Part shown: positions 1 through 64,000 of the stretch, one piece after another | How positions within the stretch are numbered: the stretch's first letter is position 1 | How the letters are laid out: each line of letters opens with the position of its first letter | Source of the DNA: Gammaproteobacteria bacterium | GTDB lineage: Bacteria > Pseudomonadota > Gammaproteobacteria > DSM-19610 | Assembly: GCA_026197075.1 (NCBI GenBank) | Contig: JAPHQV010000015.1 | Coordinates: forward strand, 124,001-188,000 | Length of the DNA stretch: 64,000 nt | Direction of reading: 5' to 3' | Notes under the pieces: model-generated | What the model saw: only the letters and a program-made list of their open reading frames with translations | Told to the model about the DNA's origin: nothing | The model's database searches: none | Made by a program: the position numbers and the translations under genes

Positions 1-677
1 AGGGTGGCCACCCGCTTGCGCGCCAGTAGAAAGTAGGCCCCGGCCAACAGGCTCATGGGGCGCCGCGACTCCAGGATGCGCAATCGATCCAGGGCCCGCT
101 CACTCTGCAGGGGCGGCCGTTGAAACAGGGGCACCACGCGCAGGGTATCGAAGCCCAGGAGGGACAACCAGTCGCGCAATCGTCCCGGACCGATGCCCTG
201 CAGGCGCCAGGGAACGGGATGCCACCAGCGCGCCACCAGGCCCCACAGGCCCCACCAGCTGACGGGGTTGAAGCCCAGGATCAGCACATGCCCCTCCGGC
301 ACCAGGCAACGTTCCACCTCTCGCAACACCTGGTGGGGGTCCCGGGAACGTTCCAGGACATGGGGCAGGAGGATGGCATCCAGGGTGTCCGTGCCAAAGG
401 GCAGCCGCTCCGTCTCTCCCTCAAGGCCACAGCCCTCGCTGCCGCTGCAAGGGGAATGAGACTGCAGAATGATGTGGGAGATCCGGCTGCTGGCCAGGGC
501 CTCCTGCGGGCAGGGCGGATCGAGGGCAAGCAGATGATATCCAAAGAGATCCGGAAGATGCTGCGCCAATTGTTCCTGTTCCCGTCCGGCCATGGCCCGG
601 CCCAGGGGCGTGCGGTACCAGGCGCGCAATTCGGACAGTGTGGGGCGGGGTCGGGGGTCTCGGCGTGGGCTGTCCAT
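1..677 (-). CDS. class I SAM-dependent methyltransferase (YafS-like), 3' end cut by window edge
   Basis: This frame stays open from the ATG at 677 to the left edge, about 225 codons without a stop. The protein begins MDSPRRDPRPRP. It has the late part of a class I methyltransferase fold: an acidic/LP segment (ERLPFGTDTLDAILLPHVLE), then an EV-rich helix and EGHVLILGFNPVSWWG. That last motif is typical of the small methyltransferase encoded beside gloB, rnhA and mltD in gammaproteobacteria (yafS in E. coli). The canonical glycine-rich SAM loop is weak. An in-frame ATG at 692 is an alternative start. It is divergent from mltD. gloB, which often lies between these two genes, is absent here. The substrate is unknown. 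Confidence 0.72.
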   Translation of the reverse strand, partial: MDSPRRDPRPRPTLSELRAWYRTPLGRAMAGREQEQLAQHLPDLFGYHLLALDPPCPQEALASSRISHIILQSHSPCSGSEGCGLEGETERLPFGTDTLDAILLPHVLERSRDPHQVLREVERCLVPEGHVLILGFNPVSWWGLWGLVARWWHPVPWRLQGIGPGRLRDWLSLLGFDTLRVVPLFQRPPLQSERALDRLRILESRRPMSLLAGAYFLLARKRVAT

Positions 678-805
678 GTGGCTTCGGATCATAGCCCATG
701 ACGGGGCCGTGCCCAAGTCGGGCTGTTGCCCATCCGCGACGCTTGCGCGTCCTGGAATAAACCCGGACAATATCCAGCTGAATTACGCAACTGATTGAAA
801 ACATT

Positions 806-2419
806 ATGAACAAACCCGGATCCTTGCCCTTGCGGGTCGCACTGTTCCTTAGCCTGCTGGGAGGCAGTCTCCTAGGCCCCCTGCTCAGTGGCTGCGCCCT
901 GCGGGATGAGCCGGTGCACGGTTCCGGCCTGGTGGCCGCCAGCCCCGTGTCCAATGCGATTCCCGAGGTGGTCAGCCCATCCCGGGAACCAATCCCGTCC
1001 GTGGCGGCAAAGGCCCGCCTGACGCCGCCTCCGCCGGCCGATCTCTGGACCCGGTTGCGGGAGGGCTTCGGCCTGCCCCACCAGCAGAACGCCAGCATCG
1101 CCCCCCACCTCAGCTGGTACCGCAGGAATCCCGCCTACCTGGACCGTGTGTTCGAGCGTGCCGAACCCTTCATGCACCATATCCTGGAGCAACTGGAGGC
1201 GCGTGGCATGCCGACGGAAATCGCCCTCCTGCCGGTGGTGGAAAGCGCCTTCGATCCCTTCGCCTATTCCCACGGCCGCGCCGCGGGACTCTGGCAGTTC
1301 GTGCCCGCCACCGGCAAGCGTTTCCATCTCAAGCAGGACTGGTGGTATGACGGTCGTCGTGATGTGATCGCATCCACCGAAGCGGCCCTGGATTATCTCC
1401 AGTACCTGCACCGCTTCTTCGACGGTGACTGGATGCTGGCCCTGGCGGCCTACAATTCCGGCGAGGGAACGGTACGCAATGCCGTGCGCCGCAACCGTGC
1501 CGCCGGCAAACCGAGCGATTTCTGGAACCTGAAGCTGCCCCGGGAAACGCGTGCCTACGTACCCAAGCTGCTGGCCCTGAGCCTGGTGGTGGAGGACCCC
1601 GCGCGCCACGGCCTGGTGCTGCGTGAGCTTCCCAACGAGCCACGCATCGCCCTCGTGGAAACGGGTGGCCAGCTGGATCTCGCCATTGCCGCGGAACTGG
1701 CGGCACTACCGCTGGATGATCTCTACAAGCTCAATCCCGGCTTCAACCATTGGGCCACCCATCCCGAGGGCCCCCACCGACTGGTGCTGCCCATCGAGCT
1801 GGCCGAGTCCTTCACCCAGGCCCTGGCGGATCTGCCCCAGGAGCAACGCCTGCGCTGGCGACGCCACGAGATCCGTCCCGGTGAAACCCTCGGTCATATC
1901 GCCAGGCGTTACCAGACCACCGTCGCGGTTTTGCGGGAGACCAATCAGCTCTCTGGAAACTCGATCCGCGCCGGACGCCATTTACTGGTGCCGGTCGCCG
2001 CCACGGCGGCCAGTGATTACAGCCTGAGTGCCGGCCAGCGACTGGCGCGGACACAGAACCGTGATCGCGGCGGGGTTCGTAAAACCCATGTGGTGCGCAG
2101 CGGCGATACCTTCTGGGACCTGTCCCGCCGCTACGATGTGCCAGTACGCAGTCTGGCCCAGTGGAACAACATGGCTCCCGGCGACACCCTGCGCCTGGGT
2201 CAGAAACTGGTGATCTGGGATCGCAAGGCCAATCGCCAGACCCTGCGCACCATCCGGTATCAGGTGCGCCGCGGTGATTCCCTGGCGCGCATCTCCTCGC
2301 GTTTCAAGGTCAGTGTCAATGACCTGCTCGACTGGAACGGCCTGTCCCGTGACCAGTACCTGCAACCAGGCCAGACCCTGAAACTTTACGTGGATGTAAC
2401 CAACCAGGCCGAAATCTAG
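806..2419 (+). CDS. mltD: membrane-bound lytic murein transglycosylase D
   Basis: MltD cleaves the glycan strands of peptidoglycan with formation of 1,6-anhydro ends, acting from the periplasmic face. The 537-aa product has a lipoprotein signal ending in a lipobox (LLSGC, Cys about residue 30). An SLT domain lies at about residues 130-230; it contains the catalytic glutamate in VVESAFDP, followed by GLWQF and the AAYNSGEGTV motif. Three LysM repeats follow at about 350-395, 430-475 and 487-530. Length and domain order match MltD, although LysM number varies in the family. No clear Shine-Dalgarno precedes the ATG. The next gene starts 15 bases after the stop and is probably cotranscribed. Confidence 0.95.
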   Translation: MNKPGSLPLRVALFLSLLGGSLLGPLLSGCALRDEPVHGSGLVAASPVSNAIPEVVSPSREPIPSVAAKARLTPPPPADLWTRLREGFGLPHQQNASIAPHLSWYRRNPAYLDRVFERAEPFMHHILEQLEARGMPTEIALLPVVESAFDPFAYSHGRAAGLWQFVPATGKRFHLKQDWWYDGRRDVIASTEAALDYLQYLHRFFDGDWMLALAAYNSGEGTVRNAVRRNRAAGKPSDFWNLKLPRETRAYVPKLLALSLVVEDPARHGLVLRELPNEPRIALVETGGQLDLAIAAELAALPLDDLYKLNPGFNHWATHPEGPHRLVLPIELAESFTQALADLPQEQRLRWRRHEIRPGETLGHIARRYQTTVAVLRETNQLSGNSIRAGRHLLVPVAATAASDYSLSAGQRLARTQNRDRGGVRKTHVVRSGDTFWDLSRRYDVPVRSLAQWNNMAPGDTLRLGQKLVIWDRKANRQTLRTIRYQVRRGDSLARISSRFKVSVNDLLDWNGLSRDQYLQPGQTLKLYVDVTNQAEI

Positions 2420-2433
2420 CCTGGACGATTCAC

Positions 2434-3003
2434 ATGGCGGCGGACAACCCACGACGCGCCCGACTGCGCGGTCTGACCAAGCTGCTGGTGGGCGTGGGCC
2501 TGCTACTGCTCGCCATTCCTTTCATCGCCAGTGTGCTGCCACCCGCTTCCAATCCCGGCACGCGTCCCTCGCCCTGGGACGTCACCCATGACCTGAGTCG
2601 TCTGGCGGATGGAGAAATCCTGCGCCTGGCCGGACCATCCGGTCCGGTTTGGATACAGCGGCGCAGCACGGGAGACCTGCGGGAACTGGAGGCATCGGGA
2701 CCGCGCTTGCGCGACCCCGATTCCGAACACAGCCGCCAGCCCGATGCCGCGCGCACCCCCTGGCGCAGCCTGGATGCGGAGTTCTTCGTGTTCGTCCCCC
2801 GCGAAACCCGGCGCGGTTGCCAGGTACGCGAGGCCGTCGCCACGGCCCGCTGGCCGGCCGGCTTCGACGAGGCCTGCGAAGGGGCGCGTTTCGATCGTGC
2901 GGGCCGCATCTTCAGCGATTCGGGGCATCCCGAACAAGAGAACCTGACCGTGCCGCCGCACCGCTATCCCGCGCCGGGACAGCTGCAGCTGTTGCCGCCC
3001 TAG
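2434..3003 (+). CDS. membrane-anchored protein derived from the bc1 Rieske subunit but lacking the iron-sulfur ligands
   Basis: The 189-aa product has one N-terminal membrane anchor (about residues 14-36). Its body reads like the Rieske subunit of cytochrome bc1: GPVWIQRR, then LRDPDS, then WRSLDAEFFVFV, then ARFDRAGRIF and NLTVPPHRY. These follow the family order PVWVxRR, LxDPxS, RSxxxEYFVxxGxCTHLGC and CHGSxFDxxGR. The ligand motifs are lost: the CTHLGC position reads RRGC (Cys129) and the CPCHGS position reads EACEGA (Cys148). No histidine ligand remains, so it cannot bind a normal [2Fe-2S] cluster. The two cysteines could form a disulfide. It lies 15 bases after mltD and is likely in its operon. 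Function unknown; the family link is my reading of motifs, not a search. Confidence 0.65.
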   Translation: MAADNPRRARLRGLTKLLVGVGLLLLAIPFIASVLPPASNPGTRPSPWDVTHDLSRLADGEILRLAGPSGPVWIQRRSTGDLRELEASGPRLRDPDSEHSRQPDAARTPWRSLDAEFFVFVPRETRRGCQVREAVATARWPAGFDEACEGARFDRAGRIFSDSGHPEQENLTVPPHRYPAPGQLQLLPP

Positions 3004-3025
3004 TCGCAAGGCACCGCCCCCTACC

Positions 3026-4207
3026 CTATCCCGCATAGACCCGGTTGGCGGTCTCCACGGCGACGCCACGCTGGATGGGCGCACCCAGGTCGCCCAGTAC
3101 CGCATCCAGTGCGCCCAGGCAGAACAGCACGTTCTTGCGGCTGCTGGCGAAGCCCATCAGGCCGATGCGCCACACCTTGCCCGCCAGGGCCCCGAGACCG
3201 GCACCGATCTCCAGGCTGTATTCCTCCAGCAGGCGTGCACGTACCCGGGCATCGTCCACCCCTTCGGGAATGGTGACCGTGTTGAGCTGGGGCAGACGTT
3301 CGCTTTCCTTCACGATGAAGGAAAGCCCCATTGCCTCGATGCCGGCCCGCAGTGCCTGGTGGTTCTTCGCATGCCGTGCCCAGGATTCTTCAATGCCCTC
3401 TTCCCGCAGGATCACCAGCGCCTCGTGCAGGCCATACAGGGCATTGATGGGTGCGGTGTGGTGATAGCTGCGCTTGCCTTCGCCGCCCCAGTAACCCAGC
3501 ACCAGGTTGAGGTCCAGGAACCAGCTCTGCACCTTGTGCTTGCGGTTCTTGATAACCTCCAGGGCACGCTCGCTGAAGGTCACGGGCGACAAGCCCGGCG
3601 TGCAGGACAGGCATTTCTGGGAGCCGGAATAGACCGCATCCAGCTCCCAGTCATCCACGCGCAGTTCACTGCCACCCAGGGAGGTCACGGTATCGGCGAT
3701 CACCAGGCAATCATGCTCATGGGCCAGCCGCGCCAGGGTCCGCGCATCGGACTGGGCGCCGGTGGAGGTCTCGGCATGCACGAAGGCCAGCACCTTGGCG
3801 TCGGGATGGGCCTTGAGCGCCTCCTCCACCTTGTGCGGATCCACCGCGCTGCCCCAGGCATCCTCCACCATCACCGCGGTGGCGCCACAGCGCTCGACGT
3901 TTTCCTTCATACGTCCACCGAACACGCCGTTCTGACAGACGATGGCCTTGTCGCCCGGCTCCAGCAGGTTGACGAAGCACATCTCCATGCCGGCGGAGCC
4001 GGGGGCGGAGACAGGCATGGTGAGGGTATTGTCGGTCTGGAAGGCATAACGCAACAGGTCCTTCATCTCCTCCATCATGGTCACGAACACGGGATCGAGG
4101 TGACCGATCGTGGGCCGTGCCATGGCCTGCAGGATGCGTGGGTTCACATCGGAAGGACCGGGGCCCATCAGGGTACGGACGGGAGGATGGAAGGATTGGT
4201 TGCTCAT
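3026..4207 (-). CDS. class V PLP aminotransferase (alanine-glyoxylate / serine-glyoxylate type)
   Basis: The 393-aa product belongs to the fold-type I, class V aminotransferases that move amino groups between alanine or serine and glyoxylate or pyruvate. Visible family marks are LMGPGPSDVNPRIL at the N terminus, HAETSTG, the cofactor aspartate in LVIADTVTSLGG, and SGSQKCLSCTPG with the Schiff-base lysine at residue 198. The ATG at 4207 was chosen because GAGG lies 7 bases upstream. The frame stays open further upstream, but only through the hairpin repeat at 4251-4362. It is probably monocistronic. Close relatives act in photorespiration-like glyoxylate disposal or in purine/ureide metabolism, so the exact substrate pair is open. 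Confidence 0.88.
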   Translation of the reverse strand: MSNQSFHPPVRTLMGPGPSDVNPRILQAMARPTIGHLDPVFVTMMEEMKDLLRYAFQTDNTLTMPVSAPGSAGMEMCFVNLLEPGDKAIVCQNGVFGGRMKENVERCGATAVMVEDAWGSAVDPHKVEEALKAHPDAKVLAFVHAETSTGAQSDARTLARLAHEHDCLVIADTVTSLGGSELRVDDWELDAVYSGSQKCLSCTPGLSPVTFSERALEVIKNRKHKVQSWFLDLNLVLGYWGGEGKRSYHHTAPINALYGLHEALVILREEGIEESWARHAKNHQALRAGIEAMGLSFIVKESERLPQLNTVTIPEGVDDARVRARLLEEYSLEIGAGLGALAGKVWRIGLMGFASSRKNVLFCLGALDAVLGDLGAPIQRGVAVETANRVYAG

Positions 4208-4250
4208 GGAGTGCCTCGTTGTTGTATTTGAATCGACGCCATACCCAAGG

Positions 4251-4362
4251 GGTCGGCACAGGCCCATGCCCACCCGCGGGACGCCGTGAATACATCCCTG
4301 TAGGCTTGACGGCCGCATCCCTGCGGCCGACACCCGCCGGTGGGCATGGGCCTGTGCCGACC
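4251..4362. repeat. long hairpin element A with conserved double-hairpin core
   Basis: Arms 4251-4280 and 4333-4362 are complementary over 30 bases with one mismatch. The 52-base core (4281-4332) holds two small palindromes, TACA-TCCC-TGTA and GGCCGCA-TCCC-TGCGGCC, both with the same TCCC loop. The core recurs at 61024-61075 on the opposite strand (42 of 52 bases identical), but the arms there are unrelated in sequence. It lies between two minus-strand genes (ABC protein upstream, aminotransferase downstream). Confidence 0.85.
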
Positions 4363-4428
4363 TTACCGGCTGGTGCATGACCACAAAAGGCGGAAGTTTA
4401 GCATCCCCCGGGCGGGGTAAATCCATTT

Positions 4429-6480
4429 TCAGGCTGGGGATTTCGCTCGCGCAAGGTCCTGATCGTACAGCAGGCAACTTACCCGGTGCGTGGGCGAATG
4501 TTCGCTCACGACGGGATAGGTGCTACGGCAAACATCCATCGCCTGCGGGCAACGGGGATGGAAATGGCAACCTGTCGGGGGATGCATCGGCGAGGGCAGG
4601 TCGCCTTCCAGGCGGATCGCTTCCCGGCCGTTGGCGGCATCCAGGCGCGGCACCGCCGACAGCAGGGCGCGGGTATAGGGATGGGCGGGGCGTTCCAGCA
4701 CCTCCGTCACCGTCCCTTCCTCCACGATCCTGCCCAGATACATGACCGCCACCCGGTGTGCCAGGTAGGCCACCACTGACAGGTTGTGGGTGATGAACAG
4801 GTAGGAGAGCCCCAACTCCTGCTGCAGTCGTTTGAGCAGGTTCAGGATCTGCGCCTGCACCGAGACATCCAGGGCACTGGTCGGCTCGTCGCACACGATG
4901 AGACGGGGATTCACCGCCAGGGCCCGGGCGATAGAGATGCGCTGACGCTGGCCGCCGGAGAACTCGTGAGGGTAACGGTCGAGGTGTTCCGGCCGCAGGC
5001 CCACCTGTTCCATGAGTTCCCGCAGGCGGGTCTCGCGCCGGGCACGATTGCCGCCGATGCCCTGGGCGCGCATGCCTTCCGAGACGATGTCCCGCACCCG
5101 CAGGCGCGGGTTCATGGCAGACAGGGGATCCTGGAAGATCATCTGCACATGGGCACGCTGCCGGCGCAGGGCTTCACCATCCAGGGCGGTCAATTCCAGG
5201 TCACCGAAGTACACCCGTCCCGCCGTGGGTCGGGGCAGTTGCAGGATGGCCTTGCCCAGCGTGGTCTTGCCACAGCCGGATTCGCCCACCAGGGCCAGGG
5301 TCTCGCCGGCGGGTACGTCGAGCCACACCCCATCCACCGCGCGCACCTGTTCGGGTGCGCGTCGGAACAGCCCGGTGGCGACGGGGAAATATACCTTCAG
5401 GTCGACGACCCGCAGGTCACGGGGATGCGGATGTGTGGATACGGACGTCGAGGAAAGGCTTTGCATTTCCGGGGCGGATTGGGCTCGACCGGCGGCCGTG
5501 CCGAACTCTGGATCGGCCAGGTGGCAGCGCACTCCCTGTTCCTCCCCGCTGGCGATCCAGCGGGGAGGCTGGTGGTGGCAGGGATCGAAGGCCCGCGTGC
5601 AACGGGGCGCGAAACGGCAACCGGCAAACACCTGGTCGAGGCCGGGTACCGTGCCCGGGATCTGGCTCAGGGGTCGATCCCGCTTGTGCAGGTCCGGCAG
5701 GGCCTCGAACAGCCGCCGACTGTAGGGATGTCGTGGCGCGGCGAAGAAGTCGGCGCGCAAGCCCTGTTCCACGATCTGCCCCGCATACATAACCGCCACC
5801 CGGTCGGCCATGCCTGCCACCACACCCAGGTCATGACTGATCAGCAACAGGGCCATGCCCCGGTCGCGCTGCAGCTCCCGCAGCAATTCCAGCACCTGGG
5901 ACTGGATGGTGACGTCCAGGGCCGTGGTGGGTTCGTCGGCGATCAGCAGTTCCGGGTTGCCGGCCAGGGCGATGGCAATCATCACCCGTTGCTTCATGCC
6001 ACCGGAAAGCTGGTGGGGATAGGCGTCCCGGCGCTGCCGGGCATCGGGGATGCCCACCGCATCGAGGAGTTCGAGCACCTGCCGGTTCGCATCTGCACCG
6101 CGCAGGCCCTGGTGCCGATGCAGGGACTCACTGATCTGCTGTCCCACGGTCAGTACCGGGTTGAGTGAGCTCATGGGTTCCTGGAAGATCATGGCAATGC
6201 GGCCGCCGCGTACGCCACGCATGGCCGCCTCGGGCAGGGCCAGCAGGTCCTCTCCATGCAGCCGCACCTGGCCGCCGACGATATGGCCCGTGGGCGGCAG
6301 CAGGCGCAGGATGGACAGCGCCGTCATGGATTTTCCACAGCCGGACTCACCCAGCAGCGCCAGGGTCTCGCCCGCCTGGAGATGAAAGCTCACCCCGTCA
6401 ACGGCACGCACGGCCCGGGCCCCGGTACCCAGGCAGGTTTGCAGTCCGGTCACGCTCAGCAGGGTTGAACTCATCGGCAT
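4429..6480 (-). CDS. fused double ATPase of an oligopeptide/dipeptide ABC importer (OppD-OppF / YejF type)
   Basis: One polypeptide of about 683 aa carries two complete ABC ATPases of the peptide-import class. The first has GESGCGKS, signature LSGGMKQR and Walker B LLIADEPT. The second has [12 protein letters not shown], signature FSGGQRQR and Walker [13 protein letters not shown]. Each is followed by the oligopeptide C-terminal region (HPYSRRL..., GCRFAPRC; and HPYTRAL..., GCHFHPRC), whose cysteines are typical of OppD/OppF. Single-chain versions occur as YejF. No permease or binding-protein gene is in view, so its partners must lie elsewhere. The start is uncertain: ATG 6480 and ATG 6474 both fit, and neither has a strong ribosome site. 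Confidence 0.9.
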
Positions 6481-6719
6481 GTCATGCAGGGGGCTGGCAA
6501 GCGGGTCGAGACCCGGCCCATGGAAAGAGGCTGCTTGCAGCCTGCCCATGGCCAGCGCTCCTGTCAACGCCATAAAACCGCCATCGTGGACGAGTCAACC
6601 GACCTGCACCTCACCCTTCACCCCACGGGGGTTTTCCGGTACCTTAGCTCCCCAGTGAGCCGCCAGGGCACGCATTCGCCAGGGCGTACGATTCGAGAAT
6701 GAAGCGGAAAGGAATGGAC
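6481..6719. other. divergent intergenic region ahead of fabI
   Basis: About 240 bases separate the divergent ABC and fabI genes. I found no convincing small ORF, hairpin or consensus promoter. The only clear signal is the AAAGGA ribosome site six bases before the chosen fabI start. Confidence 0.4.
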
Positions 6720-7517
6720 ATGGGATTTCTGAGTGGAAAGCGTGCATTGATCGTCGGGCTGGCCAGCAACCGTTCCATCGCCTGGGGTATCGCCCAGGCC
6801 ATGCATCGCGAAGGCGCCGAACTGGCCTTCACCTACCAGAACGACAAGCTGCGCGATCGGGTGGAGAAGATGGCCGCCCAGCTCGATTCCGAAGTAACCG
6901 TTCCCTGCGACGTGGCCAGCGACACGGAGATCGAGGCGGTCTTCGATCACCTGGACGACTACTGGGATCATCTCGACATCATCGTTCATTCCGTGGCCTT
7001 CGCGCCGCGTGCCGAACTGGAAGGTGACTACCTCGACTCCGTCAGTCGCGATGGCTTCCGGGTGGCGCACGAAATCAGCTCCTACAGCTTTTCCGCCCTG
7101 GCCAAGGCCGGCTGCCGCATGATGGAAGGCCGCAACGGTGCCCTGCTGACCCTGAGCTACCTGGGCGCCGAGCGCGCCATGCCCAACTACAATGTCATGG
7201 GCCTGGCGAAGGCCAGCCTGGAGGCCAATGTACGCTACATGGCCCAGAGCCTGGGTCCCGATGGTATCCGCGTCAACGCCGTCTCCGCCGGCCCCATCAA
7301 GACCCTGGCCGCGTCCGGAATCAGCAATTTCCGCAAGATGCTCGACCACGTGGAACGCATCTCGCCCCTGCGCCGCAATGTGACCATCGAAGAGGTCGGC
7401 AACGCCGCCGCCTTCCTCTGTTCCGACCTGGCCGCCGGCATCACCGGTGAAGTCACCTACGTGGATTCGGGCTACAACATCATCGGCATGGGCCCGCTGG
7501 ACCTCGACGAGGAATAG
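6720..7517 (+). CDS. fabI: enoyl-[acyl-carrier-protein] reductase (NADH)
   Basis: FabI performs the last, NAD(P)H-dependent reduction of each fatty-acid elongation cycle in the cytosol. The 265-aa short-chain-dehydrogenase fold shows the FabI-type nucleotide motif [16 protein letters not shown] rather than TGxxxGxG. It has SVAFAP at the strand-4 position, and the catalytic set Tyr147, Tyr157 and Lys164 in SYLGA and [15 protein letters not shown] 6720 is preferred over in-frame ATGs at 6699 and 6714, because AAAGGA is optimally placed for it and the protein then begins MGFLSGKR as in the family. It is followed by a terminator shared with the convergent symporter gene. Confidence 0.96.
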
Positions 7518-7531
7518 TCCGCGGGACATCT

Positions 7532-7575
7532 GCCGGGTCAGCGCGTTCCGTGACGGAGATCGCTGACCCGGCTTT
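7532..7575. terminator. bidirectional terminator between fabI and the symporter gene
   Basis: A perfect 12-base stem (7532-7543 with 7561-7572, GCCGGGTCAGCG) has a 17-base loop and is followed by a short T run on the plus strand. It sits between two convergent stop codons. Confidence 0.6.
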
Positions 7576-7586
7576 CCACACCAGAA

Positions 7587-8867
7587 TTATTTTCGCTCCT
7601 GCAGGATCCCCTGCTCGCCTTCCGAGCGACCGATGATCACCGCGCCGCAGGAATCGCTGAATACGTTCACCGAGGTGCGGCACATGTCCAGGATCCGGTC
7701 CACCACCAGGATCATGCCGATGGCCTCGATGGGCAGGCCCACGGTATTGAGAATGATGGCGATGGCCACCAGACTGGCGGCGGGGATACCCGCGACGCCG
7801 ATGGAGGTCAGCAGGGCCAGCAACACCACCGTGAACTGGGTTGCCAGGCTCATCTCCAGGCCATACGCCTGGGCGAGAAACATCACCACCACGCATTCAT
7901 AGAGCGCCGTACCGTCCATGTTCACCGTGGCTCCGAGGGGCAGCACGAAACTGCTGGTGCGGTTGGACACCCCGGCGTTCTTTTCCACGCACTCCATGGT
8001 CAGGGGCAGGGTGGCCGAGGAAGACGCCGTGGAAAAAGAGGTCAGCAGCGCCGGTGCCATGGCCTGGAAATGGCGCCAGGGGCTGACCCCGGCCACGAAG
8101 CGCAACAGCAATGGCAGGGTGATGAGCAGGTGGAAGGCTAGTGCCAGCAGCACCGTGAGCGTGAAGGTGCCCAGGGAAATGGCCAGCGCCTCCAGTTGCT
8201 CGGCGCCGGTCTCCGCCACGACCTTCGCCACCAGGCCGAACACCCCATAGGGTGTGAAGCGGATCACCCAGTCCGTGATGCGCATCATGACCTCGAACAG
8301 GCCCTGCCAGAACTCCTGCAACTGTTGGGAACGCGTGCCCTCGATTCGGGTCATGAAATAGCCGAACAACAGGCTGAAGAAGATCAGCCCCAGCATCTGG
8401 CCGTTGGCGGCGGCGGCGATGACGTTGGGCGGCACCATACGCAGAAACACATCGCTGATGGCCGTGTCTTCACCAACCTGCACCCGTTCCCGGGCCGCCG
8501 CGGCCTCCTCCTCGCTCAGCCCCAGCACCTGCTGCGCCGGTTCGCCGCCGATGAGGCCGGGCTGCAGGGTATTCACCATGACCAGGCCCACCAGTATCGC
8601 CAGCAGGCCGCTGATGAGATAAAAGGCGATGGTCTTGAGGCCGAGCCGCCCCAGGGCGTGGGTTTCGCCCACACCGGCGATGCCGGAAATGATGGAGGAC
8701 ATGATCAACGGTACGATGATCATCATCAGGGCATTCATGAACAGGGTGCCCATGAAACCGTATACCGCGTAGAAGTGGATGCCGAGCCAACGGCCCTCGG
8801 TCCCGCTCAGCAGACCGGCCACCAGGGCCAGCAGCAGGGCGATGAGGATTTTCCAGTGCAGCTTCAT
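7587..8867 (-). CDS. dicarboxylate/amino acid:cation symporter (DAACS family)
   Basis: The 426-aa integral membrane protein belongs to the glutamate/aspartate/C4-dicarboxylate symporter family (GltP, DctA), which couples uptake to Na+ or H+. The hairpin-1 serine motif STASSSATLP and the TM7 cation/substrate motif NMDGTA are intact, followed by the HP2/TM8 region (GIAGIP-like VAGIPAAS, then RILDMCRTSVNVFSD). The Arg in DRILDMCRTSVN, in the TM8 substrate region, favours acidic amino acids, but specificity cannot be settled. It is convergent with fabI and 40 bases from ppiD's end; probably its own transcription unit. Confidence 0.9.
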   Translation of the reverse strand: MKLHWKILIALLLALVAGLLSGTEGRWLGIHFYAVYGFMGTLFMNALMMIIVPLIMSSIISGIAGVGETHALGRLGLKTIAFYLISGLLAILVGLVMVNTLQPGLIGGEPAQQVLGLSEEEAAAARERVQVGEDTAISDVFLRMVPPNVIAAAANGQMLGLIFFSLLFGYFMTRIEGTRSQQLQEFWQGLFEVMMRITDWVIRFTPYGVFGLVAKVVAETGAEQLEALAISLGTFTLTVLLALAFHLLITLPLLLRFVAGVSPWRHFQAMAPALLTSFSTASSSATLPLTMECVEKNAGVSNRTSSFVLPLGATVNMDGTALYECVVVMFLAQAYGLEMSLATQFTVVLLALLTSIGVAGIPAASLVAIAIILNTVGLPIEAIGMILVVDRILDMCRTSVNVFSDSCGAVIIGRSEGEQGILQERK

Positions 8868-8907
8868 ATGGGCATCCCGCCATGCACATTCGGCATGCGC
8901 CGGCGCA

Positions 8908-10821
8908 TCAGCGTTGCGGATCGTCCGCGATCACCACCTTGGCATCGGCCCGCAGCTTACGTAGCAGGGCGTTCACTTCGGCCGCCCCATACAGGCTCAT
9001 CAGGCCCTGGCGTAATTGCTGGCGTTCCGCATCCGTCATCTGGGCCGCATCCCCATCCCGCACCTGGTTGAGACGGATCACCACGTAATCGCCATTGTCC
9101 AGGGACAGACCACTGTGCGTGAATTCACCTTCAGCGGGACGAGGCATGCGGAACACCTCCGACACTACCACGGCGGGGTGATTGCGCACATTGCGCTGGA
9201 TGGTTACCGGTGCCTGGTACTGCACCACCTGGCCATCGGCCAGTGTGTCCATGGCCTCGACACCCTTCAGCTCGTCAAGCAAGGCACGGCCACGCTGCTC
9301 TGCCGTGGTGCGCGCATGCTCGTCACGCAGGGCCGCGACCACTTCCTCGCGCACCTGCTCCAGGGGCCGGGGCTGGGCTGGCTTATGATCCAGCAGGCGC
9401 ACCACCAGCAGCCGTCCCGGCTCCACCTCGATGGGTTCACTGTTATTTCCCCGTTCTAAGACCTCCTCGCCGAAGGCCGCGGTCACGACATCCGGAAACC
9501 GGCCGATCCCTTCGCCGCCCTCACGGCTGATCCAGTCTGATTCACGGGTCTCGATATCCAGCTGTGAAGCCGCTTCACCCAGGGTGCCGGGATGTTCGTA
9601 GCTGGTATTGGCCAGGATCTCGGCCCGATCCATGAACAGGGTGTCCACTTCGTAGTCCCGCAGGCTGGCGATGATCTCACTGCGCACCTCTTCCAGCGGC
9701 TTGACCTCACCGGCCTCGATATCCGTCACCTCGATAAGGTGAAATCCGAAGGGCGAGCGTACCGGTTCGCTGAGCTCGCCCGGCGTCAGGGCAAAGGCCG
9801 CGCTCTCGAATTCCGGCACCATCATCCCCTTGCCAAACAGGCCAAGGTCTCCACCCCGGGACGCCGAACCCGGGTCATCGGACATCTCCTCCGCCACCAC
9901 GACGAAGTCCTCCCCTCCCAGAATCCTTTCCCGTGCCCGCAGGACCCGTTCCCGTGCCGTGGCCACCTCTTCCTCATCAGCAGTGGCTGCCACCTGGATC
10001 AGGATATGGCGGGCACGGCGCTGTTCCTCGCGGCCGTAGGCCGACAGGTTCTGCTCGTAATAGGCCTGCACCGCCTCTTCGTCCACGGGGATTTCCGCGG
10101 CCACCTCATCACGACTGATTTCGAGGTATTCCAGCCGTACCTGCTCCGGCGCGTGGAAGGCCTCCTGGTTGGCTTCGAAATAACGCAGGACATCCTCATC
10201 ACCCGGCTCGAAGCGCTCGGCGATCCGGGCTGCGGATACCAACAGGTATTCCACTTCCCGTTGTTGCGTTTGCAGGGCATGGATGTCGGCCAGTTCCGCT
10301 TCGCTGACTCCGACCGTGGCATTGAATCCGCTGGTGATCTGGTTCACCAGCAGATCGGTGCGCAGGTCCATTTCAAAGCCCGCCGGCGACATCCCTTGCT
10401 GGCGCAGCAGCATTTCATAGCGATCACGGGAGAAGACTCCATCCTCCTGCACATCGGGAATCGCCTGGATGCGTGCGGCGAGCAATTGATCGCTTATGAC
10501 AAAACCCTCTTCCTCGGCCATCTGGATCAGCAACTGCTTCTGGATCAGGCCCTCCAGTGCACTGGTCCGCAGCAGGCTCTCGTTGATCATGCCGGGTTCG
10601 AAATCCTCGCCCAGCAGGCGCTGCATCTGGATGCGCTGACGCTGCATGGCACGGGCCAGGGCCGACTCGCTGATCTCCACGTCACTCACCTTGGCGGCAT
10701 AGGCCGTGGTGTCATCATTCAGATAGGAATCGACACCCCACAGGGCAAAGGTAAGCGCGATAAGGCCGACAATGAACCAGGCGATCCAGCCGGTGATGCG
10801 GTCACGAATGGCTTGCAGCAT
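8908..10821 (-). CDS. ppiD: periplasmic peptidyl-prolyl isomerase/chaperone PpiD
   Basis: PpiD is a membrane-tethered chaperone at the periplasmic face of the Sec translocon. The 637-aa product starts MLQAIRDRITGW, with a single anchor at about residues 13-32. A SurA-like N-terminal region follows. A parvulin domain lies at about 265-360: RRARHILIQV, then FVVVAEEMSDDPGSASRGGDLG, then PVRSPFGFHLIEV. It ends with the long C-terminal PpiD region. The start at 10821 follows GAGAG; the longer reading frame upstream lacks a signal. Location downstream of hupB matches E. coli and Pseudomonas, here with two tRNA genes and a terminator in between, so it needs its own promoter in 10822-11044, where nothing clear is visible. 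Confidence 0.93.
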   Translation of the reverse strand: MLQAIRDRITGWIAWFIVGLIALTFALWGVDSYLNDDTTAYAAKVSDVEISESALARAMQRQRIQMQRLLGEDFEPGMINESLLRTSALEGLIQKQLLIQMAEEEGFVISDQLLAARIQAIPDVQEDGVFSRDRYEMLLRQQGMSPAGFEMDLRTDLLVNQITSGFNATVGVSEAELADIHALQTQQREVEYLLVSAARIAERFEPGDEDVLRYFEANQEAFHAPEQVRLEYLEISRDEVAAEIPVDEEAVQAYYEQNLSAYGREEQRRARHILIQVAATADEEEVATARERVLRARERILGGEDFVVVAEEMSDDPGSASRGGDLGLFGKGMMVPEFESAAFALTPGELSEPVRSPFGFHLIEVTDIEAGEVKPLEEVRSEIIASLRDYEVDTLFMDRAEILANTSYEHPGTLGEAASQLDIETRESDWISREGGEGIGRFPDVVTAAFGEEVLERGNNSEPIEVEPGRLLVVRLLDHKPAQPRPLEQVREEVVAALRDEHARTTAEQRGRALLDELKGVEAMDTLADGQVVQYQAPVTIQRNVRNHPAVVVSEVFRMPRPAEGEFTHSGLSLDNGDYVVIRLNQVRDGDAAQMTDAERQQLRQGLMSLYGAAEVNALLRKLRADAKVVIADDPQR

Positions 10822-11044
10822 ATTGATGACTCTCGATGTTTGTTGTTGGCCACCCTGGGAGCCTGGCGCTATCAGGGCTGATCTGCTGGTGGCGCGGAGA
10901 TCCGGGACGAGCCCCGGCATGTCGCGTGCCTCTCACGATGCAGAATCGAAGTTGCTGATGATACCAGCATTTTTTACGGAAAATCGAGGTAATGACGGGG
11001 CCGGGAGAAGGTTCCCGGCCAACGGGTCCGCCAGCAAACCAACT

Positions 11045-11085
11045 AAAAAAAAAGCCCCCGGCGCCGTGACGCCAGGGGCTTTTTC
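11045..11085 (-). terminator. intrinsic terminator after tRNA-Asp
   Basis: On the minus strand, GCCCC(T)GGCG and CGCC(G)GGGGC form a 10-base stem followed by nine U. The opposite strand also has a short T run. It ends the hupB/tRNA-Val/tRNA-Asp unit and separates it from ppiD. Confidence 0.8.
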
Positions 11086-11096
11086 ATTTTCGAGTA

Positions 11097-11173
11097 TGGC
11101 GGAGTGGACGGGACTCGAACCCGCGACCCCCGGCGTGACAGGCCGGTATTCTAACCAACTGAACTACCACTCC
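11097..11173 (-). tRNA. tRNA-Asp (GTC)
   Basis: 77 bases including an encoded CCA. The acceptor stem is GGAGTGG/CCACTCC, the anticodon loop is CTGTCAC (GTC), and the T-arm is GGGTTCGAGTCCC. It is eight bases from tRNA-Val. Confidence 0.96.
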
Positions 11174-11180
11174 AGAACCT

Positions 11181-11256
11181 TGGTGGGTGCTGAGGGACTT
11201 GAACCCCCGACATTCGCCTTGTAAGGGCGACGCTCTACCAACTGAGCTAAGCACCC
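11181..11256 (-). tRNA. tRNA-Val (TAC)
   Basis: 76 bases with encoded CCA. The acceptor is GGGTGCT/AGCACCC, the anticodon loop is CTTACAA (TAC), and the T-arm is GGGTTCAAGTCCC. It begins only 12 bases after the hupB stop codon on the same strand, so it is probably processed from a hupB readthrough transcript. Confidence 0.96.
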
Positions 11257-11267
11257 CAGCAGGCGCG

Positions 11268-11540
11268 CTAGTTTACGGCATCCTTAAGTGCTTTGCCAGC
11301 CTTAAATGCAGGGGCATTGGAGGCCTTGATGTTGATGGTTTCGCCAGTCTGGGGATTGCGGCCGGAGCGGGCAGCACGGGCACGCACCTCGAAGGTACCG
11401 AAGCCCACCAGCGTCACCTGCTCGCCGTTCTTCAGGGTATTGGTAACCGTATCGATAACAGCGTCAACCGCCTTGGTGGCGGCGGCCTTGGACAGGTCGG
11501 CGGAACTGGCAACGGCATCGATGAGTTCGGATTTATTCAT
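11268..11540 (-). CDS. hupB: DNA-binding protein HU, beta-type
   Basis: HU is the dimeric nucleoid protein that bends DNA. The 90-aa product has the whole family pattern: [11 protein letters not shown] at the N terminus, [22 protein letters not shown] leading into the beta arm, and the C-terminal [12 protein letters not shown] helix. The start at 11540 follows AAGGAAA. It lies downstream of lon, as in most gammaproteobacteria, but has its own strong promoter at 11640-11669, and it runs on toward two tRNA genes. Confidence 0.97.
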
Positions 11541-11639
11541 GTACGGTTTCCTTATGATTTGGATGGGGTAGCAATGGGGCGACAATCTTGTGTCCATGGT
11601 ATGCAGAAGACTGCACAGACCCCGCAAGCAAGGCCGGTA

Positions 11640-11669
11640 TTTATACCAAGGCAAACAATTTTATGTCAA
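11640..11669 (-). promoter_or_regulatory. sigma-70 promoter of hupB
   Basis: Reading the minus strand, TTGACA (11669-11664) is followed after 18 bases by TATAAA (11645-11640), inside TTGGTATAAAT. Transcription would start near 11633, about 93 bases before the hupB ATG. Between this promoter and the end of lon, the pair AGCTGTTTT / AAAACAGCT (11688-11714) could serve as a weak lon terminator. Confidence 0.75.
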
Positions 11670-11746
11670 ATGAAAAACTGCCGCGCCAGCTGTTTTCAGC
11701 AAAAAAAAACAGCTTGACGCGACAGGATGTCGTGCGGAATCAAACC

Positions 11747-14170
11747 CTAGTGTGCATGTACCGTTTTGGATTTTGCACGGGTCTTCTTCTTCGTTTCCTT
11801 GCCCTCTTCATCCTTGCCCTCCTCCGGGGACAGGGGCACCGGCAGATGCTGCAAGGCGACCTGCAACACTTCGTCGATCCATTTCACCGGGCGGATATCG
11901 AGTTTTTCCTTCACATTATCGGGGATGTCCGCAAGATCCTTGCGGTTCTCCTCCGGAATCAGCACCGTGGTAATCCCGCCACGGTGGGCCGCCAGAAGCT
12001 TCTCCTTCAGACCGCCGATGGGCAACACCTCGCCACGCAGGGTAATTTCCCCGGTCATGGCCACGTCGGCACGCACCGGGATCTTGGTCAGAGCGGACAC
12101 CAGGGCGGTGCACATGCCGACCCCGGCGCTGGGACCATCCTTGGGCGTGGCGCCTTCCGGCACATGCACATGGATGTCGTATTTCTGGTAGAAATCCGCT
12201 TCTATGCCCAGCACGGCGCTGCGGCTGCGCACCACCGTGGTGGCTGCCTGGATGGATTCCTGCATGACATCGCCAAGCTGGCCGGTATGGATCAGCCGAC
12301 CCTTGCCAGGCACCACGGTGGCTTCGATGGTGAGCAGTTCCCCACCCACCTCGGTCCAGGCGAGACCGGTTACCTGTCCCACCTGATCGTTTTCCTCGGC
12401 AAGACCATAGCGGAAACGGCGTACACCCAGGTATTTATCCAGGTTCTCCGATTCCACCTCGATACGTGACAGATCTTTCTCCAGCAACAGCTGCTTGACC
12501 ACCTTGCGGCAGATCTTGGAAATCTCCCGCTCCAGGTTGCGCACGCCCGCTTCGCGAGTGTAGTACCGGATGATGTCGTGGATCGCCTCGTCGCTCACCG
12601 CGATTTCCTCTTCCTTGAGGCCATTACTGGTGATGGCCTTGGGTAACAGGTAGCGGGTGGCGATATTGGCCTTTTCATCCTCGGTATAACCGGGGATGCG
12701 AATCACTTCCATACGGTCCAGCAGAGGTCCGGGGATGTTCAGGGTGTTGGCGGTGGCCACGAACATGGTGTCTGACAGGTCGAAGTCCACTTCCAGATAG
12801 TGGTCGGCAAAGGTGTGGTTCTGTTCCGGATCCAGTACCTCGAGCATGGCCGAGGACGGATCACCCCGGAAATCGGTCGACATCTTGTCGATCTCATCCA
12901 GCAGGAACAGGGGATTACGCACCCCCACCTTGGACAGGTTCTGGATGATCTTGCCCGGCAGGGAGCCGATATAGGTGCGCCGGTGACCACGGATCTCCGC
13001 CTCGTCGCGCACGCCACCCAGGGCCATGCGCGAGAACTTGCGGTTGGTGGCGCGGGCGATGGACCGGCCCAGGGAGGTCTTGCCCACACCGGGTGGCCCC
13101 ACCAGGCACAGGATCGGGCCCTTGAGCTTCTTCACCCGCTGCTGCACCGCGAGATATTCCAGGATGCGCTCCTTGACCTTCTCCAGGCCATAATGATCCT
13201 CTTCCAGCACCGCCTCGGCGCGCGTCAGGTCGTGCAGGATCTTGGTGCGCTTTTTCCAGGGCACGCTCACCAGCCAGTCGATGTAGTTACGCACCACCGT
13301 GGCTTCCGCCGACATGGGGGACATGAACTTCAGCTTGTTGAGCTCGGACATGGCCTTGGTCTTGGCCTCCTTGCTCATGCCGGCCTTTTCGATCTTTTCC
13401 TGCAATTCCTCGACTTCGTTGGGCACGTCCTCCATTTCACCCAACTCTTTCTGAATGGCCTTCATCTGCTCATTCAGGTAGTACTCGCGCTGGCTCTTCT
13501 CCATCTGCTGCTTTACGCGGCCGCGAATACGCTTCTCGATCTGCAGGACATCGATCTCGCCCTCGATCATGCCCATCAGGTGCTCCAGGCGCTCACGCAC
13601 ATTCTCGATTTCGAGAATGCGCTGCTTTTCCTCTAGCTTCAGGGACATGTGGGCGGCAATGGTATCCGCCAGGCGGCCCGGCTCCTCGATCCCCGAAAGG
13701 GATGTCAGGATTTCCGGCGGCACCTTCTTGTTGAGCTTCACATATTGATCGAAGAGGGTCAGCAGGGAACGCATCAGCACATCGACTTCACGATCGTCGA
13801 CGCCGGAACCGGTGCCCAGTGCTTCGATATGGGCGGAGAAAAAGTCATCGGTCAGCTCGAAGCCGGTGATACGGGCACGCTCGGCCCCCTCCACCAGCAC
13901 CTTGACTGTGCCATCGGGAAGCTTCAGCAGCTGCAGGATGGTGGACAGGGTACCGATGCGATGGATGTCATCCACCTGGGGATCATCCACCTCGGCGCTT
14001 TTCTGAGCGACCAGCAGGATTTTCTTGTCATCCGCCATGGCCGAGTCCAGGGCCTGGATGGATTTTTCGCGACCCACAAACAGGGGGATGACCATGTGCG
14101 GGTAGACCACCACATCGCGCAAGGGCAGCACGGGCACCACGTTCTCGGTGCCATCGGTCATTTCATTCAT
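11747..14170 (-). CDS. lon: ATP-dependent protease Lon
   Basis: Lon degrades misfolded and regulatory proteins in the cytosol. The approximately 807-aa chain has the N-terminal substrate domain ([27 protein letters not shown]). The AAA+ module carries Walker [14 protein letters not shown] and Walker B FLLDEIDK. The Ser-Lys protease domain carries [11 protein letters not shown] with the catalytic serine. Its C terminus ends in a Lys-rich tail ([15 protein letters not shown]). ATG 14170 is preferred over 14188 because GAGGA lies at good spacing before it. It follows clpX and precedes hupB, and is driven by a heat-shock promoter at 14296-14324. Confidence 0.97.
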
Positions 14171-14295
14171 TTCGTCCTCACGCTCCATCGGGGGTACCTC
14201 GTTGCGAATTCGTTGCGTAGGGGTTTGGCCTTGAAAGGGGCTGCAAGTTCACTCTAGCAGAAAACCGCCAGCGACCTACCACAACCCTGTGGATG

Positions 14296-14324
14296 TATAT
14301 GGGGGCCAAGGCCCCGAGTTCAAG
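14296..14324 (-). promoter_or_regulatory. heat-shock sigma-32 promoter of lon
   Basis: On the minus strand CTTGAAC (14324-14318) and CCCCATATA (14304-14296) are separated by 13 bases, essentially the sigma-32 consensus CTTGAAA-N11-16-CCCCATNTA. It lies about 125 bases before the lon start. The rest of the 317-base gap between clpX and lon shows no gene. Confidence 0.8.
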
Positions 14325-14487
14325 GTCAAAATATCGTTGTCCAGAGATTACAGGCAAGATCTGCGCCAGCCTGCCCCAAGTGGTGTATTTCCCCGGGGTG
14401 TTGGCGCATGGCTTTGCAATTGCAGTATTTTTCTGTGGCGGAAACAGCAACGGGCCCCGCAGGGCCCGTCGAGTCCGGCGCGGTGGC

Positions 14488-15753
14488 TCACTCGGAGGCA
14501 GCGGCCTGTTCGGTACTTTCGTACACGATGTACGGCTTGGACTCGCCCAGGATGGCGCTCTCGTCCACTACCACCTTGTGGGCATTCTCCATGGAAGGCA
14601 GTTCGTACATGGTATCCAGCAACACATGTTCCATGATGGTGCGCAGGCCACGGGCCCCGGTCTTGCGTTCCATGGCCTTGCGGGCGATGGCACGCAGGGC
14701 ATCCTCGCGGAATTCGATCTCGGCCCCTTCCATGTCGAACAGTTTTCCGTACTGCTTGGTCAGGGCATTCTTGGGCTCGGTGAGAATCTGCACCAGGGCG
14801 TCCTCGTCCAGTTCCTCCAGGGTGGCCACCACGGGCAGGCGGCCGACAAACTCGGGGATCAATCCGTATTTGATCAAATCCTCGGGCTCTACCTCGTAGA
14901 GGATCTCACCGACATTGCGCTTGTCATCCTTGGGCTTCACCTTGGCGGAGAAGCCGATGCCGCCGGTTTCCGAACGGCTGCGGATCACCTTGTCCAGGCC
15001 GGCGAAGGCGCCGCCGCAGATGAACAGGATATTGGAGGTATCCACCTGCAGGAATTCCTGCTGCGGATGCTTGCGGCCGCCCTGGGGCGGCACCGAGGCC
15101 ACCGTGCCCTCGATCAGCTTGAGCAGCGCCTGCTGCACCCCTTCACCGGACACGTCACGGGTGATGGAGGGATTGTCGGACTTGCGCGAAATCTTGTCGA
15201 TCTCGTCGATGTAGACGATCCCCGTCTGGGCCTTCTCCACGTCGTACTCACACTTCTGCAGCAGCTTCTGGATGATATTCTCGACATCCTCGCCCACATA
15301 ACCGGCCTCGGTCAGGGTCGTGGCGTCTGCAATGGTGAAGGGCACGTTGAGCAGGCGGGCCAGGGTCTCGGCCAGCAGGGTCTTGCCGGAGCCGGTGGGA
15401 CCGATCAGCAGGATGTTGCTCTTGGAGAGTTCAACCTCGTCCTTCCGCGTACTGGCGTCAAGGCGCTTGTAGTGGTTGTACACCGCTACCGACAGCACCT
15501 TCTTGGCATTCACCTGGCCGATGACGTATTCATCGAGGACGGCGTTGATTTCCCGGGGCGTCGGCAGTTTGTTACCCACTGCAGCCGACTTTTCCTGCAT
15601 TTCTTCGCGGATAATGTCGTTGCACAGCTCGACACATTCGTCGCAGACGAACACCGACGGGCCGGCGATGAGTTTGCGCACTTCATGCTGACTCTTTCCG
15701 CAGAATGAGCAGTATAGAAGTTTGCCGTCCTCGCCCTTGCGTTCGTTGCTCAT
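14488..15753 (-). CDS. clpX: ATP-dependent unfoldase ClpX
   Basis: ClpX is the AAA+ unfoldase that feeds substrates such as ssrA-tagged proteins to ClpP. The 421-aa protein begins with the four-cysteine zinc domain (YCSFCGKS and VCDECVELC). It then carries Walker A GPTGSGKT, Walker B in IVYIDEIDK, and ends with the conserved small domain ([12 protein letters not shown]). A strong AGAGGGG ribosome site precedes the ATG. clpP lies 233 bases upstream on the same strand, with a hairpin in the gap at 15884-15913. Confidence 0.97.
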
Positions 15754-15883
15754 AAAAACCCCTCTGAATAATGATTCGGCATTCCTGCCACAGGCCTACG
15801 GCAATCCGCAAGGTGCCGCCCTGCTTTCTATAGCGGCCCGATGCCCGCCAGCTTTATGCGGGCCCGATGCCCTATTCAACTAC

Positions 15884-15913
15884 GCCGGGACCCCCTTGAC
15901 AAGGAATCCCGGC
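15884..15913 (-). terminator. hairpin between clpP and clpX
   Basis: GCCGGGA (15884-15890) pairs with TCCCGGC (15907-15913), and the inner bases CCCCCTTG/AAGGAA extend the stem to about 13 pairs with a tiny loop. There is no U tract, so it may be a processing or stability element rather than a terminator. It is placed to set clpP and clpX expression apart. Confidence 0.45.
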
Positions 15914-15985
15914 AACTGTCTAAGGTTTTCGTTTTACTCAATATTTTGACCCACCGCAAGGCTGGCCCGGAAGCCGGAGATCACA

Positions 15986-16633
15986 TCAAGCCTCGTTTTC
16001 GGCATCCTTGCGGGAGACCAGCACCTCGTCGATCAGGCCGTATTTCACCGCCTGCTCGGCGCCCAGGAAGTTATCCCGATCCGTATCCCGGGCAATGACG
16101 TCCAGATCCTGGCCCGTGTGGTGGGACAGGATCTTGTTCAGGCGTTCGCGCACCAGGAGGATTTCCTTCGCGTGGATATCGATATCACTGGCCTGGCCCT
16201 GGAAACCGCCCAGTGGCTGGTGGATCATCATGCGGGAGTGGGGCAGACAATAGCGTTTGCCCGCCGCACCACCGGCCAGCAGCAAGGCGCCCATGCTGGC
16301 CGCCTGTCCGATGCACATGGTGCTGACATCGGCCTTGATGAACTGCATGGTGTCATAGATGGCCAGGCCGGCCGTCACCACACCGCCCGGGGAATTGATG
16401 TAGAGGTGAATGTCCTTGTCCGGGTTTTCCGACTCCAGGAACAGCAGCTGCGCCACCACCACGTTGGCCATGTAGTCCTCGACCGGACCCACCACGAAGA
16501 TCACCCGCTCCTTGAGCAGACGCGAGTAGATGTCATAGGCACGCTCGCCGCGCGAGGTCTGCTCGATCACCATCGGCACCAGGTTCAAGGCCTGGGTATC
16601 CATTGCACCACCATTTTCAAACCGATTACTCAT
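15986..16633 (-). CDS. clpP: ATP-dependent Clp protease proteolytic subunit
   Basis: ClpP forms the tetradecameric serine-protease barrel used by ClpX and ClpA. The 215-aa product has [21 protein letters not shown], the oxyanion segment YINSPGG, and the triad: Ser in GQAASMGA, His in SRMMIHQP and Asp in DTDRDNF. Two starts are possible, ATG 16633 (MSNRFENGG) and ATG 16603 (MDTQALN). The first gives a normal-length propeptide and was taken. tig ends 77 bases upstream on the same strand. No heat-shock promoter could be found in that gap. Confidence 0.96.
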
Positions 16634-16710
16634 TATGTCGCCATCCTTACCGTGTATCGTACCGGAGCCAGGCCGAAACCAGAAATGTCCCGCCGCTGAC
16701 CAGTATCGCC

Positions 16711-17991
16711 CTACCCACCCGACTGCATAACATTGTCGAAGGTGGTGGATTCCTCCGTCACCTGCGCCTGATCCAGTACCCAATCCATGACGATATCCTC
16801 CATCACGTAGGATTGCACGCCGGCCAGGGCATCGCGGTTGCTGTAATAGTATTGCACCACTTCCTCGGGCTTTTCATAGGAGGCGGAAAGATTTTCGACT
16901 TCGGCCCGTACGCGCTCCGGATCCACCTGGAGCTGGTTACGGCGAATGATTTCACCAATGATCAGCCCCAGGGCCACCCGGCGGCTGGCTTCGTTCTCGA
17001 AGGCCTCGCGGCCACCGGACTGCATACCCTGCTGCTCGGCCTGGCGCGCCAGCGCATCAACCTCGCTGGACACCAGGGCCTTGGGCACATCGATGGCATT
17101 CTGCTCCATCAAGGCATCGAATACCTGGCGCTTGACCTTGTTCTTGATGGTCTGGTTCAGCTCGCGCTCCATGTTGCGGCGCACCTCGGCACGCAGGCCT
17201 TGCAGGCCACCCCCGCTGATGCCGAAGGAATCCGCGAAGCTGTCGTCCAGCTCGGGCAGGCGTGCGGCCTGTACCTGGCTGATCTTGACCTCGAACCGGG
17301 CAGGCTTGCCGGCCACGTCGGCAAAGCTGTAGTCGGCGGGGAAATTGACCTCGATACTGCGTTCCTCACCGGCCTTGGCGCCCACCAGCTGATCCTCGAA
17401 GGTATCGATCATGGTCTTGCTGCCCAGTTCCAGGGGCAGATTGGATGCCTTGTTGCCGGAAAAGGACTCGCCGTCGATGGTACCCACGAAATCGATGATC
17501 ACCCGGTCGCCAAGGGCGGCGGCGGTGTCCTTGGGCTCCCAGCTGACCCGTTGCTTGCGCAGCTTTTCCAGCATGCCGTCCACGTCGGCATCGGTCACCT
17601 CGGCCTTGGGTCGGGTCACCTTGATGGCGGAGACCGCGGCGGGTTCGAACTCGGGATAGACCTCGAAGGTGGCCACGTACTGCAGGGTCTCGCCGCCTTC
17701 GGACTGCGGTGGCTCGATGCGGGGATCACCGGCGGGACGCAGGTTCTGCTGCTGGATCGCCTCCTGGTAGGTGGAGGAAATGAGCTCCCCGAGGGCCTCG
17801 AGGCGAACCTGGGGACCAAATTTCCGTTCCACCACCTTGAAGGGCACCTTGCCGGGACGGAAGCCGTCCAGACGCACCGTGCGCGTCATGGATTGAAGCC
17901 GCGTCTTGACGACGGAATCCACCTGCTCGGCGGGGATCTGCACCGTCATGCGGCGTTCCAGGGCACTGGTATTTTCTACGGAAACTTGCAT
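16711..17991 (-). CDS. tig: trigger factor, ribosome-associated chaperone and PPIase
   Basis: Trigger factor binds at the ribosome exit tunnel and shields nascent chains. The 426-aa protein shows the ribosome-binding signature GFRPGKVP in its N-terminal domain. The FKBP-like middle domain includes [16 protein letters not shown], with the [13 protein letters not shown]-type turn here reading [14 protein letters not shown] long helical C-terminal arm domain follows. GAGG stands 7 bases before the ATG. It is the first gene of the tig-clpP-clpX-lon-hupB series and follows tRNA-Leu. Confidence 0.96.
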
Positions 17992-18067
17992 CGAACGACC
18001 TCTTGGGGGGCTTGCCCCGTCCTGTATCGGGTTGGTGGTGGTGCCGCCCGGGCGGCTACCGGTAATC

Positions 18068-18152
<85 letters not shown>

Positions 18153-18278
18153 AATATCTTGTCTGGCGGGCCGGCAGAACTGGCCTCGCAATATCCCGCA
18201 CCAGAGCGGTGATTCGGTCATTATATCGGTTTCCTGGCGGACCGCGCACCCCCGGGCCGAATTCATTGCCGCGCGCCC

Positions 18279-18306
18279 AAAAAAAAGCCCCCGTCGAGCG
18301 GGGGCC
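18279..18306 (-). terminator. intrinsic terminator after tRNA-Lys
   Basis: On the minus strand the stem GCCCCCG/CGGGGGC, with a short loop, is followed by eight U. It closes the Pro-Arg-His-Lys tRNA transcript and separates it from tRNA-Leu/tig. Confidence 0.82.
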
Positions 18307-18313
18307 TGCGTAC

Positions 18314-18389
18314 TGGTGGGCCGTGTAGGATTCGAACCTACGACCAAGAGATTAAGAGTCTCCTGCTCTACCAACTGAGCTAACGGCCC
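18314..18389 (-). tRNA. tRNA-Lys (CTT)
   Basis: 76 bases with encoded CCA. The acceptor is GGGCCGT/ACGGCCC, the anticodon loop is CTCTTAA (CTT), and the T-arm is TAGGTTCGAATCCTA. Confidence 0.95.
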
Positions 18390-18457
18390 GGAAAAACGCG
18401 TATTGGACCATATGCCGCCCGGCAATTCCAGGCTCACTGCCACGATCCGTCACATTA

Positions 18458-18534
18458 TGGGGTGGACGATGGGACTCGAACCCACGACGACCGGAATCAC
18501 AATCCGGGGCTCTACCAACTGAGCTACGCCCACC
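18458..18534 (-). tRNA. tRNA-His (GTG)
   Basis: 77 bases including the extra 5' G (G-1) characteristic of tRNA-His, facing a C discriminator, and the encoded CCA. The anticodon loop is TTGTGAT (GTG). Confidence 0.95.
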
Positions 18535-18577
18535 ATAAAACTCTTGCTTGTCCGACACCCCCGGTGCCGGCCATGAA

Positions 18578-18654
18578 TGGCGCCCCGGGAGGGAGTCGAA
18601 CCCCCGACCGACTGCTTAGAAGGCAGTTGCTCTATCCGACTGAGCTACCGGGAC
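18578..18654 (-). tRNA. tRNA-Arg (TCT)
   Basis: 77 bases with encoded CCA. The acceptor is GTCCCGG/CCGGGGC with one T-G pair, the anticodon loop is CTTCTAA (TCT), and the T-arm is GGGGTTCGACTCCC. Confidence 0.95.
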
Positions 18655-18693
18655 TCAAACTCTCCTGACCGTGGCATCCGCCATCGATCGAAT

Positions 18694-18770
18694 TGGTCGG
18701 GGTAGAGGGATTCGAACCCCCGACATCCTGCTCCCAAAGCAGGCGCGCTACCAGGCTGCGCTATACCCCG
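18694..18770 (-). tRNA. tRNA-Pro (TGG)
   Basis: 77 bases with encoded CCA. The acceptor is CGGGGTA/TACCCCG, the anticodon loop is TTTGGGA (TGG), and the T-arm is GGGTTCGAATCCC. It is first in the minus-strand tRNA run Pro-Arg-His-Lys. Confidence 0.95.
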
Positions 18771-18967
18771 TCTCACCGGCAACGGGGAGGGCCGCGATCA
18801 TACGGACTGGCCCGGGCCGGGTCAATCGCCTTCGCGGCTCCCTGGGCCGGAATCGCGCATTATAGCCCAGGCTATCGGCTGTCAGGCAAGGGATCCTTGT
18901 CCCACCCTGCCCCCCATGCGAGAATTCCGGCCTGTTCGGCCTACCCCGACCGCCACGACCAGCACCC

Positions 18968-19822
18968 ATGACCGCACAACTCATCGACGGCAAGGCGATT
19001 GCCGCCAGCCTCCGCAAGGATATCGCCACCCGAGTGCAGGAACGCCGGGCCAGGGGGAAACGCCCCCCTGGGCTCGCGGTGCTGCTGGTGGGCAACAGCG
19101 CGGCTTCCGAGATCTATGTCCGCAACAAGCGCCGTGCCTGCGAGGAAGTGGGATTTCTGTCCCGGTCCTACGACCTGGACACCAATACCACGGAACGGGA
19201 GCTGCTGGACCTCATCGACAACCTGAACCTGGACGAGGAGATCGATGGCATCCTGGTCCAGCTGCCCCTGCCCGAGCACATCGACCCGGAGACGGTGCTG
19301 GAACGCATCCGTGCCGACAAGGACGTGGATGGTTTCCACCCCTACAACGTGGGTCGACTGGCCCTGCGCATGCCGTTGCTGCGTCCCTGCACACCCTACG
19401 GGGTCATGACCCTGCTCAAGCATACGGGCGAATCCTTCTACGGGCGCGAGGCGGTGGTGGTCGGGGCCTCCAATATCGTCGGTCGCCCCATGACCCTGGA
19501 ATTGCTGCTGGCCGGCTGCACCGTCACCACTTGCCATCGCTTCACCCGGAATCTCCACGAGCATGTGGCCCGGGCCGACATCCTGGTGGCGGCCACCGGC
19601 AAGCCCGGCCTGATCCAGGGGGAGTGGATCAAACCGGGTGCGACCGTGATCGACGTGGGGATCAACCGTCTCGAGGATGGCAGTATCACGGGCGACCTGG
19701 ACTTCGCCAAGGCCCGGGAACGGGCCGGGTGGATCACCCCGGTGCCCGGCGGTGTCGGACCGATGACGGTGGCCACCCTGCTGGAAAACACCCTCTACGC
19801 CGCGGAAAAGCTCCACGGCTGA
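18968..19822 (+). CDS. folD: bifunctional methylenetetrahydrofolate dehydrogenase/cyclohydrolase
   Basis: FolD interconverts methylene-, methenyl- and formyl-tetrahydrofolate in the cytosol, supplying one-carbon units. The 284-aa length is normal. Visible signatures are the YxxxK-type catalytic region ([17 protein letters not shown]), the folate-site motif [19 protein letters not shown], the NADP-binding [10 protein letters not shown], and the C-terminal [14 protein letters not shown]. It is a single plus-strand gene, convergent with the GGDEF-EAL gene whose stop lies nine bases away. Confidence 0.97.
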
Positions 19823-19831
19823 AACGCCCGA

Positions 19832-22282
19832 CTAGGAAACGGAGCGCAGATCACTCGCCGATGAGGTCTGCTGCAGCAGCACCTCGATGGGCTGCGGCCT
19901 GGCCACCCAATAACCCTGGGCATAATCGACCCCGATGGCGCGCAGGCGCTCCACGATCGCCTCACTTTCCACGAATTCGGCAATGGTGCGAATCCCCATC
20001 ACGTGGCCGATCTCGTTGATGGCGGCCACCATGGCGGCATCGATCTCATCTTCCACCATATCCTTCACAAAACCGCCGTCGATCTTGAGGTAGTCCACCG
20101 CGAGATTCTTGAGATAGCCGAAGGAGCTGAGTCCGCTGCCAAAATCATCGAGGGCAAAACTGCAGCCGTGATCCCGCAGCACCTTGATGAAGCGGGTGGC
20201 CCCGCGCAGGTTGGCAATGGCCGCGGTCTCGGTGATTTCGAAACAGACCTGGCAGGGGTCCAGCGCGGACTTGGCCAGGTGATCCAACACGAAGGCAAGG
20301 AACCCTTCGTCGCTCAGTGACTGGCCGGACAGGTTAGCCACGTAGACCGCCTGGGCAGGCCCCGAGCGTCCGGGTCCGAAGGTCTTCAGCATGGTGCTCA
20401 CCACCCAGCGATCCAGGGTGGGCATGAGATTGTAGCGTTCCGCCGCCGGCAGGAAGGCCATCGGCGGCACCATGTTGCCCTGGTCATCGAGCATGCGCAC
20501 CAGCATTTCATAGTGGACGGGGAAACGACCGTTCTCCAGCGGCACGATGGGCTGGAAAAACAAACGCATGCGGTCCTCATCCAGGGCACGGCCGATCTGT
20601 GAAACCCAGCTCAACTCCCCGCGTCGCTGTTGCATCTCCCGATCGCCGGGCTCGTACACGTGGATGCGATTGCGCCCGCTGTCCTTGGCGGCATAACAGG
20701 CCACGTCCGCGGCGCTCAGCACCTCCGTGGCATTGTGACTGGCCTGGTTCACCGGTACCACACCGATGCTGACGCCGATCTCGAAACTGTGCTCCTGGTG
20801 CATGAAGCGGAAGGCCCTCACGGTATTCAGGATATCCTCCGCCACGCGGCGCGCCTTGTCCGGGCTGCAATTACTGAGCAGCATGCCGAACTCATCTCCC
20901 CCCAGGCGGGCCAGGACATCGGTTTCCCGGATACGTTCCAGCAGCACACCCGCCAGCTGGCGCAGCAATTCATCCCCGGCAATGTGCCCGCACACATCGT
21001 TCACCACCTTGAACTGGTCCAGGTCCAGGTAACAGAGCGCATGTTCCACGCCCTCCTGCTGGGCGCTGTCCAGGGCCAATTGCAGGCGCTGCTCGAATTC
21101 ACGCCGGTTGTACAAGCCGGTAAGGGCATCATGGGCGGCCTGGTAGGACAACTGCCGGGCCAGCATGCGGGTCTGGCCTACGTCATGAAACACCATGACG
21201 GCACCGAGGATGGTGTCGTTACGCGCGCGTATGGGCGCGGCCGAGGCGCTGATTTCCACCTCGACCTCATCGGGACGCACCAGGATGATCTCGTCCTGCA
21301 GGGTCACGGGACTACGCTGGGCCAGGCAGAGCACGACCGGGTTATCCACGGCCTTCCGTGTCACCTCGTCATACAGCCTCAGGATATCCAGCAGTGGGCG
21401 GCCACGGGCCTGCTCCAGGGTCCAGCCGGTAAGTTTTTCCGCCAGTGGGTTGAAGTACTCCACACGGTACTGGGGATCGGTGGTAATGACGGCATCCCCG
21501 ATGGAATGCAGGGTCACCTCTGCCTGCTCCTTCTCCTGGTACAGGGCGGCCTCGGAATCGCGCACCCGGGCCAGGGCCTCGCGTAACTCCTGCTGCTGAA
21601 GGGTGACGTAGTCAAGCGCCCGGTTGATGAACCCCCCCAGGTAACCGAACTCGTCGTTGCGTTTTTCATCGAATCGGGCATCGGTGGAACCGGCTGAAAA
21701 GGCTTCCGCTGTATGCACCATCTGCAGGAAAGGTCGGCTGATCATGCGCTGCAATACCCATTGCAGTATGAAACCGAACAGCAGGAAAGCACCACCCATG
21801 AACACCAGGTAGTGCTTGCGCTGCTGCTTGATCTGCTGTTCGATACTGGGCAGGGAAAGATTGAGCATCACCGCCAGCGGGGGCACCGCTTGGTCATGGC
21901 CGGCCACCTCGATGGTCCGTGAGTAGGTTACCAGTTGGCCTTCATCCCCGGCGAGGTCATGCCATTGCTCGAAATCCTCGTCCAGGTACTGCACGTATAC
22001 CCGGGGGACATTGAAGGATTGCTGGGTATCCGTGACCACGGCCAGCACATCGGCAAAACTTTCGGGATGCTTACGAATCAGCTGGCGGTCAATCTCCTGC
22101 ACGAAGTGATCCACCGTGGCCAGCTGACGCTGCGCCAGCTCATCCTCCAGCCCCTTGAGCTGCGCGAAAGCGAATAACAGGCCTATCAGGGCCAGGCCCC
22201 AGAACACCACGCCGGTTACCTTGACCGGCAGACCGGTGTGGGGCATGGCCGGCGCCTTCATCAGGGGATCGCGCCCGGTCAT
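19832..22282 (-). CDS. membrane-bound PAS-GGDEF-EAL cyclic-di-GMP protein
   Basis: The 816-aa protein has a periplasmic sensor loop between two membrane helices (about residues 22-40 and 158-180). HAMP-like linker residues follow to about 235, then a PAS domain (about 255-370), GGDEF (about 385-545) and EAL (about 565-800). The cyclase site is intact (GGDEF at 461-465). The phosphodiesterase site also looks intact: E592 in YEML, an asparagine in VANLSG, FEITE, LDDFGSG, YLKIDGGF and AEFVE. It could therefore both make and degrade c-di-GMP. ATG 22282 overlaps the stop of the upstream small membrane gene (ATGA), so the two are translationally coupled. The frame upstream is a shadow. Confidence 0.92.
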   Translation of the reverse strand: MTGRDPLMKAPAMPHTGLPVKVTGVVFWGLALIGLLFAFAQLKGLEDELAQRQLATVDHFVQEIDRQLIRKHPESFADVLAVVTDTQQSFNVPRVYVQYLDEDFEQWHDLAGDEGQLVTYSRTIEVAGHDQAVPPLAVMLNLSLPSIEQQIKQQRKHYLVFMGGAFLLFGFILQWVLQRMISRPFLQMVHTAEAFSAGSTDARFDEKRNDEFGYLGGFINRALDYVTLQQQELREALARVRDSEAALYQEKEQAEVTLHSIGDAVITTDPQYRVEYFNPLAEKLTGWTLEQARGRPLLDILRLYDEVTRKAVDNPVVLCLAQRSPVTLQDEIILVRPDEVEVEISASAAPIRARNDTILGAVMVFHDVGQTRMLARQLSYQAAHDALTGLYNRREFEQRLQLALDSAQQEGVEHALCYLDLDQFKVVNDVCGHIAGDELLRQLAGVLLERIRETDVLARLGGDEFGMLLSNCSPDKARRVAEDILNTVRAFRFMHQEHSFEIGVSIGVVPVNQASHNATEVLSAADVACYAAKDSGRNRIHVYEPGDREMQQRRGELSWVSQIGRALDEDRMRLFFQPIVPLENGRFPVHYEMLVRMLDDQGNMVPPMAFLPAAERYNLMPTLDRWVVSTMLKTFGPGRSGPAQAVYVANLSGQSLSDEGFLAFVLDHLAKSALDPCQVCFEITETAAIANLRGATRFIKVLRDHGCSFALDDFGSGLSSFGYLKNLAVDYLKIDGGFVKDMVEDEIDAAMVAAINEIGHVMGIRTIAEFVESEAIVERLRAIGVDYAQGYWVARPQPIEVLLQQTSSASDLRSVS

Positions 22283-22656
22283 CGAAACCTGGCGTACTGG
22301 AGGATGATGAGCATGGGACAAACCCCACTGAGTCCGGCGCCAAAGATGGCGAAACCCATGAACCAGGCGAACCACCAGAGCTGCTCGGGGAACACCAGCA
22401 AGGACAGGATGAGACAGATCGCCACCGTCAGGCGCCAGGCGCGCTCTGCATCGAAGGGGATCAGGGCATCGGGATTGACATAGGTATCCGTGCCACTCGT
22501 ACCCCTGGCCCGATTGATCAGCAGGGGGATGCGGAAATTGCTGATCCCCTCCAACAGCTGCAGGCCGATCACCGCCAGCAATACCTGGTGAAGATCGAAA
22601 TAGAGGGAAATCAACAGGGTAAGGCCCAGGAGTAGCCGGTACAGGCGATCGCTCAT
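22279..22656 (-). CDS. small membrane protein, YgaP-like / DUF2892-type
   Basis: The 125-aa product is almost wholly hydrophobic: two helices in the first 35 residues and two more after residue 70 (LTVAICLILSLLVF and WFAWFMGFAIFGAG). It ends with GLSGVCPMLIIL. That G-x-(S/T)-G-x-C-P motif between membrane segments is the mark of the YgaP-type transmembrane domain that often accompanies rhodanese domains; no rhodanese part is present. It is coupled by ATGA overlap to the GGDEF-EAL gene, and a perfect FNR-type box lies 100 bases upstream. Assignment rests on the motif only. Confidence 0.65.
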   Translation of the reverse strand: MSDRLYRLLLGLTLLISLYFDLHQVLLAVIGLQLLEGISNFRIPLLINRARGTSGTDTYVNPDALIPFDAERAWRLTVAICLILSLLVFPEQLWWFAWFMGFAIFGAGLSGVCPMLIILQYARFR

Positions 22657-22755
22657 GTTTCGTTTCCAAGCCGTGCGCAGGAAAAACCCCGTGCGGAATC
22701 ACACCGCCCACAGGGTATGTAATGTACCTGTCGTAGCGGCCCGACACGGGCAAAC

Positions 22756-22769
22756 TTGATAGGGATCAA
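22756..22769 (-). promoter_or_regulatory. FNR/Anr-type box upstream of the YgaP-like / GGDEF-EAL operon
   Basis: TTGAT-AGGG-ATCAA is a perfect match to the FNR consensus TTGAT-N4-ATCAA. It lies about 100 bases before the first start codon. A near-palindrome at 22710-22731 (ACAGG...CCTGT) lies between box and gene. No good -10 is seen at the standard class II distance; TACATT further down is possible. Confidence 0.65.
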
Positions 22770-22846
22770 ACCATGAATAACAGTGGGTTACCCGATGAAT
22801 CGGGTGGCGGGATGGCCTCGCGCGCGGGCTGGATCAGGCCGGGAAA

Positions 22847-24235
<1,389 letters not shown>

Positions 24236-24373
24236 TGCCGGGGTCCTGGTATCCAGTCTGGCGGTACGGGGCGCATCATGGTAGCGGAAAGACACCCCGG
24301 CTCAAAGCCGGTTTCTTGTACCCTCGGCGAAAACCCTTATCATGGGCGACTCTTGATCCGGAGAACACCTCAC

Positions 24374-24970
24374 ATGGCACCCTTTTACCGCCTGTTACTC
24401 GGCCTGTTCATCGCCCTCGGCCCCCTCGCCTCCCAGGCGGAGGGCCCATCCCCCGCAGGAGATTCGAAAATGACCGTTGAGATGCAAACCAACCATGGCA
24501 CCATCATGCTGGAACTGGACGCCGATCGGGCACCCAAGACCGTGGAGAATTTCATCCAGTACGCAAAGGAAGGTTACTATGACGGCACGGTCTTTCATCG
24601 CGTCATCCCCGGCTTCATGATCCAGGGCGGCGGCTTCGAGGTCGGCATGAACCAGAAGCCCACCCGGGATCCGGTGAAGAACGAGGCCGACAACGGCCTG
24701 AAGAATGAAACGGGCACCATCGCCATGGCACGCACCAACGACCCCCATTCCGCCACTGCGCAGTTCTTCATCAATGTGAAGGACAACAGCTTCCTCAACC
24801 ACAGTTCGCCCAGCCCCCAGGGTTGGGGCTACTGCGTATTCGGCCGCGTGACCGATGGCATGGATGTGGTGCACGCCATCGAAAAGGTCGCCACCGGCAA
24901 CAAGGGCTTCCACCAGGATGTGCCCGTGACGGATGTGATCATCGAAAAGGTCACCGTCCTCGAAGACTGA
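24374..24970 (+). CDS. ppiB: cyclophilin-type peptidyl-prolyl isomerase with optional signal peptide (PpiB/PpiA)
   Basis: The 166-residue cyclophilin body has the active-site motifs [13 protein letters not shown], with the catalytic Arg, and [10 protein letters not shown]. From ATG 24374 (GGAG 10 bases upstream), a 32-residue extension [19 protein letters not shown]...SQA adds a plausible Sec signal peptide with cleavage after Ala22, giving a periplasmic enzyme. An in-frame ATG at 24470 has its own ideal AGGAG at 24457-24461, 8 bases upstream, and gives a 166-aa cytosolic form matching E. coli PpiB (164 aa). The locus order is that of ppiB. One gene may thus supply both compartments. Confidence 0.93.
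24457..24472 (+). promoter_or_regulatory. internal ribosome site and second start of ppiB
   Basis: AGGAG (24457-24461) is followed, after eight bases, by ATG at 24470, in frame with the longer product. It lies exactly at the junction between the signal peptide/linker and the cyclophilin fold. Confidence 0.6.
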
Positions 24971-24978
24971 TCCCGACC

Positions 24979-25003
24979 AGGAGGGGCGTGATTATCGCCC
25001 CTC
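24979..25003 (+). promoter_or_regulatory. hairpin holding AGGAGG between ppiB and lpxH
   Basis: GAGGGGCG (24981-24988) pairs perfectly with CGCCCCTC (24996-25003) around a 7-base loop. The strong AGGAGG at 24979-24984 overlaps the 5' arm. The lpxH ATG at 25015 is too far for that Shine-Dalgarno in linear form, while an in-frame GTG at 24988 is very close to it. No U tract follows. Confidence 0.5.
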
Positions 25004-25014
25004 CCCACCCCCCC

Positions 25015-25743
25015 ATGAAGCCCGTCCTGTTCATCTCCGACCTCCACCTCGACCCCACGCGGCCGCGGGTCAGCGATTTGTTCCTGGATTTCCTTGCCGG
25101 CGAGGCACGCACGGCCACGGCGCTCTATATCCTCGGGGACCTGTTCGAGGCCTGGATCGGCGACGATGACCCGGAGCCGGAACATGCCCGGGTGATCGCC
25201 GGGCTGCGTGCCGCGGTGGACAGTGGCGTGCCCATCTTCGTTATGCACGGTAACCGGGATTTTCTGCTGGGGGATGATTTCGCCAGACGCAGCGGCGCCC
25301 AACAGCTGCCGGACAGCCTGGTCATCGAGTTGTTCGGCACACCCACCCTGCTGCTGCACGGCGATACCCTGTGTACCGATGACCGGGCCTACCAGGACTT
25401 CCGCGCCATGGTGCGCGATTCAGGCTGGCAAGGGGATTTCCTTGCCAGGCCCATCCACGAGCGGCAGGCCATCGCCCGCCAGTTACGCGAGACCAGCCAG
25501 CGGGCCACCCGGGGAAAGCCTGAATACATCACCGATGTGAATGCCGCGGCGGTAGCCGACTGCATGCGCACAGCCGGCGTTCGTCAACTGATCCACGGCC
25601 ATACCCATCGACCCGCGGTGCATGACTTCGAACTGGACGGCCAGGCGGCCCGGCGTATCGTGCTGGGTGACTGGTACGAGCAGGGCAGCCTGCTGCGTTG
25701 TACCGAGGCTGGTTGTCGCCTGGAGCTCCTACCGGTCGGCTAG
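25015..25743 (+). CDS. lpxH: UDP-2,3-diacylglucosamine diphosphatase
   Basis: LpxH is the metallophosphoesterase that makes lipid X in lipid A synthesis at the inner-membrane surface. The 242-aa protein contains the metal-binding series DLHL, GDLFEAWIGDDD, GNRDFLLG, LLHGDTLCTDD and IHGHTHRPAVH. ATG 25015 gives MKPVLFISDLHL, aligned with the family start; an in-frame GTG at 24988 is a weaker option. The stop codon overlaps that of the convergent DUF455 gene: the shared bases CTAG encode both stops. Confidence 0.96.
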   Translation: MKPVLFISDLHLDPTRPRVSDLFLDFLAGEARTATALYILGDLFEAWIGDDDPEPEHARVIAGLRAAVDSGVPIFVMHGNRDFLLGDDFARRSGAQQLPDSLVIELFGTPTLLLHGDTLCTDDRAYQDFRAMVRDSGWQGDFLARPIHERQAIARQLRETSQRATRGKPEYITDVNAAAVADCMRTAGVRQLIHGHTHRPAVHDFELDGQAARRIVLGDWYEQGSLLRCTEAGCRLELLPVG

Positions 25744-26546
25744 TCGCCCGCCAGCTCGCGCAACAAGGCCATCTCCTCCCCGTCGAAACCCGCCTCACCG
25801 CGCGCCTGCTCGGCAAAGGGCCCCTTGATGCGGCCCGGCATATGCCGCTCCAGCAGGGCCCGGAAGGTGGATAGCGGATCCAGGCCACGCCGGAGACAGC
25901 AATACCGGTACCAGCGGCTGCCGATTTCCACATGGCCGATCTCGTCGCGGAAGATGATGCGCAGGATCGCCACCGTATCCGGATCCCCCGCCTCCTCGAG
26001 GCGCTGGATCATGCCCGGCGTGACATCCAGACCCCGTGCTTCCAGCACCCGGGGCACCAGGGCCATGCGCACCAGCACATCGTCGGCGGTCTGGCAGGCC
26101 ATCTCCCACAGGCCGTTGTGGGCAGGGAAGTCCCCATAGTCATGTCCCAATGCCCGCAGCCGTTCCCGCAGGAGAGCGAAGTGTTCCGCTTCCTCGGCGG
26201 CCACTCGCAGCCAGTCGCCGTAAAAATCGCCAGGCATGTCCCGAAAGCGATAGACCGCATCCAGGGCCAGGTTGATGGCGTTGAATTCGATATGGGCCAG
26301 GGCGTGCACCAGGATGGCACGCCCCTCGGGACTGCTGAGTTTGCGTTGGTGCAATTGCCGTGGCGCCACCAGCAGCGGGCGTTCCGGCCGACCGGGGATC
26401 TCGATGGGGCGCGGCGGCTCCGGGTCCGCAGCCTGCAATCGACCCGCGCGCCAGTCCTCCCGCAGGGCCTGGACCAGGGTCTGTTTGCGACCCGGATCAC
26501 GGGCCAACAGGGCCTCCAGGGCGCGCGCGTACAGGGGCGTTTGCAT
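25740..26546 (-). CDS. DUF455 family ferritin-like protein
   Basis: The 268-aa, mostly helical product carries the spaced carboxylate/histidine pairs of a ferritin-like diiron fold: AHIEFNAINLALD, AAEEAEHFALLRERL and RDEIGHVEIGSRW. This is the pattern of the DUF455 family, relatives of the tRNA-hydroxylase MiaE-type enzymes. Substrate unknown. ATG 26546 was taken; an adjacent TTG at 26549 is possible. It is convergent with lpxH, sharing four bases. Upstream is a distinctly AT-rich stretch (26550-26640). Confidence 0.85.
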   Translation of the reverse strand: MQTPLYARALEALLARDPGRKQTLVQALREDWRAGRLQAADPEPPRPIEIPGRPERPLLVAPRQLHQRKLSSPEGRAILVHALAHIEFNAINLALDAVYRFRDMPGDFYGDWLRVAAEEAEHFALLRERLRALGHDYGDFPAHNGLWEMACQTADDVLVRMALVPRVLEARGLDVTPGMIQRLEEAGDPDTVAILRIIFRDEIGHVEIGSRWYRYCCLRRGLDPLSTFRALLERHMPGRIKGPFAEQARGEAGFDGEEMALLRELAGD

Positions 26547-26549
26547 CAA

Positions 26550-26715
26550 GGATATACCAAATAAAATAATCTACTAAACATTAAGATATTAAATTTATTT
26601 AATGTTATTTATAAATAAAAAACCGCTCGACCCGACCGGTGCTCCATATAGGCTTTGACAGGGAATTCCCCCTTCAGGCATGCTGGTTAAGCTAGGGTTA
26701 CCGGAGGGTCCCGTC
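26550..26715. other. AT-rich divergent promoter region
   Basis: 26550-26635 is far richer in A/T than anything nearby. It contains the inverted pair AACATTAA / TTTAATGTT around 26577-26607, and is a likely promoter for the minus-strand DUF455 gene. On the plus strand TTGACA (26655-26660) is directly followed by the palindrome GGGAATTCCC (26661-26670); a matching -10 is not convincing. Confidence 0.45.
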
Positions 26716-27057
26716 ATGGCCCAGACGAAGCATATCCTCGAGATCTATGAGCCCTACGATTACACGGGGCCCAACCCCATGGTGGTGGCCGGTGTCTCCA
26801 CCGCCCTCGACCCCACCGGTGTCGAATATTTCCTGCTGGAACTCCCGCAGCCGGTCGCTCTGGCCGATGCCAACCTGGAACAGATCCTGGTGAAACCCCG
26901 CTACAACGGCGACAAGATCGACCGCGCCACCTGCAGCAGCTGCACCGTGATCATCTCCCGGGTAATGCCTGGCCATCACGTCAATGGCAGCGGCCATTTC
27001 GAGTTCGAGCAGGTCCACCACTGGGGTGTGGGGAAGATCACCGTCGCCCCCGGCTGA
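26716..27057 (+). CDS. unknown 113-aa protein with a CSSC motif
   Basis: ATG 26716 follows GGAGGG at good spacing, and the frame shows normal coding use for this genome. The product begins MAQTKHILEIYEPYDYTG and has no signal or membrane segment. It contains RATCSSCTVIISRV and a glycine/histidine-rich end (GHHVNGSGHFEFEQVHHWG). The two adjacent cysteines and several histidines could bind a metal, but no family is recognised. It stands alone, between the DUF455 gene (divergent) and metZ (convergent, 9 bases away). Confidence 0.75.
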   Translation: MAQTKHILEIYEPYDYTGPNPMVVAGVSTALDPTGVEYFLLELPQPVALADANLEQILVKPRYNGDKIDRATCSSCTVIISRVMPGHHVNGSGHFEFEQVHHWGVGKITVAPG

Positions 27058-27066
27058 CGGAACGCC

Positions 27067-28254
27067 TCAGGCGCCCAGTCCACGCGCCAGGTCGTTTTGC
27101 AGATCCCGGACCGACTCCAGCCCCACCGCCACGCGCAACAAGCCCTGACTGATGCCCGCCTCGGCGCGCTGCTCGTCGGTCAGCCGGCCATGGGTAGTGG
27201 TAGCCGGATGGGTAATGGTGGTCTTGGTGTCTCCCAGGTTGGCGGTAATGGACATGATCCGGGTGGCATCCACCACTCGCCAGGCCGCTTCCCGTCCGCC
27301 CTTGACCTCGAAGGACAGCAGGCCGCCGAAGCCGCTCTGCTGGCGCCCCGCCAGTTCGTGCTGGGGATGGGAGGCCAACCCCGGATAATGGACCCGCTCC
27401 ACACCGGGCTGCCCTTCCAGCCAGGCCGCCAATTGTCCCGCCTGTTCGCAGTGGGCGCGCATGCGCAGGCCCAGGGTCTCCAGCCCCTTGAGGAACACCC
27501 AGGCATTGAAGGGACTCATGGTGGGACCGCAGGTGCGCAGGAAACCGAACACCTCCTTGCCCACCCGCTCCCGGTCGCCCACCACCGCGCCACCCACGCA
27601 GCGCCCCTGGCCGTCCAGGTACTTGGTGGCGGAATGGATGACGATGTCCGCGCCCAGGGCCAGCGGCTGCTGCAGCGCCGGCGTACAGAAACAGTTATCC
27701 ACCACCAGCAGGCAGCCCTTGCGCCGAGCCAGCTCCGCCAGGGCGCGGATATCCACCAGTTCGGTGAGTGGGTTGGAAGGCGTCTCCACGAACAACAGGC
27801 GGGTTTCGGGGCGGATGGCCCGCTCCCAGGCCTCCAGGTCCGCCAGCGGCACGAAGCTGGTCTCCACCCCGAAACGACCCAGGTAGTTGCTGAACAGAAT
27901 GGTGGTGGTGCCGAAGATGCTGCGTGAGGAGACGATGTGATCGCCGCTCTTCAGCAGGCCCGCGCAGGTGGCGTAGATGGCCGCCATGCCGGAGGCCGTG
28001 GCCACGCAGGCCTCGCCGCCCTCCAGGGCCGCCAGCCGGTCCTGGAAGGTGCGCACCGTCGGGTTGGTGAAGCGGGAATAGATGTTGCCGGGCTCGGTCC
28101 CGGCGAAGCGTGCCGCCGCCTGGGCGGCGTTGGCAAAGACATAGCTGGAGGTGGGAAAGATCGCTTCCGCGTGTTCGCCCTCCGCGCTACGCTGCTGTCC
28201 GGCCCGCACCGCCCGGGTGTCCAGATCGTACTCGGACCAGTCCTCGATATCCAT
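27067..28254 (-). CDS. metZ: O-succinylhomoserine sulfhydrylase
   Basis: MetZ makes homocysteine directly from O-succinylhomoserine and sulfide, using PLP. The 395-aa protein of the Cys/Met-metabolism family has SRFTNPTV, ATASGMAAI, VVDNCFCTP and the PLP lysine K211 in IHSATKYLDGQGR. ATG 28254 follows GAGGG. metA, which supplies the substrate, lies at 51.4-52.4 kb. The leader carries a SAM-II riboswitch and a terminator, so expression should fall when SAM is plentiful. It is downstream of purF, as in Pseudomonas, but with its own promoter. Confidence 0.95.
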   Translation of the reverse strand: MDIEDWSEYDLDTRAVRAGQQRSAEGEHAEAIFPTSSYVFANAAQAAARFAGTEPGNIYSRFTNPTVRTFQDRLAALEGGEACVATASGMAAIYATCAGLLKSGDHIVSSRSIFGTTTILFSNYLGRFGVETSFVPLADLEAWERAIRPETRLLFVETPSNPLTELVDIRALAELARRKGCLLVVDNCFCTPALQQPLALGADIVIHSATKYLDGQGRCVGGAVVGDRERVGKEVFGFLRTCGPTMSPFNAWVFLKGLETLGLRMRAHCEQAGQLAAWLEGQPGVERVHYPGLASHPQHELAGRQQSGFGGLLSFEVKGGREAAWRVVDATRIMSITANLGDTKTTITHPATTTHGRLTDEQRAEAGISQGLLRVAVGLESVRDLQNDLARGLGA

Positions 28255-28282
28255 GTTGCATACCCTCATCGATCGCGGGCAC

Positions 28283-28315
28283 AAAAAAACCCGCTGTTCG
28301 CCAAGCGAAAGCAGG
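28283..28315 (-). terminator. leader terminator between the riboswitch and metZ
   Basis: On the minus strand the stem CCTGCT/AGCGGG, with inner pairs TTCGC/GCGAA, is followed by seven U (28289-28283). The strand UCGCUU in this hairpin (28308-28303) is complementary to AAGCGA (28326-28321) at the 3' edge of the riboswitch, which would make an antiterminator. Confidence 0.75.
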
Positions 28316-28320
28316 TGCCA

Positions 28321-28374
28321 TCGCTTTAGCTGAATTTATTACGCGCCCGCAAGCTGAACTCAAATCGGCGCAGA
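28321..28374 (-). ncRNA. SAM-II (SAM-alpha) riboswitch
   Basis: The minus strand shows the SAM-II pattern. P1 is GCGCC (28371-28367) with GGCGC (28347-28343). GATTTG opens the loop, followed by the AGCTTGCG segment. After P1 comes the highly conserved tail TAATAAATTCAGCTAAAG, close to the known GUGAUAAA...AGCUAAA core. It sits in the metZ leader about 70 bases before the start codon, which is the expected target for a SAM sensor. Confidence 0.85.
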
Positions 28375-28380
28375 GATCAC

Positions 28381-28410
28381 AGCCTAGTACAGGCCCGCGG
28401 CGGGTGTCAA
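28381..28410 (-). promoter_or_regulatory. promoter of the metZ leader
   Basis: TTGACA (28410-28405) is separated by 18 bases from TAGGCT (28386-28381) on the minus strand. Initiation would fall a few bases before the riboswitch P1 stem. Confidence 0.65.
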
Positions 28411-28480
28411 GATGGCGGGCCGAACGCCTGTCCGGTGCCACTACGGCCTTGCTTGCGCCCTTCCGGCAGGAACAGCGATT

Positions 28481-29992
28481 TCACGCGTTGTTATGCAGTT
28501 CGATGATCTCCGCTTCCTCTTCGCGGCGCTTTTCCTTGGCGGAGTCGTTGCGACTGTCGCGCAGTTGGTTGAGATACTGCTCGCTCACGTCGCCGGTGAC
28601 ATATTCCCCGTCGAACACCGAACTGTCGAAGCGCTCCAACCGGGCGTTGCGCTTGCGCACCGTGTATTCCAGGTCGGCGAGATCCTGGAACACCAGCCAG
28701 TCGGCGCCAATGGCCGCACACACCTCTTCCTCGGTACGATCATGGGCGATGAGCTCTTCCTTGGTGGGCATGTCGATGCCGTACACATTGGGATAGCGCA
28801 CCGGGGGCGAGGCGGAGGCGAAGTAGACCTTGCGGGCGCCGGAATCGCGCGCCATCTGGATGATCTGCTCGGAGGTGGTGCCACGCACGATGGAGTCATC
28901 CACCAGCAACACCGTCTTGTCGCGAAACTCCAGGTCGATGGCGTTGAGCTTCTGGCGCACCGATTTCTTGCGCTGCTGCTGGCCGGGCATGATGAAGGTG
29001 CGACCGATATAGCGGTTCTTGATGAAACCCTCGCGATACTTCACACCCAGACGGTTGGCGAGCTGCAGGGCGGCGGTGCGACTGGTGTCGGGTATGGGGA
29101 TGACCACGTCAATGTCATGATCGGGTCGGATGCGCAGGATCTTTTCCGCCAGTTTCTCGCCCATGCGCAATCGCGCCTTGTAGACCGAGACATCGTCGAT
29201 GATGGAATCAGGCCGGGCCAGGTAGACATATTCGAATATACAGGTGGCGTACTGGGGGTTCTCCGCGCACTGGCGGGTCTCCGCTTTGCCATCCAGCGTC
29301 ACCACCAGTGCCTCGCCGGGCTCCAGGTCACGTACCCGCTCGAAACCCAGCGCGTCCAGGGCCACGCTCTCGGAGGCAACCATGTATTCCGTGCCCTGGG
29401 CCGTCTCCCGCTTGCCATATACCAGCGGGCGTATGCCGTAGGGATCCCGGAAGGCAATGATGCCATAGCCCATGATCATGGCCACTGCGGCATAGGCACC
29501 CTTGCAACGGCGGTGCACACCGGCCACGGCCTCGAACACATCGTTATGATCGATGCGCAGCTTGCCCTGGCGCGCAAGTTCATGGGCGAACACGTTGAGC
29601 AGGATTTCCGAGTCGGAATTGGTATTGATATGGCGCAGGTCTTCCAGGAACAGGTCCTGCTGGAGTTCCGCGGCATTGGTGAGGTTGCCGTTGTGGGCCA
29701 GGCTCACGCCATAGGGTGAGTTGACGTAGAAAGGTTGCGCCTCGGCGGAACTTTCACACCCGGCCGTGGGATAGCGCACATGGCCAATGCCCATGTTGCC
29801 GCGCAGGCGCAACATGTGTGACTGGCGGAACACGTCGCGTACCAGGCCATTGTCCTTGCGCAGGTAGAGGCGACTGCCTTCGCAGGTCATGATGCCGGCG
29901 GCATCCTGCCCACGATGCTGAAGCACCGTGAGACCATCGTACAGGGATTGATTGACGGGGCCCTTGGCTACCAGGCCGATTATGCCGCACAT
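28481..29992 (-). CDS. purF: amidophosphoribosyltransferase
   Basis: PurF transfers the glutamine amide to PRPP, the first committed step of purine synthesis. The 503-aa product begins MCGIIGL; after removal of Met, Cys2 is the N-terminal nucleophile of the glutaminase domain. Further marks are [18 protein letters not shown], and the PRTase site [15 protein letters not shown] read as [15 protein letters not shown]. cvpA lies 30 bases upstream and metZ downstream, the usual order. Confidence 0.97.
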
Positions 29993-30022
29993 AGGGGGAT
30001 CTCGCTTCCGGTTGTCACTACA

Positions 30023-30511
30023 TCAATACTGAATATTCTCTGCAATATCCGTGGGCAGGAAACTGCGCATCCACAGGGCCAGTTCCACGAAATGCTTGAG
30101 AAAGACGGACTCCTGCCACCAGGGATCCTGGGGCACCTGGGTAAGGCCGGCCAGCAGCACCAGCACCCCCACCACCATGACCCCGCGCGCAATGCCGAAC
30201 ACGATGCCCAGGGCGCGATCGGTACCCGTGAGACCGGTCTTGCTCACCAGCTGGCCGACGAGGTAATTCACCAGCCCGCCAAGGATCAACACCAGCACCA
30301 GCAGGATGCCAAAGGCCAGCGCGAGTCGCGCGGAGGGCACCGATACCCAGCGTTCGAACCAGGGCGCGAAATCCTCATAGAAAAGTATCGCGATCACCGG
30401 GGCCGCGATCCAGGTGAGCAGTGACAGTGCCTCTTTCACGAAGCCGCGCCACAGGCTCAACAGCCCCGACAACAGGACGACGCCAAGGATGAAGTAGTCC
30501 ACCCAGATCAT
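30023..30511 (-). CDS. cvpA: CvpA family membrane protein
   Basis: The 162-aa protein has four predicted membrane helices and starts MIWVDYFILGVVLLSGLLS. It carries the family features GFVKEALSLLTWI in the first loop and SKTGLTGTDRALGIVFGIARG near helix 4. CvpA is linked to colicin V production, envelope stress and biofilm traits; its molecular role is unsettled. It lies between the SPOR protein gene and purF, as in most gammaproteobacteria, and is probably cotranscribed with purF. Confidence 0.93.
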   Translation of the reverse strand: MIWVDYFILGVVLLSGLLSLWRGFVKEALSLLTWIAAPVIAILFYEDFAPWFERWVSVPSARLALAFGILLVLVLILGGLVNYLVGQLVSKTGLTGTDRALGIVFGIARGVMVVGVLVLLAGLTQVPQDPWWQESVFLKHFVELALWMRSFLPTDIAENIQY

Positions 30512-30629
30512 GAAGCGGGAATCTCGTCTCGGGCAATCATGATCGAGGGGGCAGGCGTCCCCGGACGGCTGTTGGCGGGCATGGCGCGTATTCTAGCAGA
30601 CCGGCGCGCGCGGGTGCGCGATCTCCCGC

Positions 30630-31274
30630 TCAGGGATGTGGCATCACCCGTACCTGCAGGCCCGAATCCCGGCCCAGCCCCGCCAATTCGGCCTCGGCCG
30701 CGCTGCGTTCCACGTAGGGCCCGACCCGCACCCGGTAGACGGTTTTCGCGTCCACCACGACCCGCTCCACGAAGGCGGTATACCCGGCCTTGCGCAGGCG
30801 GTCGCGCAGGGCGATGGCATTGGCCTCCTGGCCGAAGGCACCCACCTGCACCACCCAGCCAGCGGTCGCCGGGGCTGGTGGGGTGTCGCGGGCTTGAGGC
30901 GCGGTATCTGGCTGCGGTTCCGGTGCGGTATCCGCTTGCGGGGCCGCCGCGGCGGGTGACGGGGCTTCCGCTCCCGACTCGGGAGCCGCCTCGGTGGCGG
31001 GGGCTTCTGGCACGGCCACCGTGGTATCCGGTGCCATGGTGGCAGTCCCGTCCTCGCCAATCACCACCGTGGTCACCGGATCGGGCGGCACCACCAGCAC
31101 GGGTTCCATGGGCTCGATCCGGCCTTCGCGCATCTCCTCGATGGGCTGAGGAAGATCCAGGGAACGCGGCCCGGCGTCGTCGTCGGGTCCCTCCAGCAGG
31201 ATGGGAATGAAGATCACGGCCAGCGCCACCAGTACCACGGCGCCCACCACCCTTTGTTTCACCAGATTGTCCAC
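30630..31274 (-). CDS. SPOR-domain cell-division protein (DedD-like)
   Basis: The 214-aa product has a short cytosolic start (MDNLVKQR), one membrane helix (VVGAVVLVALAVIFIPILL) and a long periplasmic Ala/Pro/Glu linker (about residues 40-140). The C-terminal SPOR domain runs about 142-212 (GWVVQVGAFGQEANAIALRD, then YRVRVGPYVERSAAEAEL). SPOR domains bind glycan strands lacking stem peptides at the division septum. Position between folC and cvpA is that of dedD. Confidence 0.9.
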   Translation of the reverse strand: MDNLVKQRVVGAVVLVALAVIFIPILLEGPDDDAGPRSLDLPQPIEEMREGRIEPMEPVLVVPPDPVTTVVIGEDGTATMAPDTTVAVPEAPATEAAPESGAEAPSPAAAAPQADTAPEPQPDTAPQARDTPPAPATAGWVVQVGAFGQEANAIALRDRLRKAGYTAFVERVVVDAKTVYRVRVGPYVERSAAEAELAGLGRDSGLQVRVMPHP

Positions 31275-31288
31275 GCGTTTCCCCTGTC

Positions 31289-32572
31289 TCAGGATTCCAG
31301 TACGGCCATGACCTCGGCCACGGTATGAAAGGAGCCGCTGACCACGACCCGGTCACCGGGCCGGGCCTGTGCCATGGCGGCGCGATAGGCGGCCGGGACA
31401 TCCCCGGCCAGGGTCACGCCTGCCTCGGGCAGCCGGTTTGCGAGGCGTTCCCGCAGGGCCTGCGCACTCAGGCCGCGCGGCGGCGCCAGGCCACCCAGGT
31501 ACCAATGATCGACGCTCGGCAACAATGGCGCCACGAAGGCGTCCACATCCTTGTCCGCCAGCATGGCCAACACCAGATGGGTGCGCCCCGAAACCGGCTG
31601 CGCGGCCAGGGTTCGTGCCAGGATTCTCCCGCCCTGGGGATTATGCGCCACGTCCAGTACCCGTTCCACCGCACCCGGCAGGCGCTGGAAGCGGCCCGCC
31701 AGGGACACGTCACGCAGGCCATGCTCCAAGGCTTCGCGCGGCACCGGCAAGCGCGCCTCCAGGCATACCAGGGCCTGGATCGCCGCCGCCGCGTTGTCCA
31801 GTTGATGATCGCCCGGCAGGGCCGGCAGGGGCAGTCCCGGATATTCCCGCCCCCTGCCCCACCAGGTCCAGTCCTGCTCACCACGATGGTAACCAAAGGC
31901 CGCATCGCGCCCGTACCAGAGGGCATCCACTGCCCGCGCCGTGGCCGGCACCGATGCCGGCGGCGCCGGATCACCGCACACCGCCGGCCGGCCGGTGCGG
32001 AAGATGCCGGCCTTCTCGCGGCCGATGCTGTCGCGGTCATCACCCAGCCAGGCGCTGTGATCGATATCAATGGCCGTCACCAGGGCCACGTCGGCATCGA
32101 GGATGTTCACGGCGTCCAGGCGTCCGCCCAGTCCCACTTCCAGCACCATGACATCCAGGTCCGCTCCGGAAAACCATTGCAAGGCCGCCAGGGTGCCGAA
32201 TTCAAAATAGGTCAGCGAGCGCTCACCACGCGCGGCGTCCACCTGTGCGAAGGCACTGCACAGGTCCGCATCAGCCACCATCGTGCCATCGATACGGATG
32301 CGTTCGTTGTAGCGCAACAGATGGGGCGAGGTGTAGGTGCCGACGCGATAGCCGGCGGCGCGCAGCATGGCCTCGAGCAAGGCTACGCTTGAACCCTTGC
32401 CGTTGGTGCCGGCCACGGTGATGACGGGACAGGCGGCCTTGAGCAGCCCGAGATCCTCCGCCACGGCGGCGATGCGTTCCAGCCCCAGGTCGATGGCATT
32501 GGGATGCAGGGTCTCCTGCCAGGCCAGCCATTCGGCAAGGGTGGCGAAACGCGGGGGGCTGGTTTCACTCAT
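31289..32572 (-). CDS. folC: bifunctional folylpolyglutamate synthase/dihydrofolate synthase
   Basis: FolC adds glutamate to dihydropteroate and to tetrahydrofolates. The 427-aa Mur-ligase-like protein has Walker A VAGTNGKGSSVALLE, SPHLLRYNERIRIDG, the family motif EVGLGGRLDAVNI, and DVAHNPQG in the C-terminal domain. ATG 32572 (MSETSPPRF) was chosen for family length; an ATG at 32596 has no better ribosome site. A long inverted repeat (32600-32716) separates it from accD upstream. Confidence 0.95.
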   Translation of the reverse strand: MSETSPPRFATLAEWLAWQETLHPNAIDLGLERIAAVAEDLGLLKAACPVITVAGTNGKGSSVALLEAMLRAAGYRVGTYTSPHLLRYNERIRIDGTMVADADLCSAFAQVDAARGERSLTYFEFGTLAALQWFSGADLDVMVLEVGLGGRLDAVNILDADVALVTAIDIDHSAWLGDDRDSIGREKAGIFRTGRPAVCGDPAPPASVPATARAVDALWYGRDAAFGYHRGEQDWTWWGRGREYPGLPLPALPGDHQLDNAAAAIQALVCLEARLPVPREALEHGLRDVSLAGRFQRLPGAVERVLDVAHNPQGGRILARTLAAQPVSGRTHLVLAMLADKDVDAFVAPLLPSVDHWYLGGLAPPRGLSAQALRERLANRLPEAGVTLAGDVPAAYRAAMAQARPGDRVVVSGSFHTVAEVMAVLES

Positions 32573-32599
32573 GGGCGTTTGCCGGGGATCAGGCATTCG

Positions 32600-32716
32600 T
32601 TTTCACCGCAAAGGCGCAAAGGTCGCAAAGAAATTCCGCATTCGCGGGAATGACGGGTGATCAGTCACGGGCTCTATGAGGTTTGCTTTGCGCCCTTTGC
32701 GCCTTTGCGGTGAAAA
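32600..32716. repeat. inverted-repeat element, CACCGCAAAG family (copy 1)
   Basis: Arms 32600-32630 and 32686-32716 are complementary over 31 bases with one mismatch (CACCGCAAAGGCGCAAAG near the outer end). The centre contains the separate short palindrome TTCCGCATTCGCGGGAA. It lies in the accD-folC gap, inside an otherwise tight gene run. Confidence 0.85.
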
Positions 32717-32719
32717 AAC

Positions 32720-33589
32720 TCAGGCAACGGAGGCACGCTTGCCCAGCATGGCCAGTAATTCGCCGATCCGCGGACGCAACTCGCGGCGGTCCACGATCAT
32801 GTCGATGGCACCATGCTCGAGCAGGAATTCACTGCGCTGGAAGCCTTCCGGCAACTTCTCGCGTACCGTCTGCTCGATGACCCGCGGGCCGGCAAAGCCG
32901 ATGAGGGCATTGGGTTCGGCCACATGAATATCACCCAGCATGGCGAAACTGGCGGATACCCCGCCCATGGTGGGATCGGTAAGCACCGACACGAAAGGCA
33001 CCCGCGCATCGGCCAGGCGCGCCAGGGCGGCGCTGGTCTTGGCCATCTGCATGAGGGAGAACAGCGCCTCCTGCATGCGCGCGCCACCACTCGCGGAAAA
33101 ACACACCAGGGGGATGTGGTGTTCCAGGGAAACGTTCACGGCACGCACGAACTTCTCGCCCACCACCGCGCCCATGGAACCCCCCATGAACTTGAACTCG
33201 AAGGCCGCCGCCACCAGCGGCAGACCCAGCACCTGGCCGCGCATCACCACCAGGGCATCCTTCTCGCCGGTGGCCTTCTGGGCCTGGGTGATGCGGTCCT
33301 TGTATTTCTTGCTGTCCTTGAAGCGCAGTTCATCGATCGGTTCCAGGTGCGGAGCAATCTCCTCGCGCGACTCGGGATCCAGAAAACCGTCCAGCCGGCG
33401 GCGCGCATCGATACGCATGTGATAATTGCACTTGGGACAGACATCCAGGTTACGTTCCAGTTCGGCACGGTACAGAATCTGGTTGCAGCCGTTGCACTGG
33501 CTCCAGATCCCTTCCGGCACCTGGCGCTTGTCGACCCCGTTCCGTTCCGTACGAATCCGGGATGGCATCAGTTTTTCAAACCAGCTCAT
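32720..33589 (-). CDS. accD: acetyl-CoA carboxylase carboxyltransferase subunit beta
   Basis: AccD forms, with AccA, the carboxyltransferase that makes malonyl-CoA. The 289-aa product has the N-terminal four-cysteine zinc ribbon (CNGC and CPKC) and the crotonase-like core with [15 protein letters not shown] and the oxyanion segment ASGGARMQE. It also has the [18 protein letters not shown] and [17 protein letters not shown] motifs. It follows trpA, as in Pseudomonas and E. coli relatives. The inverted repeat at 32600-32716 begins 3 bases after its stop codon. Confidence 0.97.
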
Positions 33590-33648
33590 AATCGCTTCGC
33601 TCTGTAATCATGTTGTACCCCTGTCGGGCTGAAGCCCGACATCAACCT

Positions 33649-34479
33649 TCAGCCGCCACTGGCCGCCTGGGGCTGAACGGCATCCATGGCGGCACGCATC
33701 TCCGCCAACACGGCAGCCAGGGTTTCCGGGATGCGATCCGGTGTCGCCAGCAGCTCTGGCACCCGGCTCACCAGGGCGCTGCCCACCACCACGGCATCGG
33801 CCACCGCCGCCACCCGCGCGGCGGCCTCGGCATCGCGGATACCGAAGCCCACGCCCACCGGCAGCCCGGTGTGGCCGCGGATCTCGGTGACCTTGCCGGC
33901 GACGGCGGACACATCGAGTTGGCTGGAGCCGGTGACACCCTTGATGGAAACATAGTAGATGAAGCCGCTGGCCACCGCGCTGATACGATCCATGCGCGCG
34001 CCCGAAGAGGTGGGCGACAGCAGGAAGATGGGGTCCAGGGTTTCGGCCTGCAGCGCCTGCACCAGGTCATGGGCCTCTTCCGGGGGCAGGTCCACGGTCA
34101 GTACACCATCCACGCCCGCCTTGGCGGCGGCGCGGGCGAAGTCCTCGTAGCCCATGACCTCGATGGGGTTCAAATAGCCCATCAACACCACCGGGGTATC
34201 GGCATCGCGGGCGCGGAACTCGTGCACCATCTCCAGCACGTGGCGCAGGCTGGTGTGGTGGACCAGGGCGCGCTCGCAGGCGGCCTGGATCACCGGGCCA
34301 TCGGCCATGGGATCCGAGAAGGGCACACCCAGTTCGAGGATATCGGCGCCCGCCGCCACCAGGGCATGCATCAGCGGCACCGTAACCCCGGGTTCGGGAT
34401 CGCCCGCAGTCACGAAGGGGATGAGAGCCTTGCGCCCGGTGGCGCGCAGCTCGGCAAAACGTCCGGCGATCCGGCTCAT
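33649..34479 (-). CDS. trpA: tryptophan synthase alpha subunit
   Basis: TrpA cleaves indole-3-glycerol phosphate to indole for TrpB. The 276-aa TIM barrel has the catalytic Glu in [17 protein letters not shown], then [18 protein letters not shown], and the phosphate site GFGIRD. The start ATG at 34479 overlaps the trpB stop (ATGA), so the subunits are translationally coupled. The open frame beyond 34479 is a shadow of trpB. Confidence 0.97.
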
Positions 34480-35708
34480 ACCTCGAGGCCCTCCAGTTTT
34501 GCCACAGTATTGATGTCCTTGTCGCCACGACCGGACAGATTGACCACGATGCTCTGTTCGGGAGACAGGGTCGGCGCCAGCTGGGTGACATAGGCCAGCG
34601 CGTGACTGGATTCCAGCGCCGGGATGATCCCCTCGATACGGGTGAGGTCGTGGAAGGCCTGCAGGGCCTGCTGGTCGGTGACGGACACATAGCGGGCACG
34701 CCCTGTGTCCTTCAGCCAGGCGTGCTCCGGACCGACGCCGGGATAGTCGAGGCCGGCCGACACCGAATGGGTCTCGATGATCTGGCCGTCGGCGTCCTCC
34801 ATCAGGTAGGTGCGGTTGCCGTGCAGCACACCGGGCTTGCCGGCGCACAAGGGCGCGGCATGATGCCCCGTGTCCAGGCCATCACCAGCGGCCTCGACAC
34901 CGTACATTTGTACCTCGGTATCGGCGAGGAAGGGATGGAACAGACCGATGGCATTGGAACCACCGCCCACGCAGGCCACCAGGGCATCGGGCAGCTTGCC
35001 GGTGCGCTCCAGCATCTGGGCGCGCGCCTCGCGGCCGATCACCGCCTGGAAGTCGCGCACCATGGCCGGATAGGGGTGAGGACCCGCCACGGTACCGATG
35101 ATGTAGAAGGTGTTGTCCACGTTGGTGACCCAGTCGCGCATGGCCTCGTTGAGGGCATCCTTGAGGGTGCGGGAACCGGACTTCACCGCCACCACCTCGG
35201 CGCCCAGCAGGCGCATGCGGTAGACATTGGGCGCCTGGCGAATGATGTCGTCGGCGCCCATATAGATGACGCATTCGAGACCCAGCCGCGCCGCCACCGT
35301 GGCGGTGGCCACACCGTGCTGACCGGCGCCGGTCTCGCCGATGATGCGGGTCTTGCCCATGCGGGTGGCCAGCAGGGCCTGGCCGACGGTATTGTTCACC
35401 TTGTGGGCGCCGGTGTGGTTGAGGTCTTCGCGCTTGAGGTAGATCTGCGCGCCACCCAGTTTCCGGGTCCAGCGCTCGGCGTGATACAGGGGCGAGGGCC
35501 TTCCCACGTAATGGGCCAGGTCCTGGTCCAGTTCCGCCTGGAAATCCGGGTCGCCCAGGTATTTTTCATAGGCCAGGCGCAGCTCTTCCAGCGGGCCCAT
35601 CAGGGTCTCCGCCACGAAGCGTCCGCCATAGGGACCGAAGTGCCCGTTCTCGTCGGGCAGGTCCAGTCGCAGGGCCTGGGGATCAACCGACTTTGCTTGT
35701 GTCGCCAC
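34476..35708 (-). CDS. trpB: tryptophan synthase beta subunit
   Basis: TrpB joins indole and serine in a PLP reaction. The 410-aa protein carries [13 protein letters not shown], the PLP lysine K103 in [25 protein letters not shown], and the phosphate-binding [10 protein letters not shown]. It overlaps trpF by 26 bases at its start and trpA by four at its end. The trpE/G/D/C genes are not in the window. Confidence 0.98.
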
Positions 35709-36318
35709 TGCTCACTCCTCGCATGAAGGCCTGGATCCGCGCCGGATCCTTGATGCCCTTGTCTGCTTCCACACCACTGCTCACATCCACCGCATAGGGC
35801 CGTACTGCGTCGATGGCCGCGGCCACATTGTCCGGGGCCAGCCCGCCGGCCAGGATGCAATGGGCACGCAGGGCCTCCGGGATCAGTTCCCAGTCGAACA
35901 CCGCGCCACTGCCGCCGGGCACCGTTTCGTGCCAGGCGTCGAGCAACAGGGCGCGCGCCTCCCGATAGCCTTGCGCCGCCGCCAGCAGGTCGCTGTCCGG
36001 CCGCACCCGCAGCGCCTTGATAAAGGGCTGGTTGAACTGGCGGCAATAGTCCGGGGTTTCGTCACCATGGAATTGCAGCAGGTCCAACCCCACCGCATCG
36101 GCCATGGCGCGCACCATACCCGGCTGTTCGTTGACGAACAGGCCCACCACCGTGACGAAGGGCGGCAATGCACGCACCACCGCCAGCGCCTGGTCCGGTG
36201 TCACGAAGCGCGGGCTGCGCGGGTAGAACACCAGGCCGATGGCGTCGGCTCCCGCCTGCGCAGCCACCACCCCATCTTCCGGGCGGGTAATGCCACAAAT
36301 CTTGACCCTGGTACGCAC
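35683..36318 (-). CDS. trpF: phosphoribosylanthranilate isomerase
   Basis: TrpF catalyses the Amadori rearrangement of phosphoribosylanthranilate. The monofunctional 211-aa barrel has the catalytic Cys in [13 protein letters not shown], then [25 protein letters not shown], the catalytic Asp in LLLDAWHE, and [16 protein letters not shown] 36318 ([11 protein letters not shown]) gives the family N terminus. ATG 36357 adds 13 residues with no ribosome site, so it is less likely. It lies 84 bases after truA. Confidence 0.94.
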
Positions 36319-36402
36319 GGACGGCCCCGCTGCCTTGCCAATGAAACCAAAGGGCATAGGGTACCAGAACTCGGACCGGGACCCGAACCCCGCCGGCCCC
36401 CA

Positions 36403-37185
36403 TCAGGCGAAGTGGGGTAGGCGCCCCAACTCCGGGATGCCGAATTCCCCGGGGTAACGCACCCCCACCAGGTAAAGGCCGGAGGCCGGTGCCGTGGCCG
36501 CGGCCAGGGTGCGGTCGCGCCGTTCCAGCAACTCCCGGGTCCAGTCCGGGGCCTGTTCGCCGCGGCCGATGGCCAGCAACACCCCCACGATATTGCGCAC
36601 CATGTGGTGCAGAAAGGCATTGGCCACGATGTCCACGAGGAAATACTCCCCGGACTGGCTGACCTGCAGGGATTCCACCGCACGGATGGCATGGTTGGCC
36701 TGGCATTGGGCGGCACGGAAGGAGGAAAAATCATGTTCCCCGACCAGGTGGCGAGCCGCCGCCTGCATGGTTTCCAGCACCAGGGGGCGGTATTCCCAGC
36801 CCACCCGGTGGCGTTCCAGGGCCGAGCCGACGCGCCGGTTCAGGATCACATAGCGGTAGCGGCGCGCCCTGGCACTGTAGCGGGCATGAAAATCCTCGCT
36901 CATCTCGCGCCGCCACAGTACCCGCACATCGGCGGGCAGTTCGGTGTTGGTGCCCAACAACCAGGCCCGTTCCGGGCGCACGGCACCGGTATCGAAGTGC
37001 ACCACCTGGGCGGTGGCATGTACGCCCGCATCGGTGCGCCCGGCGCAACTCACCTCGATCTTCTCATCGGCCACCCGCGTCAGGGCCGTCTCCAGGCATT
37101 CCTGTACCGAGCGCACCCCCGTCTGCTGGCGTTGCCAGCCGCGAAAGGCGCTGCCATCGTATTCGATTCCCAGGGCGATGCGCAT
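36403..37185 (-). CDS. truA: tRNA pseudouridine(38-40) synthase
   Basis: TruA converts U38-U40 of many tRNAs to pseudouridine. The 260-aa product has GIEYDGSAFRGWQRQ, the catalytic aspartate in AGRTDAGVHA, NAFLHHMVRNIVG and SGLYLVGVRY. ATG 37185 gives MRIALGIEYDG as in the family. In Pseudomonas the gene upstream of truA is fimV; here an accessory block of about 5.6 kb lies between them. Confidence 0.97.
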   Translation of the reverse strand: MRIALGIEYDGSAFRGWQRQQTGVRSVQECLETALTRVADEKIEVSCAGRTDAGVHATAQVVHFDTGAVRPERAWLLGTNTELPADVRVLWRREMSEDFHARYSARARRYRYVILNRRVGSALERHRVGWEYRPLVLETMQAAARHLVGEHDFSSFRAAQCQANHAIRAVESLQVSQSGEYFLVDIVANAFLHHMVRNIVGVLLAIGRGEQAPDWTRELLERRDRTLAAATAPASGLYLVGVRYPGEFGIPELGRLPHFA

Positions 37186-37202
37186 GATACGGTCGGATGA
37201 TA

Positions 37203-37898
37203 CTAGGACAGAAGGCTGGAGGAGGCCCGGACGCCGTACCAGAGCAACAGGCCGATCGTCACCGGAACCAGCCACTGCCAGACGGGCACCGGGCCGATTT
37301 CCGGAACCTCACGCATACCCGGCTCGGTCGCATCGGCCTGGGCCAGTACGGTGCCATAGAGGTGGCGGGCCCGCGCCGCGAGTCGTGCCAGGCGTGAACG
37401 CCCACCCTCCCCGGACTGGCCGAAGCGTGCCGCCACCTCCTGCACCCGGGGCACCACCTCCAGGGTCAACAGGATGCGCACCGCCAGCCGTTCGTGGTCG
37501 ATACCCAGCCAGCGCAAGGGCGCCGTGAAGGCCATCACGGCGCCCAGCAGGGCGTCCCGCTCCGTGACACTCATGACCCAGTGCACCGCGGCCACGATGG
37601 CCAGCAGGACGCCCAACCGCGCACCGCCCTGCCTCAGGCCTTCCAGGCTGGGGCCATGGTCCCCGAAGCCGTCCCAGAGTGGATCGCCCGGTGTCCACCA
37701 GCCGTAGAGCACTAGGATGGACAACAACAGCCAACGAATCCGGCGCACCATAGTGAACAGGCCATCGAGATGCACCATGCCCGTGCGGGCATACAACAAC
37801 AACAGCAGCAGCAAGCCGGGCAGCAGGCCGGCCGCGCCGGTCAGGGCGAGCAACAGGATGAAGACCAGCAGGGAATGGAGACGGATCAGGGGATGCAC
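37203..37898 (-). CDS. CbiQ/EcfT-like integral membrane protein
   Basis: The 231-aa product has about five hydrophobic helices, beginning LIRLHSLLVFILLLALTGAAGLLPG. It carries the cytosolic coupling-type sequence RILLTLEVVPRVQEVAARF, like the ECF-transporter T component (CbiQ). No ECF ATPase or S component is adjacent, which is unusual for a working ECF importer. The start is a GTG at 37898 without an obvious ribosome site. It ends 17 bases before truA on the same strand. Function uncertain. Confidence 0.7.
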   Translation of the reverse strand: MHPLIRLHSLLVFILLLALTGAAGLLPGLLLLLLLYARTGMVHLDGLFTMVRRIRWLLLSILVLYGWWTPGDPLWDGFGDHGPSLEGLRQGGARLGVLLAIVAAVHWVMSVTERDALLGAVMAFTAPLRWLGIDHERLAVRILLTLEVVPRVQEVAARFGQSGEGGRSRLARLAARARHLYGTVLAQADATEPGMREVPEIGPVPVWQWLVPVTIGLLLWYGVRASSSLLS

Positions 37899-37942
37899 TC
37901 GGGAAGGGTACTACATTCCCCGCAAAGACTGCCAACCTCGGA

Positions 37943-39676
37943 TCAAGGGCCAGGTGCGGCCCCCAGGGTAAAGAAAAAACTGGCACCCTGGTCCACGGTC
38001 GACTGGGCCCATATCCGGCCACCATGGCTCGTCACCACACGCCGCACAATGGCGAGGCCCACGCCGGTGCCGGGGAACTCCTCCATGGCGTGCAAGCGCT
38101 GGAATACACCAAAGAGCTTGTCGTAGTACTTCATATCAAAGCCGGAACCGTTGTCCTTCACGTAATAGACGATCTCGCCCGCTTGCTCGAAGGCACCGAT
38201 TTCAACGCGTCGTTCCTGCCTGTGGCCCGTGAATTTCACGGCGTTGGAAAGCAGGTTTTCCCACACTTGGTGCATGAGTGCTCTATCACATCGGGCCTCC
38301 GGCAGGGAGTGCACCGTGAAATGGACCGAATCAGTATCCGTGGTGTTCTGGATGTCAGCGATAATCTCTCCTACCAAGGCATTCATGTCCACCTTGCCGG
38401 GAATGACGGCGGTACGGCCAAGCCGGGAAAAACGCAGAATGTCGTCGATGAGCATGCCCATGCGGTGCGCATTCTCGCGAATCCTGGACAGCTTGTGCTT
38501 TCCGTACTCATCCAGGTGCTCCGCACAATCCTCTACCAGCGCCTCACTGAACCCGTCGATGGCACGCAACGGGGCGCGTAAATCATGGGAAACGGAATAG
38601 CTGAAACTCTCCAGTTCCCTGTTTGCCTCCTCCAGCGCCTGGGTTCGCCTGGAAACTTCATTTTCCAACCGGGCCTTGGCCTCGCGATCCTGTTCTGCCT
38701 GTATCCTTTGCCCCTTAATGCGATAGGCCATCCACAGGGCGCTGAAGACCAGCAGTATCAGCAATACGTCTGAAATCAGGATGCGCCTGAACAGGGTATT
38801 TTTTGCCGCGAAAACCGCCTTTTCCGGCTCCATGACCACAAGCCCCCAGCCATGGTTGGGCATGGGTCCATAGGCAACCACCATATCTTCCCGTGGATTT
38901 ATACCCGGCAGGGTTTCAACGCCCCTGCGTCCTTGCAGCAAGCGACGAACTGCGGGAGAACCAGAGAAATCCAGCAATTGCACATCACTCTCGTAACCAG
39001 GATGAAAGGCGAGTGTCCCATTGCGGTCCACCACGTACAGGTTACCCTCGGATCCGGCATCGAGATGTCGGGTCCACTCGAAAAACGTACCCAGGCTGAC
39101 CTGTAGCACCAATATTCCCGCTACACGGTCAGCGATATCCTCTATGGGTACAGCCACCGCGAACACATGGATTTTTGGTTCTGCCGCACGTTGGTAGACC
39201 TCGGATATATAGGGACGCCATTCCCTGGATACCCCCTGGTACCAGTCCCGATGCTGAAAGTTTCTGCCCCTGACACCACCGGGGAGCTCCGGCATATCCA
39301 CCATGAGGGTTCCATCCGGCTTGGCGACAAAAACACGATCGATGTACGAAAAAGCATCTGGCACCTCAGCCAGGATGATCCCGGCATCGTCCCAGGCACC
39401 CGCCTGCACCAGGGCGCGGAATCGTACCCGGGTAGACAGGGATATGGCGACATCGACGAGCCGGTCGAATCGTTCGGTCAACAGTTCGGCAGACAAGTAC
39501 GCGATGGAGGATCGCTTGGAGAGCGCAGACTCGACAAGCTCTTTATGGATCAGCTTGTAACCCTGTACAGAAACGGCGATCACGATCACTACGAAACATA
39601 GCGCAGTTAGTGCGGGCAGCTTGTGCCCGCGAAAGATCTCCCCCCAAAGGCCCTGCTTCGCATTCGTCTTCGGCAT
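37943..39676 (-). CDS. membrane sensor histidine kinase with periplasmic double-CACHE-like domain
   Basis: The 577-aa protein has a first membrane helix (about residues 21-42) and a large periplasmic region (45-297) with CACHE-type features (GTLMVDMPEL, RDWYQGVS, GNLYVVDRNGTLAFHPG). A second helix lies at 300-318. Next come a coiled coil, a DHp domain with the phosphorylated His364 in SVSHDLRAPLRA, and a HATPase with N478 in HQVWENLLSNAVKFT, then DNGSGFDM and GTGVGLAIV. The kinase resembles phytochrome/PAS-type kinases. There is no response regulator next to it, so it is an orphan. It is divergent from the DUF4010 gene. Confidence 0.9.
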   Translation of the reverse strand: MPKTNAKQGLWGEIFRGHKLPALTALCFVVIVIAVSVQGYKLIHKELVESALSKRSSIAYLSAELLTERFDRLVDVAISLSTRVRFRALVQAGAWDDAGIILAEVPDAFSYIDRVFVAKPDGTLMVDMPELPGGVRGRNFQHRDWYQGVSREWRPYISEVYQRAAEPKIHVFAVAVPIEDIADRVAGILVLQVSLGTFFEWTRHLDAGSEGNLYVVDRNGTLAFHPGYESDVQLLDFSGSPAVRRLLQGRRGVETLPGINPREDMVVAYGPMPNHGWGLVVMEPEKAVFAAKNTLFRRILISDVLLILLVFSALWMAYRIKGQRIQAEQDREAKARLENEVSRRTQALEEANRELESFSYSVSHDLRAPLRAIDGFSEALVEDCAEHLDEYGKHKLSRIRENAHRMGMLIDDILRFSRLGRTAVIPGKVDMNALVGEIIADIQNTTDTDSVHFTVHSLPEARCDRALMHQVWENLLSNAVKFTGHRQERRVEIGAFEQAGEIVYYVKDNGSGFDMKYYDKLFGVFQRLHAMEEFPGTGVGLAIVRRVVTSHGGRIWAQSTVDQGASFFFTLGAAPGP

Positions 39677-39793
39677 TGCTCCCTCATTAAAGAATGGCCA
39701 GGGACCCAGCGCTCAACTACCTGTTTTTATGTAGAACTATCGACGAGACTGCTCTTGTCCGAGTATAGACGCCGACGAGGAATCCGCGACCCC

Positions 39794-39817
39794 GTCACCT
39801 CTGCGTCACCTTCGTTA
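39794..39817. promoter_or_regulatory. direct repeats spaced one helical turn, upstream of the MgtC/DUF4010 gene
   Basis: GTCACC occurs at 39794 and 39805, and a degenerate GTTAC at 39814. The first spacing of 11 bases is that of OmpR/PhoB-type response-regulator sites. It lies in the 177-base divergent gap beside the histidine kinase gene. No other feature is visible in that gap. Confidence 0.3.
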
Positions 39818-39853
39818 CTGTGATCCACCACGCAATTCCTGAATAATACCGCC

Positions 39854-41110
39854 ATGGACGACTTGGCTCCCTTTTTCACCCTGGGTGTTGCCTTGGCTCT
39901 GGGCCTTTTGATCGGTCTCGAACGTGGCTGGAAAGACCGTGAACAGGCGGAAGGGAAACGTGTCGCGGGTATCCGTACCTATGCATTGATCGGCCTGCTG
40001 GGCGGCGCCTGGGGACTGATGTCGGAGCAACTCGGGCAGGCCCTGTTGGCGGCGGCCTTCTTCACCCTGGCAGTGGTGCTGGTGGCCGCCCATGCCCTGA
40101 GTCAGCGACAGGAGATGGATGTCGGCATCACCGGCGTGATCGCCGGGCTGCTGACCTTCGCCTTTGGCGCCATGGCCACCCTCGGGCAGGTCACACTGGC
40201 GGCCGCGGGAGCCGTGGTGACCACCATATTGCTGGGCACCAAGCCCATCCTCCATGCCTGGGTGGGCCGGCTGGAAAAAAAGGAACTGCATGCCACCCTG
40301 AAACTGCTGCTGATCTCGGTGGTGGCGCTGCCCCTGCTGCCCAACGAAGGCTACGGCCCCTGGCAGGCCCTCAATCCCCAGCGCATCTGGTGGATGGTGG
40401 TGATCATCGCAGCCATTTCCTTTGCCGGCTATTTCGCCATGAAGATCGTCGGCAAGCGCAGGGGCATTCTGGTGACGGGCCTGTTGGCGGGACTCGCCTC
40501 TTCCACCGCGGTCACGGTGAATTTCTCGCGCCTGGCACGCGGCAGCCCGGGCCTGGAGAACACCCTGGCGAGCGGGATCCTGGTTGCCTGCGCCACCATG
40601 TTTCCACGTATCCTGGTGGTCAGCAGCATTTTCAACCCGTCCCTGGCCTGGGCACTGCTAGCCCCCTTCCTGGCAATGACCGCCACCAGTTACCTCGCCG
40701 CCTGGACCTTCTGGCATCGTGGCGAACCTCACCACGATCATGCCAGCACACCATTGCGCAATCCCTTCGAACTCGTACCGGCCCTGATCTTCGCCGGCCT
40801 GCTCACGGCCATCCTGCTGCTGTCGCGGATCCTGTCCAACACTTACGGCGATACCGGCATTTACCTGCTTGCCGCCGTCTCCGGCATCACGGACGTGGAC
40901 CCCATCACCCTTTCACTCGCCAACATGGCCGGGGAGACGCTGGGCATCGCGCCGGCCGCCCTCGCCATCCTGATCGCGGCCTTCACTAATTCCCTGGCCA
41001 AGGCGGGGCTCACCCTGGGAATCGGCGGCGTCCGGATCGGCAGCCGGGTTGGCCTGGCGATGCTGGTAATCCTGGGCACCGGTTTCGCCACCTGGTGGTT
41101 CATGCGTTGA
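39854..41110 (+). CDS. MgtC/SapB-type DUF4010 membrane protein
   Basis: The 418-aa protein has an N-terminal MgtC-like domain (LALGLLIGLERGWKDRE, RVAGIRTYALIGLLGG) and a C-terminal multi-helix DUF4010 domain (GLLAGLASSTAVTVNFSR, ending ALGIAPAALAILIAAFTN-like). About twelve hydrophobic segments are present. MgtC proteins are tied to Mg2+ limitation and membrane ATPase control, but the DUF4010 branch has no fixed role. It is alone on its strand. Confidence 0.88.
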   Translation: MDDLAPFFTLGVALALGLLIGLERGWKDREQAEGKRVAGIRTYALIGLLGGAWGLMSEQLGQALLAAAFFTLAVVLVAAHALSQRQEMDVGITGVIAGLLTFAFGAMATLGQVTLAAAGAVVTTILLGTKPILHAWVGRLEKKELHATLKLLLISVVALPLLPNEGYGPWQALNPQRIWWMVVIIAAISFAGYFAMKIVGKRRGILVTGLLAGLASSTAVTVNFSRLARGSPGLENTLASGILVACATMFPRILVVSSIFNPSLAWALLAPFLAMTATSYLAAWTFWHRGEPHHDHASTPLRNPFELVPALIFAGLLTAILLLSRILSNTYGDTGIYLLAAVSGITDVDPITLSLANMAGETLGIAPAALAILIAAFTNSLAKAGLTLGIGGVRIGSRVGLAMLVILGTGFATWWFMR

Positions 41111-41180
41111 TCATCGCGCGCCGCAGCTTGTGAAGGAGTATAAGAACCGTCTACAGTCCTTGCTCAGGAGGAAGCACGTC

Positions 41181-41258
41181 ATGGCCCAGGCAGATCACAG
41201 CTTGTTTCTCCCCGCTATGGTGTCCAGCATCCTGCACGACATGGGATCGGGTACCTGA
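41181..41258 (+). CDS. 25-aa leader ORF coupled to the tandem-thioredoxin gene
   Basis: ATG 41181 has a very strong AGGAGGA site nine bases upstream. The reading frame (MAQADHSLFLPAMVSSILHD...) ends at TGA 41256-41258, which shares its A with the ATG of the next gene (TGATG). The downstream gene has no ribosome site of its own, so ribosomes probably reach it by re-initiation. The peptide has no run of one amino acid to suggest attenuation. Confidence 0.55.
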   Translation: MAQADHSLFLPAMVSSILHDMGSGT

Positions 41259-42340
41259 TGCTGACGCCAGCACGCTCAGCCCCACCATTCCGGCCACGAC
41301 TTGTGACGCTGACAGTCATCTGCCTGGCAGTCCTCATAGGAGCCGGTGCGATCGCCGAGGCCCGGACAGCGTCCATACAGGATGACCACCTGGCCGCCGA
41401 CCTGACCCACCCGGACTGGTTCAAGGACAGCTTTCTCGATCTGCGCGACGACCTGCAACAGGCCGTCGTGACCGGCAAGCGGGGCATCCTGGTGTTCTTC
41501 AGCACCCGCACCTGCAGCTATTGCCAGGTATTCCTGGACACCACCTTCGCGGACCCGGAGATCGTGGAACGTGTGCAACGCCACTTCGATGTTATCGGTA
41601 TCGATGTGATGAGCGACCTGGAGGTCACGGACCCGCAGGGCGGCCTGCACTGGGCGAAGGATTTCGCAGTGCAGGAGCAGGCGCGGTTCACCCCCACCCT
41701 GGTGTTCTACGGCGCGGAGGGACAGCCCCTGCTGCGGTTGGTCGGTCATCAGCCGCCGGACCGCTTCCGAAGAATCCTGGATTACCTGGAGGACCGGCAG
41801 TATGAAACCCGGACCCTGCGGGCCTACCTGCACGAACAGGACGCAGAACCGGTTCCGGGCGGCACACTCACCCCGGAACCGGGACTCTTTTCCCCGCCGC
41901 CCTACCTGCTGGATCGCCGCGCGCCCGGCGGGCGGCCACTGCTGGTGCTGTTCGAGCAATCCGATTGCCAGCCCTGCCGGGAATTTCACCGTACGGTCCT
42001 GCAACAAGCCTCCATACGCACACACCTGCGGGCATTCGAGGTCGTGCAACTGGACCTGCTGGATGACCGCAGCCCGGTGCTGACCCCGAAGGGACGGAAA
42101 TTCACCCCCAGGGACTGGGCTGGGCAGCTACAGCTGATCCACGCACCGGCACTGGTGTTCTTCGACGAGACCGGCAACGAGGTGCTGCGACTCGATGCCG
42201 AGACCGGGGCCTACCGCCTTGAGGGTGCCCTGCAGTACGTGCTGGAAAAGGCCTACCTGGAGATGCCGCAGTTCCAGCACTGGCGGCGCCAGAAGGTCCT
42301 CGAGGACACGACGTCGGGCTCGAGTCTCCGCGCGGAGTGA
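41258..42340 (+). CDS. exported protein with two thioredoxin-like domains
   Basis: The 360-aa product starts with a signal peptide or anchor (VTLTVICLAVLIGAGAIAEA). Two thioredoxin-fold domains follow: domain 1 with C86-S-Y-C89 and a cis-proline in ARFTPTLVF, domain 2 with C237-Q-P-C240 and HAPALVFFD. It resembles SoxW-like or DsbD-C-terminal periplasmic thioredoxins, but duplicated. A role in periplasmic disulfide or sulfur chemistry is inferred. Translation appears coupled to the 25-codon ORF just upstream. It is convergent with rnk. Confidence 0.82.
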   Translation: MLTPARSAPPFRPRLVTLTVICLAVLIGAGAIAEARTASIQDDHLAADLTHPDWFKDSFLDLRDDLQQAVVTGKRGILVFFSTRTCSYCQVFLDTTFADPEIVERVQRHFDVIGIDVMSDLEVTDPQGGLHWAKDFAVQEQARFTPTLVFYGAEGQPLLRLVGHQPPDRFRRILDYLEDRQYETRTLRAYLHEQDAEPVPGGTLTPEPGLFSPPPYLLDRRAPGGRPLLVLFEQSDCQPCREFHRTVLQQASIRTHLRAFEVVQLDLLDDRSPVLTPKGRKFTPRDWAGQLQLIHAPALVFFDETGNEVLRLDAETGAYRLEGALQYVLEKAYLEMPQFQHWRRQKVLEDTTSGSSLRAE

Positions 42341-42350
42341 TCCCCGCCAA

Positions 42351-42764
42351 TCACCGGTGATATTCGCCGGCACGCTCCGGCTGGTACAGGATCTCCTCGA
42401 CACATACCTTCAGCGTGCCACCGCCCGGACCCGGCCATTCGATTTCATCGCCCTGTGTCAGCCCCAGCATGGCGCTTCCCACCGGCGCGAGAATGGAGAT
42501 GGTCGTGCCACTTTGATCCACATCCCTGGGATACACCAGCGTCAGGGAAAATTCCTCATTGGAGGAGGACACCCGGAACTTGACCGTCGAGTTCATGGTA
42601 ACTACGCCAGGCGGAATCTCCTTGGGAGGAACGATTTCCGCGCGTTCCAGTTCGGCCTGCAGCGCTGCCTTGCCAGGAAAGGCATTCGCGGGCAAAGACG
42701 CCAGCAGGTCTTCCAGACGCTCGGCGTCACGTTCCGAGATAACGATCTTTGGTCTTGCGGTCAT
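42351..42764 (-). CDS. rnk: nucleoside diphosphate kinase regulator Rnk (GreA/GreB C-terminal family)
   Basis: The 137-aa product has a short N-terminal coiled coil (RDAERLEDLLASL, AALQAELERAEIV) and the FKBP-like GreA/B C-terminal domain (TVKFRVSSSNEEFSLTLVYP, ISILAPVGSAMLGLTQGDEIEW). The coiled coil is too short to reach the polymerase active site as GreA does, which matches Rnk, a protein that binds RNA polymerase and influences NDP kinase levels. It is downstream of the fimV terminator and convergent with the thioredoxin gene. Confidence 0.88.
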   Translation of the reverse strand: MTARPKIVISERDAERLEDLLASLPANAFPGKAALQAELERAEIVPPKEIPPGVVTMNSTVKFRVSSSNEEFSLTLVYPRDVDQSGTTISILAPVGSAMLGLTQGDEIEWPGPGGGTLKVCVEEILYQPERAGEYHR

Positions 42765-42790
42765 AGCGCACCTCTTTCATACAGACAAAT

Positions 42791-42813
42791 AAAAAGCCCG
42801 GCATGTGCCGGGC
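42791..42813 (-). terminator. intrinsic terminator after fimV
   Basis: GCCCGGCA/TGCCGGGC with a two-base loop is followed by U5 on the minus strand, 28 bases after the fimV stop codon. Confidence 0.85.
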
Positions 42814-42840
42814 TTCGTTCCGGGGATGCGGATACTCGAA

Positions 42841-45273
42841 CTATAGCTGGCCCAACAACTCCCGGGCCTCGTCCTGCTGGGTCTCGTTGCCTTCCTGCAG
42901 GACCTCCTCGAGGATGCTGCGCGCACCATCGGGGTCGCCCATGTCGATGTAGGCACGGGCCAGGTCCAGCTTGGTCGAGACCTCGTCCATATCCGAAAGC
43001 AGGCCTTCGCCCTGATCTTCCTCGTCCAGGTCGGCGCCACCCAGGTCCAGGTCCCCCAGATCGAAATCCAGGTCATTGGAGCTCTCGGCTGTGTCGGGTT
43101 TGCGTTCCTCCTCGCCGCCCAGGTCGAATTCCATGGGCTCGTCTTCTCCCGGGGCAGGCTTCGGTTCCTCTGCCGCGGTATCGAGATCGAAGTCCATGTC
43201 GCCCAGTGGTGGTTCCTGGCTGGTGAGACCCGCATCATCATCGCCCAGGCCAAGGTCGAAATCGAGACTGTTGTCCTCAACGCCAGGAGGAGGCGCATCC
43301 GCCGCGCTGTTCCGGTTCGTGGTCGGAGCACCACCAGGCTGGTAGAGGGGATTGTCGGGACTCAGTTCGCGACCCATGTCCGCCACCTTCAGCCACAGGG
43401 GATGTTCCTGGTTTTCCAGGCGCGCCAGCACCTGCTCCGCATGGGCGTCGAAACCGGAACGGTTCTGGGCGGCGGCGTAGATCTCGAACAATTTGAGGTT
43501 GAAGTCATCGCGCTCCGGTTCGGCCTCCAGGGCATCACGAATCAGATCCTCGGCTTGCTGATAACGGCCATAGGCAAGGTATACGTCGGCCTCGGCCAGG
43601 GGATCGGCTTCACTCTGGTTCTGGATGGCGCCCAGATCGGAAGTGGCGAATTCACTCAGCAGGGAGGAATCGCTTTCCCGCGGCCGGGATTCCGACTCCG
43701 ATTCGGCCGGCCGGGGGGTATCCGGCACCACCGGCGCCGAGGCGCGGGTGGGCCGTTCCTCCCGCTCCTGCAGGATGCTTTCCTGGAATTCGGGTTCGCT
43801 GGCGGAACGACGGCGCAGTCCCAGCAGGACCAGCAGGGCCAACACCACCGCACCGGCACCGAGCCAGAGAGGATTGGCCAGGATCCGGTCCAGCAGGCTG
43901 CGGGATTCCTCGAAGGGAGGCGGTTCGACCCGCGCGGACTGTGGCGGTGTTGCCTGCATGACAGGTTCCGGCACGGGTTCCGATTCCGGTGTGGCGGCCA
44001 TGTCTTCACCGGGCACGGCTTCACCAGGCATGGCTTCTTCCAGCGACCCCTCGGCCTCGGTTTCCGCTGGCGGGGCCGTGCCCTCGCCCTGGAAGAGTTC
44101 CGCTTCCAGGGCGTCGACACCACTGGGTTCCCCGGGGGCGGTCTCGGGAGCGGGGATACCGGTTGCGCTCGCCTCCTCGCCCGCCTGGTTGGCCAGCAGG
44201 GCCAGCTGGTCATCCTTGAGCTCGATCAGCCGTTGCATCTTGGCAATTTGTTCTTCCAGGACCTGCAGCCGGGATTCCAGCTGCTCGCTCTGGGCCCGCT
44301 GTACCTCGGTGGCCTCGGTGGCCAGCACCAGTTCACGGCGCAGGGCATCCAGGTTATCCCCTTCACCTGCCACGGCAGCCGCGCCCGCGGCCGCCGCCTC
44401 CTCATCGGGAGCGGTCAGTTCCAGCTTGCTGCCGGCCGGGGCTGGGGCCGGCGCCGGCATGGGCGCGGCGGTTTCGGCCGGGGTGGGGCGGACTCGACCC
44501 TCCCGCCACTCCCGGTTCTGGGTACGCACCTCGGCACTGGCGTCGGCGGTACTGATGGAGGTGAATTCTGCGCGATCGGGGATGCGCAGCACATAGCCCG
44601 CCTTGAGATTGTTGATGTTGTGCCCGATGAAGGCGCTGGGATTGGCGTTGAGCAGACCCAGCATGGCCTGCTCCATACCCACCCCTTCAGGTCGAACTTT
44701 GGCGGCAATGTTCCAGAGGGTGTCGTTACGGCCGGTGGGGCCGTAGGTATCGCCGCTATGGGTGCCGACATCGGCGGCAGGTGTAGTGGTCGCCGGTCGG
44801 GGCGCGGTCGCCCGGGCCGGGGTCGGGGCAGGCGCACGGGTAACCGGTAGCTGGGCGGTCGGGGCCGGGGCCGGCATGGTGACCGGCGGATCCACCAGCA
44901 CGGTGTAGGCGCGCACCAGCTTGCCGTTGGCCCACACCACTTCGAGCATGAAGTCCAGGAAGGGCTCGCGCACGGCTTCGCGACTGGTGAGCTGGATTAC
45001 TGCGCTGCCATCGGGCTTGCGTACCGGCTCGAAGCGGATATTGGAAAGAAAGGACGGGCGATCGATACCCGCTTGCTGGAAGATCTCCGCGGAGGCGAGG
45101 GCAACGCGCAGTTCCTGCAGTTCCTTTTCGGTGACAGACAACAACTGCACTTCCGCCCGCAGGGGCTGGTTGAGCGCGGACTTGAGTTCGATATCCCCCA
45201 AGCCCAGTGCCAGGGCGGACTGTGCCGCCAAGGCTCCCCACATGGCCATGGCCAAGGCCGATTTCCTGAACAT
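42841..45273 (-). CDS. fimV: FimV/HubP-type pole-organising protein
   Basis: The 810-aa protein follows FimV architecture. A signal peptide (MFRKSALAMAMWGALAAQSALA) leads into an N-terminal domain (LNQPLRAEVQLLSVTEKELQELR and EPFLDFMLEVVWANG). A LysM-like domain follows (NDTLWNIAAKVRP...GYVLRIPDR), then an Ala/Pro/Glu-rich stretch with a coiled coil and a membrane helix (WLGAGAVVLALLVLLGLRRR). A long acidic region leads to the C-terminal FimV TPR motif (LDLARAYIDMGDPDGARSIL). It anchors polar type IV pili and flagellar machinery. ATG 45273 has GGGGAG at five bases; ATG 45288 has none. Confidence 0.93.
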   Translation of the reverse strand: MFRKSALAMAMWGALAAQSALALGLGDIELKSALNQPLRAEVQLLSVTEKELQELRVALASAEIFQQAGIDRPSFLSNIRFEPVRKPDGSAVIQLTSREAVREPFLDFMLEVVWANGKLVRAYTVLVDPPVTMPAPAPTAQLPVTRAPAPTPARATAPRPATTTPAADVGTHSGDTYGPTGRNDTLWNIAAKVRPEGVGMEQAMLGLLNANPSAFIGHNINNLKAGYVLRIPDRAEFTSISTADASAEVRTQNREWREGRVRPTPAETAAPMPAPAPAPAGSKLELTAPDEEAAAAGAAAVAGEGDNLDALRRELVLATEATEVQRAQSEQLESRLQVLEEQIAKMQRLIELKDDQLALLANQAGEEASATGIPAPETAPGEPSGVDALEAELFQGEGTAPPAETEAEGSLEEAMPGEAVPGEDMAATPESEPVPEPVMQATPPQSARVEPPPFEESRSLLDRILANPLWLGAGAVVLALLVLLGLRRRSASEPEFQESILQEREERPTRASAPVVPDTPRPAESESESRPRESDSSLLSEFATSDLGAIQNQSEADPLAEADVYLAYGRYQQAEDLIRDALEAEPERDDFNLKLFEIYAAAQNRSGFDAHAEQVLARLENQEHPLWLKVADMGRELSPDNPLYQPGGAPTTNRNSAADAPPPGVEDNSLDFDLGLGDDDAGLTSQEPPLGDMDFDLDTAAEEPKPAPGEDEPMEFDLGGEEERKPDTAESSNDLDFDLGDLDLGGADLDEEDQGEGLLSDMDEVSTKLDLARAYIDMGDPDGARSILEEVLQEGNETQQDEARELLGQL

Positions 45274-45388
45274 AGTACTCCCCTTCATGGCGGTTTAGCC
45301 CGCTTCCACTCTGCAGGCCCCGTCCCTTCATTGGGACGGGTATTCATTCAACGATGACGGCCCGGCCGCTTGTCGGCCCGAATATAGC

Positions 45389-46411
45389 CTACAAGTACTC
45401 TTTGACCAAGATTTCAGCGATTTGCACGCTGTTGAGGGCCGCCCCCTTGCGCACATTATCGGCGACCACCCACAAATCTAAACCTCGCTCGTGGGAGATG
45501 TCCTCGCGGATGCGCCCGACGAACACCGGGTCCTTGGTGGCGGCCTCGGTCACCGGCGTGGGATATCCGCCATCCTCGTGCTTGTCCAGCACCACCACCC
45601 CCGGCGCCTTCTTCAACAGGGCACGCGCCTGCTCGGCCGTGATCTTGTCGCGGGTCTCGAGATGCACGGCCTCCGAATGTCCGAAGAATACCGGCACGCG
45701 CACGCAGGTGGGATTCACCCGGATGTCCATGTCACCGAAGATCTTCTGGGTCTCCCAGACCATCTTCATCTCTTCCTTCGTATAGCCATTGTCCTTGAAC
45801 ACATCGATGTGGGGCAGGACGTTGAAGGCGATCTGCTTCGGGTACACCTTGCTTTCGATGGACTTGCCGTTGAGCAGGCGCGCCGTCTGGCCGGCAAGTT
45901 CCTCGATCGCCTCCTTGCCGGTACCCGACACGGCCTGGTAGGTGGCCACGTTGATGCGGGTGATGCCCACGGCATCGTAGATGGGCTTCAGGGCCACCAG
46001 CATCTGGATGGTGGAACAGTTGGGGTTGGCGATGATGCCCCGGTTCTTGTAGTCGGCGATGGCCTCGGGGTTCACCTCCGGCACCACCAGCGGGATGTCC
46101 GTGTCGTAGCGGAACTGGGAGGTGTTATCCACCACCACGCAGCCGGCCGCCGCCGCCTTGGGCGCGTACTCCTCGGAGACGCTGGCGCCGGCGGAAAACA
46201 GGCCGATCTGCACCTTGGAGAAATCGAATTCCGCCAGGTCGGTCACGTCCAGGGTCTTGCCCTGGAAACGGACGGTCTTGCCCGCGGAACGGGCACTGGC
46301 CAGGGGGTAGAGGTTGTTCACGGGGAACTCCCGCTCCTCCAGGATCTCCATCATGGCTTCACCAACGGCGCCGGTGGCGCCCACCACGGCAACATCAAAT
46401 TTCCGGGTCAT
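45389..46411 (-). CDS. asd: aspartate-semialdehyde dehydrogenase
   Basis: Asd reduces aspartyl phosphate to the semialdehyde, the branch point to Lys, Met and Thr. The 340-aa enzyme has the nucleotide motif VAVVGATGAVGEAMMEIL, the catalytic cysteine in IIANPNCSTIQ, SGTGKEAIEEL, and the catalytic histidine in PVFFGHSEAV. ATG 46411 (MTRKFDVAVVG) was selected over a longer frame. It stands between leuB and fimV, as in Pseudomonas. Confidence 0.97.
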   Translation of the reverse strand: MTRKFDVAVVGATGAVGEAMMEILEEREFPVNNLYPLASARSAGKTVRFQGKTLDVTDLAEFDFSKVQIGLFSAGASVSEEYAPKAAAAGCVVVDNTSQFRYDTDIPLVVPEVNPEAIADYKNRGIIANPNCSTIQMLVALKPIYDAVGITRINVATYQAVSGTGKEAIEELAGQTARLLNGKSIESKVYPKQIAFNVLPHIDVFKDNGYTKEEMKMVWETQKIFGDMDIRVNPTCVRVPVFFGHSEAVHLETRDKITAEQARALLKKAPGVVVLDKHEDGGYPTPVTEAATKDPVFVGRIREDISHERGLDLWVVADNVRKGAALNSVQIAEILVKEYL

Positions 46412-46490
46412 GATCGTTGTATTCCTTGTAATGCGTGTGATTAAAGCAAAATGCCCCGCCTCCACCTGTGGAGTGGGTCACAGTTCCAGT

Positions 46491-47561
46491 CTACAGGGCG
46501 GCCACCACGGCGTCGCCCATGGCGGCGGTGCCCACCTGCTGCATGCCGGCGGCCATGATGTCCGGCGTACGCAACCCCTGGTCCAGCACCCGGCCGACGG
46601 CGGCCTCGATGCGGGCGGCGGCGGCCTCCGCGTCGAGACTGTAACGCAGCATCATGGCCACGGAAAGGATGGTGGCCAGCGGGTTGGCCACGCCCTTCCC
46701 GGCGATGTCGGGGGCGGAGCCGTGGATGGGCTCGTACATGCCCTTCCCGTTGGCGTCCAGGGAGGCCGAGGGCAGCATGCCGATGGAGCCGGTGAGCATG
46801 GCGGCGGCGTCGGAGAGGATATCCCCGAACATGTTATCGGTGACCATGACGTCGAACTGCTTGGGCCACTTCACCAGCTGCATGGCGGCATTGTCCACGT
46901 ACATGTGGGACAGCTCCACGTCGGGGTACTCCTTGCCCACCCGGATCATCACCTCGCGCCACAGCTCGGTGACCTCCAGGACGTTGGCCTTGTCCACGGA
47001 ACAGAGCCGCTTGCCACGCTTGCGGGCGATCTCGAAGGCGGAGCGGCCGATGCGCTCGATCTCCGATTCCCGGTACACCAGGGTGTTGTAGCCCTGGCGC
47101 TCGCCGTTCTCCAGGGTGCGGATGCCGCGCGGCTCACCGAAGTAGATGCCGCCGGTCAGCTCGCGCACGATCATGATGTCCAGCCCGGCCACCACCTCGG
47201 GGCGCAGGGTGGAGGCGTCCGCCAGCTGGGGATAGAGCACGGCGGGGCGCAGGTTGGAGAACAGCTCCAGGCCGGCGCGCAGGCCCAGCAGGCCTTTCTC
47301 CGGGCGCAGGGCACGCTCCAGGGGCTCCCACTTGGGGCCGCCCACGGCGCCGAGCAGGATGGCGTCGGCGGCGCGCGCCTGCTCCAGGGTGCGTTCCGGC
47401 AGGGGACTGCCGGCCGCGTCGTAGGCGGCACCGCCCACCAGGCCCTGCTCCAGTTCCACGCCCAGGCCTTCGCGGTTGAGGGCCTCGAGCACCTTGACGG
47501 CCTCGGCGACGATCTCGGGGCCGATGCCGTCCCCGGGGAGTACCAGTACTTTCTTGGTCAT
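46491..47561 (-). CDS. leuB: 3-isopropylmalate dehydrogenase
   Basis: LeuB oxidatively decarboxylates 3-isopropylmalate in leucine synthesis. The 356-aa product has [17 protein letters not shown], the substrate arginines in [22 protein letters not shown], the catalytic Tyr in [12 protein letters not shown], the metal aspartates in [10 protein letters not shown], and [14 protein letters not shown]. Order leuC-leuD-leuB-asd is conserved, but here inverted repeats fill both the leuC-leuD and leuD-leuB gaps. Confidence 0.98.
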
Positions 47562-47595
47562 GTGCGTTCCTTCGGAGGGTAAAGATCAAAAGCTT

Positions 47596-47733
47596 GTTAT
47601 CACCGCAAAGGCGCAAAGTACGCAAAGTAAAACATTAAATAATTATTTTTATTAATTGTTTTATATTGGTTTTCTTTGCGTACTTTGCGCCTTTGCGGTG
47701 ATAACGAATTTTTCCGCGCCTTTGCGGTGATAA
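47596..47733. repeat. inverted-repeat element, CACCGCAAAG family (copy 2, with partial third arm)
   Basis: Arms 47596-47627 and 47674-47705 are perfect 32-base complements around a 46-base AT-rich centre (47628-47673). A partial repeat of the right arm, GCGCCTTTGCGGTGATAA, follows and ends at 47733. The centre is identical in reverse complement to that of the element at 48424-48528, on the other side of leuD. Confidence 0.9.
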
Positions 47734-47739
47734 TGATTT

Positions 47740-48372
47740 TCAAAACAACCACGGCGCCTCAACGCGGCGGCGCTGCTCGTAGGCGCGGATGTCGTCGGCC
47801 TGCTGGAGGGTCAGGCCGATGTCGTCCAGGCCCTCCAGCAGGCAGTGCCTGCGGAAGGCGTCCACCTCAAAGGGGATGGCCTCGCCGCTGGAGCTGGTGA
47901 GCAGCTGCTGCCCCAGGTCCACGGTCAGGGTGAATCCCTCCGCCTGCGCGGCCTGAAACAGCCGCTCCACCACGGCCGCCTCCAGCTGGATGGGCAGCAG
48001 ACCGCTCTTGAAGGCGTTACTGCGGAAGATGTCCGCGAAGCTCGGCGCGATCACCACCCGGAAACCATAGTCGGTCAGCGCCCATACCGCGTGCTCGCGG
48101 CTGGAACCGCAGCCGAAGTTCTCCCGCCCGAGCAGGATCCGCGCACCGGCATAGCGTGGCTGGTTGAGCACGAAGTCCGGGTTCAGCGGCCGCGCGCTGC
48201 AATCCTGGCCCGGCTCGCCGTGATCCAGGTAGCGCCACTCGTCGAACAGGTTGGGGCCGAAGCCCGTGCGCCGGATGGACTTCAGGAACTGCTTGGGAAT
48301 GATGGCGTCGGTGTCCACGTTGGGACGATCCAGCGGCACCACCTTCGAAGTAAAGACCGTAAATTTTTCCAT
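47740..48372 (-). CDS. leuD: 3-isopropylmalate dehydratase small subunit
   Basis: LeuD pairs with LeuC to isomerise isopropylmalate. The 210-aa swivelling domain starts [20 protein letters not shown] and has [31 protein letters not shown], and [21 protein letters not shown] 48372 follows GAGG. It is enclosed by two inverted copies of the same repeat, leaving about 50 bases upstream and 7 bases downstream. Confidence 0.97.
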
Positions 48373-48423
48373 CACCAGACCTCGGGGTTCTTGCTGTTTC
48401 GTTGTCGATCTCAAAAAACCGAT

Positions 48424-48528
48424 TCACCGAAAAGGCGCAAAGTACGAAAAGAAAACCAATATAAAACAATTAATAAAAATAATTATTTAATGTTTTACTT
48501 TGCGTACTTTGCGCCTTTGCGGTGATAA
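48424..48528. repeat. inverted-repeat element, CACCGCAAAG family (copy 3, inverted twin of copy 2)
   Basis: Arms 48424-48451 and 48498-48525 are complementary with two mismatches (CACCGAAAAG and TACGAAAAG on the left). The 46-base centre (48452-48497) is the exact reverse complement of 47628-47673. It occupies the leuC-leuD gap. Confidence 0.9.
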
Positions 48529-48539
48529 AGGTTTTGCTT

Positions 48540-49952
48540 TCAACCCTCACCCAACTCCCGCACATCCACGAAATGCCCCGCCACCGCGGCCGCGGCGGCC
48601 ATGGCGGGACTGACCAGGTGGGTGCGCCCGCCCTGGCCCTGGCGGCCCTCGAAGTTGCGGTTGGAGGTGGAGGCGCAGCGCTCGCCCGGCTGCAGGCGGT
48701 CGGCGTTCATGGCCAGGCACATGGAGCAGCCCGGAGCGCGCCATTCGAAACCGGCCTCCAGGAAGATGCGGTCCAGGCCTTCCTGCTCGGCCTGCTGCTT
48801 CACCAGGCCCGAGCCCGGCACCACCAGGGCCTGCTGGATGTTGGGCGCCACCTTGCGGCCCTTGACCACCGCCGCGGCGGCACGCAGGTCCTCGATGCGC
48901 GAGTTGGTGCAGGAACCGATGAACACATGGTCCGGGCGGATGTCACGGATGGGCGTGCCGGCCGCGAGACCCATGTAGGCCAGCGCCTTGCGCATGCCCT
49001 CGGCCCTGACCGGGTCGGCTTCCTGGTCCGGGTCCGGTACCCGACCGTCCACCGCCACCACCATCTCCGGTGAGGTGCCCCAGGTGACCTGGGGGCGGAT
49101 GGCGGCGGCGTCCAGCTCCACGACCGTATCGAACAGCGCGCCTGCGTCGCTGTGCAGGTCGAACCAGGCGGCTACCGCCTGGTCCCAGTCGTCATCCCGC
49201 GGGGCATAGGGGCGGCCGGCCACGTATTCGACCGTGGTCTCGTCCACCGCCACCATGCCGGCACGGGCACCCGCCTCGATGGCCATGTTACAAATGGTCA
49301 TGCGCCCCTCCATGGACAGGGCACGGATGGCGCTGCCGGCGAATTCGATGGCGTAACCGGTGCCACCGGCGGTGCCGATGCGGCCGATGACGGCCAGCAC
49401 GATGTCCTTGGCGGTCACGCCCGGCGCCAGCTCGCCTTCCACCGACACCAGCATGTTCTTCGACTTGTTCTGGATCAGGCACTGGGTGGCGAGCACGTGC
49501 TCCACCTCCGAAGTGCCGATGCCGAAGGCCAGGGCCCCGAAGGCGCCATGGGTGGAGGTATGGGAATCGCCGCATACCACCGTCATGCCGGGCAGGGTGG
49601 CGCCCTGCTCCGGGCCGATCACATGCACGATGCCCTGGCGCAGGTCGTTCATCCCGAATTCGGTGATGCCGAAATCGACGCAGTTCTGGTCCAGGGTCTC
49701 CACCTGGATGCGCGACACGGGATCGGCGATGCCCTGCTCGCGGGCAGTGGTGGGCACATTGTGATCCGGCACCGCCAGGATGGAACTCGTCCGCCAGGGC
49801 GTGCGGCCGGCCAGGCGCAGACCCTCGAAGGCCTGGGGCGAGGTCACCTCGTGGACCAGGTGCCGATCGATGTACAGGAGCGTGGTGCCGTCGGGTTCGG
49901 TGCGCACCACATGGGCATCCCAGAGCTTGTCGTAGAGGGTCCGCGCGGCCAT
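48540..49952 (-). CDS. leuC: 3-isopropylmalate dehydratase large subunit
   Basis: LeuC carries the [4Fe-4S] cluster of isopropylmalate isomerase. The 470-aa aconitase-like protein has [43 protein letters not shown], a cluster cysteine in [14 protein letters not shown], and the last two in [10 protein letters not shown] strong AGGAG precedes the ATG. It is divergent from the LysR regulator across an AT-rich gap. Confidence 0.98.
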
Positions 49953-50017
49953 TAGATTTCTCCTGAAATATATCTGGTAATACTTTGTTTATATGAGGTA
50001 ATAACTTTCGACCTCAT
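49952..50017 (-). CDS. possible 21-aa leader ORF of leuC
   Basis: A frame from ATG 50017 (after AGGG) ends at TAA 49954-49952, sharing its last A with the leuC ATG (TAATG). The peptide begins [11 protein letters not shown] and is not leucine-rich. It spans the leuC ribosome site, so it may simply be chance. ATGAGGT at 49993-49999 and ACCTCAT at 50011-50017 form a perfect 7-base inverted repeat inside it. Confidence 0.25.
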
Positions 50018-50072
50018 GTAACCCTGCCGGTCTTCCCGAGCCAAACCAAGGCGATCATGGTGCCATCGTAGG

Positions 50073-50150
50073 CCGGATATTCGAATTACACAAATTCATA
50101 TTTTTCATATTATGCATTACTATTTGGAATTACTAATTACTGTCCGCGTT
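50073..50150. promoter_or_regulatory. AT-rich divergent operator region, leuC / lysR
   Basis: This stretch is strongly AT-rich against its surroundings. It includes the palindrome GAATT-ACACA-AATTC (50083-50097), the size and symmetry expected of a LysR-type site. Downstream lie the tandem AT runs ATATTTTTCATATTATG and GGAATTACTAATTAC. It likely holds both promoters, with the LysR protein acting on leuC; no exact -35/-10 could be fixed. Confidence 0.45.
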
Positions 50151-50179
50151 CCGGGACTCCAACCCGAAAAAGGACCACC

Positions 50180-51067
50180 ATGGACGTCGCCAGCCTGCAG
50201 GCCTTCGTTGCCGTAGCCGAACAGGGATCCTTTTCCCACGCCGCCGCGGCCCTCTTCCTCACCCAGCCGGCGGTGAGCAAACGGGTCAGCGCCCTGGAGG
50301 CGGAACTCGAGACCCGCCTGTTCGACCGCATCGGCCGCGCCATACTGCTCACCGAGGCCGGCCGGCTGTTGCTGCCCCGCGCCAGACACATCCTGGGGGA
50401 ACTGGAGGACAGCCGCCGCGCCATCGCCAACCTGAGCGACGAAGTCGCCGGGGTCCTGGCGCTGGCCACCAGCCATCACATCGGCCTGCACCACCTGCCG
50501 CCCGTACTGCGCTCCTTCACGGCGGAACATGGCGCCGTGGAACTGGACCTGCGCTTCATGGACTCGGAGGCCGCCTGCCGGGCCGTGGATCAGGGTGACC
50601 TGGAACTGGCGGTAGTCACCCTGCCCCCCCAGGCCTCGGCGCGACTGGAAACCCTTCCCCTGTGGCCGGATCCCCTGCACCTGGCCGCCGCCGTCGGCCA
50701 TCCCCTGGCGGGCCGGCCCGAATTGACGCTGGCGGACCTGGCCGCCTGGCCCGCCATCCTGCCCGCGGCCAGCACCTTCACCCGGCAGATCGCCGAGCAG
50801 GCCTTCGCTCCCCTCGGCCTGCAACTGAAGACCGGGCTGTCGAGCAACTACCTGGAGACCATCAAGATGCTGGTGTCGGTGGGACTGGGCTGGAGCATCC
50901 TGCCCGCCACCCTGCTCGACGCTCAGGTGATCGCCCTGCCCCTGCCCGGCGGTCTGCGCCTGGAACGCACCCTGGGTGTGGTACACCACCGCGATCGCAG
51001 CCAGTCCAACGCGGCGCGGGCCTTCATGGCGCATCTTTTGCGGCATGCCCGGGGGAAAACCTTTTAA
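50180..51067 (+). CDS. LysR-family transcriptional regulator, divergent from leuCDB
   Basis: The 295-aa protein has the N-terminal winged helix (MDVASLQAFVAVAEQGSFSH, LTQPAVSKRVSALEAEL) and the C-terminal periplasmic-binding-protein-like effector domain (LALATSHHIGLHHLPPVLRSF, LSSNYLETIKMLVSVGLGWS). Its position suggests control of the leucine genes, as LysR regulators commonly act on the neighbouring divergent operon. The effector may be a leucine-pathway intermediate (inference). Its stop codon lies within the outer arm of the repeat at 51056-51347. Confidence 0.93.
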   Translation: MDVASLQAFVAVAEQGSFSHAAAALFLTQPAVSKRVSALEAELETRLFDRIGRAILLTEAGRLLLPRARHILGELEDSRRAIANLSDEVAGVLALATSHHIGLHHLPPVLRSFTAEHGAVELDLRFMDSEAACRAVDQGDLELAVVTLPPQASARLETLPLWPDPLHLAAAVGHPLAGRPELTLADLAAWPAILPAASTFTRQIAEQAFAPLGLQLKTGLSSNYLETIKMLVSVGLGWSILPATLLDAQVIALPLPGGLRLERTLGVVHHRDRSQSNAARAFMAHLLRHARGKTF

Positions 51068-51347
51068 TCGCCAAGGACGCCAAGGCGCCAAGGCGCCAAG
51101 AAAATCTTAGGAAATGCTGATTAATTCGTCATGCCCGCGTAGGCGGGCATCCATATCTCTGAATACCTGGATGACTCGCTACGCTCGCCTTTCGGGTCGC
51201 CTCTGCGGGCGTTCAACGCGCTATGCGTTATCCCGCCTACGAGGGAATGGCGGATAAGGACATTAATGAGGACTTCCCTAATTTTGAGTTTCTTGGCGCT
51301 CTTGGCGCTCTTGGCGGTCTTGGCGTCCTTGGCGATTAAAAGGTTTT
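51056..51347. repeat. long nested inverted repeat between lysR and metA (GCCAAGG variant)
   Basis: Arms about 51056-51104 and 51289-51347 are complementary: AAAACCTTTTAATCGCCAAG outside, then tandem GCGCCAAGG units; the right arm has one unit more. The interior carries a second hairpin ATGCCCGC-GTAG-GCGGGCAT (51131-51150) and other palindromic pieces up to about 51250. The whole 315-base gap between these convergent genes is repeat sequence, without a gene. Confidence 0.8.
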
Positions 51348-51382
51348 TTCCGGGTGCCCCCAGCGGTTCAAACTCAACAGCA

Positions 51383-52447
51383 TCAAGGCAGGTCCAGCGG
51401 GTTGGCGGGATCCACGCCTTCCATGAAGAGCAGGCGCCGGTCGCTGTTGGTGACCTGGTAGACCTTGCCGAGCCAGTTGTTGAGCACCGCCTCGGCGGAG
51501 TCGTGCCAGGTGTTGTCGAGCAGCGCGCTGACCAGGGCTTCCGGCAGTTCCGGCACTGCCGTGCCGGCAACCAGGGCGGTTTCCACCCGTTCGCGGTGTT
51601 CGTTGAGGATGGCCTGGCATTGCAGCGGCAGGTAGTTTTCCGGGAAGGGTGGATAGTCCGGCCGCTGGCTGCGGACATAGGCGTTCACCTCCCGCTTGTA
51701 TTCCTTCAACAGGCTGATCATGTCGTATTCCGGGTGACCCTGGAAGAACACCAGCCGGAACTGGTCCTCGCTCACGGCGAGGTGCACGCCGGCGGCGCTT
51801 TCCACCAGCACGTGCAGGCCGGCAGCCTCGAACTGGGCCCGGTCGATCTGGTTGAAACGGGAATGCGGCACGTCGAAGCGCGTGTTCACACCACACACCA
51901 GTGGGTGCTCGCGCTCCATGACCTTGTGCGAATAGACCCCCCAGCGCTTGGCCGGCAGCCGCCGGCGTGGCTGTCCGTAGCGGAATTGCAGCACCGCGTG
52001 GGTGGCCAGGCAGGAACAGAGGGTCGAGGCCACATTGGCGTAGGCCCAGTCGATCACCTCGATCAGCGGCTTCCAGAAGGGTTCCAGGGCCAGGTCCGGC
52101 TGGGTGACATTGGCCCCGGTAATGATCAGCGCATCCAGTCCTCCCGCCTTGATCTGCTCGAAACTCTCGTAGTAGCGCTCCACATGGGCGCGCCCCGCCT
52201 CCCCCCGCGGCAGTGCCTCGAGGGTGAAGGGATGCATGTAGAACTGGGCGATCTGGTTGCTCTCCCCCACCAGGCGGAAGAACTGGCGCTCGGTGGCGGC
52301 CAGGGCGGCATCGGGCATCATGTTGAGCAGGCCGATGTGCAGTTCGCGGATATCCTGGTGCACTGCCAGCTCACCGGGGATGATGGTTTCGCCGTCCTGT
52401 TCCAGGCGCTGGAAGGCGGGCAGATCGGAATTGGCTACCAGTGGCAT
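51383..52447 (-). CDS. metA: homoserine O-acyltransferase, MetA family (probably succinyl)
   Basis: MetA activates homoserine for methionine synthesis. The 354-aa glutamine-amidotransferase-like enzyme has the catalytic Cys146 in STLCSCLA, the glutamate and histidine in FFQGHPEYD (His238), and PHSRFNQ. At the position that sets acyl choice (Gly111 for succinyl in E. coli, Glu for acetyl in others) it has Thr115 in TGANVTQPD. The presence of metZ in the same window argues for succinyl. It starts 12 bases after the ATPase gene, with AGGAAA before its ATG, so the two form an operon. Confidence 0.9.
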   Translation of the reverse strand: MPLVANSDLPAFQRLEQDGETIIPGELAVHQDIRELHIGLLNMMPDAALAATERQFFRLVGESNQIAQFYMHPFTLEALPRGEAGRAHVERYYESFEQIKAGGLDALIITGANVTQPDLALEPFWKPLIEVIDWAYANVASTLCSCLATHAVLQFRYGQPRRRLPAKRWGVYSHKVMEREHPLVCGVNTRFDVPHSRFNQIDRAQFEAAGLHVLVESAAGVHLAVSEDQFRLVFFQGHPEYDMISLLKEYKREVNAYVRSQRPDYPPFPENYLPLQCQAILNEHRERVETALVAGTAVPELPEALVSALLDNTWHDSAEAVLNNWLGKVYQVTNSDRRLLFMEGVDPANPLDLP

Positions 52448-52459
52448 GACGGTCTTTCC

Positions 52460-53305
52460 TCAGGCCTGGCGATCCAGGATCCTTTCAATCAGTTTCATCA
52501 ATCCTTCCTCGTCGTGCACCCTGGCCAGTTCCTCGGTGCTGACGGTATAGCCATACTGGCCGGCGATGGCCTCGTAGCGCGGTATGCGCGAGTGGAACAG
52601 GCGCGGGAACATCCAGCGCACGAACTCATCGGGATCGATCTGGGCCACGTATTCCAGGCCGAATTCCTCCATGTACCGACCCAGCTGCTCGTCGAGGAAG
52701 GCATCGCGGTAGTACAACGGCTTGGGCGCGCGCCGGGCGCGGTCGATGAGCTCCTCCTCGTCGCGGTGGGTAGCCTTGATGTAGAGGATCAGGCTGTGCT
52801 CGGCCAGTGCCTCCAGGGCGTCCGGATCGTCCAGCTCGCAGACACTGCCGCCGGCATCGTTCACGAAGTGCTCGTAGCCGTAGATCTCGCGCGCCTTGCG
52901 GATGAACTCGGGCACGTCCTTCATGGCGGCGATCTCCGCCTGGCGATGCAGCTCCTGGCGCCGCTTGAATTCCGTCAGTCCCAGCCCGCCCAGCTCCGGA
53001 TTGCCCAGCTTGCCGAGGAAACTCGCCACCGGCTTGAGGTTGTCCACCGACATATTGTTGCTGATGTAGATGGAGTCGGTGCGCAGCAGCTCCCGCAGGA
53101 AGGGGATGTGCATGATCTGCTGCTTGATGTTGTCCAGGATCGGCTCGTCCAGGTAGCGGGTGCCAATGCGGTAGTCCCCGGAGTAGTGAAACCAGTGCCG
53201 CTCGCGCAGCATGGTGGCCAGCCGGGTCTTGCCCACGCCGGACATGCCCAGCAGGGTGAGGCTCTTGTGCTCCCAGTGGCGAAACTCCTGCGCGCTCAGC
53301 TTCAC
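52460..53305 (-). CDS. P-loop ATP-binding protein cotranscribed with metA
   Basis: The 281-aa product has a Walker A near its start (LLGMSGVGKTRLATML) and then ERHWFHYSGDYRIGTRYLDEP. A charged helical body includes LILYIKATHRDEEELIDRARRAPKPLYY, where KATHRDE follows a Walker-B-like hydrophobic strand. It resembles small nucleotide kinases in outline, but no family name is certain. GTG 53305 has GGAG six bases upstream and begins MKLSAQEFRHWEHKSL. Its tight link to metA suggests a role near methionine or homoserine metabolism (inference). Confidence 0.8.
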   Translation of the reverse strand: MKLSAQEFRHWEHKSLTLLGMSGVGKTRLATMLRERHWFHYSGDYRIGTRYLDEPILDNIKQQIMHIPFLRELLRTDSIYISNNMSVDNLKPVASFLGKLGNPELGGLGLTEFKRRQELHRQAEIAAMKDVPEFIRKAREIYGYEHFVNDAGGSVCELDDPDALEALAEHSLILYIKATHRDEEELIDRARRAPKPLYYRDAFLDEQLGRYMEEFGLEYVAQIDPDEFVRWMFPRLFHSRIPRYEAIAGQYGYTVSTEELARVHDEEGLMKLIERILDRQA

Positions 53306-53411
53306 GAATGACTCCAGGATCGAGGGTCCGGCCGGGCACCATGCCAACCCGGCAAAGCCCGCATTCTACCTCAGGTTGTCCTGGCCTGTACCCCCGCCCT
53401 TTTCGGCTTTC

Positions 53412-53506
53412 GCGCCGCGGAACACAGAGGACACAGAGACGAGGAGTTCACGGAGGGTTTTATAGTTGAAGCTCTGCGGCCTCTGCGTCTCTGCGTTCCG
53501 CGGCGC
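53412..53506. repeat. inverted-repeat element, CGCGGAACRCAGAG variant
   Basis: GCGCCGCGGAAC (53412-53423) pairs with GTTCCGCGGCGC (53495-53506). The stem continues imperfectly through ACAGAGGACACAGAG and CTCTGCGTCTCTG. Size and layout are the same as the CACCGCAAAG elements, but the arms differ. It lies between the metA-operon ATPase and the MFS gene. Confidence 0.8.
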
Positions 53507-53521
53507 CAATAACGAAAAGGA

Positions 53522-54649
53522 TCACCCGGACCGGATGGCCCGCAGGGTGAACCAGCCGGCCAGCAGGCTGGTGGCCGCCGCCACCACATACATCCCCTGC
53601 GGGCCAAGCTCATCCCACAGGTACCCGCTGGCCAGACTGCCGAGAGCGCCGCCAGCACCGAAACTGATGCTGCTGTACAGGGCCTGGCCGCGACCCTGGA
53701 GACGGCCGGGAAAGCGTTCGTGGAAGAGGTGGATGGCCACCGCGTGGTAGAGACCGAAGCTGGCGGCATGCAGGGTCTGGGCGAAGACCATGATCCACAG
53801 CTGGGTGGGGAAGGCCGCGATCAGCAGCCAGCGCACGGTGGTCAGCATCACGGCGGCCAGCATCAGATTGCGCGGCCCGAAGCGCGGCATCCAGCGATGC
53901 ATGACCAGGAACACCCCGATCTCGGCGATCACCCCCAGGGCCCAGAGCTGGCCGATGAGACTGCGGCGGTAGCCGTACTCCTCCAGGTAGATGCTGTAGA
54001 AGGTGTAATAGGGGCCATGACTGGCTTGCAGCAGGAAACACAGGACCAGCAGGGAGATCACCTCGGGGCGTCGCAACACCTGCAGAATGGGCTCGTGCAG
54101 CGGCTTGTGACCGGCCGCCTCCTCCGGTACCAGCAGGCTGCTGAACCAGATGGCCAGGAACAGCAGCAGCAGGATGCCCGGAAGCAGGCCCGTGCCGAAG
54201 CGGTCCAGTACCGGTCCGAGGCCGGCCACGGTGAGGATGAAGCCGATGGAACCCCAGAGGCGGATGCTGGAATAGCGATGGGGCTCGCGACCGAGGTGAT
54301 AGAAGGTGGTGGCCTCGAACTGGGGCAGGGCCGCATTCCAGAAGAAACTGAACACCGACATCACCAGTGCCAGCCACCAGTAGCCAGTGGCCAGGAACAC
54401 GCCGGCGAAGCTGATGGTCGCGAACAGGCAGGCCGCGCGCACGATGCGCATGCTCTGGCCCGAATGATCGGCGATCCAGCCCCAGATGTTGGGTGCCACG
54501 ATCTTGGTGGCCATGAGGATGGCCACCAGCTGGCCGATCTCGGCAGCACTGAAACCCTGGTCCTTCAGGTACAGGCTCCAGTAGGGCACCAGCGCGCCGA
54601 GGCTGGCGAAATAGAACAGGTAGAAGCCGGACAGGCGCCAGTAGGGCAT
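53522..54649 (-). CDS. MFS transporter, HcaT/LacY-like branch
   Basis: The 375-aa protein has about twelve membrane helices and begins MPYWRLSGFYLFYFASLGALVPYWSLYLKDQGFS-like, with the loop motif GWIADHSGQSMRIVR between helices 2 and 3. The branch is that of the 3-phenylpropionate/oligosaccharide:H+ symporters (HcaT, PF12832-type MFS_1-like). Substrate unknown. It stands alone, with repeats on both sides. Confidence 0.85.
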   Translation of the reverse strand: MPYWRLSGFYLFYFASLGALVPYWSLYLKDQGFSAAEIGQLVAILMATKIVAPNIWGWIADHSGQSMRIVRAACLFATISFAGVFLATGYWWLALVMSVFSFFWNAALPQFEATTFYHLGREPHRYSSIRLWGSIGFILTVAGLGPVLDRFGTGLLPGILLLLFLAIWFSSLLVPEEAAGHKPLHEPILQVLRRPEVISLLVLCFLLQASHGPYYTFYSIYLEEYGYRRSLIGQLWALGVIAEIGVFLVMHRWMPRFGPRNLMLAAVMLTTVRWLLIAAFPTQLWIMVFAQTLHAASFGLYHAVAIHLFHERFPGRLQGRGQALYSSISFGAGGALGSLASGYLWDELGPQGMYVVAAATSLLAGWFTLRAIRSG

Positions 54650-54665
54650 GGCTAGGAAGGTCTTG

Positions 54666-54796
54666 TTTCACCGCAAAGACGCAAAGATCGCAAAGGAAAA
54701 ATTCTATTATCGAATTCTTCAGCCTTCATCGCGGTAGCAAGCCGCATAGGAGTTTTTGCGGTTCTTCTTTGCGACCTTTGCGTCTTTGCGGTGAAA
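54666..54796. repeat. inverted-repeat element, CACCGCAAAG family (copy 4)
   Basis: Arms 54666-54695 and 54767-54796 are complementary over 30 bases with one mismatch (CACCGCAAAGACGCAAAG). It lies between aroC's stop and the MFS start. Confidence 0.88.
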
Positions 54797-54851
54797 ACCG
54801 AGAAGGATGGTCGCGTCATGCCTACGATGCACTGGTATTCCGGCGGACACA

Positions 54852-55955
54852 TCATGCCCCGGGTTCGGCCGGGATCACCGGCGTGGGGGATACCACGTCG
54901 ACATTCTGGGCGCGGTGGCGCAGGTAGTGGTCCATGAGCACGATGGCCAGCATGGCCTCGGCGATAGGGGTGGCGCGGATGCCCACGCAGGGATCGTGGC
55001 GACCCGTGGTGACCACCTCGCAGGGCTCGCCCTGCACATCCACGCTGCGGCCCGGCAGGCGCAGGCTGGAGGTGGGTTTGAGGGCGATGCTGGCCAGGAT
55101 GTGCTGGCCGGAAGAGATGCCGCCCAGCACGCCGCCGGCATGGTTGCTCAGAAATCCTTCCGGGGTGATCTCGTCGCGGTGCTCCGTACCCTTCTGTTCG
55201 ATGCAGGCGAAACCGGCGCCGAGCTCCACACCCTTCACCGCATTGATGCTCATCAGGGCATGGGCGATGTCGGCATCGAGACGGTCGTAGATGGGCTCGC
55301 CAAGCCCGGGCGGCACGCCGGTGGCGACCACGTTTATGCGCGCGCCAATGGAGTTGCCCTCCTTGCGCAGGGCATCCATGTAGGCCTCCAGCTCGGGCAC
55401 CCGCGCCGGGTCCGGGCAGAAGAAGGGATTCTCATTCACCGCATCCCAGTCCTTCAGCTCCACGCGGACTGGCCCGAGCTGGGCCAGGTAGCCGCGAATC
55501 TCGATGCCGAGCCGTTCCTTGAGGTACTTCTTGGCGATCCCGCCGGCGGCCACCCGCATGGCCGTCTCCCGCGCCGAGGAACGCCCGCCGCCGCGGTAGT
55601 CGCGGAAGCCGTATTTCTGCTGGTAGGTATAGTCTGCATGCGCCGGCCGGAACTGTGCGGCGATCTTGGAATAGTCCTTGGAACGCTGGTCGGTGTTGTG
55701 GATGATCAGGCCGATGGGGGTGCCCGTGGTGCGGCCCTCGAAGGTCCCGGACAGGATCTCCACCTGGTCGGCCTCGCGGCGCTGGGTGGTGTGGCGCGAG
55801 GTGCCGGGCTTGCGCCGGTCCAGGTCGCGCTGCAGGTCCTCGGCGGTCAGCTCCAGGCCCGGCGGGCAGCCGTCCACGATGCAGCCCAGGGCCGGCCCGT
55901 GACTCTCACCGAAGCCGGTGACCGTAAAGAGTTTTCCGAATGTGTTTCCCGACAT
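54852..55955 (-). CDS. aroC: chorismate synthase
   Basis: AroC makes chorismate from EPSP with reduced FMN. The 367-aa product starts [20 protein letters not shown] and has [13 protein letters not shown], the conserved [11 protein letters not shown] with GGGRSSARE, and [12 protein letters not shown] 55955 gives the family start; the 19 extra residues of the longer frame are not family-like. It is divergent from the small 56101 gene. Confidence 0.98.
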
Positions 55956-56100
55956 GGCGGGTATTGTAGCGGCTCGCGGCGCTTTCGTCGCGCCCCGCGC
56001 ACCGGGAGGCACCCTAGCCGCTAAAGCCGCGCCGGCCCGCGCCGTTATGCCGGATGAAGACAGTCTTTACCGTTCGATCCATCACCACGGGGGGAAACAC

Positions 56101-56295
56101 GTGAGCCAGCAACGCCTGAACCGGTCATCCATCGGCCACTACATGGGCAAGCCCATTTTCGAATCCATCGAGGTTCAGGAAGAGCCTTACGTCTTTGACC
56201 GCATCGCCGAATACCGGGATGACGGCTATCCCCTGGACCAGCTGCGGCGCGACGAGGTGCTGGTGGCGCCGGGGCTCATCTATCGCCACAAGTAA
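56101..56295 (+). CDS. small conserved-looking protein of unknown function (64 aa)
   Basis: GTG 56101 follows GGGGGGAAAC and gives MSQQRLNRSSIGHYMGKPIF; ATG 56047 would add 18 residues ([18 protein letters not shown]) with a weaker site. The product is hydrophilic and acidic in its second half (YVFDRIAEYRDDGYPLDQLRRDEV), without membrane segments or cysteines. No family recognised. It is convergent with hemN, whose stop codon is 22 bases away. Confidence 0.6.
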   Translation: MSQQRLNRSSIGHYMGKPIFESIEVQEEPYVFDRIAEYRDDGYPLDQLRRDEVLVAPGLIYRHK

Positions 56296-56316
56296 GGACT
56301 TCCGCCTCCATCCCGA

Positions 56317-57702
56317 TCAGATCACCCGGGAGAAGGTCTGCCCCGGCTGGCGGGCGCGCAGGTAGCGGTCGAAGACCATGCAGATATTGCGGATCAGCAG
56401 CCGCCCGGCGGGTTGCACCCGGATGCCCTCGCCGTCCAGCGCCAGCAGACCATCCCGTTCCATGGCCGCCAGCTCCGTCAGTTCGGTGGCGAAATAATCC
56501 CGGAAGACGATGCCGAAGGCCGACTCGATGGCAGCGAAGTCGAGGTGGAAATGGCAGATCAGCTCGTTGATCACCTGGCGCCGCAGTACATCGTCTTCAT
56601 CGAGTTCATAGCCACGGAACACGGGCAGGTGGCCGGCATCGAGGTCCGCATAGTATTCCTCGATATCGCGCCGATTCTGGATGTAGTGGTGGCTCACCTT
56701 GCCGATGGAGGTGACCCCCATGGCCACCAGGTCGCAATCGGCATGGGTCGAGTAGCCCTGGAAGTTACGGTACAGGGTGCCTTCCCGCTGGGCCACCGCC
56801 AGCTCGTCGTCGGGACGGGCGAAATGATCCATTCCGATGTAGACATAGCCCGCCGCCAGCAGCTGCTCCGTGGTGCGCTGCAGGATGCGCAGCTTCTCGT
56901 CCGGCGAGGGCAGGTCGGCGGCATTGATCTGGCGTTGCGTCTTGAACCGTTCGGGCATGTGGGCGTAGTTGAATACCGACAGGCGGTCGGGCGTCACCTC
57001 CAGCACCTTGTCCACTGTGGCGGCGAAGCTGGCCTCGCTCTGCAGCGGCAACCCATAGATCAGATCCAGGCTCACGGAGCGGAAACCGGTGCGCCGCGCC
57101 TCCTCGATCACCCCGAAGGTCATGGACTCGGGCTGGATGCGATTGACCGCCTTCTGCACCCGGGGATCGAAATCCTGCACCCCCAGGCTCAGGCGGTTGA
57201 AGCCCAGGGCACGCAGGGCGTCGATGGTGTCGTCACGTACCTCGCGCGGGTCGATCTCGATGGAATATTCGCCGCGGTCACCGTCCAGCAGGCGAAAATG
57301 TTCCCCGGTGACCGCCATCAGTTCCTGCATCTGCTCCGTGGTCAGGAAGGTGGGCGTGCCGCCGCCCCAGTGCAACTGCTCCACTGGCCGCTCGCGGTCA
57401 TAGAGCGCACCCTGCAGGGCGATCTCGCGATAGAGGCGATCGAGATAGGGCTGGGCCCGGCTGCGGTTGTTGGTGATGATCTTGTTGCAGGCGCAGTAGA
57501 AGCACACCCGGGCACAGAAGGGAATGTGGAAATACAGCGACAGGGGTCCCTGTGCGGCATTACTGGCCTGCGCCCAGGATGCATAGCGTTCGGGGCTGAT
57601 GCCCGTATGAAAATCCGCCGCCGTGGGATAGGAGGTATAGCGCGGCCCGGCCACGTCATAGCGGCGGATGAGATCGGGGTTGAAGAGTTCTCGCGTATCC
57701 AT
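56317..57702 (-). CDS. hemN: oxygen-independent coproporphyrinogen III oxidase
   Basis: HemN is the radical-SAM enzyme that makes protoporphyrinogen IX without oxygen. The 461-aa protein has RYTSYPTAADF and the cluster motif CARVCFYCAC (CxxxCxxC plus the extra Cys). It continues with the SAM region QLHWGGGTPTFL, GVQDFDPRVQKAVNRIQP, and the C-terminal HemN domain. ATG 57702 follows AGGGA. An FNR-type site and a -10 lie upstream at class II spacing, which predicts induction at low oxygen. Confidence 0.96.
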   Translation of the reverse strand: MDTRELFNPDLIRRYDVAGPRYTSYPTAADFHTGISPERYASWAQASNAAQGPLSLYFHIPFCARVCFYCACNKIITNNRSRAQPYLDRLYREIALQGALYDRERPVEQLHWGGGTPTFLTTEQMQELMAVTGEHFRLLDGDRGEYSIEIDPREVRDDTIDALRALGFNRLSLGVQDFDPRVQKAVNRIQPESMTFGVIEEARRTGFRSVSLDLIYGLPLQSEASFAATVDKVLEVTPDRLSVFNYAHMPERFKTQRQINAADLPSPDEKLRILQRTTEQLLAAGYVYIGMDHFARPDDELAVAQREGTLYRNFQGYSTHADCDLVAMGVTSIGKVSHHYIQNRRDIEEYYADLDAGHLPVFRGYELDEDDVLRRQVINELICHFHLDFAAIESAFGIVFRDYFATELTELAAMERDGLLALDGEGIRVQPAGRLLIRNICMVFDRYLRARQPGQTFSRVI

Positions 57703-57727
57703 GGGTCCCTCGCTCGATGTGGTCCCC

Positions 57728-57769
57728 AGCTTAGGCAGCGGGGCGTGGGTCAACCTTGACGCGGATCAA
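57728..57769 (-). promoter_or_regulatory. FNR/Anr-dependent class II promoter of hemN
   Basis: On the minus strand TTGAT-CCGC-GTCAA (57769-57756) matches the FNR consensus but for one base. Its centre is 41.5 bases from a predicted start at about 57721, and TAAGCT (57733-57728) sits at -10. This is the standard arrangement for activation by FNR. The ATG is about 19 bases further on. Confidence 0.7.
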
Positions 57770-57827
57770 TTTTCATCCAGATTCAATCCCTGCTTTTGGG
57801 TGCGGTTTATCATGATTGAAAACAATT

Positions 57828-57924
57828 GTTACACCGCAAAGGCGCAAAGCACGCAAAGAAGTTCATGTAAGTTCCCTACAAGACAGGATGTCACCTTTGC
57901 GTGCTTTGCGCCTTTGCGGTGAAC
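57828..57924. repeat. inverted-repeat element, CACCGCAAAG family (copy 5)
   Basis: Arms 57828-57858 and 57895-57924 are complementary except for one inserted base (CACCGCAAAGGCGCAAAG, then CACGCAAAG). It lies seven bases after the prmB stop, upstream of the hemN promoter. Confidence 0.88.
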
Positions 57925-57931
57925 ATTCCTG

Positions 57932-58867
57932 TCAAACTGACGACGCCGCGGCATCGAACTGGTCCTGGTATTCGGCCAGCTGGGCCGCCTGCAGCAGGAA
58001 CACGCCGTCGCCGCCGCGTTCGAACTCCAGCCACAGGAAGGGTACCTCGGGGAAGCGTTCCGCCAGCGCCGCCATGCTGTTACCCACCTCCACCACCAGG
58101 ATGCCGTCGGGATTCAGGTGGGCGCCCGCCTCGCGCAGGATGCGAATGGCGATGTCCAGCCCCGCCTCGCCCGCCGCCAGGCCGAGGGCAGGCTCATGGC
58201 GAAACTCGGGCGACAGCGCCTCCATCTCCGGACGGGACACGTAGGGCGGGTTACTGACGATGATGTCGTAGCGGCGACCCGCCAGGGGTGCGAACAGATC
58301 CCCCTGGTGCAGGTACAGGCGTTCCTGCAGTCCGTGCCCGACACGGTTGCGCTCCGCCACCGCCAGGGCATCGCCGGAAAGGTCCACGGCATCCACCTCG
58401 GCATCCGGGAAGGCATGGGCGCAGGCCACGGCGATGCAGCCGCTGCCGGTACACAGGTCCAGCACCCGGGTCACGCGCTCGGGATCGACCCAGGGCGCGA
58501 AGCCGGCCTCCACCAACTCGGCAATGGGCGACCTGGGTACCAGCACCCGCTCGTCCACGTAGAACTCCAGGCCGGCGAACCATGCCTCTTGGGTCAGATA
58601 GGCCGCCGGCAGGCGTTCCTCGACACGGCGCCGGAACAAGGCCAGCACGGCGTCCTTCTCCGCCTCCGTCAAGCGCGCCCCCAGGTAGTCCCGCGACAGC
58701 TCCGGCGGCAGGTGCAGGGCGTGGCGCAACAGCACGACGGCCTCATCGAGCGCATTGTCGGTGCCATGGCCGAACACCAGGCCGGCCTCCTGGAAACGGC
58801 TGGCGCCCCAGCGGATGAAATCCCGGAGGCTGTGCAACTCCCGCCGGGCCTGGTCGAATGGATCCAT
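57932..58867 (-). CDS. prmB: ribosomal protein L3 N5-glutamine methyltransferase
   Basis: PrmB methylates a glutamine of ribosomal protein L3. The 311-aa class I methyltransferase has an N-terminal helical domain ([21 protein letters not shown]), [11 protein letters not shown], the SAM loop [15 protein letters not shown], and the substrate motif [18 protein letters not shown] near residue 35 is characteristic of PrmB against PrmC. ATG 58867 was taken; the open frame above it is a shadow. It is divergent from the SCO gene. Confidence 0.94.
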
Positions 58868-58973
58868 GCTGTCGATCTGCCTGAGAAAACAAAGACGACA
58901 TGATACAGCATGTAACCGGGATCCCGGTGAATCCAGGTGCCTGGCCCGCCCCGCTGTGGAATAATGGGCGCCC

Positions 58974-59636
58974 ATGAGCGACCCCAACGAAACACGCAAG
59001 CCCTCTTCCGATTTCCTCTGGCTGATTCCGGGCCTGATCCTGGGTGGCCTGCTCTGGTTCCTGTACCAGCAGTGGCAGGCCCCCGTAGCCCCCACCAATC
59101 CGTCTATCGAGCACGGTACCTGGCTGACACCGGCCCAGATCATCCCCGACTACGCCCTGCTGGACCACCGGGGCGAGGACTTCACGCCGGCCCGCCTGCA
59201 GGGCCAGTGGACCTTCATGTTCTTCGGCTTCACCCACTGTCCGGACGTCTGTCCCACCACCATGGCCCTGCTCGACAACGTGGCCAAGCGGGCAGAGAAG
59301 CAAGGACTGCCCGCCCCCCAGGTGGTGTTCGTGTCCGTGGACCCGGTGCGCGACACGGTGGAACAGCTGAGTCGCTATGTACCCTACTTCAACGAGGATT
59401 TCATCGGCGTCACCGGCTCCATGGTCGAGATCAATCGCATGACCCGCAACCTGGGCATCGTATACGCCTACGACGAGCCCAAGGAGCCGGGTGGCGACTA
59501 CGAAGTGGATCATTCCGCCGCCATCCTGCTGTTCAATCCGCAAGGCCACTACACCGCCATGTTTGGCGCACCCCACAGTGCCGCGGGCCTGGCCAGTGAC
59601 TATGCCCGCATCCTCCAACACTTCGAGACCAAATAA
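58974..59636 (+). CDS. SCO/SenC-family copper metallochaperone
   Basis: SCO proteins deliver copper to, or reduce cysteines of, the CuA site of cytochrome oxidase in the periplasm. The 220-aa product is anchored by one helix (about residues 14-31) and has the thioredoxin-like fold with C89-PDV-C93 and the third copper ligand His180 in VDHSAAI. Its stop overlaps the PCuAC start (TAATG), so they are coupled. Together with PCuAC it forms the usual CuA-assembly pair. No oxidase gene is nearby. Confidence 0.93.
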
Positions 59637-60100
59637 TGAAAGCGCTGCTCCGTCTGTTCCTGTTGTTTGCCCTGCCCTTTGCCAGCCAGGCCCATGAATC
59701 CACCCTGCAGGTAGAGGATGCCTGGGTGCGGGAGGCGCCGCCCACCGCCCGGGTGCTGGGCATGTTCATGCAATTGCACAATGCCGGTAGCGAGGAACTG
59801 GTCATCGAGGGCGCCAGCAGCCCGGTGTGCGAACGGGTGGAAATCCACCGCACCGTCATCGAGGAAGGGGTCGCCCGCATGATCCCCCAGGAAGAACTGC
59901 GCCTGGCACCGGGTCAGACCCTGAGCCTGGAACCCGGCAGCTACCACCTGATGCTGATCGGTCCGCACCAGGCCCTGCGCGCGGGGGATGAAGTGAAGCT
60001 CCTGATCCAGTACGACGGCAACCACGTGCAGCGCATCGTCGCGCCCGTGCGCAACGACCGGGGCGGGGACATGGACCACTCGCACCATCATCACCACTGA
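59636..60100 (+). CDS. periplasmic copper chaperone PCu(A)C with histidine tail
   Basis: The 154-aa product has a signal peptide ([19 protein letters not shown]) and the exact Cu(I)-site pattern H-X10-M-X21-H-X-M, running from EIHRT to YHLML. It ends in MDHSHHHHH, a natural histidine tail likely to bind a further Cu(II). PCuAC hands copper to SCO and to cytochrome oxidase subunit II. It is coupled to the SCO gene and followed after three bases by psd. Confidence 0.95.
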   Translation: MKALLRLFLLFALPFASQAHESTLQVEDAWVREAPPTARVLGMFMQLHNAGSEELVIEGASSPVCERVEIHRTVIEEGVARMIPQEELRLAPGQTLSLEPGSYHLMLIGPHQALRAGDEVKLLIQYDGNHVQRIVAPVRNDRGGDMDHSHHHHH

Positions 60101-60103
60101 CCC

Positions 60104-60982
60104 ATGCCTACCGAGGACGCACGTCGCGCCAGCTTCCTGGACCATCTCAAGTCCTGGGCCCTTTACCCCCTGCCTCACCACCTGCTGTCCCGGCTGATGC
60201 TGGCCCTCACGCGCCTGGAGTGCCCGCGGCTGGTACCGTCCGCGATCCGCCTGTTCAGCCGCCATTTCCGGGTAAACCTGGAGGAGGCCCGGGAACCGGA
60301 TCCCGCCGCCTACTCCAGTTTCAATGCCTTTTTCACCCGCGACCTGAAACCCGGGGCACGTCCGCTGGATGACGGCCGCGACAGCATCCTCAGCCCCGCC
60401 GATGGCACCGTGAGCCAGTGTGGCGCCATCGAGGCCGGCCGGCTGTTCCAGGCCAAGGGCCGCGACTACTCCCTGCTGGAATTGCTGGGTGGCGATCCAG
60501 ACCGCGCTGCGCAGTTCGAGGAGGGCAGCTTCAGTACCGTCTACCTTTCCCCGCGGGACTATCACCGGGTGCACATGCCGCTGGCGGGCACCCTGCGCGA
60601 GACCGTCTATGTCCCCGGGCGGCTGTTCAGCGTCGCGCCCCACACGGTACGCACCATCCCCCGGCTGTTTGCCCGCAACGAGCGCCTGGTCTGCCTGTTC
60701 GATACGGACCATGGCCCCATGGCCGTGGTCCTGGTGGGCGCCATCTTCGTGGCCTGCATCGAGACCATCTGGACCGGTGTCGCCACCCCACCCCACACCG
60801 GCCGCATTCGCGTCGAGACGCCCCCCGATCATGTCCAGCTGGCCCGGGGGGCGGAACTGGGTCGCTTCAACATGGGCTCCACCGTCATCCTGTTGTTCGG
60901 CAAGGATCGGGCCCGCTGGGAGGCCGCCTGTGGTGCCAGTGCAGCGGTGCGAATGGGGCAGCGGATCGGGAGTGTTCAGTAG
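60104..60982 (+). CDS. psd: phosphatidylserine decarboxylase proenzyme
   Basis: Psd makes phosphatidylethanolamine at the inner membrane. The 292-aa proenzyme of the bacterial type I form has FNAFFTRDLKPGARPL, SPADGTVSQCG, YLSPRDYHRVHMP, and the self-cleavage site NMGST, where the Ser near residue 259 becomes the pyruvoyl group. The family usually reads LGST; Met replaces Leu here. It begins three bases after the PCuAC stop and probably shares its transcript. Confidence 0.96.
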   Translation: MPTEDARRASFLDHLKSWALYPLPHHLLSRLMLALTRLECPRLVPSAIRLFSRHFRVNLEEAREPDPAAYSSFNAFFTRDLKPGARPLDDGRDSILSPADGTVSQCGAIEAGRLFQAKGRDYSLLELLGGDPDRAAQFEEGSFSTVYLSPRDYHRVHMPLAGTLRETVYVPGRLFSVAPHTVRTIPRLFARNERLVCLFDTDHGPMAVVLVGAIFVACIETIWTGVATPPHTGRIRVETPPDHVQLARGAELGRFNMGSTVILLFGKDRARWEAACGASAAVRMGQRIGSVQ

Positions 60983-60992
60983 AAAAAAGGCG

Positions 60993-61106
60993 GATTCGGG
61001 AGGGCGGGGCCTCCTTGCCGGACCGTAGGCCGCATGGACGCGGCCTTCGAGCGTACAGGGATGTATTTACAGCGAGTCCGGCAAGGAGGCCCCGTCCTTC
61101 CGAATC
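60993..61106. repeat. long hairpin element B with conserved double-hairpin core
   Basis: Arms 60993-61023 and 61076-61106 are complementary over 31 bases with two mismatches (GGGGCCTCCTTGCCGGAC in the perfect inner part). The core 61024-61075 is 52 bases, and its reverse complement matches the core of element A at 42 of 52 positions, including TACATCCCTGTA and two GGCCGC/GCGGCC stems. It lies between psd and suhB and may end psd transcription. Confidence 0.85.
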
Positions 61107-61177
61107 ACTCCTTCTGCTGCCATACCCTCCCAAGTCTGGTATCCTGTGCCGCCCTTGAACCGCAGGAATCACCCTCC

Positions 61178-61978
61178 GTGCATCCCATGCTCAACATCGC
61201 GGTGCGTGCCGCGCGCGCTGCCGGCAACGTCATCCTCCGGTACGCCAACCGCATCGATGAACTCACCATCACCTCCAAGGACCAGCACGATTTCGTCTCC
61301 GAGGTGGACCGGGAAGCCGAGGCGCGGATCATCCAGATCCTGCGCAAGGCCTATCCCGATCATGCCATCCTGGCGGAGGAAAGCGGGGCCAGCGGCGGCA
61401 ATGACGAGTACCAGTGGATCATCGATCCCCTGGATGGCACCACCAACTTTCTGCACGGCTTTCCCCAGTTCGCCGTCTCCATCGGCCTGAAGCACAAGGG
61501 CCGGCTCTACCAGGGCGTGGTGTACGATCCCGTCCGCGAGGAACTTTTCACCGCCAGCCAGGGCGGCGGGGCGCTGCTCAATGACCGGCGCATCCGCGTG
61601 ACCAAACAGGTGGGACTGTCCGGCGCCCTGATCGGGACCGGCTTCCCCTTCCGGCAACCGCAGCACCTGGAGGCCTACCTGAACATGTTCCGTGCCGTGC
61701 ACCAGGACACCGCCGGCATCCGCCGCGCCGGCTCGGCGGCCCTGGACCTGGCCTATGTGGCCGCCGGCCGCCTGGATGGTTTCTGGGAGATCGGCCTGAG
61801 CCCCTGGGACATGGCCGCCGGTGTGTTGCTGGTACGCGAGGCCGGTGGCCTGGTGGGTGACTTCGGTGGTGGCGATGATTTCCTGGACACCGGCAACCTG
61901 GTGGCCGCCCCGCCCAAGGTCTTCCCCGCCCTGCTGCGCGCCATTCGCCCCCATCTCGGTTCCGCCCTGCCCCGTTGA
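61178..61978 (+). CDS. suhB: inositol-1-monophosphatase family protein SuhB
   Basis: SuhB is an inositol monophosphatase and, in E. coli, a ribosome-biogenesis/antitermination factor that binds RNA polymerase with Nus proteins. The 266-aa product has the metal sites ILAEESG and WIIDPLDGTTNFLHG, and the C-terminal GLSPWDMAAGVLLVREAGG. GTG 61178 was chosen because AGGA is ten bases upstream and the product then begins MHPMLNIAVRAAR, the same as E. coli SuhB; ATG 61187 lacks a site. Closeness to secF/secD matches Pseudomonas. Confidence 0.95.
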   Translation: MHPMLNIAVRAARAAGNVILRYANRIDELTITSKDQHDFVSEVDREAEARIIQILRKAYPDHAILAEESGASGGNDEYQWIIDPLDGTTNFLHGFPQFAVSIGLKHKGRLYQGVVYDPVREELFTASQGGGALLNDRRIRVTKQVGLSGALIGTGFPFRQPQHLEAYLNMFRAVHQDTAGIRRAGSAALDLAYVAAGRLDGFWEIGLSPWDMAAGVLLVREAGGLVGDFGGGDDFLDTGNLVAAPPKVFPALLRAIRPHLGSALPR

Positions 61979-62160
61979 CAAGGCACGACCCGCACAGGCC
62001 GTGCAGGGCAAAACTTTAGGGCTTTTTTGCCAAGTCCGTCACCTGCATTACCTAAAGATTCCCGTCTCCCAACCGAATCCTTACCCAGGAGCACGTGCCA
62101 CGCACGCCTCGCCAAACCGGAACGGTGCCACCATAATTCCAACCATAAGAACTGGTATCT

Positions 62161-62385
62161 ATGAACATCAGCGATAAGGCACTGGAACTCATCATTCGTG
62201 ATGTATTGAGCGGCATGGAAGAACTTGCCATCGGCCAGGGATACGGCGCCTGTCTGGAAAACATGGAAATCCTGGCGGTGGAACCCGCCGAGGGACCCGC
62301 AAGCGCAGCCCCTGTGGCATCCGCATCGCAACCCCCCCAGGAAGCGGTGGTGTTGACCTTCCCGGGGCTGAAGAAAACCGCCTGA
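62161..62385 (+). CDS. small unknown protein with Ala/Pro-rich tail (74 aa)
   Basis: The product begins MNISDKALELIIRDVLSGM, a single amphipathic helix, then GQGYGACLENMEILAVEP, and an Ala/Pro/Ser linker to a short end VVLTFPGLKKTA. No membrane segment and no known family. The ribosome site is poor, but the composition is that of a real gene. A GC hairpin (62388-62409) follows the stop. Upstream, 61979-62160 shows only T-rich sequence with a weak GGCAAAA/TTTTGCC pair. Confidence 0.55.
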   Translation: MNISDKALELIIRDVLSGMEELAIGQGYGACLENMEILAVEPAEGPASAAPVASASQPPQEAVVLTFPGLKKTA

Positions 62386-62387
62386 AT

Positions 62388-62416
62388 CCCCCCGCCCCGG
62401 CGGGCGGGGTTGTTTC
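62388..62416 (+). terminator. GC hairpin after the 74-aa gene
   Basis: A C-rich run and the complementary GGCGGGCGGGG form a strong stem followed by TTGTTT, directly after the stop codon at 62385. Confidence 0.5.
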
Positions 62417-62472
62417 ACTTTCGTGACGCCTGTGCTATACCCTTTTTGACCCATGACAAAAAAGGGGGTTTT

Positions 62473-62811
62473 GTGAAGCAGTTTCTGTTGTCGTTGTTCG
62501 TTCCTCCCTTTGCCGCCTGCCGCTATGGTTGCGCCGGTTGCTGTGCCGCCCCCATCGGGGTGTTCTGGCTTGCCGGCATCACCGGCATCATCTACGGCCT
62601 GGTGGGTGGTCCCACCAATCGTTTCGGGGTCGACTGGGAATTCGTAGGATTGGGCGTGGCCACCTGGCTGGTAGCCACCATCTGGGCACGGGTCACCATC
62701 GCCGGCGCCGACGCCGACAAGTGCGCGCGCAAGACCAGCACCTTGTGCAGCAAGATCATGCCTAAAGTGGACGAAAGCGATCCCTTCGACGAGATCCGCA
62801 AGGTGCGCTGA
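62473..62811 (+). CDS. small cysteine-rich membrane protein, unknown (112 aa)
   Basis: GTG 62473 follows a GGGGG run and starts MKQFLLSLFVPPFAACRYGC. A cysteine cluster CRYGCAGCC sits just before the first membrane helix (IGVFWLAGITGIIYGLVGG). A second helix is FVGLGVATWLVATIWARV. The soluble tail has two more cysteines (DKCARKTSTLC) and an acidic end. The cysteines near the membrane could bind a metal or cofactor. No family recognised. It is followed by repeat copy 6. Confidence 0.6.
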   Translation: MKQFLLSLFVPPFAACRYGCAGCCAAPIGVFWLAGITGIIYGLVGGPTNRFGVDWEFVGLGVATWLVATIWARVTIAGADADKCARKTSTLCSKIMPKVDESDPFDEIRKVR

Positions 62812-62838
62812 ATCAGCTGATTCTGGTATCCAAACGGA

Positions 62839-62952
62839 TTTCACCGCAAAGACGCAAAGAACGCAGAGAAAGGCCGTAGCTTGGCTTGTAGCAAGCCAAG
62901 CACCGAAACATAGTAATAAGTTATCTTTGCGTTCTCTGCGCCTTTGCGGTGA
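62839..62952. repeat. inverted-repeat element, CACCGCAAAG family (copy 6)
   Basis: Arms about 62841-62868 and 62925-62952 are complementary with three mismatches (CACCGCAAAGACGCAAAGAA). A smaller palindrome GCTTGGCTTGTAGCAAGCCAAGC lies within the interior. It sits between convergent genes, just after the secF stop. Confidence 0.85.
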
Positions 62953-62992
62953 TTATGGGGTTTCAATACCCTCCGCCGCGTAAACTGATCCC

Positions 62993-63925
62993 CTAGGGAC
63001 TCTCGTCCGTCGCACCTTCCTTCTTCACGGGCATCAGGTCCTGCTTGCTCACGCCCATCGCCAATGCCACCAGGCTGGCGACGTAGATGGAGGAGTAGGT
63101 CCCCACCACCACGCCCAGCAACAGCGCCAGGGCGAAGGATCGGATCACTTCACCACCCAGCAGGTACAGGGCCAACAGCACCAGTATGGTTGTCAGGCCG
63201 GTGATGATGGTGCGCGACAGGGTCTGGTTGATGGAGAGGTTCACCACCTCCACGGCCGAACCCTTGCGCACCTTGCGGAAGTTCTCTCGAACACGATCGA
63301 ACACCACGATGGTGTCGTTCAGCGAATACCCGATCACCGCCAGCAGGGCCGCCAGGACGGTGAGATCGAATTCGATGCGGAACAGGGAGAACACCCCGAG
63401 GACCACGATCACATCGTGCACCAGGGCAGCCACCGCCCCGACCGAAAAGCGGTATTCGAATCGCAGCGCCACGTAGATCAGGACACCGATGAGGGTGTAG
63501 AGCATCGCCAGGCCACCCTGTTCCGTCAATTCCTGACCCACCTGTGGCCCTACGAATTCCTGGCGCCGCAACTCCACCTTGCTGTCACCCGCTTCCAGGA
63601 CGGACATGACCTCCTCGCTGAGCTGGGCACTGCTGCTCTCCCCGCGCGGCGCGAGGCGAATCAACACATCCCGTGCGGTACCGAAATGTTGAACCTGGGC
63701 GTCATCGAAGCCCGCCGCGGCCAACTTGTCGCGTACCTCTCCAAGCTCCACCGACTGCGGGTACCCCACCTCGATGACCGTGCCGCCGGTAAAATCGACG
63801 CCAAAGCTCAGCCCGCGTGTCAGCAGCAGCACCAGGGATGCAATGATGACCAACAGGGTCAGCGCCACCGCGATGCGGCGCTGTCCCATGAAGTCGATGG
63901 CGGTCTCTTTCCTGAAAAATTCCAT
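62993..63925 (-). CDS. secF: protein translocase subunit SecF
   Basis: SecF works with SecD and YajC to drive late steps of Sec export using the proton gradient. The 310-aa protein has a first helix (RRIAVALTLLVIIASLVLLLT), the periplasmic start GLSFGVDFTGGTVIEVGYP, and five further helices. These include LAALLAVIGYSLNDTIVVFDRVREN, a hallmark of SecF, and the family NQTLSRTIITG. GGAGGAG precedes the ATG. secD ends 15 bases upstream on the same strand. Confidence 0.97.
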   Translation of the reverse strand: MEFFRKETAIDFMGQRRIAVALTLLVIIASLVLLLTRGLSFGVDFTGGTVIEVGYPQSVELGEVRDKLAAAGFDDAQVQHFGTARDVLIRLAPRGESSSAQLSEEVMSVLEAGDSKVELRRQEFVGPQVGQELTEQGGLAMLYTLIGVLIYVALRFEYRFSVGAVAALVHDVIVVLGVFSLFRIEFDLTVLAALLAVIGYSLNDTIVVFDRVRENFRKVRKGSAVEVVNLSINQTLSRTIITGLTTILVLLALYLLGGEVIRSFALALLLGVVVGTYSSIYVASLVALAMGVSKQDLMPVKKEGATDESP

Positions 63926-63940
63926 GAGTGCTCCTCCGCC

Positions 63941-64000
63941 CTATACCGACAGGCGCGTCACGCGCCGGCCGCCATAGATCAGGTTGATGACCGCGCGGGT
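63941..64000 (-). CDS. secD: protein translocase subunit SecD, C-terminal 19 residues only
   Basis: The last codons read TRAVINLIYGGRRVTRLSV and a stop at 63941, matching the SecD C terminus (NLLYGGKRVKKLSI in E. coli). The rest of the gene is beyond the right edge. It is the upstream partner of secF. Confidence 0.85.
   Translation of the reverse strand, partial: TRAVINLIYGGRRVTRLSV

What the first reader, a model, noticed from the sequence alone, without database searches (positions are those of the whole stretch)
4251..4362. Hairpin element with a conserved double-hairpin core and locus-specific arms (pair with 60993-61106)
Two distant loci share a 52-base core (42/52 identical, opposite strands) that contains two palindromes with TCCC-type loops. 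Each core is enclosed by about 30 bp of near-perfect complementary arms, but the arm sequences are unrelated between the copies. Simple copying would conserve the arms, so selection appears to keep pairing rather than sequence, or the core recognises and inserts into existing hairpins. That is the behaviour of a structured RNA or of an element targeting palindromes.
Basis: seen in the sequence. Interest (0 to 1): 0.72.

Follow-up and report, generated by a model that had tools for sequence, protein, structure and literature searches.

The report
Mobile hairpin repeats with drifting arms
The two sites are copies of a small mobile hairpin found dozens of times per genome in many gammaproteobacteria; its double-loop tip hardly changes, while its two arms change sequence together so that they stay complementary, probably because the cell's copying machinery rewrites one arm from the other.

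Summary
The two sites belong to a repeat family with 58 copies in this genome and dozens to over 100 in Stenotrophomonas, Marinobacter, Methylomonas and others. Each copy is a 52-nt core with two small hairpins, closed by arms that pair for about 27-31 bp and then stop sharply. The core is homologous to the Yersinia repeat YPAL/RU-2 and to the Rfam sRNA Ysr224.

The arms belong to the element: they keep a weak family consensus and some recent copies share them. They drift as pairs: between close Stenotrophomonas species, compensated double changes are about as frequent as one-sided ones. The core is inverted between two congeneric genomes at 5 of 7 comparable loci. Template switching between arms is known to cause both effects (PMC8604942).

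The strand whose loops read CANGGANG keeps its fold: its G.U wobbles outnumber the other strand's 95 to 18. CANGGANG, the Rsm/CsrA consensus, stands in both loops of 89 of 93 copies, but orientation to genes is random. Insertion into existing hairpins, a terminator and RAYT-linked REPs are not supported. The mobilising enzyme is unknown; CsrA binding is untested.

The parts
4251..4280 (+). Copy 1, outer arm (pairs with 4333-4362)
   Evidence: 30 nt, 97% complementary
4281..4332 (-). Copy 1, conserved core; the minus strand is the strand with GGA loops
   Evidence: Model hit 4270-4345 +, 90.0 bits, E 1e-19; the model describes the TCC strand
4291..4302 (-). Copy 1, hairpin H1, loop CAGGGATG (4293-4300 on the minus strand)
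   Evidence: Structure counted; loop motif
4310..4329 (-). Copy 1, hairpin H2, loop CAGGGATG (4316-4323 on the minus strand)
   Evidence: Structure counted; loop motif
4333..4362 (+). Copy 1, other arm
60993..61023 (+). Copy 2, outer arm (pairs with 61076-61106)
   Evidence: Inverted repeat; fold
61024..61075 (+). Copy 2, conserved core; the plus strand is the strand with GGA loops
   Evidence: Model hit 61011-61086 -, 88.7 bits, E 2e-19
61027..61046 (+). Copy 2, hairpin H2, loop CATGGACG (61033-61040)
   Evidence: Sequence; structure
61054..61065 (+). Copy 2, hairpin H1, loop CAGGGATG (61056-61063)
   Evidence: Sequence; structure
61076..61106 (+). Copy 2, other arm

Best explanation
The two sites are copies of a gammaproteobacterial family of miniature, non-coding, dispersed hairpins related to YPAL/RU-2 (Ysr224). 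One unit is about 112 bp: a conserved 52-nt core with two small hairpins plus about 30 bp of arm on each side. Shown: copy number and spread, fixed arm length, conserved core, pair-wise drift of the arms, strand bias of wobbles. Inferred: the units spread as whole hairpins, moved in trans by an unidentified enzyme. Inferred: after insertion the arms stay complementary mainly because template switching during replication copies one arm onto the other, so that single mutations become double ones, the arms lose their family likeness, and the core is sometimes inverted between the arms. The core is kept by function. Inferred: the strand with CANGGANG loops is the one whose folded form is recognised, as RNA or single-stranded DNA.
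For: Family: 58 copies in this genome, up to 111 elsewhere. Homology to YPAL/RU-2: local score 48 against a shuffled maximum of 24; Ysr224 model matches full length, E 6e-7. Arms are part of the unit: sharp end at about 30 bp, residual consensus 0.39-0.61 against 0.27-0.41, shared arms in L094-L096, L032, L056. Concerted arm change: 1.9 and 3.7 compensated against 2.0 and 2.3 one-sided changes per species pair at about 4.5% flank divergence, where independent mutation would give about 0.02 compensated. Core inversion between G000 and G001 at five loci. Template switching homogenises arms and inverts spacers (PMC8604942). Strand: G.U 95 against 18, 49 copies against 5.
Against: Blind template switching at DNA level does not predict the strand bias of wobbles, so a second force is needed. 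At the L248 locus one-sided changes exceed compensated ones within alleles (1.7 against 0.6). The inversions rest on draft assemblies; G001 has a run of N beside the core at the window locus; no inversion was seen at the two Stenotrophomonas loci read base by base. Mobility is inferred from copy number; no clean empty site with a target duplication was read, and several apparent empty sites are deletions. Rfam annotates Ysr224 on the TCC strand.
Confidence: 0.62

Rival explanations
1. Selection alone keeps the arms paired: the GGA-strand transcript is a functional RNA (mRNA stabiliser, processing site or sRNA) and each broken pair is repaired by a second mutation under selection.
For: Wobble bias 95:18; strong covariation; Ysr224 is listed as an expressed sRNA in Yersinia (PMC9029176).
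Against: Orientation to flanking genes is random, 81:83 upstream and 78:93 downstream. Compensation is about as fast as neutral divergence, which asks for strong selection at dozens of dispersed copies. It does not predict core inversion.
Confidence: 0.2
2. The conserved tip is a dual binding site for CsrA/RsmA, and the dispersed hairpins act as decoys or cis sites for it. This is a claim on function and can be true together with the best explanation.
For: CANGGANG in both loops of 89 of 93 copies found without requiring it, the published Rsm consensus (PMC6849547); also in RU-2. CsrA found in 19 of 20 carrier genomes, the exception being 75% complete.
Against: The linkers are conserved as strongly as the loops, which CsrA does not require. 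Random orientation to genes. Some copies have an insert in the H1 or H2 loop that breaks the motif. CsrA is common in the class, so its presence is weak evidence. No binding data.
Confidence: 0.3
3. The core recognises and inserts into pre-existing hairpins, so the arms belong to the target.
For: Arms differ between loci; YPAL targets are reported to span or lie next to dyad symmetry (PMC2229807); other hairpins insert into the loops of this element.
Against: Fixed 27-31 bp arm length with a sharp end; residual arm consensus fading outward; copies sharing whole arms.
Confidence: 0.05
4. A REP-type element mobilised by a resident RAYT/TIRYT tyrosine transposase.
For: [quoted passage not shown] maltophilia with a tyrosine transposase gene (PMC3733652); inverted pairs of this element are common there; G000 has two Y1 genes.
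Against: Only 1 of 41 Y1 loci has an element near it, a degenerate one. Three Marinobacter genomes and one Halomonas genome carry 16-77 copies without a Y1 gene.
Confidence: 0.07

Closest known systems
YPAL / RU-2 (Yersinia palindromic sequence, 167-168 bp miniature insertion sequence)
   Same: Homologous core with both hairpins and CANGGANG in both loops; dispersed, intergenic, tens of copies. A few G000/G001 copies also share the outer motif ATTGACAAAG.
   Different: Here about 112 bp with near-perfect 30-bp arms that differ between loci; YPAL is longer with an interrupted stem (fold) and is described from Yersinia and Erwinia. Target duplication not tested here.
Rfam RF02770 Ysr224 (Yersinia sRNA 224)
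   Same: Full-length model match at L256, E 6e-7, and weaker ones at L030, L196, L168.
   Different: 37 bits against a gathering score of 70; the Rfam strand is the TCC strand, while the wobble bias points to the other.
CsrA/RsmA binding hairpins (as in CsrB, RsmZ)
   Same: CANGGANG loops in both hairpins.
   Different: Dispersed repeat, no fixed orientation to genes; binding untested.
REP / RAYT and TIR / TIRYT repeats
   Same: Short palindromes, intergenic, often in inverted pairs in S. maltophilia.
   Different: Not flanking Y1 transposase genes; subfamily B lacks the GTAG tag.

Membership tests
YPAL / RU-2 superfamily (filed as a relative, not as YPAL proper) | Homologous core sequence | tested here: met
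   Local alignment score 48 and 47 for the two window copies against shuffled maxima 24 and 28
YPAL / RU-2 superfamily (filed as a relative, not as YPAL proper) | Length of 167-168 bp with outer TGACAAA/TTTGTCA ends | tested here: not met
   Window copies are about 112 bp and lack these ends; a few other copies have ATTGACAAAG
YPAL / RU-2 superfamily (filed as a relative, not as YPAL proper) | Target duplication of 3-26 bp on insertion | not tested
   No clean empty site was available
Rfam RF02770 Ysr224 | Score at or above the curated gathering score of 70 bits | tested here: not met
   No match in the window at gathering; best score elsewhere 37.3 bits
CsrA/RsmA target RNA | GGA within CANGGANG in hairpin loops | tested here: met
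   89 of 93 copies in both loops
CsrA/RsmA target RNA | Binding of CsrA/RsmA | not testable with these tools
   Needs protein and RNA
RAYT-mobilised REP | Copies flank a Y1 tyrosine transposase gene | tested here: not met
   1 degenerate hit at 41 Y1 loci
Intrinsic terminator | T-run after the 3' arm | tested here: not met
   T frequency 0.11-0.27 beyond the inner arm on the 3' side, no run
ERIC (RU-1) | Homology to the 127-bp ERIC consensus | not tested
   Considered from memory only

The most novel reading that the evidence does not exclude
A Gammaproteobacteria-wide mobile hairpin carries a dual CsrA/RsmA-binding site as its conserved tip, so that each genome holds dozens of dispersed CsrA decoys or landing sites, while template switching keeps the stems near-perfect and occasionally flips the tip, changing which strand presents the sites.
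Probability: 0.2. Interest if true: 0.82.

Novelty: new variant of a known kind. Interest (0 to 1): 0.55.

Why it matters
It joins a Yersinia repeat (YPAL), an Rfam 'sRNA' (Ysr224) and many unannotated intergenic hairpins of gammaproteobacteria into one family, and warns that Ysr224-type hits can be copies of a dispersed repeat. It offers natural material for measuring how fast template switching rewrites inverted repeats: dozens of loci per genome and many close species. And it makes one specific claim easy to test: whether a dispersed hairpin with two Rsm/CsrA consensus loops binds CsrA.

Tried and rejected
RAYT/TIRYT mobilisation: Y1 genes were searched in 23 genomes and are not flanked by the element. 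Phage or plasmid origin: no hit in annotated phages, plasmids or IMG/VR. Terminator: no T-run. Strand-specific UTR role: two gene-orientation analyses, the first crude, the second with codon scoring, found no bias. Outgroup comparison at the window locus: intergenic sequence too diverged to show an empty site. A first run of the arm comparison was one base out of register and was replaced. De Gregorio 2006 (PMC1636318), the original YPAL paper, is not held; YPAL facts come from two papers by Delihas. A literature search with core k-mers found nothing on the family.

Full report
CHECK OF THE OBSERVATION. Both hairpins are present as described. Arms 4251-4280/4333-4362 are 97% complementary around 52 nt, and the second site has the same build. 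The cores are 42/52 identical on opposite strands; no other 60-mer of the window matches better than 32/60. A covariance model of the family finds only these two in the window at E below 0.3.

SIZE AND SPREAD. BLAST with one 60-mer gave 43 hits in the whole genome, the covariance model 58. The same-genus genome G001 and several family members carry it. One listed MAG is labelled Nitratireductor, an alphaproteobacterium (L142); this may be a binning error. Copy numbers at E <= 0.01: S. maltophilia E301 111, Marinobacter 29-77, Methylomonas 47, E. haloalkaliphila 40, Halomonas 16, E. shaposhnikovii 1. In an even sample of the phylum 14 of 299 genomes, counting this one, have strong hits, all in the same class (stricter filters and at most 16 candidates scored per genome). 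No hits in phage, plasmid or viral-contig collections.

ANATOMY. 57 diverse copies align without gaps over 76 columns. Structure: long closing stem, a short inner stem, hairpin H1 (3 bp, hexaloop) and hairpin H2 (7 bp, hexaloop). 92% of cells pair, against 31-42% when partners are slid; 337 cells have double-sided changes (98 in shuffles); H2 and the arms covary strongly. That set was collected with a pattern fixing most core positions, so its core conservation is partly by construction; the arms were free. In 141 copies Watson-Crick pairing stays at 0.77-0.95 out to 26 bp and falls to background by 30; arm lengths peak at 27-31 bp.

THE STRAND. In the arms, mismatches that are G.U on the strand with GGA loops outnumber those on the other strand 149 to 34 in all copies and 95 to 18 in copies with non-redundant arms (49 against 5 copies, sign p about 4e-10); the direction is the same in every genome group. 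A folded single strand, RNA or DNA, is therefore maintained, and it is the GGA strand. On it both loops read CANGGANG in 89 of 93 copies from a search that did not require the motif (the model itself was built from copies that had it). That is the published Rsm/CsrA consensus A/UCANGGANGU/A (PMC6849547). The linkers are equally conserved, so CsrA cannot be the whole story.

GENES AROUND IT. With flanks scored by codon use, the gene on the 5' side of the GGA strand lies on that strand in 81 cases and against it in 83; on the 3' side 78 and 93. There is no T-run. A strand-specific UTR or terminator role is therefore not supported.

HOW THE ARMS EVOLVE. (a) Arms are part of the element: fixed length, residual consensus fading outward (identity 0.39-0.61 against 0.27-0.41 shuffled; core 0.87-0.95), and some G001 copies share arms and differ by compensated changes (L094-L096). 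(b) In Stenotrophomonas two loci were followed in about 20 species. At about 4.5% flank divergence, same-allele pairs at the L139 locus differ on average by 1.9 and 3.7 compensated pair changes and 2.0 and 2.3 one-sided changes in the two elements; independent mutation would give about 0.02 compensated (my estimate: 26 pairs times 0.045 squared, a third of which would pair). At L248 (1.2% divergence) the figures are 0.6 and 1.7. Some species carry wholly different arm-and-core alleles at the same place although flanks differ by 1-5%. (c) Between G000 and G001, flanks 91-95% identical, the core is inverted at the window locus, L005/L091, L015/L093, L027/L097 and L339/L105, and not at L330/L089 and L343/L100.

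MECHANISM. Template switching between the arms of an inverted repeat homogenises the arms and can invert the spacer (PMC8604942), and has been proposed to create and maintain RNA hairpins (PMC8794818, abstract). It accounts for (b) and (c) together. It does not explain the wobble bias, so a constraint on the folded GGA strand is added. Shown: the patterns. Inferred: the process, mobility in trans, recognition of the folded strand.

WHAT IS KNOWN. The Rfam model Ysr224 matches full length but below its cut-off. The published RU-2/YPAL sequence (PMC2759123) has the same core and CANGGANG in both loops. YPAL is a 167-168 bp miniature insertion sequence of Yersinia and Erwinia with target duplications of 3-26 bp at or next to dyad symmetry (PMC2229807). 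The window elements are relatives of YPAL, not YPAL proper. Self-complementary TIR repeats of S. maltophilia were reported with a tyrosine transposase (PMC3733652); they may include these elements, but Y1 genes examined here are not flanked by them.

LIMITS. G000 and G001 are drafts, contigs often break at the element, and in G001 a run of N lies beside the core at the window locus, so the inversions need long reads. Species pairs are not independent. The original YPAL paper could not be read. No expression or binding data were available.

Noticed in passing
window 32600-32716, 47588-47733, 48424-48525, 54666-54796, 57832-57921, 62841-62952: Another palindromic repeat family in the window, with arms built on TCACCGCAAAGGCGCAAAG / CTTTGCGCCTTTGCGGTGA, at least six places; a related stretch is inserted in G001 beside L089.
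   Followed up: no
L023, L029, L342 (G000); L099, L103, L104, L105 (G001); L268, L269, L286-L288, L295, L301, L302 (Stenotrophomonas): Extra hairpin-forming inserts sit in the H1 or the H2 loop of the element, in two distant lineages. They may be nested mobile hairpins or long structural variants.
   Followed up: partly
G056 and relatives; L236-L250, L308-L328: In S. maltophilia most copies come as inverted pairs 150-400 bp apart; at the L247 locus a segment of about 400 bp is inverted in G125, G102 and G112.
   Followed up: partly
L379 (G316:C1:94433-95645): Six copies in a direct tandem array of about 227-bp units together with a GTAGGAGCGGCTTCAGCCGCGA-type repeat.
   Followed up: no
L027, L028, L332, L337, L343, L344, L346 and several G001 contigs: Draft contigs end inside or next to the element, so these hairpins appear to break short-read assemblies, and copy numbers in drafts are likely lower bounds.
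   Followed up: no
G033:C18:546826-549109 (L043): The only copy detected in G033 lies about 2 kb from its csrA gene; no such link was seen in the other genomes, so probably chance.
   Followed up: no

Follow-up and report, generated by a model that had tools for sequence, protein, structure and literature searches.

Layout of the purF-metZ interval

In the window, that is, the whole stretch of 64,000 nucleotides that was analysed, metZ is found on the minus strand (27067..28254) and encodes an O-succinylhomoserine sulfhydrylase of 395 aa, with matches to NF006003 (709 bits) and TIGR01325 (589 bits) that are both above cut-off and with 9iqh as the closest solved chain. Its start codon lies at 28254, preceded by the Shine-Dalgarno sequence GAGGG (28263..28267, minus strand). 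The gene upstream of the metZ leader, purF (28481..29992, minus strand; TIGR01134, 539 bits), is read from the same strand. Additionally, a 125-aa open reading frame without NCBIfam match (26680-27057, plus strand) adjoins metZ and is convergent with it.

The leader features, all on the minus strand, occupy positions 28283-28410, from the -35 box of a promoter to the final U of a U-tract. The promoter consists of the -35 box TTGACA (28405..28410) and, after an 18-nt spacer, a probable -10 box, TAGGCT (28381..28386), a weak hexamer taken by itself that ends 9 nt before helix P1 and fits the peak position of the -10 boxes of relatives. Transcription would be expected to start at about 28376-28372. 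Between purF and metZ follows an aptamer (about 28372-28323) that is assigned to the SAM-II class below. According to the family alignment and the covariation analysis, the 5′ strand of P1, UGCGCC (28367..28372), pairs with the 3′ strand GGCGCG (28342..28347), and these are separated by the GAUUUGA loop (28360..28366), a ligand-side strand, and by the 5′ strand of the P2 pseudoknot, GCUUGC (28349..28354). The aptamer ends in the tail GCUAAAGCGA (28321..28330), whose GCUAAAG is invariant. Downstream lies a terminator, CCUGCUUUCGC-UUG-GCGAACAGCGGG plus 7 U (28316-28283), in which the hairpin ACCUGCUUUCGC-UUG-GCGAACAGCGGGU (28289..28316; -14.8 kcal/mol) is followed by the U-tract (28283..28289).

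A promoter directly before P1, as seen here, was stated to be usual for SAM-II by Corbino et al. in 2005 (PMC1273637). In our set of 186 sites, the best -35/-10 pair reaches a score of at least 8 out of 12 in 91% of cases, against 26% of shuffled sequences, and the end of the -10 box lies in most cases 6 to 13 nt upstream of P1. As this promoter is conserved, the leader has a start of its own rather than being just the end of the purF transcript.

Membership of the SAM-II class

The preliminary description recognised the aptamer as SAM-II and proposed a covariance search with the Rfam model SAM_alpha (RF00521) as a check. This search does give a SAM-II score at 28381-28305 of the minus strand (30.9 bits, E 4.9e-5 for 701 bases searched), but the score is below the gathering score of 36 bits, which is a working cut-off rather than a property of the class. 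Consequently, a default Rfam scan of the metZ leader yields zero matches and a permissive one is needed. When the whole genome is searched with RF00521, the aptamer is the best match, 15 bits above the next, and a strict core pattern has a single occurrence in the window, compared with zero in 100 shuffled sequences. The model for SAM-II with a long loop (RF01726) reaches 14.8 bits at the metZ leader (E 6.9; cut-off 44), and the single-sequence folding z-score of the element, -0.65, is uninformative. RF00521 also matches chloride-channel-like genes in two genomes with E values of 4e-4 to 5e-3, for which reason the E value alone was distrusted; the matches inside these two genes, together with some others, lack the core motif and were discarded. 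In the window's own genome, SAM-II is found at metZ only.

The low score is shared by relatives, as 14 of the 18 loci examined in the class are below the gathering score of RF00521 or missed by it, and these loci have the same core and the same P1 covariation. In SAM-II, P2a tends to be longer (5 bp in 60% of cases, PMC6061858), whereas only two pairs stand beside the core in the window. Given this short P2a, the Rfam model, with its different consensus, probably underscores the subtype.

Structural evidence was obtained from 100 distinct aligned related sites, in an alignment that was fitted to P1 and therefore helps P1 somewhat. P1 is closed by 5-6 pairs (28372-28367 with 28347-28342 in the window), 95.7% of its cells are paired, and changes on both sides are observed at four of its six pairs, with variants such as GCGCC/GGCGC, CCGCC/GGCGG, TCGCC/GGCGA and ATGCC/GGCAT, among others. 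For the whole structure, the covariation score amounts to 0.117, compared with 0.035 in shuffled alignments and 0.001-0.060 in slid controls. The P2 pseudoknot joins the loop to the 3′ tail (GCUUGC with GC..AAGC) and is paired in 92.7% of cells, but no changes on both sides are found among the 100 sites. As its core is nearly invariant, P2 is consistent with the alignment rather than independently proven. The strands AUUU, UUGC and GCUAAA, which we take to correspond to the SAM-binding strands of the solved SAM-II and SAM-V structures (in part after PMC6061858), are invariant in 39 aligned sites, as is GAUUUGA in the same family alignment. The genomic context is also that of the class, since the element precedes metZ here and metZ, metK, metX or metH in relatives. 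Taken together, the best RF00521 score in the genome, the P1 covariation and the invariant ligand-side strands bear out the assignment to SAM-II, and the metZ leader aptamer is predicted to bind, and thus to sense, SAM.

The element is widespread. Among 56 relatives searched with RF00521, almost every member of the same family has true sites, in many cases two or three of them, although nearly all of these sites are below the cut-off, which is exceeded in 2 of the 56 genomes. Where the loci were read, the sites of this family are mainly located before metZ and metK. With a model (R1) derived from 39 confirmed sites, the element is found in 180 of the 369 genomes that were sampled from the class and in 131 of their 271 genera; the class is taken in the GTDB sense and hence counts the betaproteobacteria. 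Additionally, a scan of named genomes for the core pattern returned at least 118 records, mostly from alpha-, beta- and gammaproteobacteria. That the leader merely resembles a riboswitch by chance, as its score under the gathering cut-off might suggest, has a negligible probability in view of the P1 covariation and of how widely the element recurs, throughout almost the whole family and in 131 of the 271 sampled genera.

Several minor observations were made during this survey. In the window's family, a second SAM-II aptamer with a terminator is frequent before metK (14 loci). At two metZ-like genes, SAM-II is followed by a hairpin without U-tract, that is, by a lost or a different expression platform. 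In Bradyrhizobium, Bosea, Microvirga and others, the core precedes substrate-binding-protein-like or phosphoesterase-like genes, and not core methionine genes, at six loci, with no obvious terminator. At three further loci, an SAH riboswitch (RF01057) lies approximately 1.3 kb from SAM-II on the same strand; these may be the metK and ahcY leaders of a single cluster. The core pattern is also present in three contigs of a viral collection.

Terminator and the proposed switch

As the preliminary description stated, a good terminator stands 3′ of the aptamer (28316-28283, -14.8 kcal/mol and 7 U). Taken alone, this terminator is not significant, as a single such hairpin in 700 bases compares with 0.7 expected by chance. 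In the wider set, however, a strong hairpin with a U-tract is present within 120 nt of 141 of 202 unique SAM-II sites, while the terminator density in the same contigs predicts about 0.024 per 120-nt stretch. Terminators also follow the SAM-II aptamers found before metK, metX and metH.

The complementarity that had been noticed between AAGCGA in the tail (28326-28321) and UCGCUU in the hairpin (28308-28303) is exact. To judge such pairing, the tails (GCUAAAGnnn) of 114 SAM-II leaders were compared with the 5′ halves of their terminators, using 371 terminators from the same contigs as controls. The mean pairing energy is -8.6 kcal/mol, versus -5.3 for the controls (p 8e-21), and exact matches of at least six bases between tail and 5′ arm occur in 45 of the 114 leaders but in 1 of the 371 control terminators. 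Other aptamer segments have no such excess of pairing with the terminator arm, except for a slight one of the P1 3′ strand. Kinship was reduced by clustering, and several thresholds are reported because the coarsest left just 12 independent terminators; the excess persists with 36 clusters (p 1e-6) and with 12 (p 0.01). It is present in metZ leaders, including the betaproteobacterial ones, and in metK leaders, while metX leaders have no excess of tail complementarity. In the window itself the tail match is -8.5, which places it no higher than among the top 9% of the controls.

When 34 metZ leaders are aligned, their terminator arms share a conserved CUUU, after which come one variable base and then a G that never changes. 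Opposite this variable base lies U3 of the tail, and 17 of the 18 leaders that do not belong to the window's group have A or G there; as both can pair with U, the tail pairing is preserved. The register conserved outside this group is GCUAAAGC with GCUUURGC. Within the group the variable base is C, and the arm matches GCGA of the tail, which is the register proposed in the preliminary description.

In the window, the putative partner of the tail is UCGCUUGGC (28300..28308), which belongs to the upper portion of the terminator hairpin, and the resulting antiterminator hairpin (28330-28300) has a predicted energy of -13.7 kcal/mol. Stepwise folding of growing window transcripts, started from 28374, gives the antiterminator as the minimum-energy state from the first point at which it can form until 28292; only once its last bases have been transcribed, just before the U-tract, does the terminator overtake it by a small margin. 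When the P2 strands are blocked, the terminator alone forms. Once the terminator is complete, it is the preferred structure of most leaders even if the tail is free, and in the window it is then slightly more stable than the antiterminator. This counts against an equilibrium switch, and the choice would have to be kinetic, that is, determined by the order of folding.

These results suggest the following model. Transcription would begin just upstream of P1. At low SAM, the free tail GCUAAAGCGA would pair with UCGCUUGGC once the latter has been made, which would lock the 5′ arm of the terminator in the antiterminator hairpin and allow read-through into metZ. At high SAM, the P2 pseudoknot would be stabilised and the tail would be unavailable; the terminator would then act at the U-tract and metZ would not be transcribed. 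An OFF switch of this kind fits a methionine gene. The tail would thus have a dual role, supported by sequence comparison and modelling, as the P2 3′ strand with SAM and as the antiterminator strand when free. Of the hallmarks of a terminating riboswitch, the intrinsic terminator after the aptamer is seen directly in the leader, and an alternative, mutually exclusive hairpin that uses the ligand-bound strand is indicated by comparative complementarity and folding. We consider it highly probable that the SAM-II riboswitch turns metZ off by transcription termination, with SAM binding, SAM-dependent termination, the kinetic choice during transcription and the size of the effect as predictions.

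Other antiterminators could serve the same aptamer. A tentative alternative, of rather low but real probability, is that the pairing in use is either the register GCUAAAGC/GCUUUCGC or one between the P1 3′ strand, UUGCGGG, and the foot of the terminator arm. The first is conserved outside the window's group, as described above, but in the window it contains a U-C mismatch and yields -5.7 kcal/mol, compared with -10.1 for the nine pairs of the register originally proposed. For the second, the metX leaders, which are without the tail excess, tend to pair more strongly with the P1 3′ strand (-11.3 versus -9.4 in the control), and the GC-rich regions 3 and 4 were proposed, speculatively, to act in this way in a betaproteobacterial element (PMC4239095). 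In metZ leaders, however, this pairing is at control level (-9.5 versus -9.4), and the GC-rich P1 3′ strand is not supported as their antiterminator. The switch model put forward in the preliminary description agrees with the comparative and folding evidence and its register is the one predicted for the window, while a different register is conserved outside the window's group.

The hairpin might also be a plain terminator of purF, which lies upstream on the same strand, or a constitutive attenuator, with the aptamer acting mainly on RNA stability or as a small RNA made by termination. Both RNA stability effects and such a small RNA, RZ, have been reported for the Sinorhizobium meliloti metZ (PMC9373788). 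This explanation is unlikely, as a conserved promoter stands between purF and the aptamer, the same combination of aptamer and terminator recurs before metK, metX and metH, and the tail complementarity is specific.

A translational switch, in which P2 of the SAM-bound form would mask the ribosome site, is how the crystallised metX SAM-II RNA works, which Huang and Lilley regard as a rare translational case, most SAM-II riboswitches being transcriptional (PMC6061858). At metZ it is very improbable, since the Shine-Dalgarno sequence (28263-28267) is outside P2, about 55 nt beyond the tail and past a strong terminator. The preliminary description had assumed that SAM-II usually hides the ribosome site. 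This premise is wrong, as terminator-type SAM-II is described in PMC6061858, PMC9373788 and PMC2258182, the last of which gives terminators as its commonest arrangement in alpha- and betaproteobacteria.

Relation to described elements

Terminators after SAM-II have been on record since 2005. Barrick and Breaker reported in 2007 that SAM-II is present in gammaproteobacteria and that, in alpha- and betaproteobacteria, it alone among riboswitches is linked to terminators most often (PMC2258182), and in a paper of 2009 it was described as commonest in alpha-, beta- and gammaproteobacteria (PMC2704228). The closest known case is the metZ SAM-II of S. meliloti, which was predicted in 2022 to terminate on SAM binding, yielding the small RNA RZ (PMC9373788). 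It shares with the window the aptamer class, the gene, a terminator directly after the aptamer and a SAM-bound form predicted to be the terminating one, but its host is an alphaproteobacterium. A terminator-linked SAM-II before metZ is, consequently, an already described kind of control and is not new.

Two elements filed under other names seem to be related to it. Leyn et al. (2014, PMC4239095) presented as new a “metXZ” element located before metX or, in Methylophilales, Nitrosospira and Thiobacillus, before metZ, without assigning it to SAM-II; their Rfam SAM_alpha scan found none there. Like the leader in the window, it combines a pseudoknot before metX or metZ with a terminator, but its metX terminators are without tail complementarity. 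We find SAM-II at metZ in Nitrosospira, Nitrosovibrio and Novimethylophilus (Methylophilales-type), and at metX in other betaproteobacteria, and the metXZ element is probably the same RNA as this SAM-II subtype. The second element is Bp2_287 (RF02424), a candidate small RNA of Burkholderia found at purF-metZ and metX (PMC3521395), which covers the same sequence at these two positions. RF02424 matches the window at 28285-28407 on the plus strand (26.8 bits) and, of 18 further SAM-II loci, it matches 9, in every case on the strand opposite to the riboswitch, and its stated structure is therefore not that of the riboswitch. RF02424 appears to be a wrong-strand family, the reverse complement of the SAM-II riboswitch.

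These observations can be joined in a broader proposal, which we regard as probable, with appreciable room for doubt: a SAM-II subtype with a short P2a, mostly under the Rfam cut-off, would be a main sensor of SAM for the methionine genes in roughly half of the Gammaproteobacteria genomes sampled (GTDB, betaproteobacteria included), its P2 3′ strand would double as antiterminator, and the metXZ element and Bp2_287 would be the same RNA. If this is true, the single pieces are known, while their unification and the conserved antiterminator are new. It would also correct the annotation of a common beta- and gammaproteobacterial SAM sensor, whose scores do not reach the Rfam cut-off and which is on record both as a new element and as a small RNA on the wrong strand. 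Furthermore, the way in which SAM-II controls termination was called unestablished in 2007, and the support added in 2022 consisted of a prediction and RNA levels; the metZ leader offers a cheap and concrete test of such control.

Tandem arrangements, SAM-II/SAM-V and SAM-II/SAM-II, have already been described (PMC9481103). As in the window, the leading SAM-II aptamer runs into an intrinsic terminator, but they contain two aptamers, while the window has a single one. We found tandem SAM-II at 12 loci, from Halomonas, Dechloromonas and others, in which aptamer 1 has a terminator and aptamer 2 lies near the start codon without a U-tract. The second aptamer is mostly a GATTTAA...AACTTGC variant, and some of the tandems precede small unknown genes. 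A phage origin of the second aptamer was considered and rejected, as it has no match in viral contigs. A single genome (G264) carries five further tandem loci with ten aptamers and near-identical small open reading frames downstream; at two of these loci (L203 and L205) an HD-type hydrolase-like gene follows, a resolvase-like reading frame is near another (L207), and the whole set looks like the spread of a cassette.
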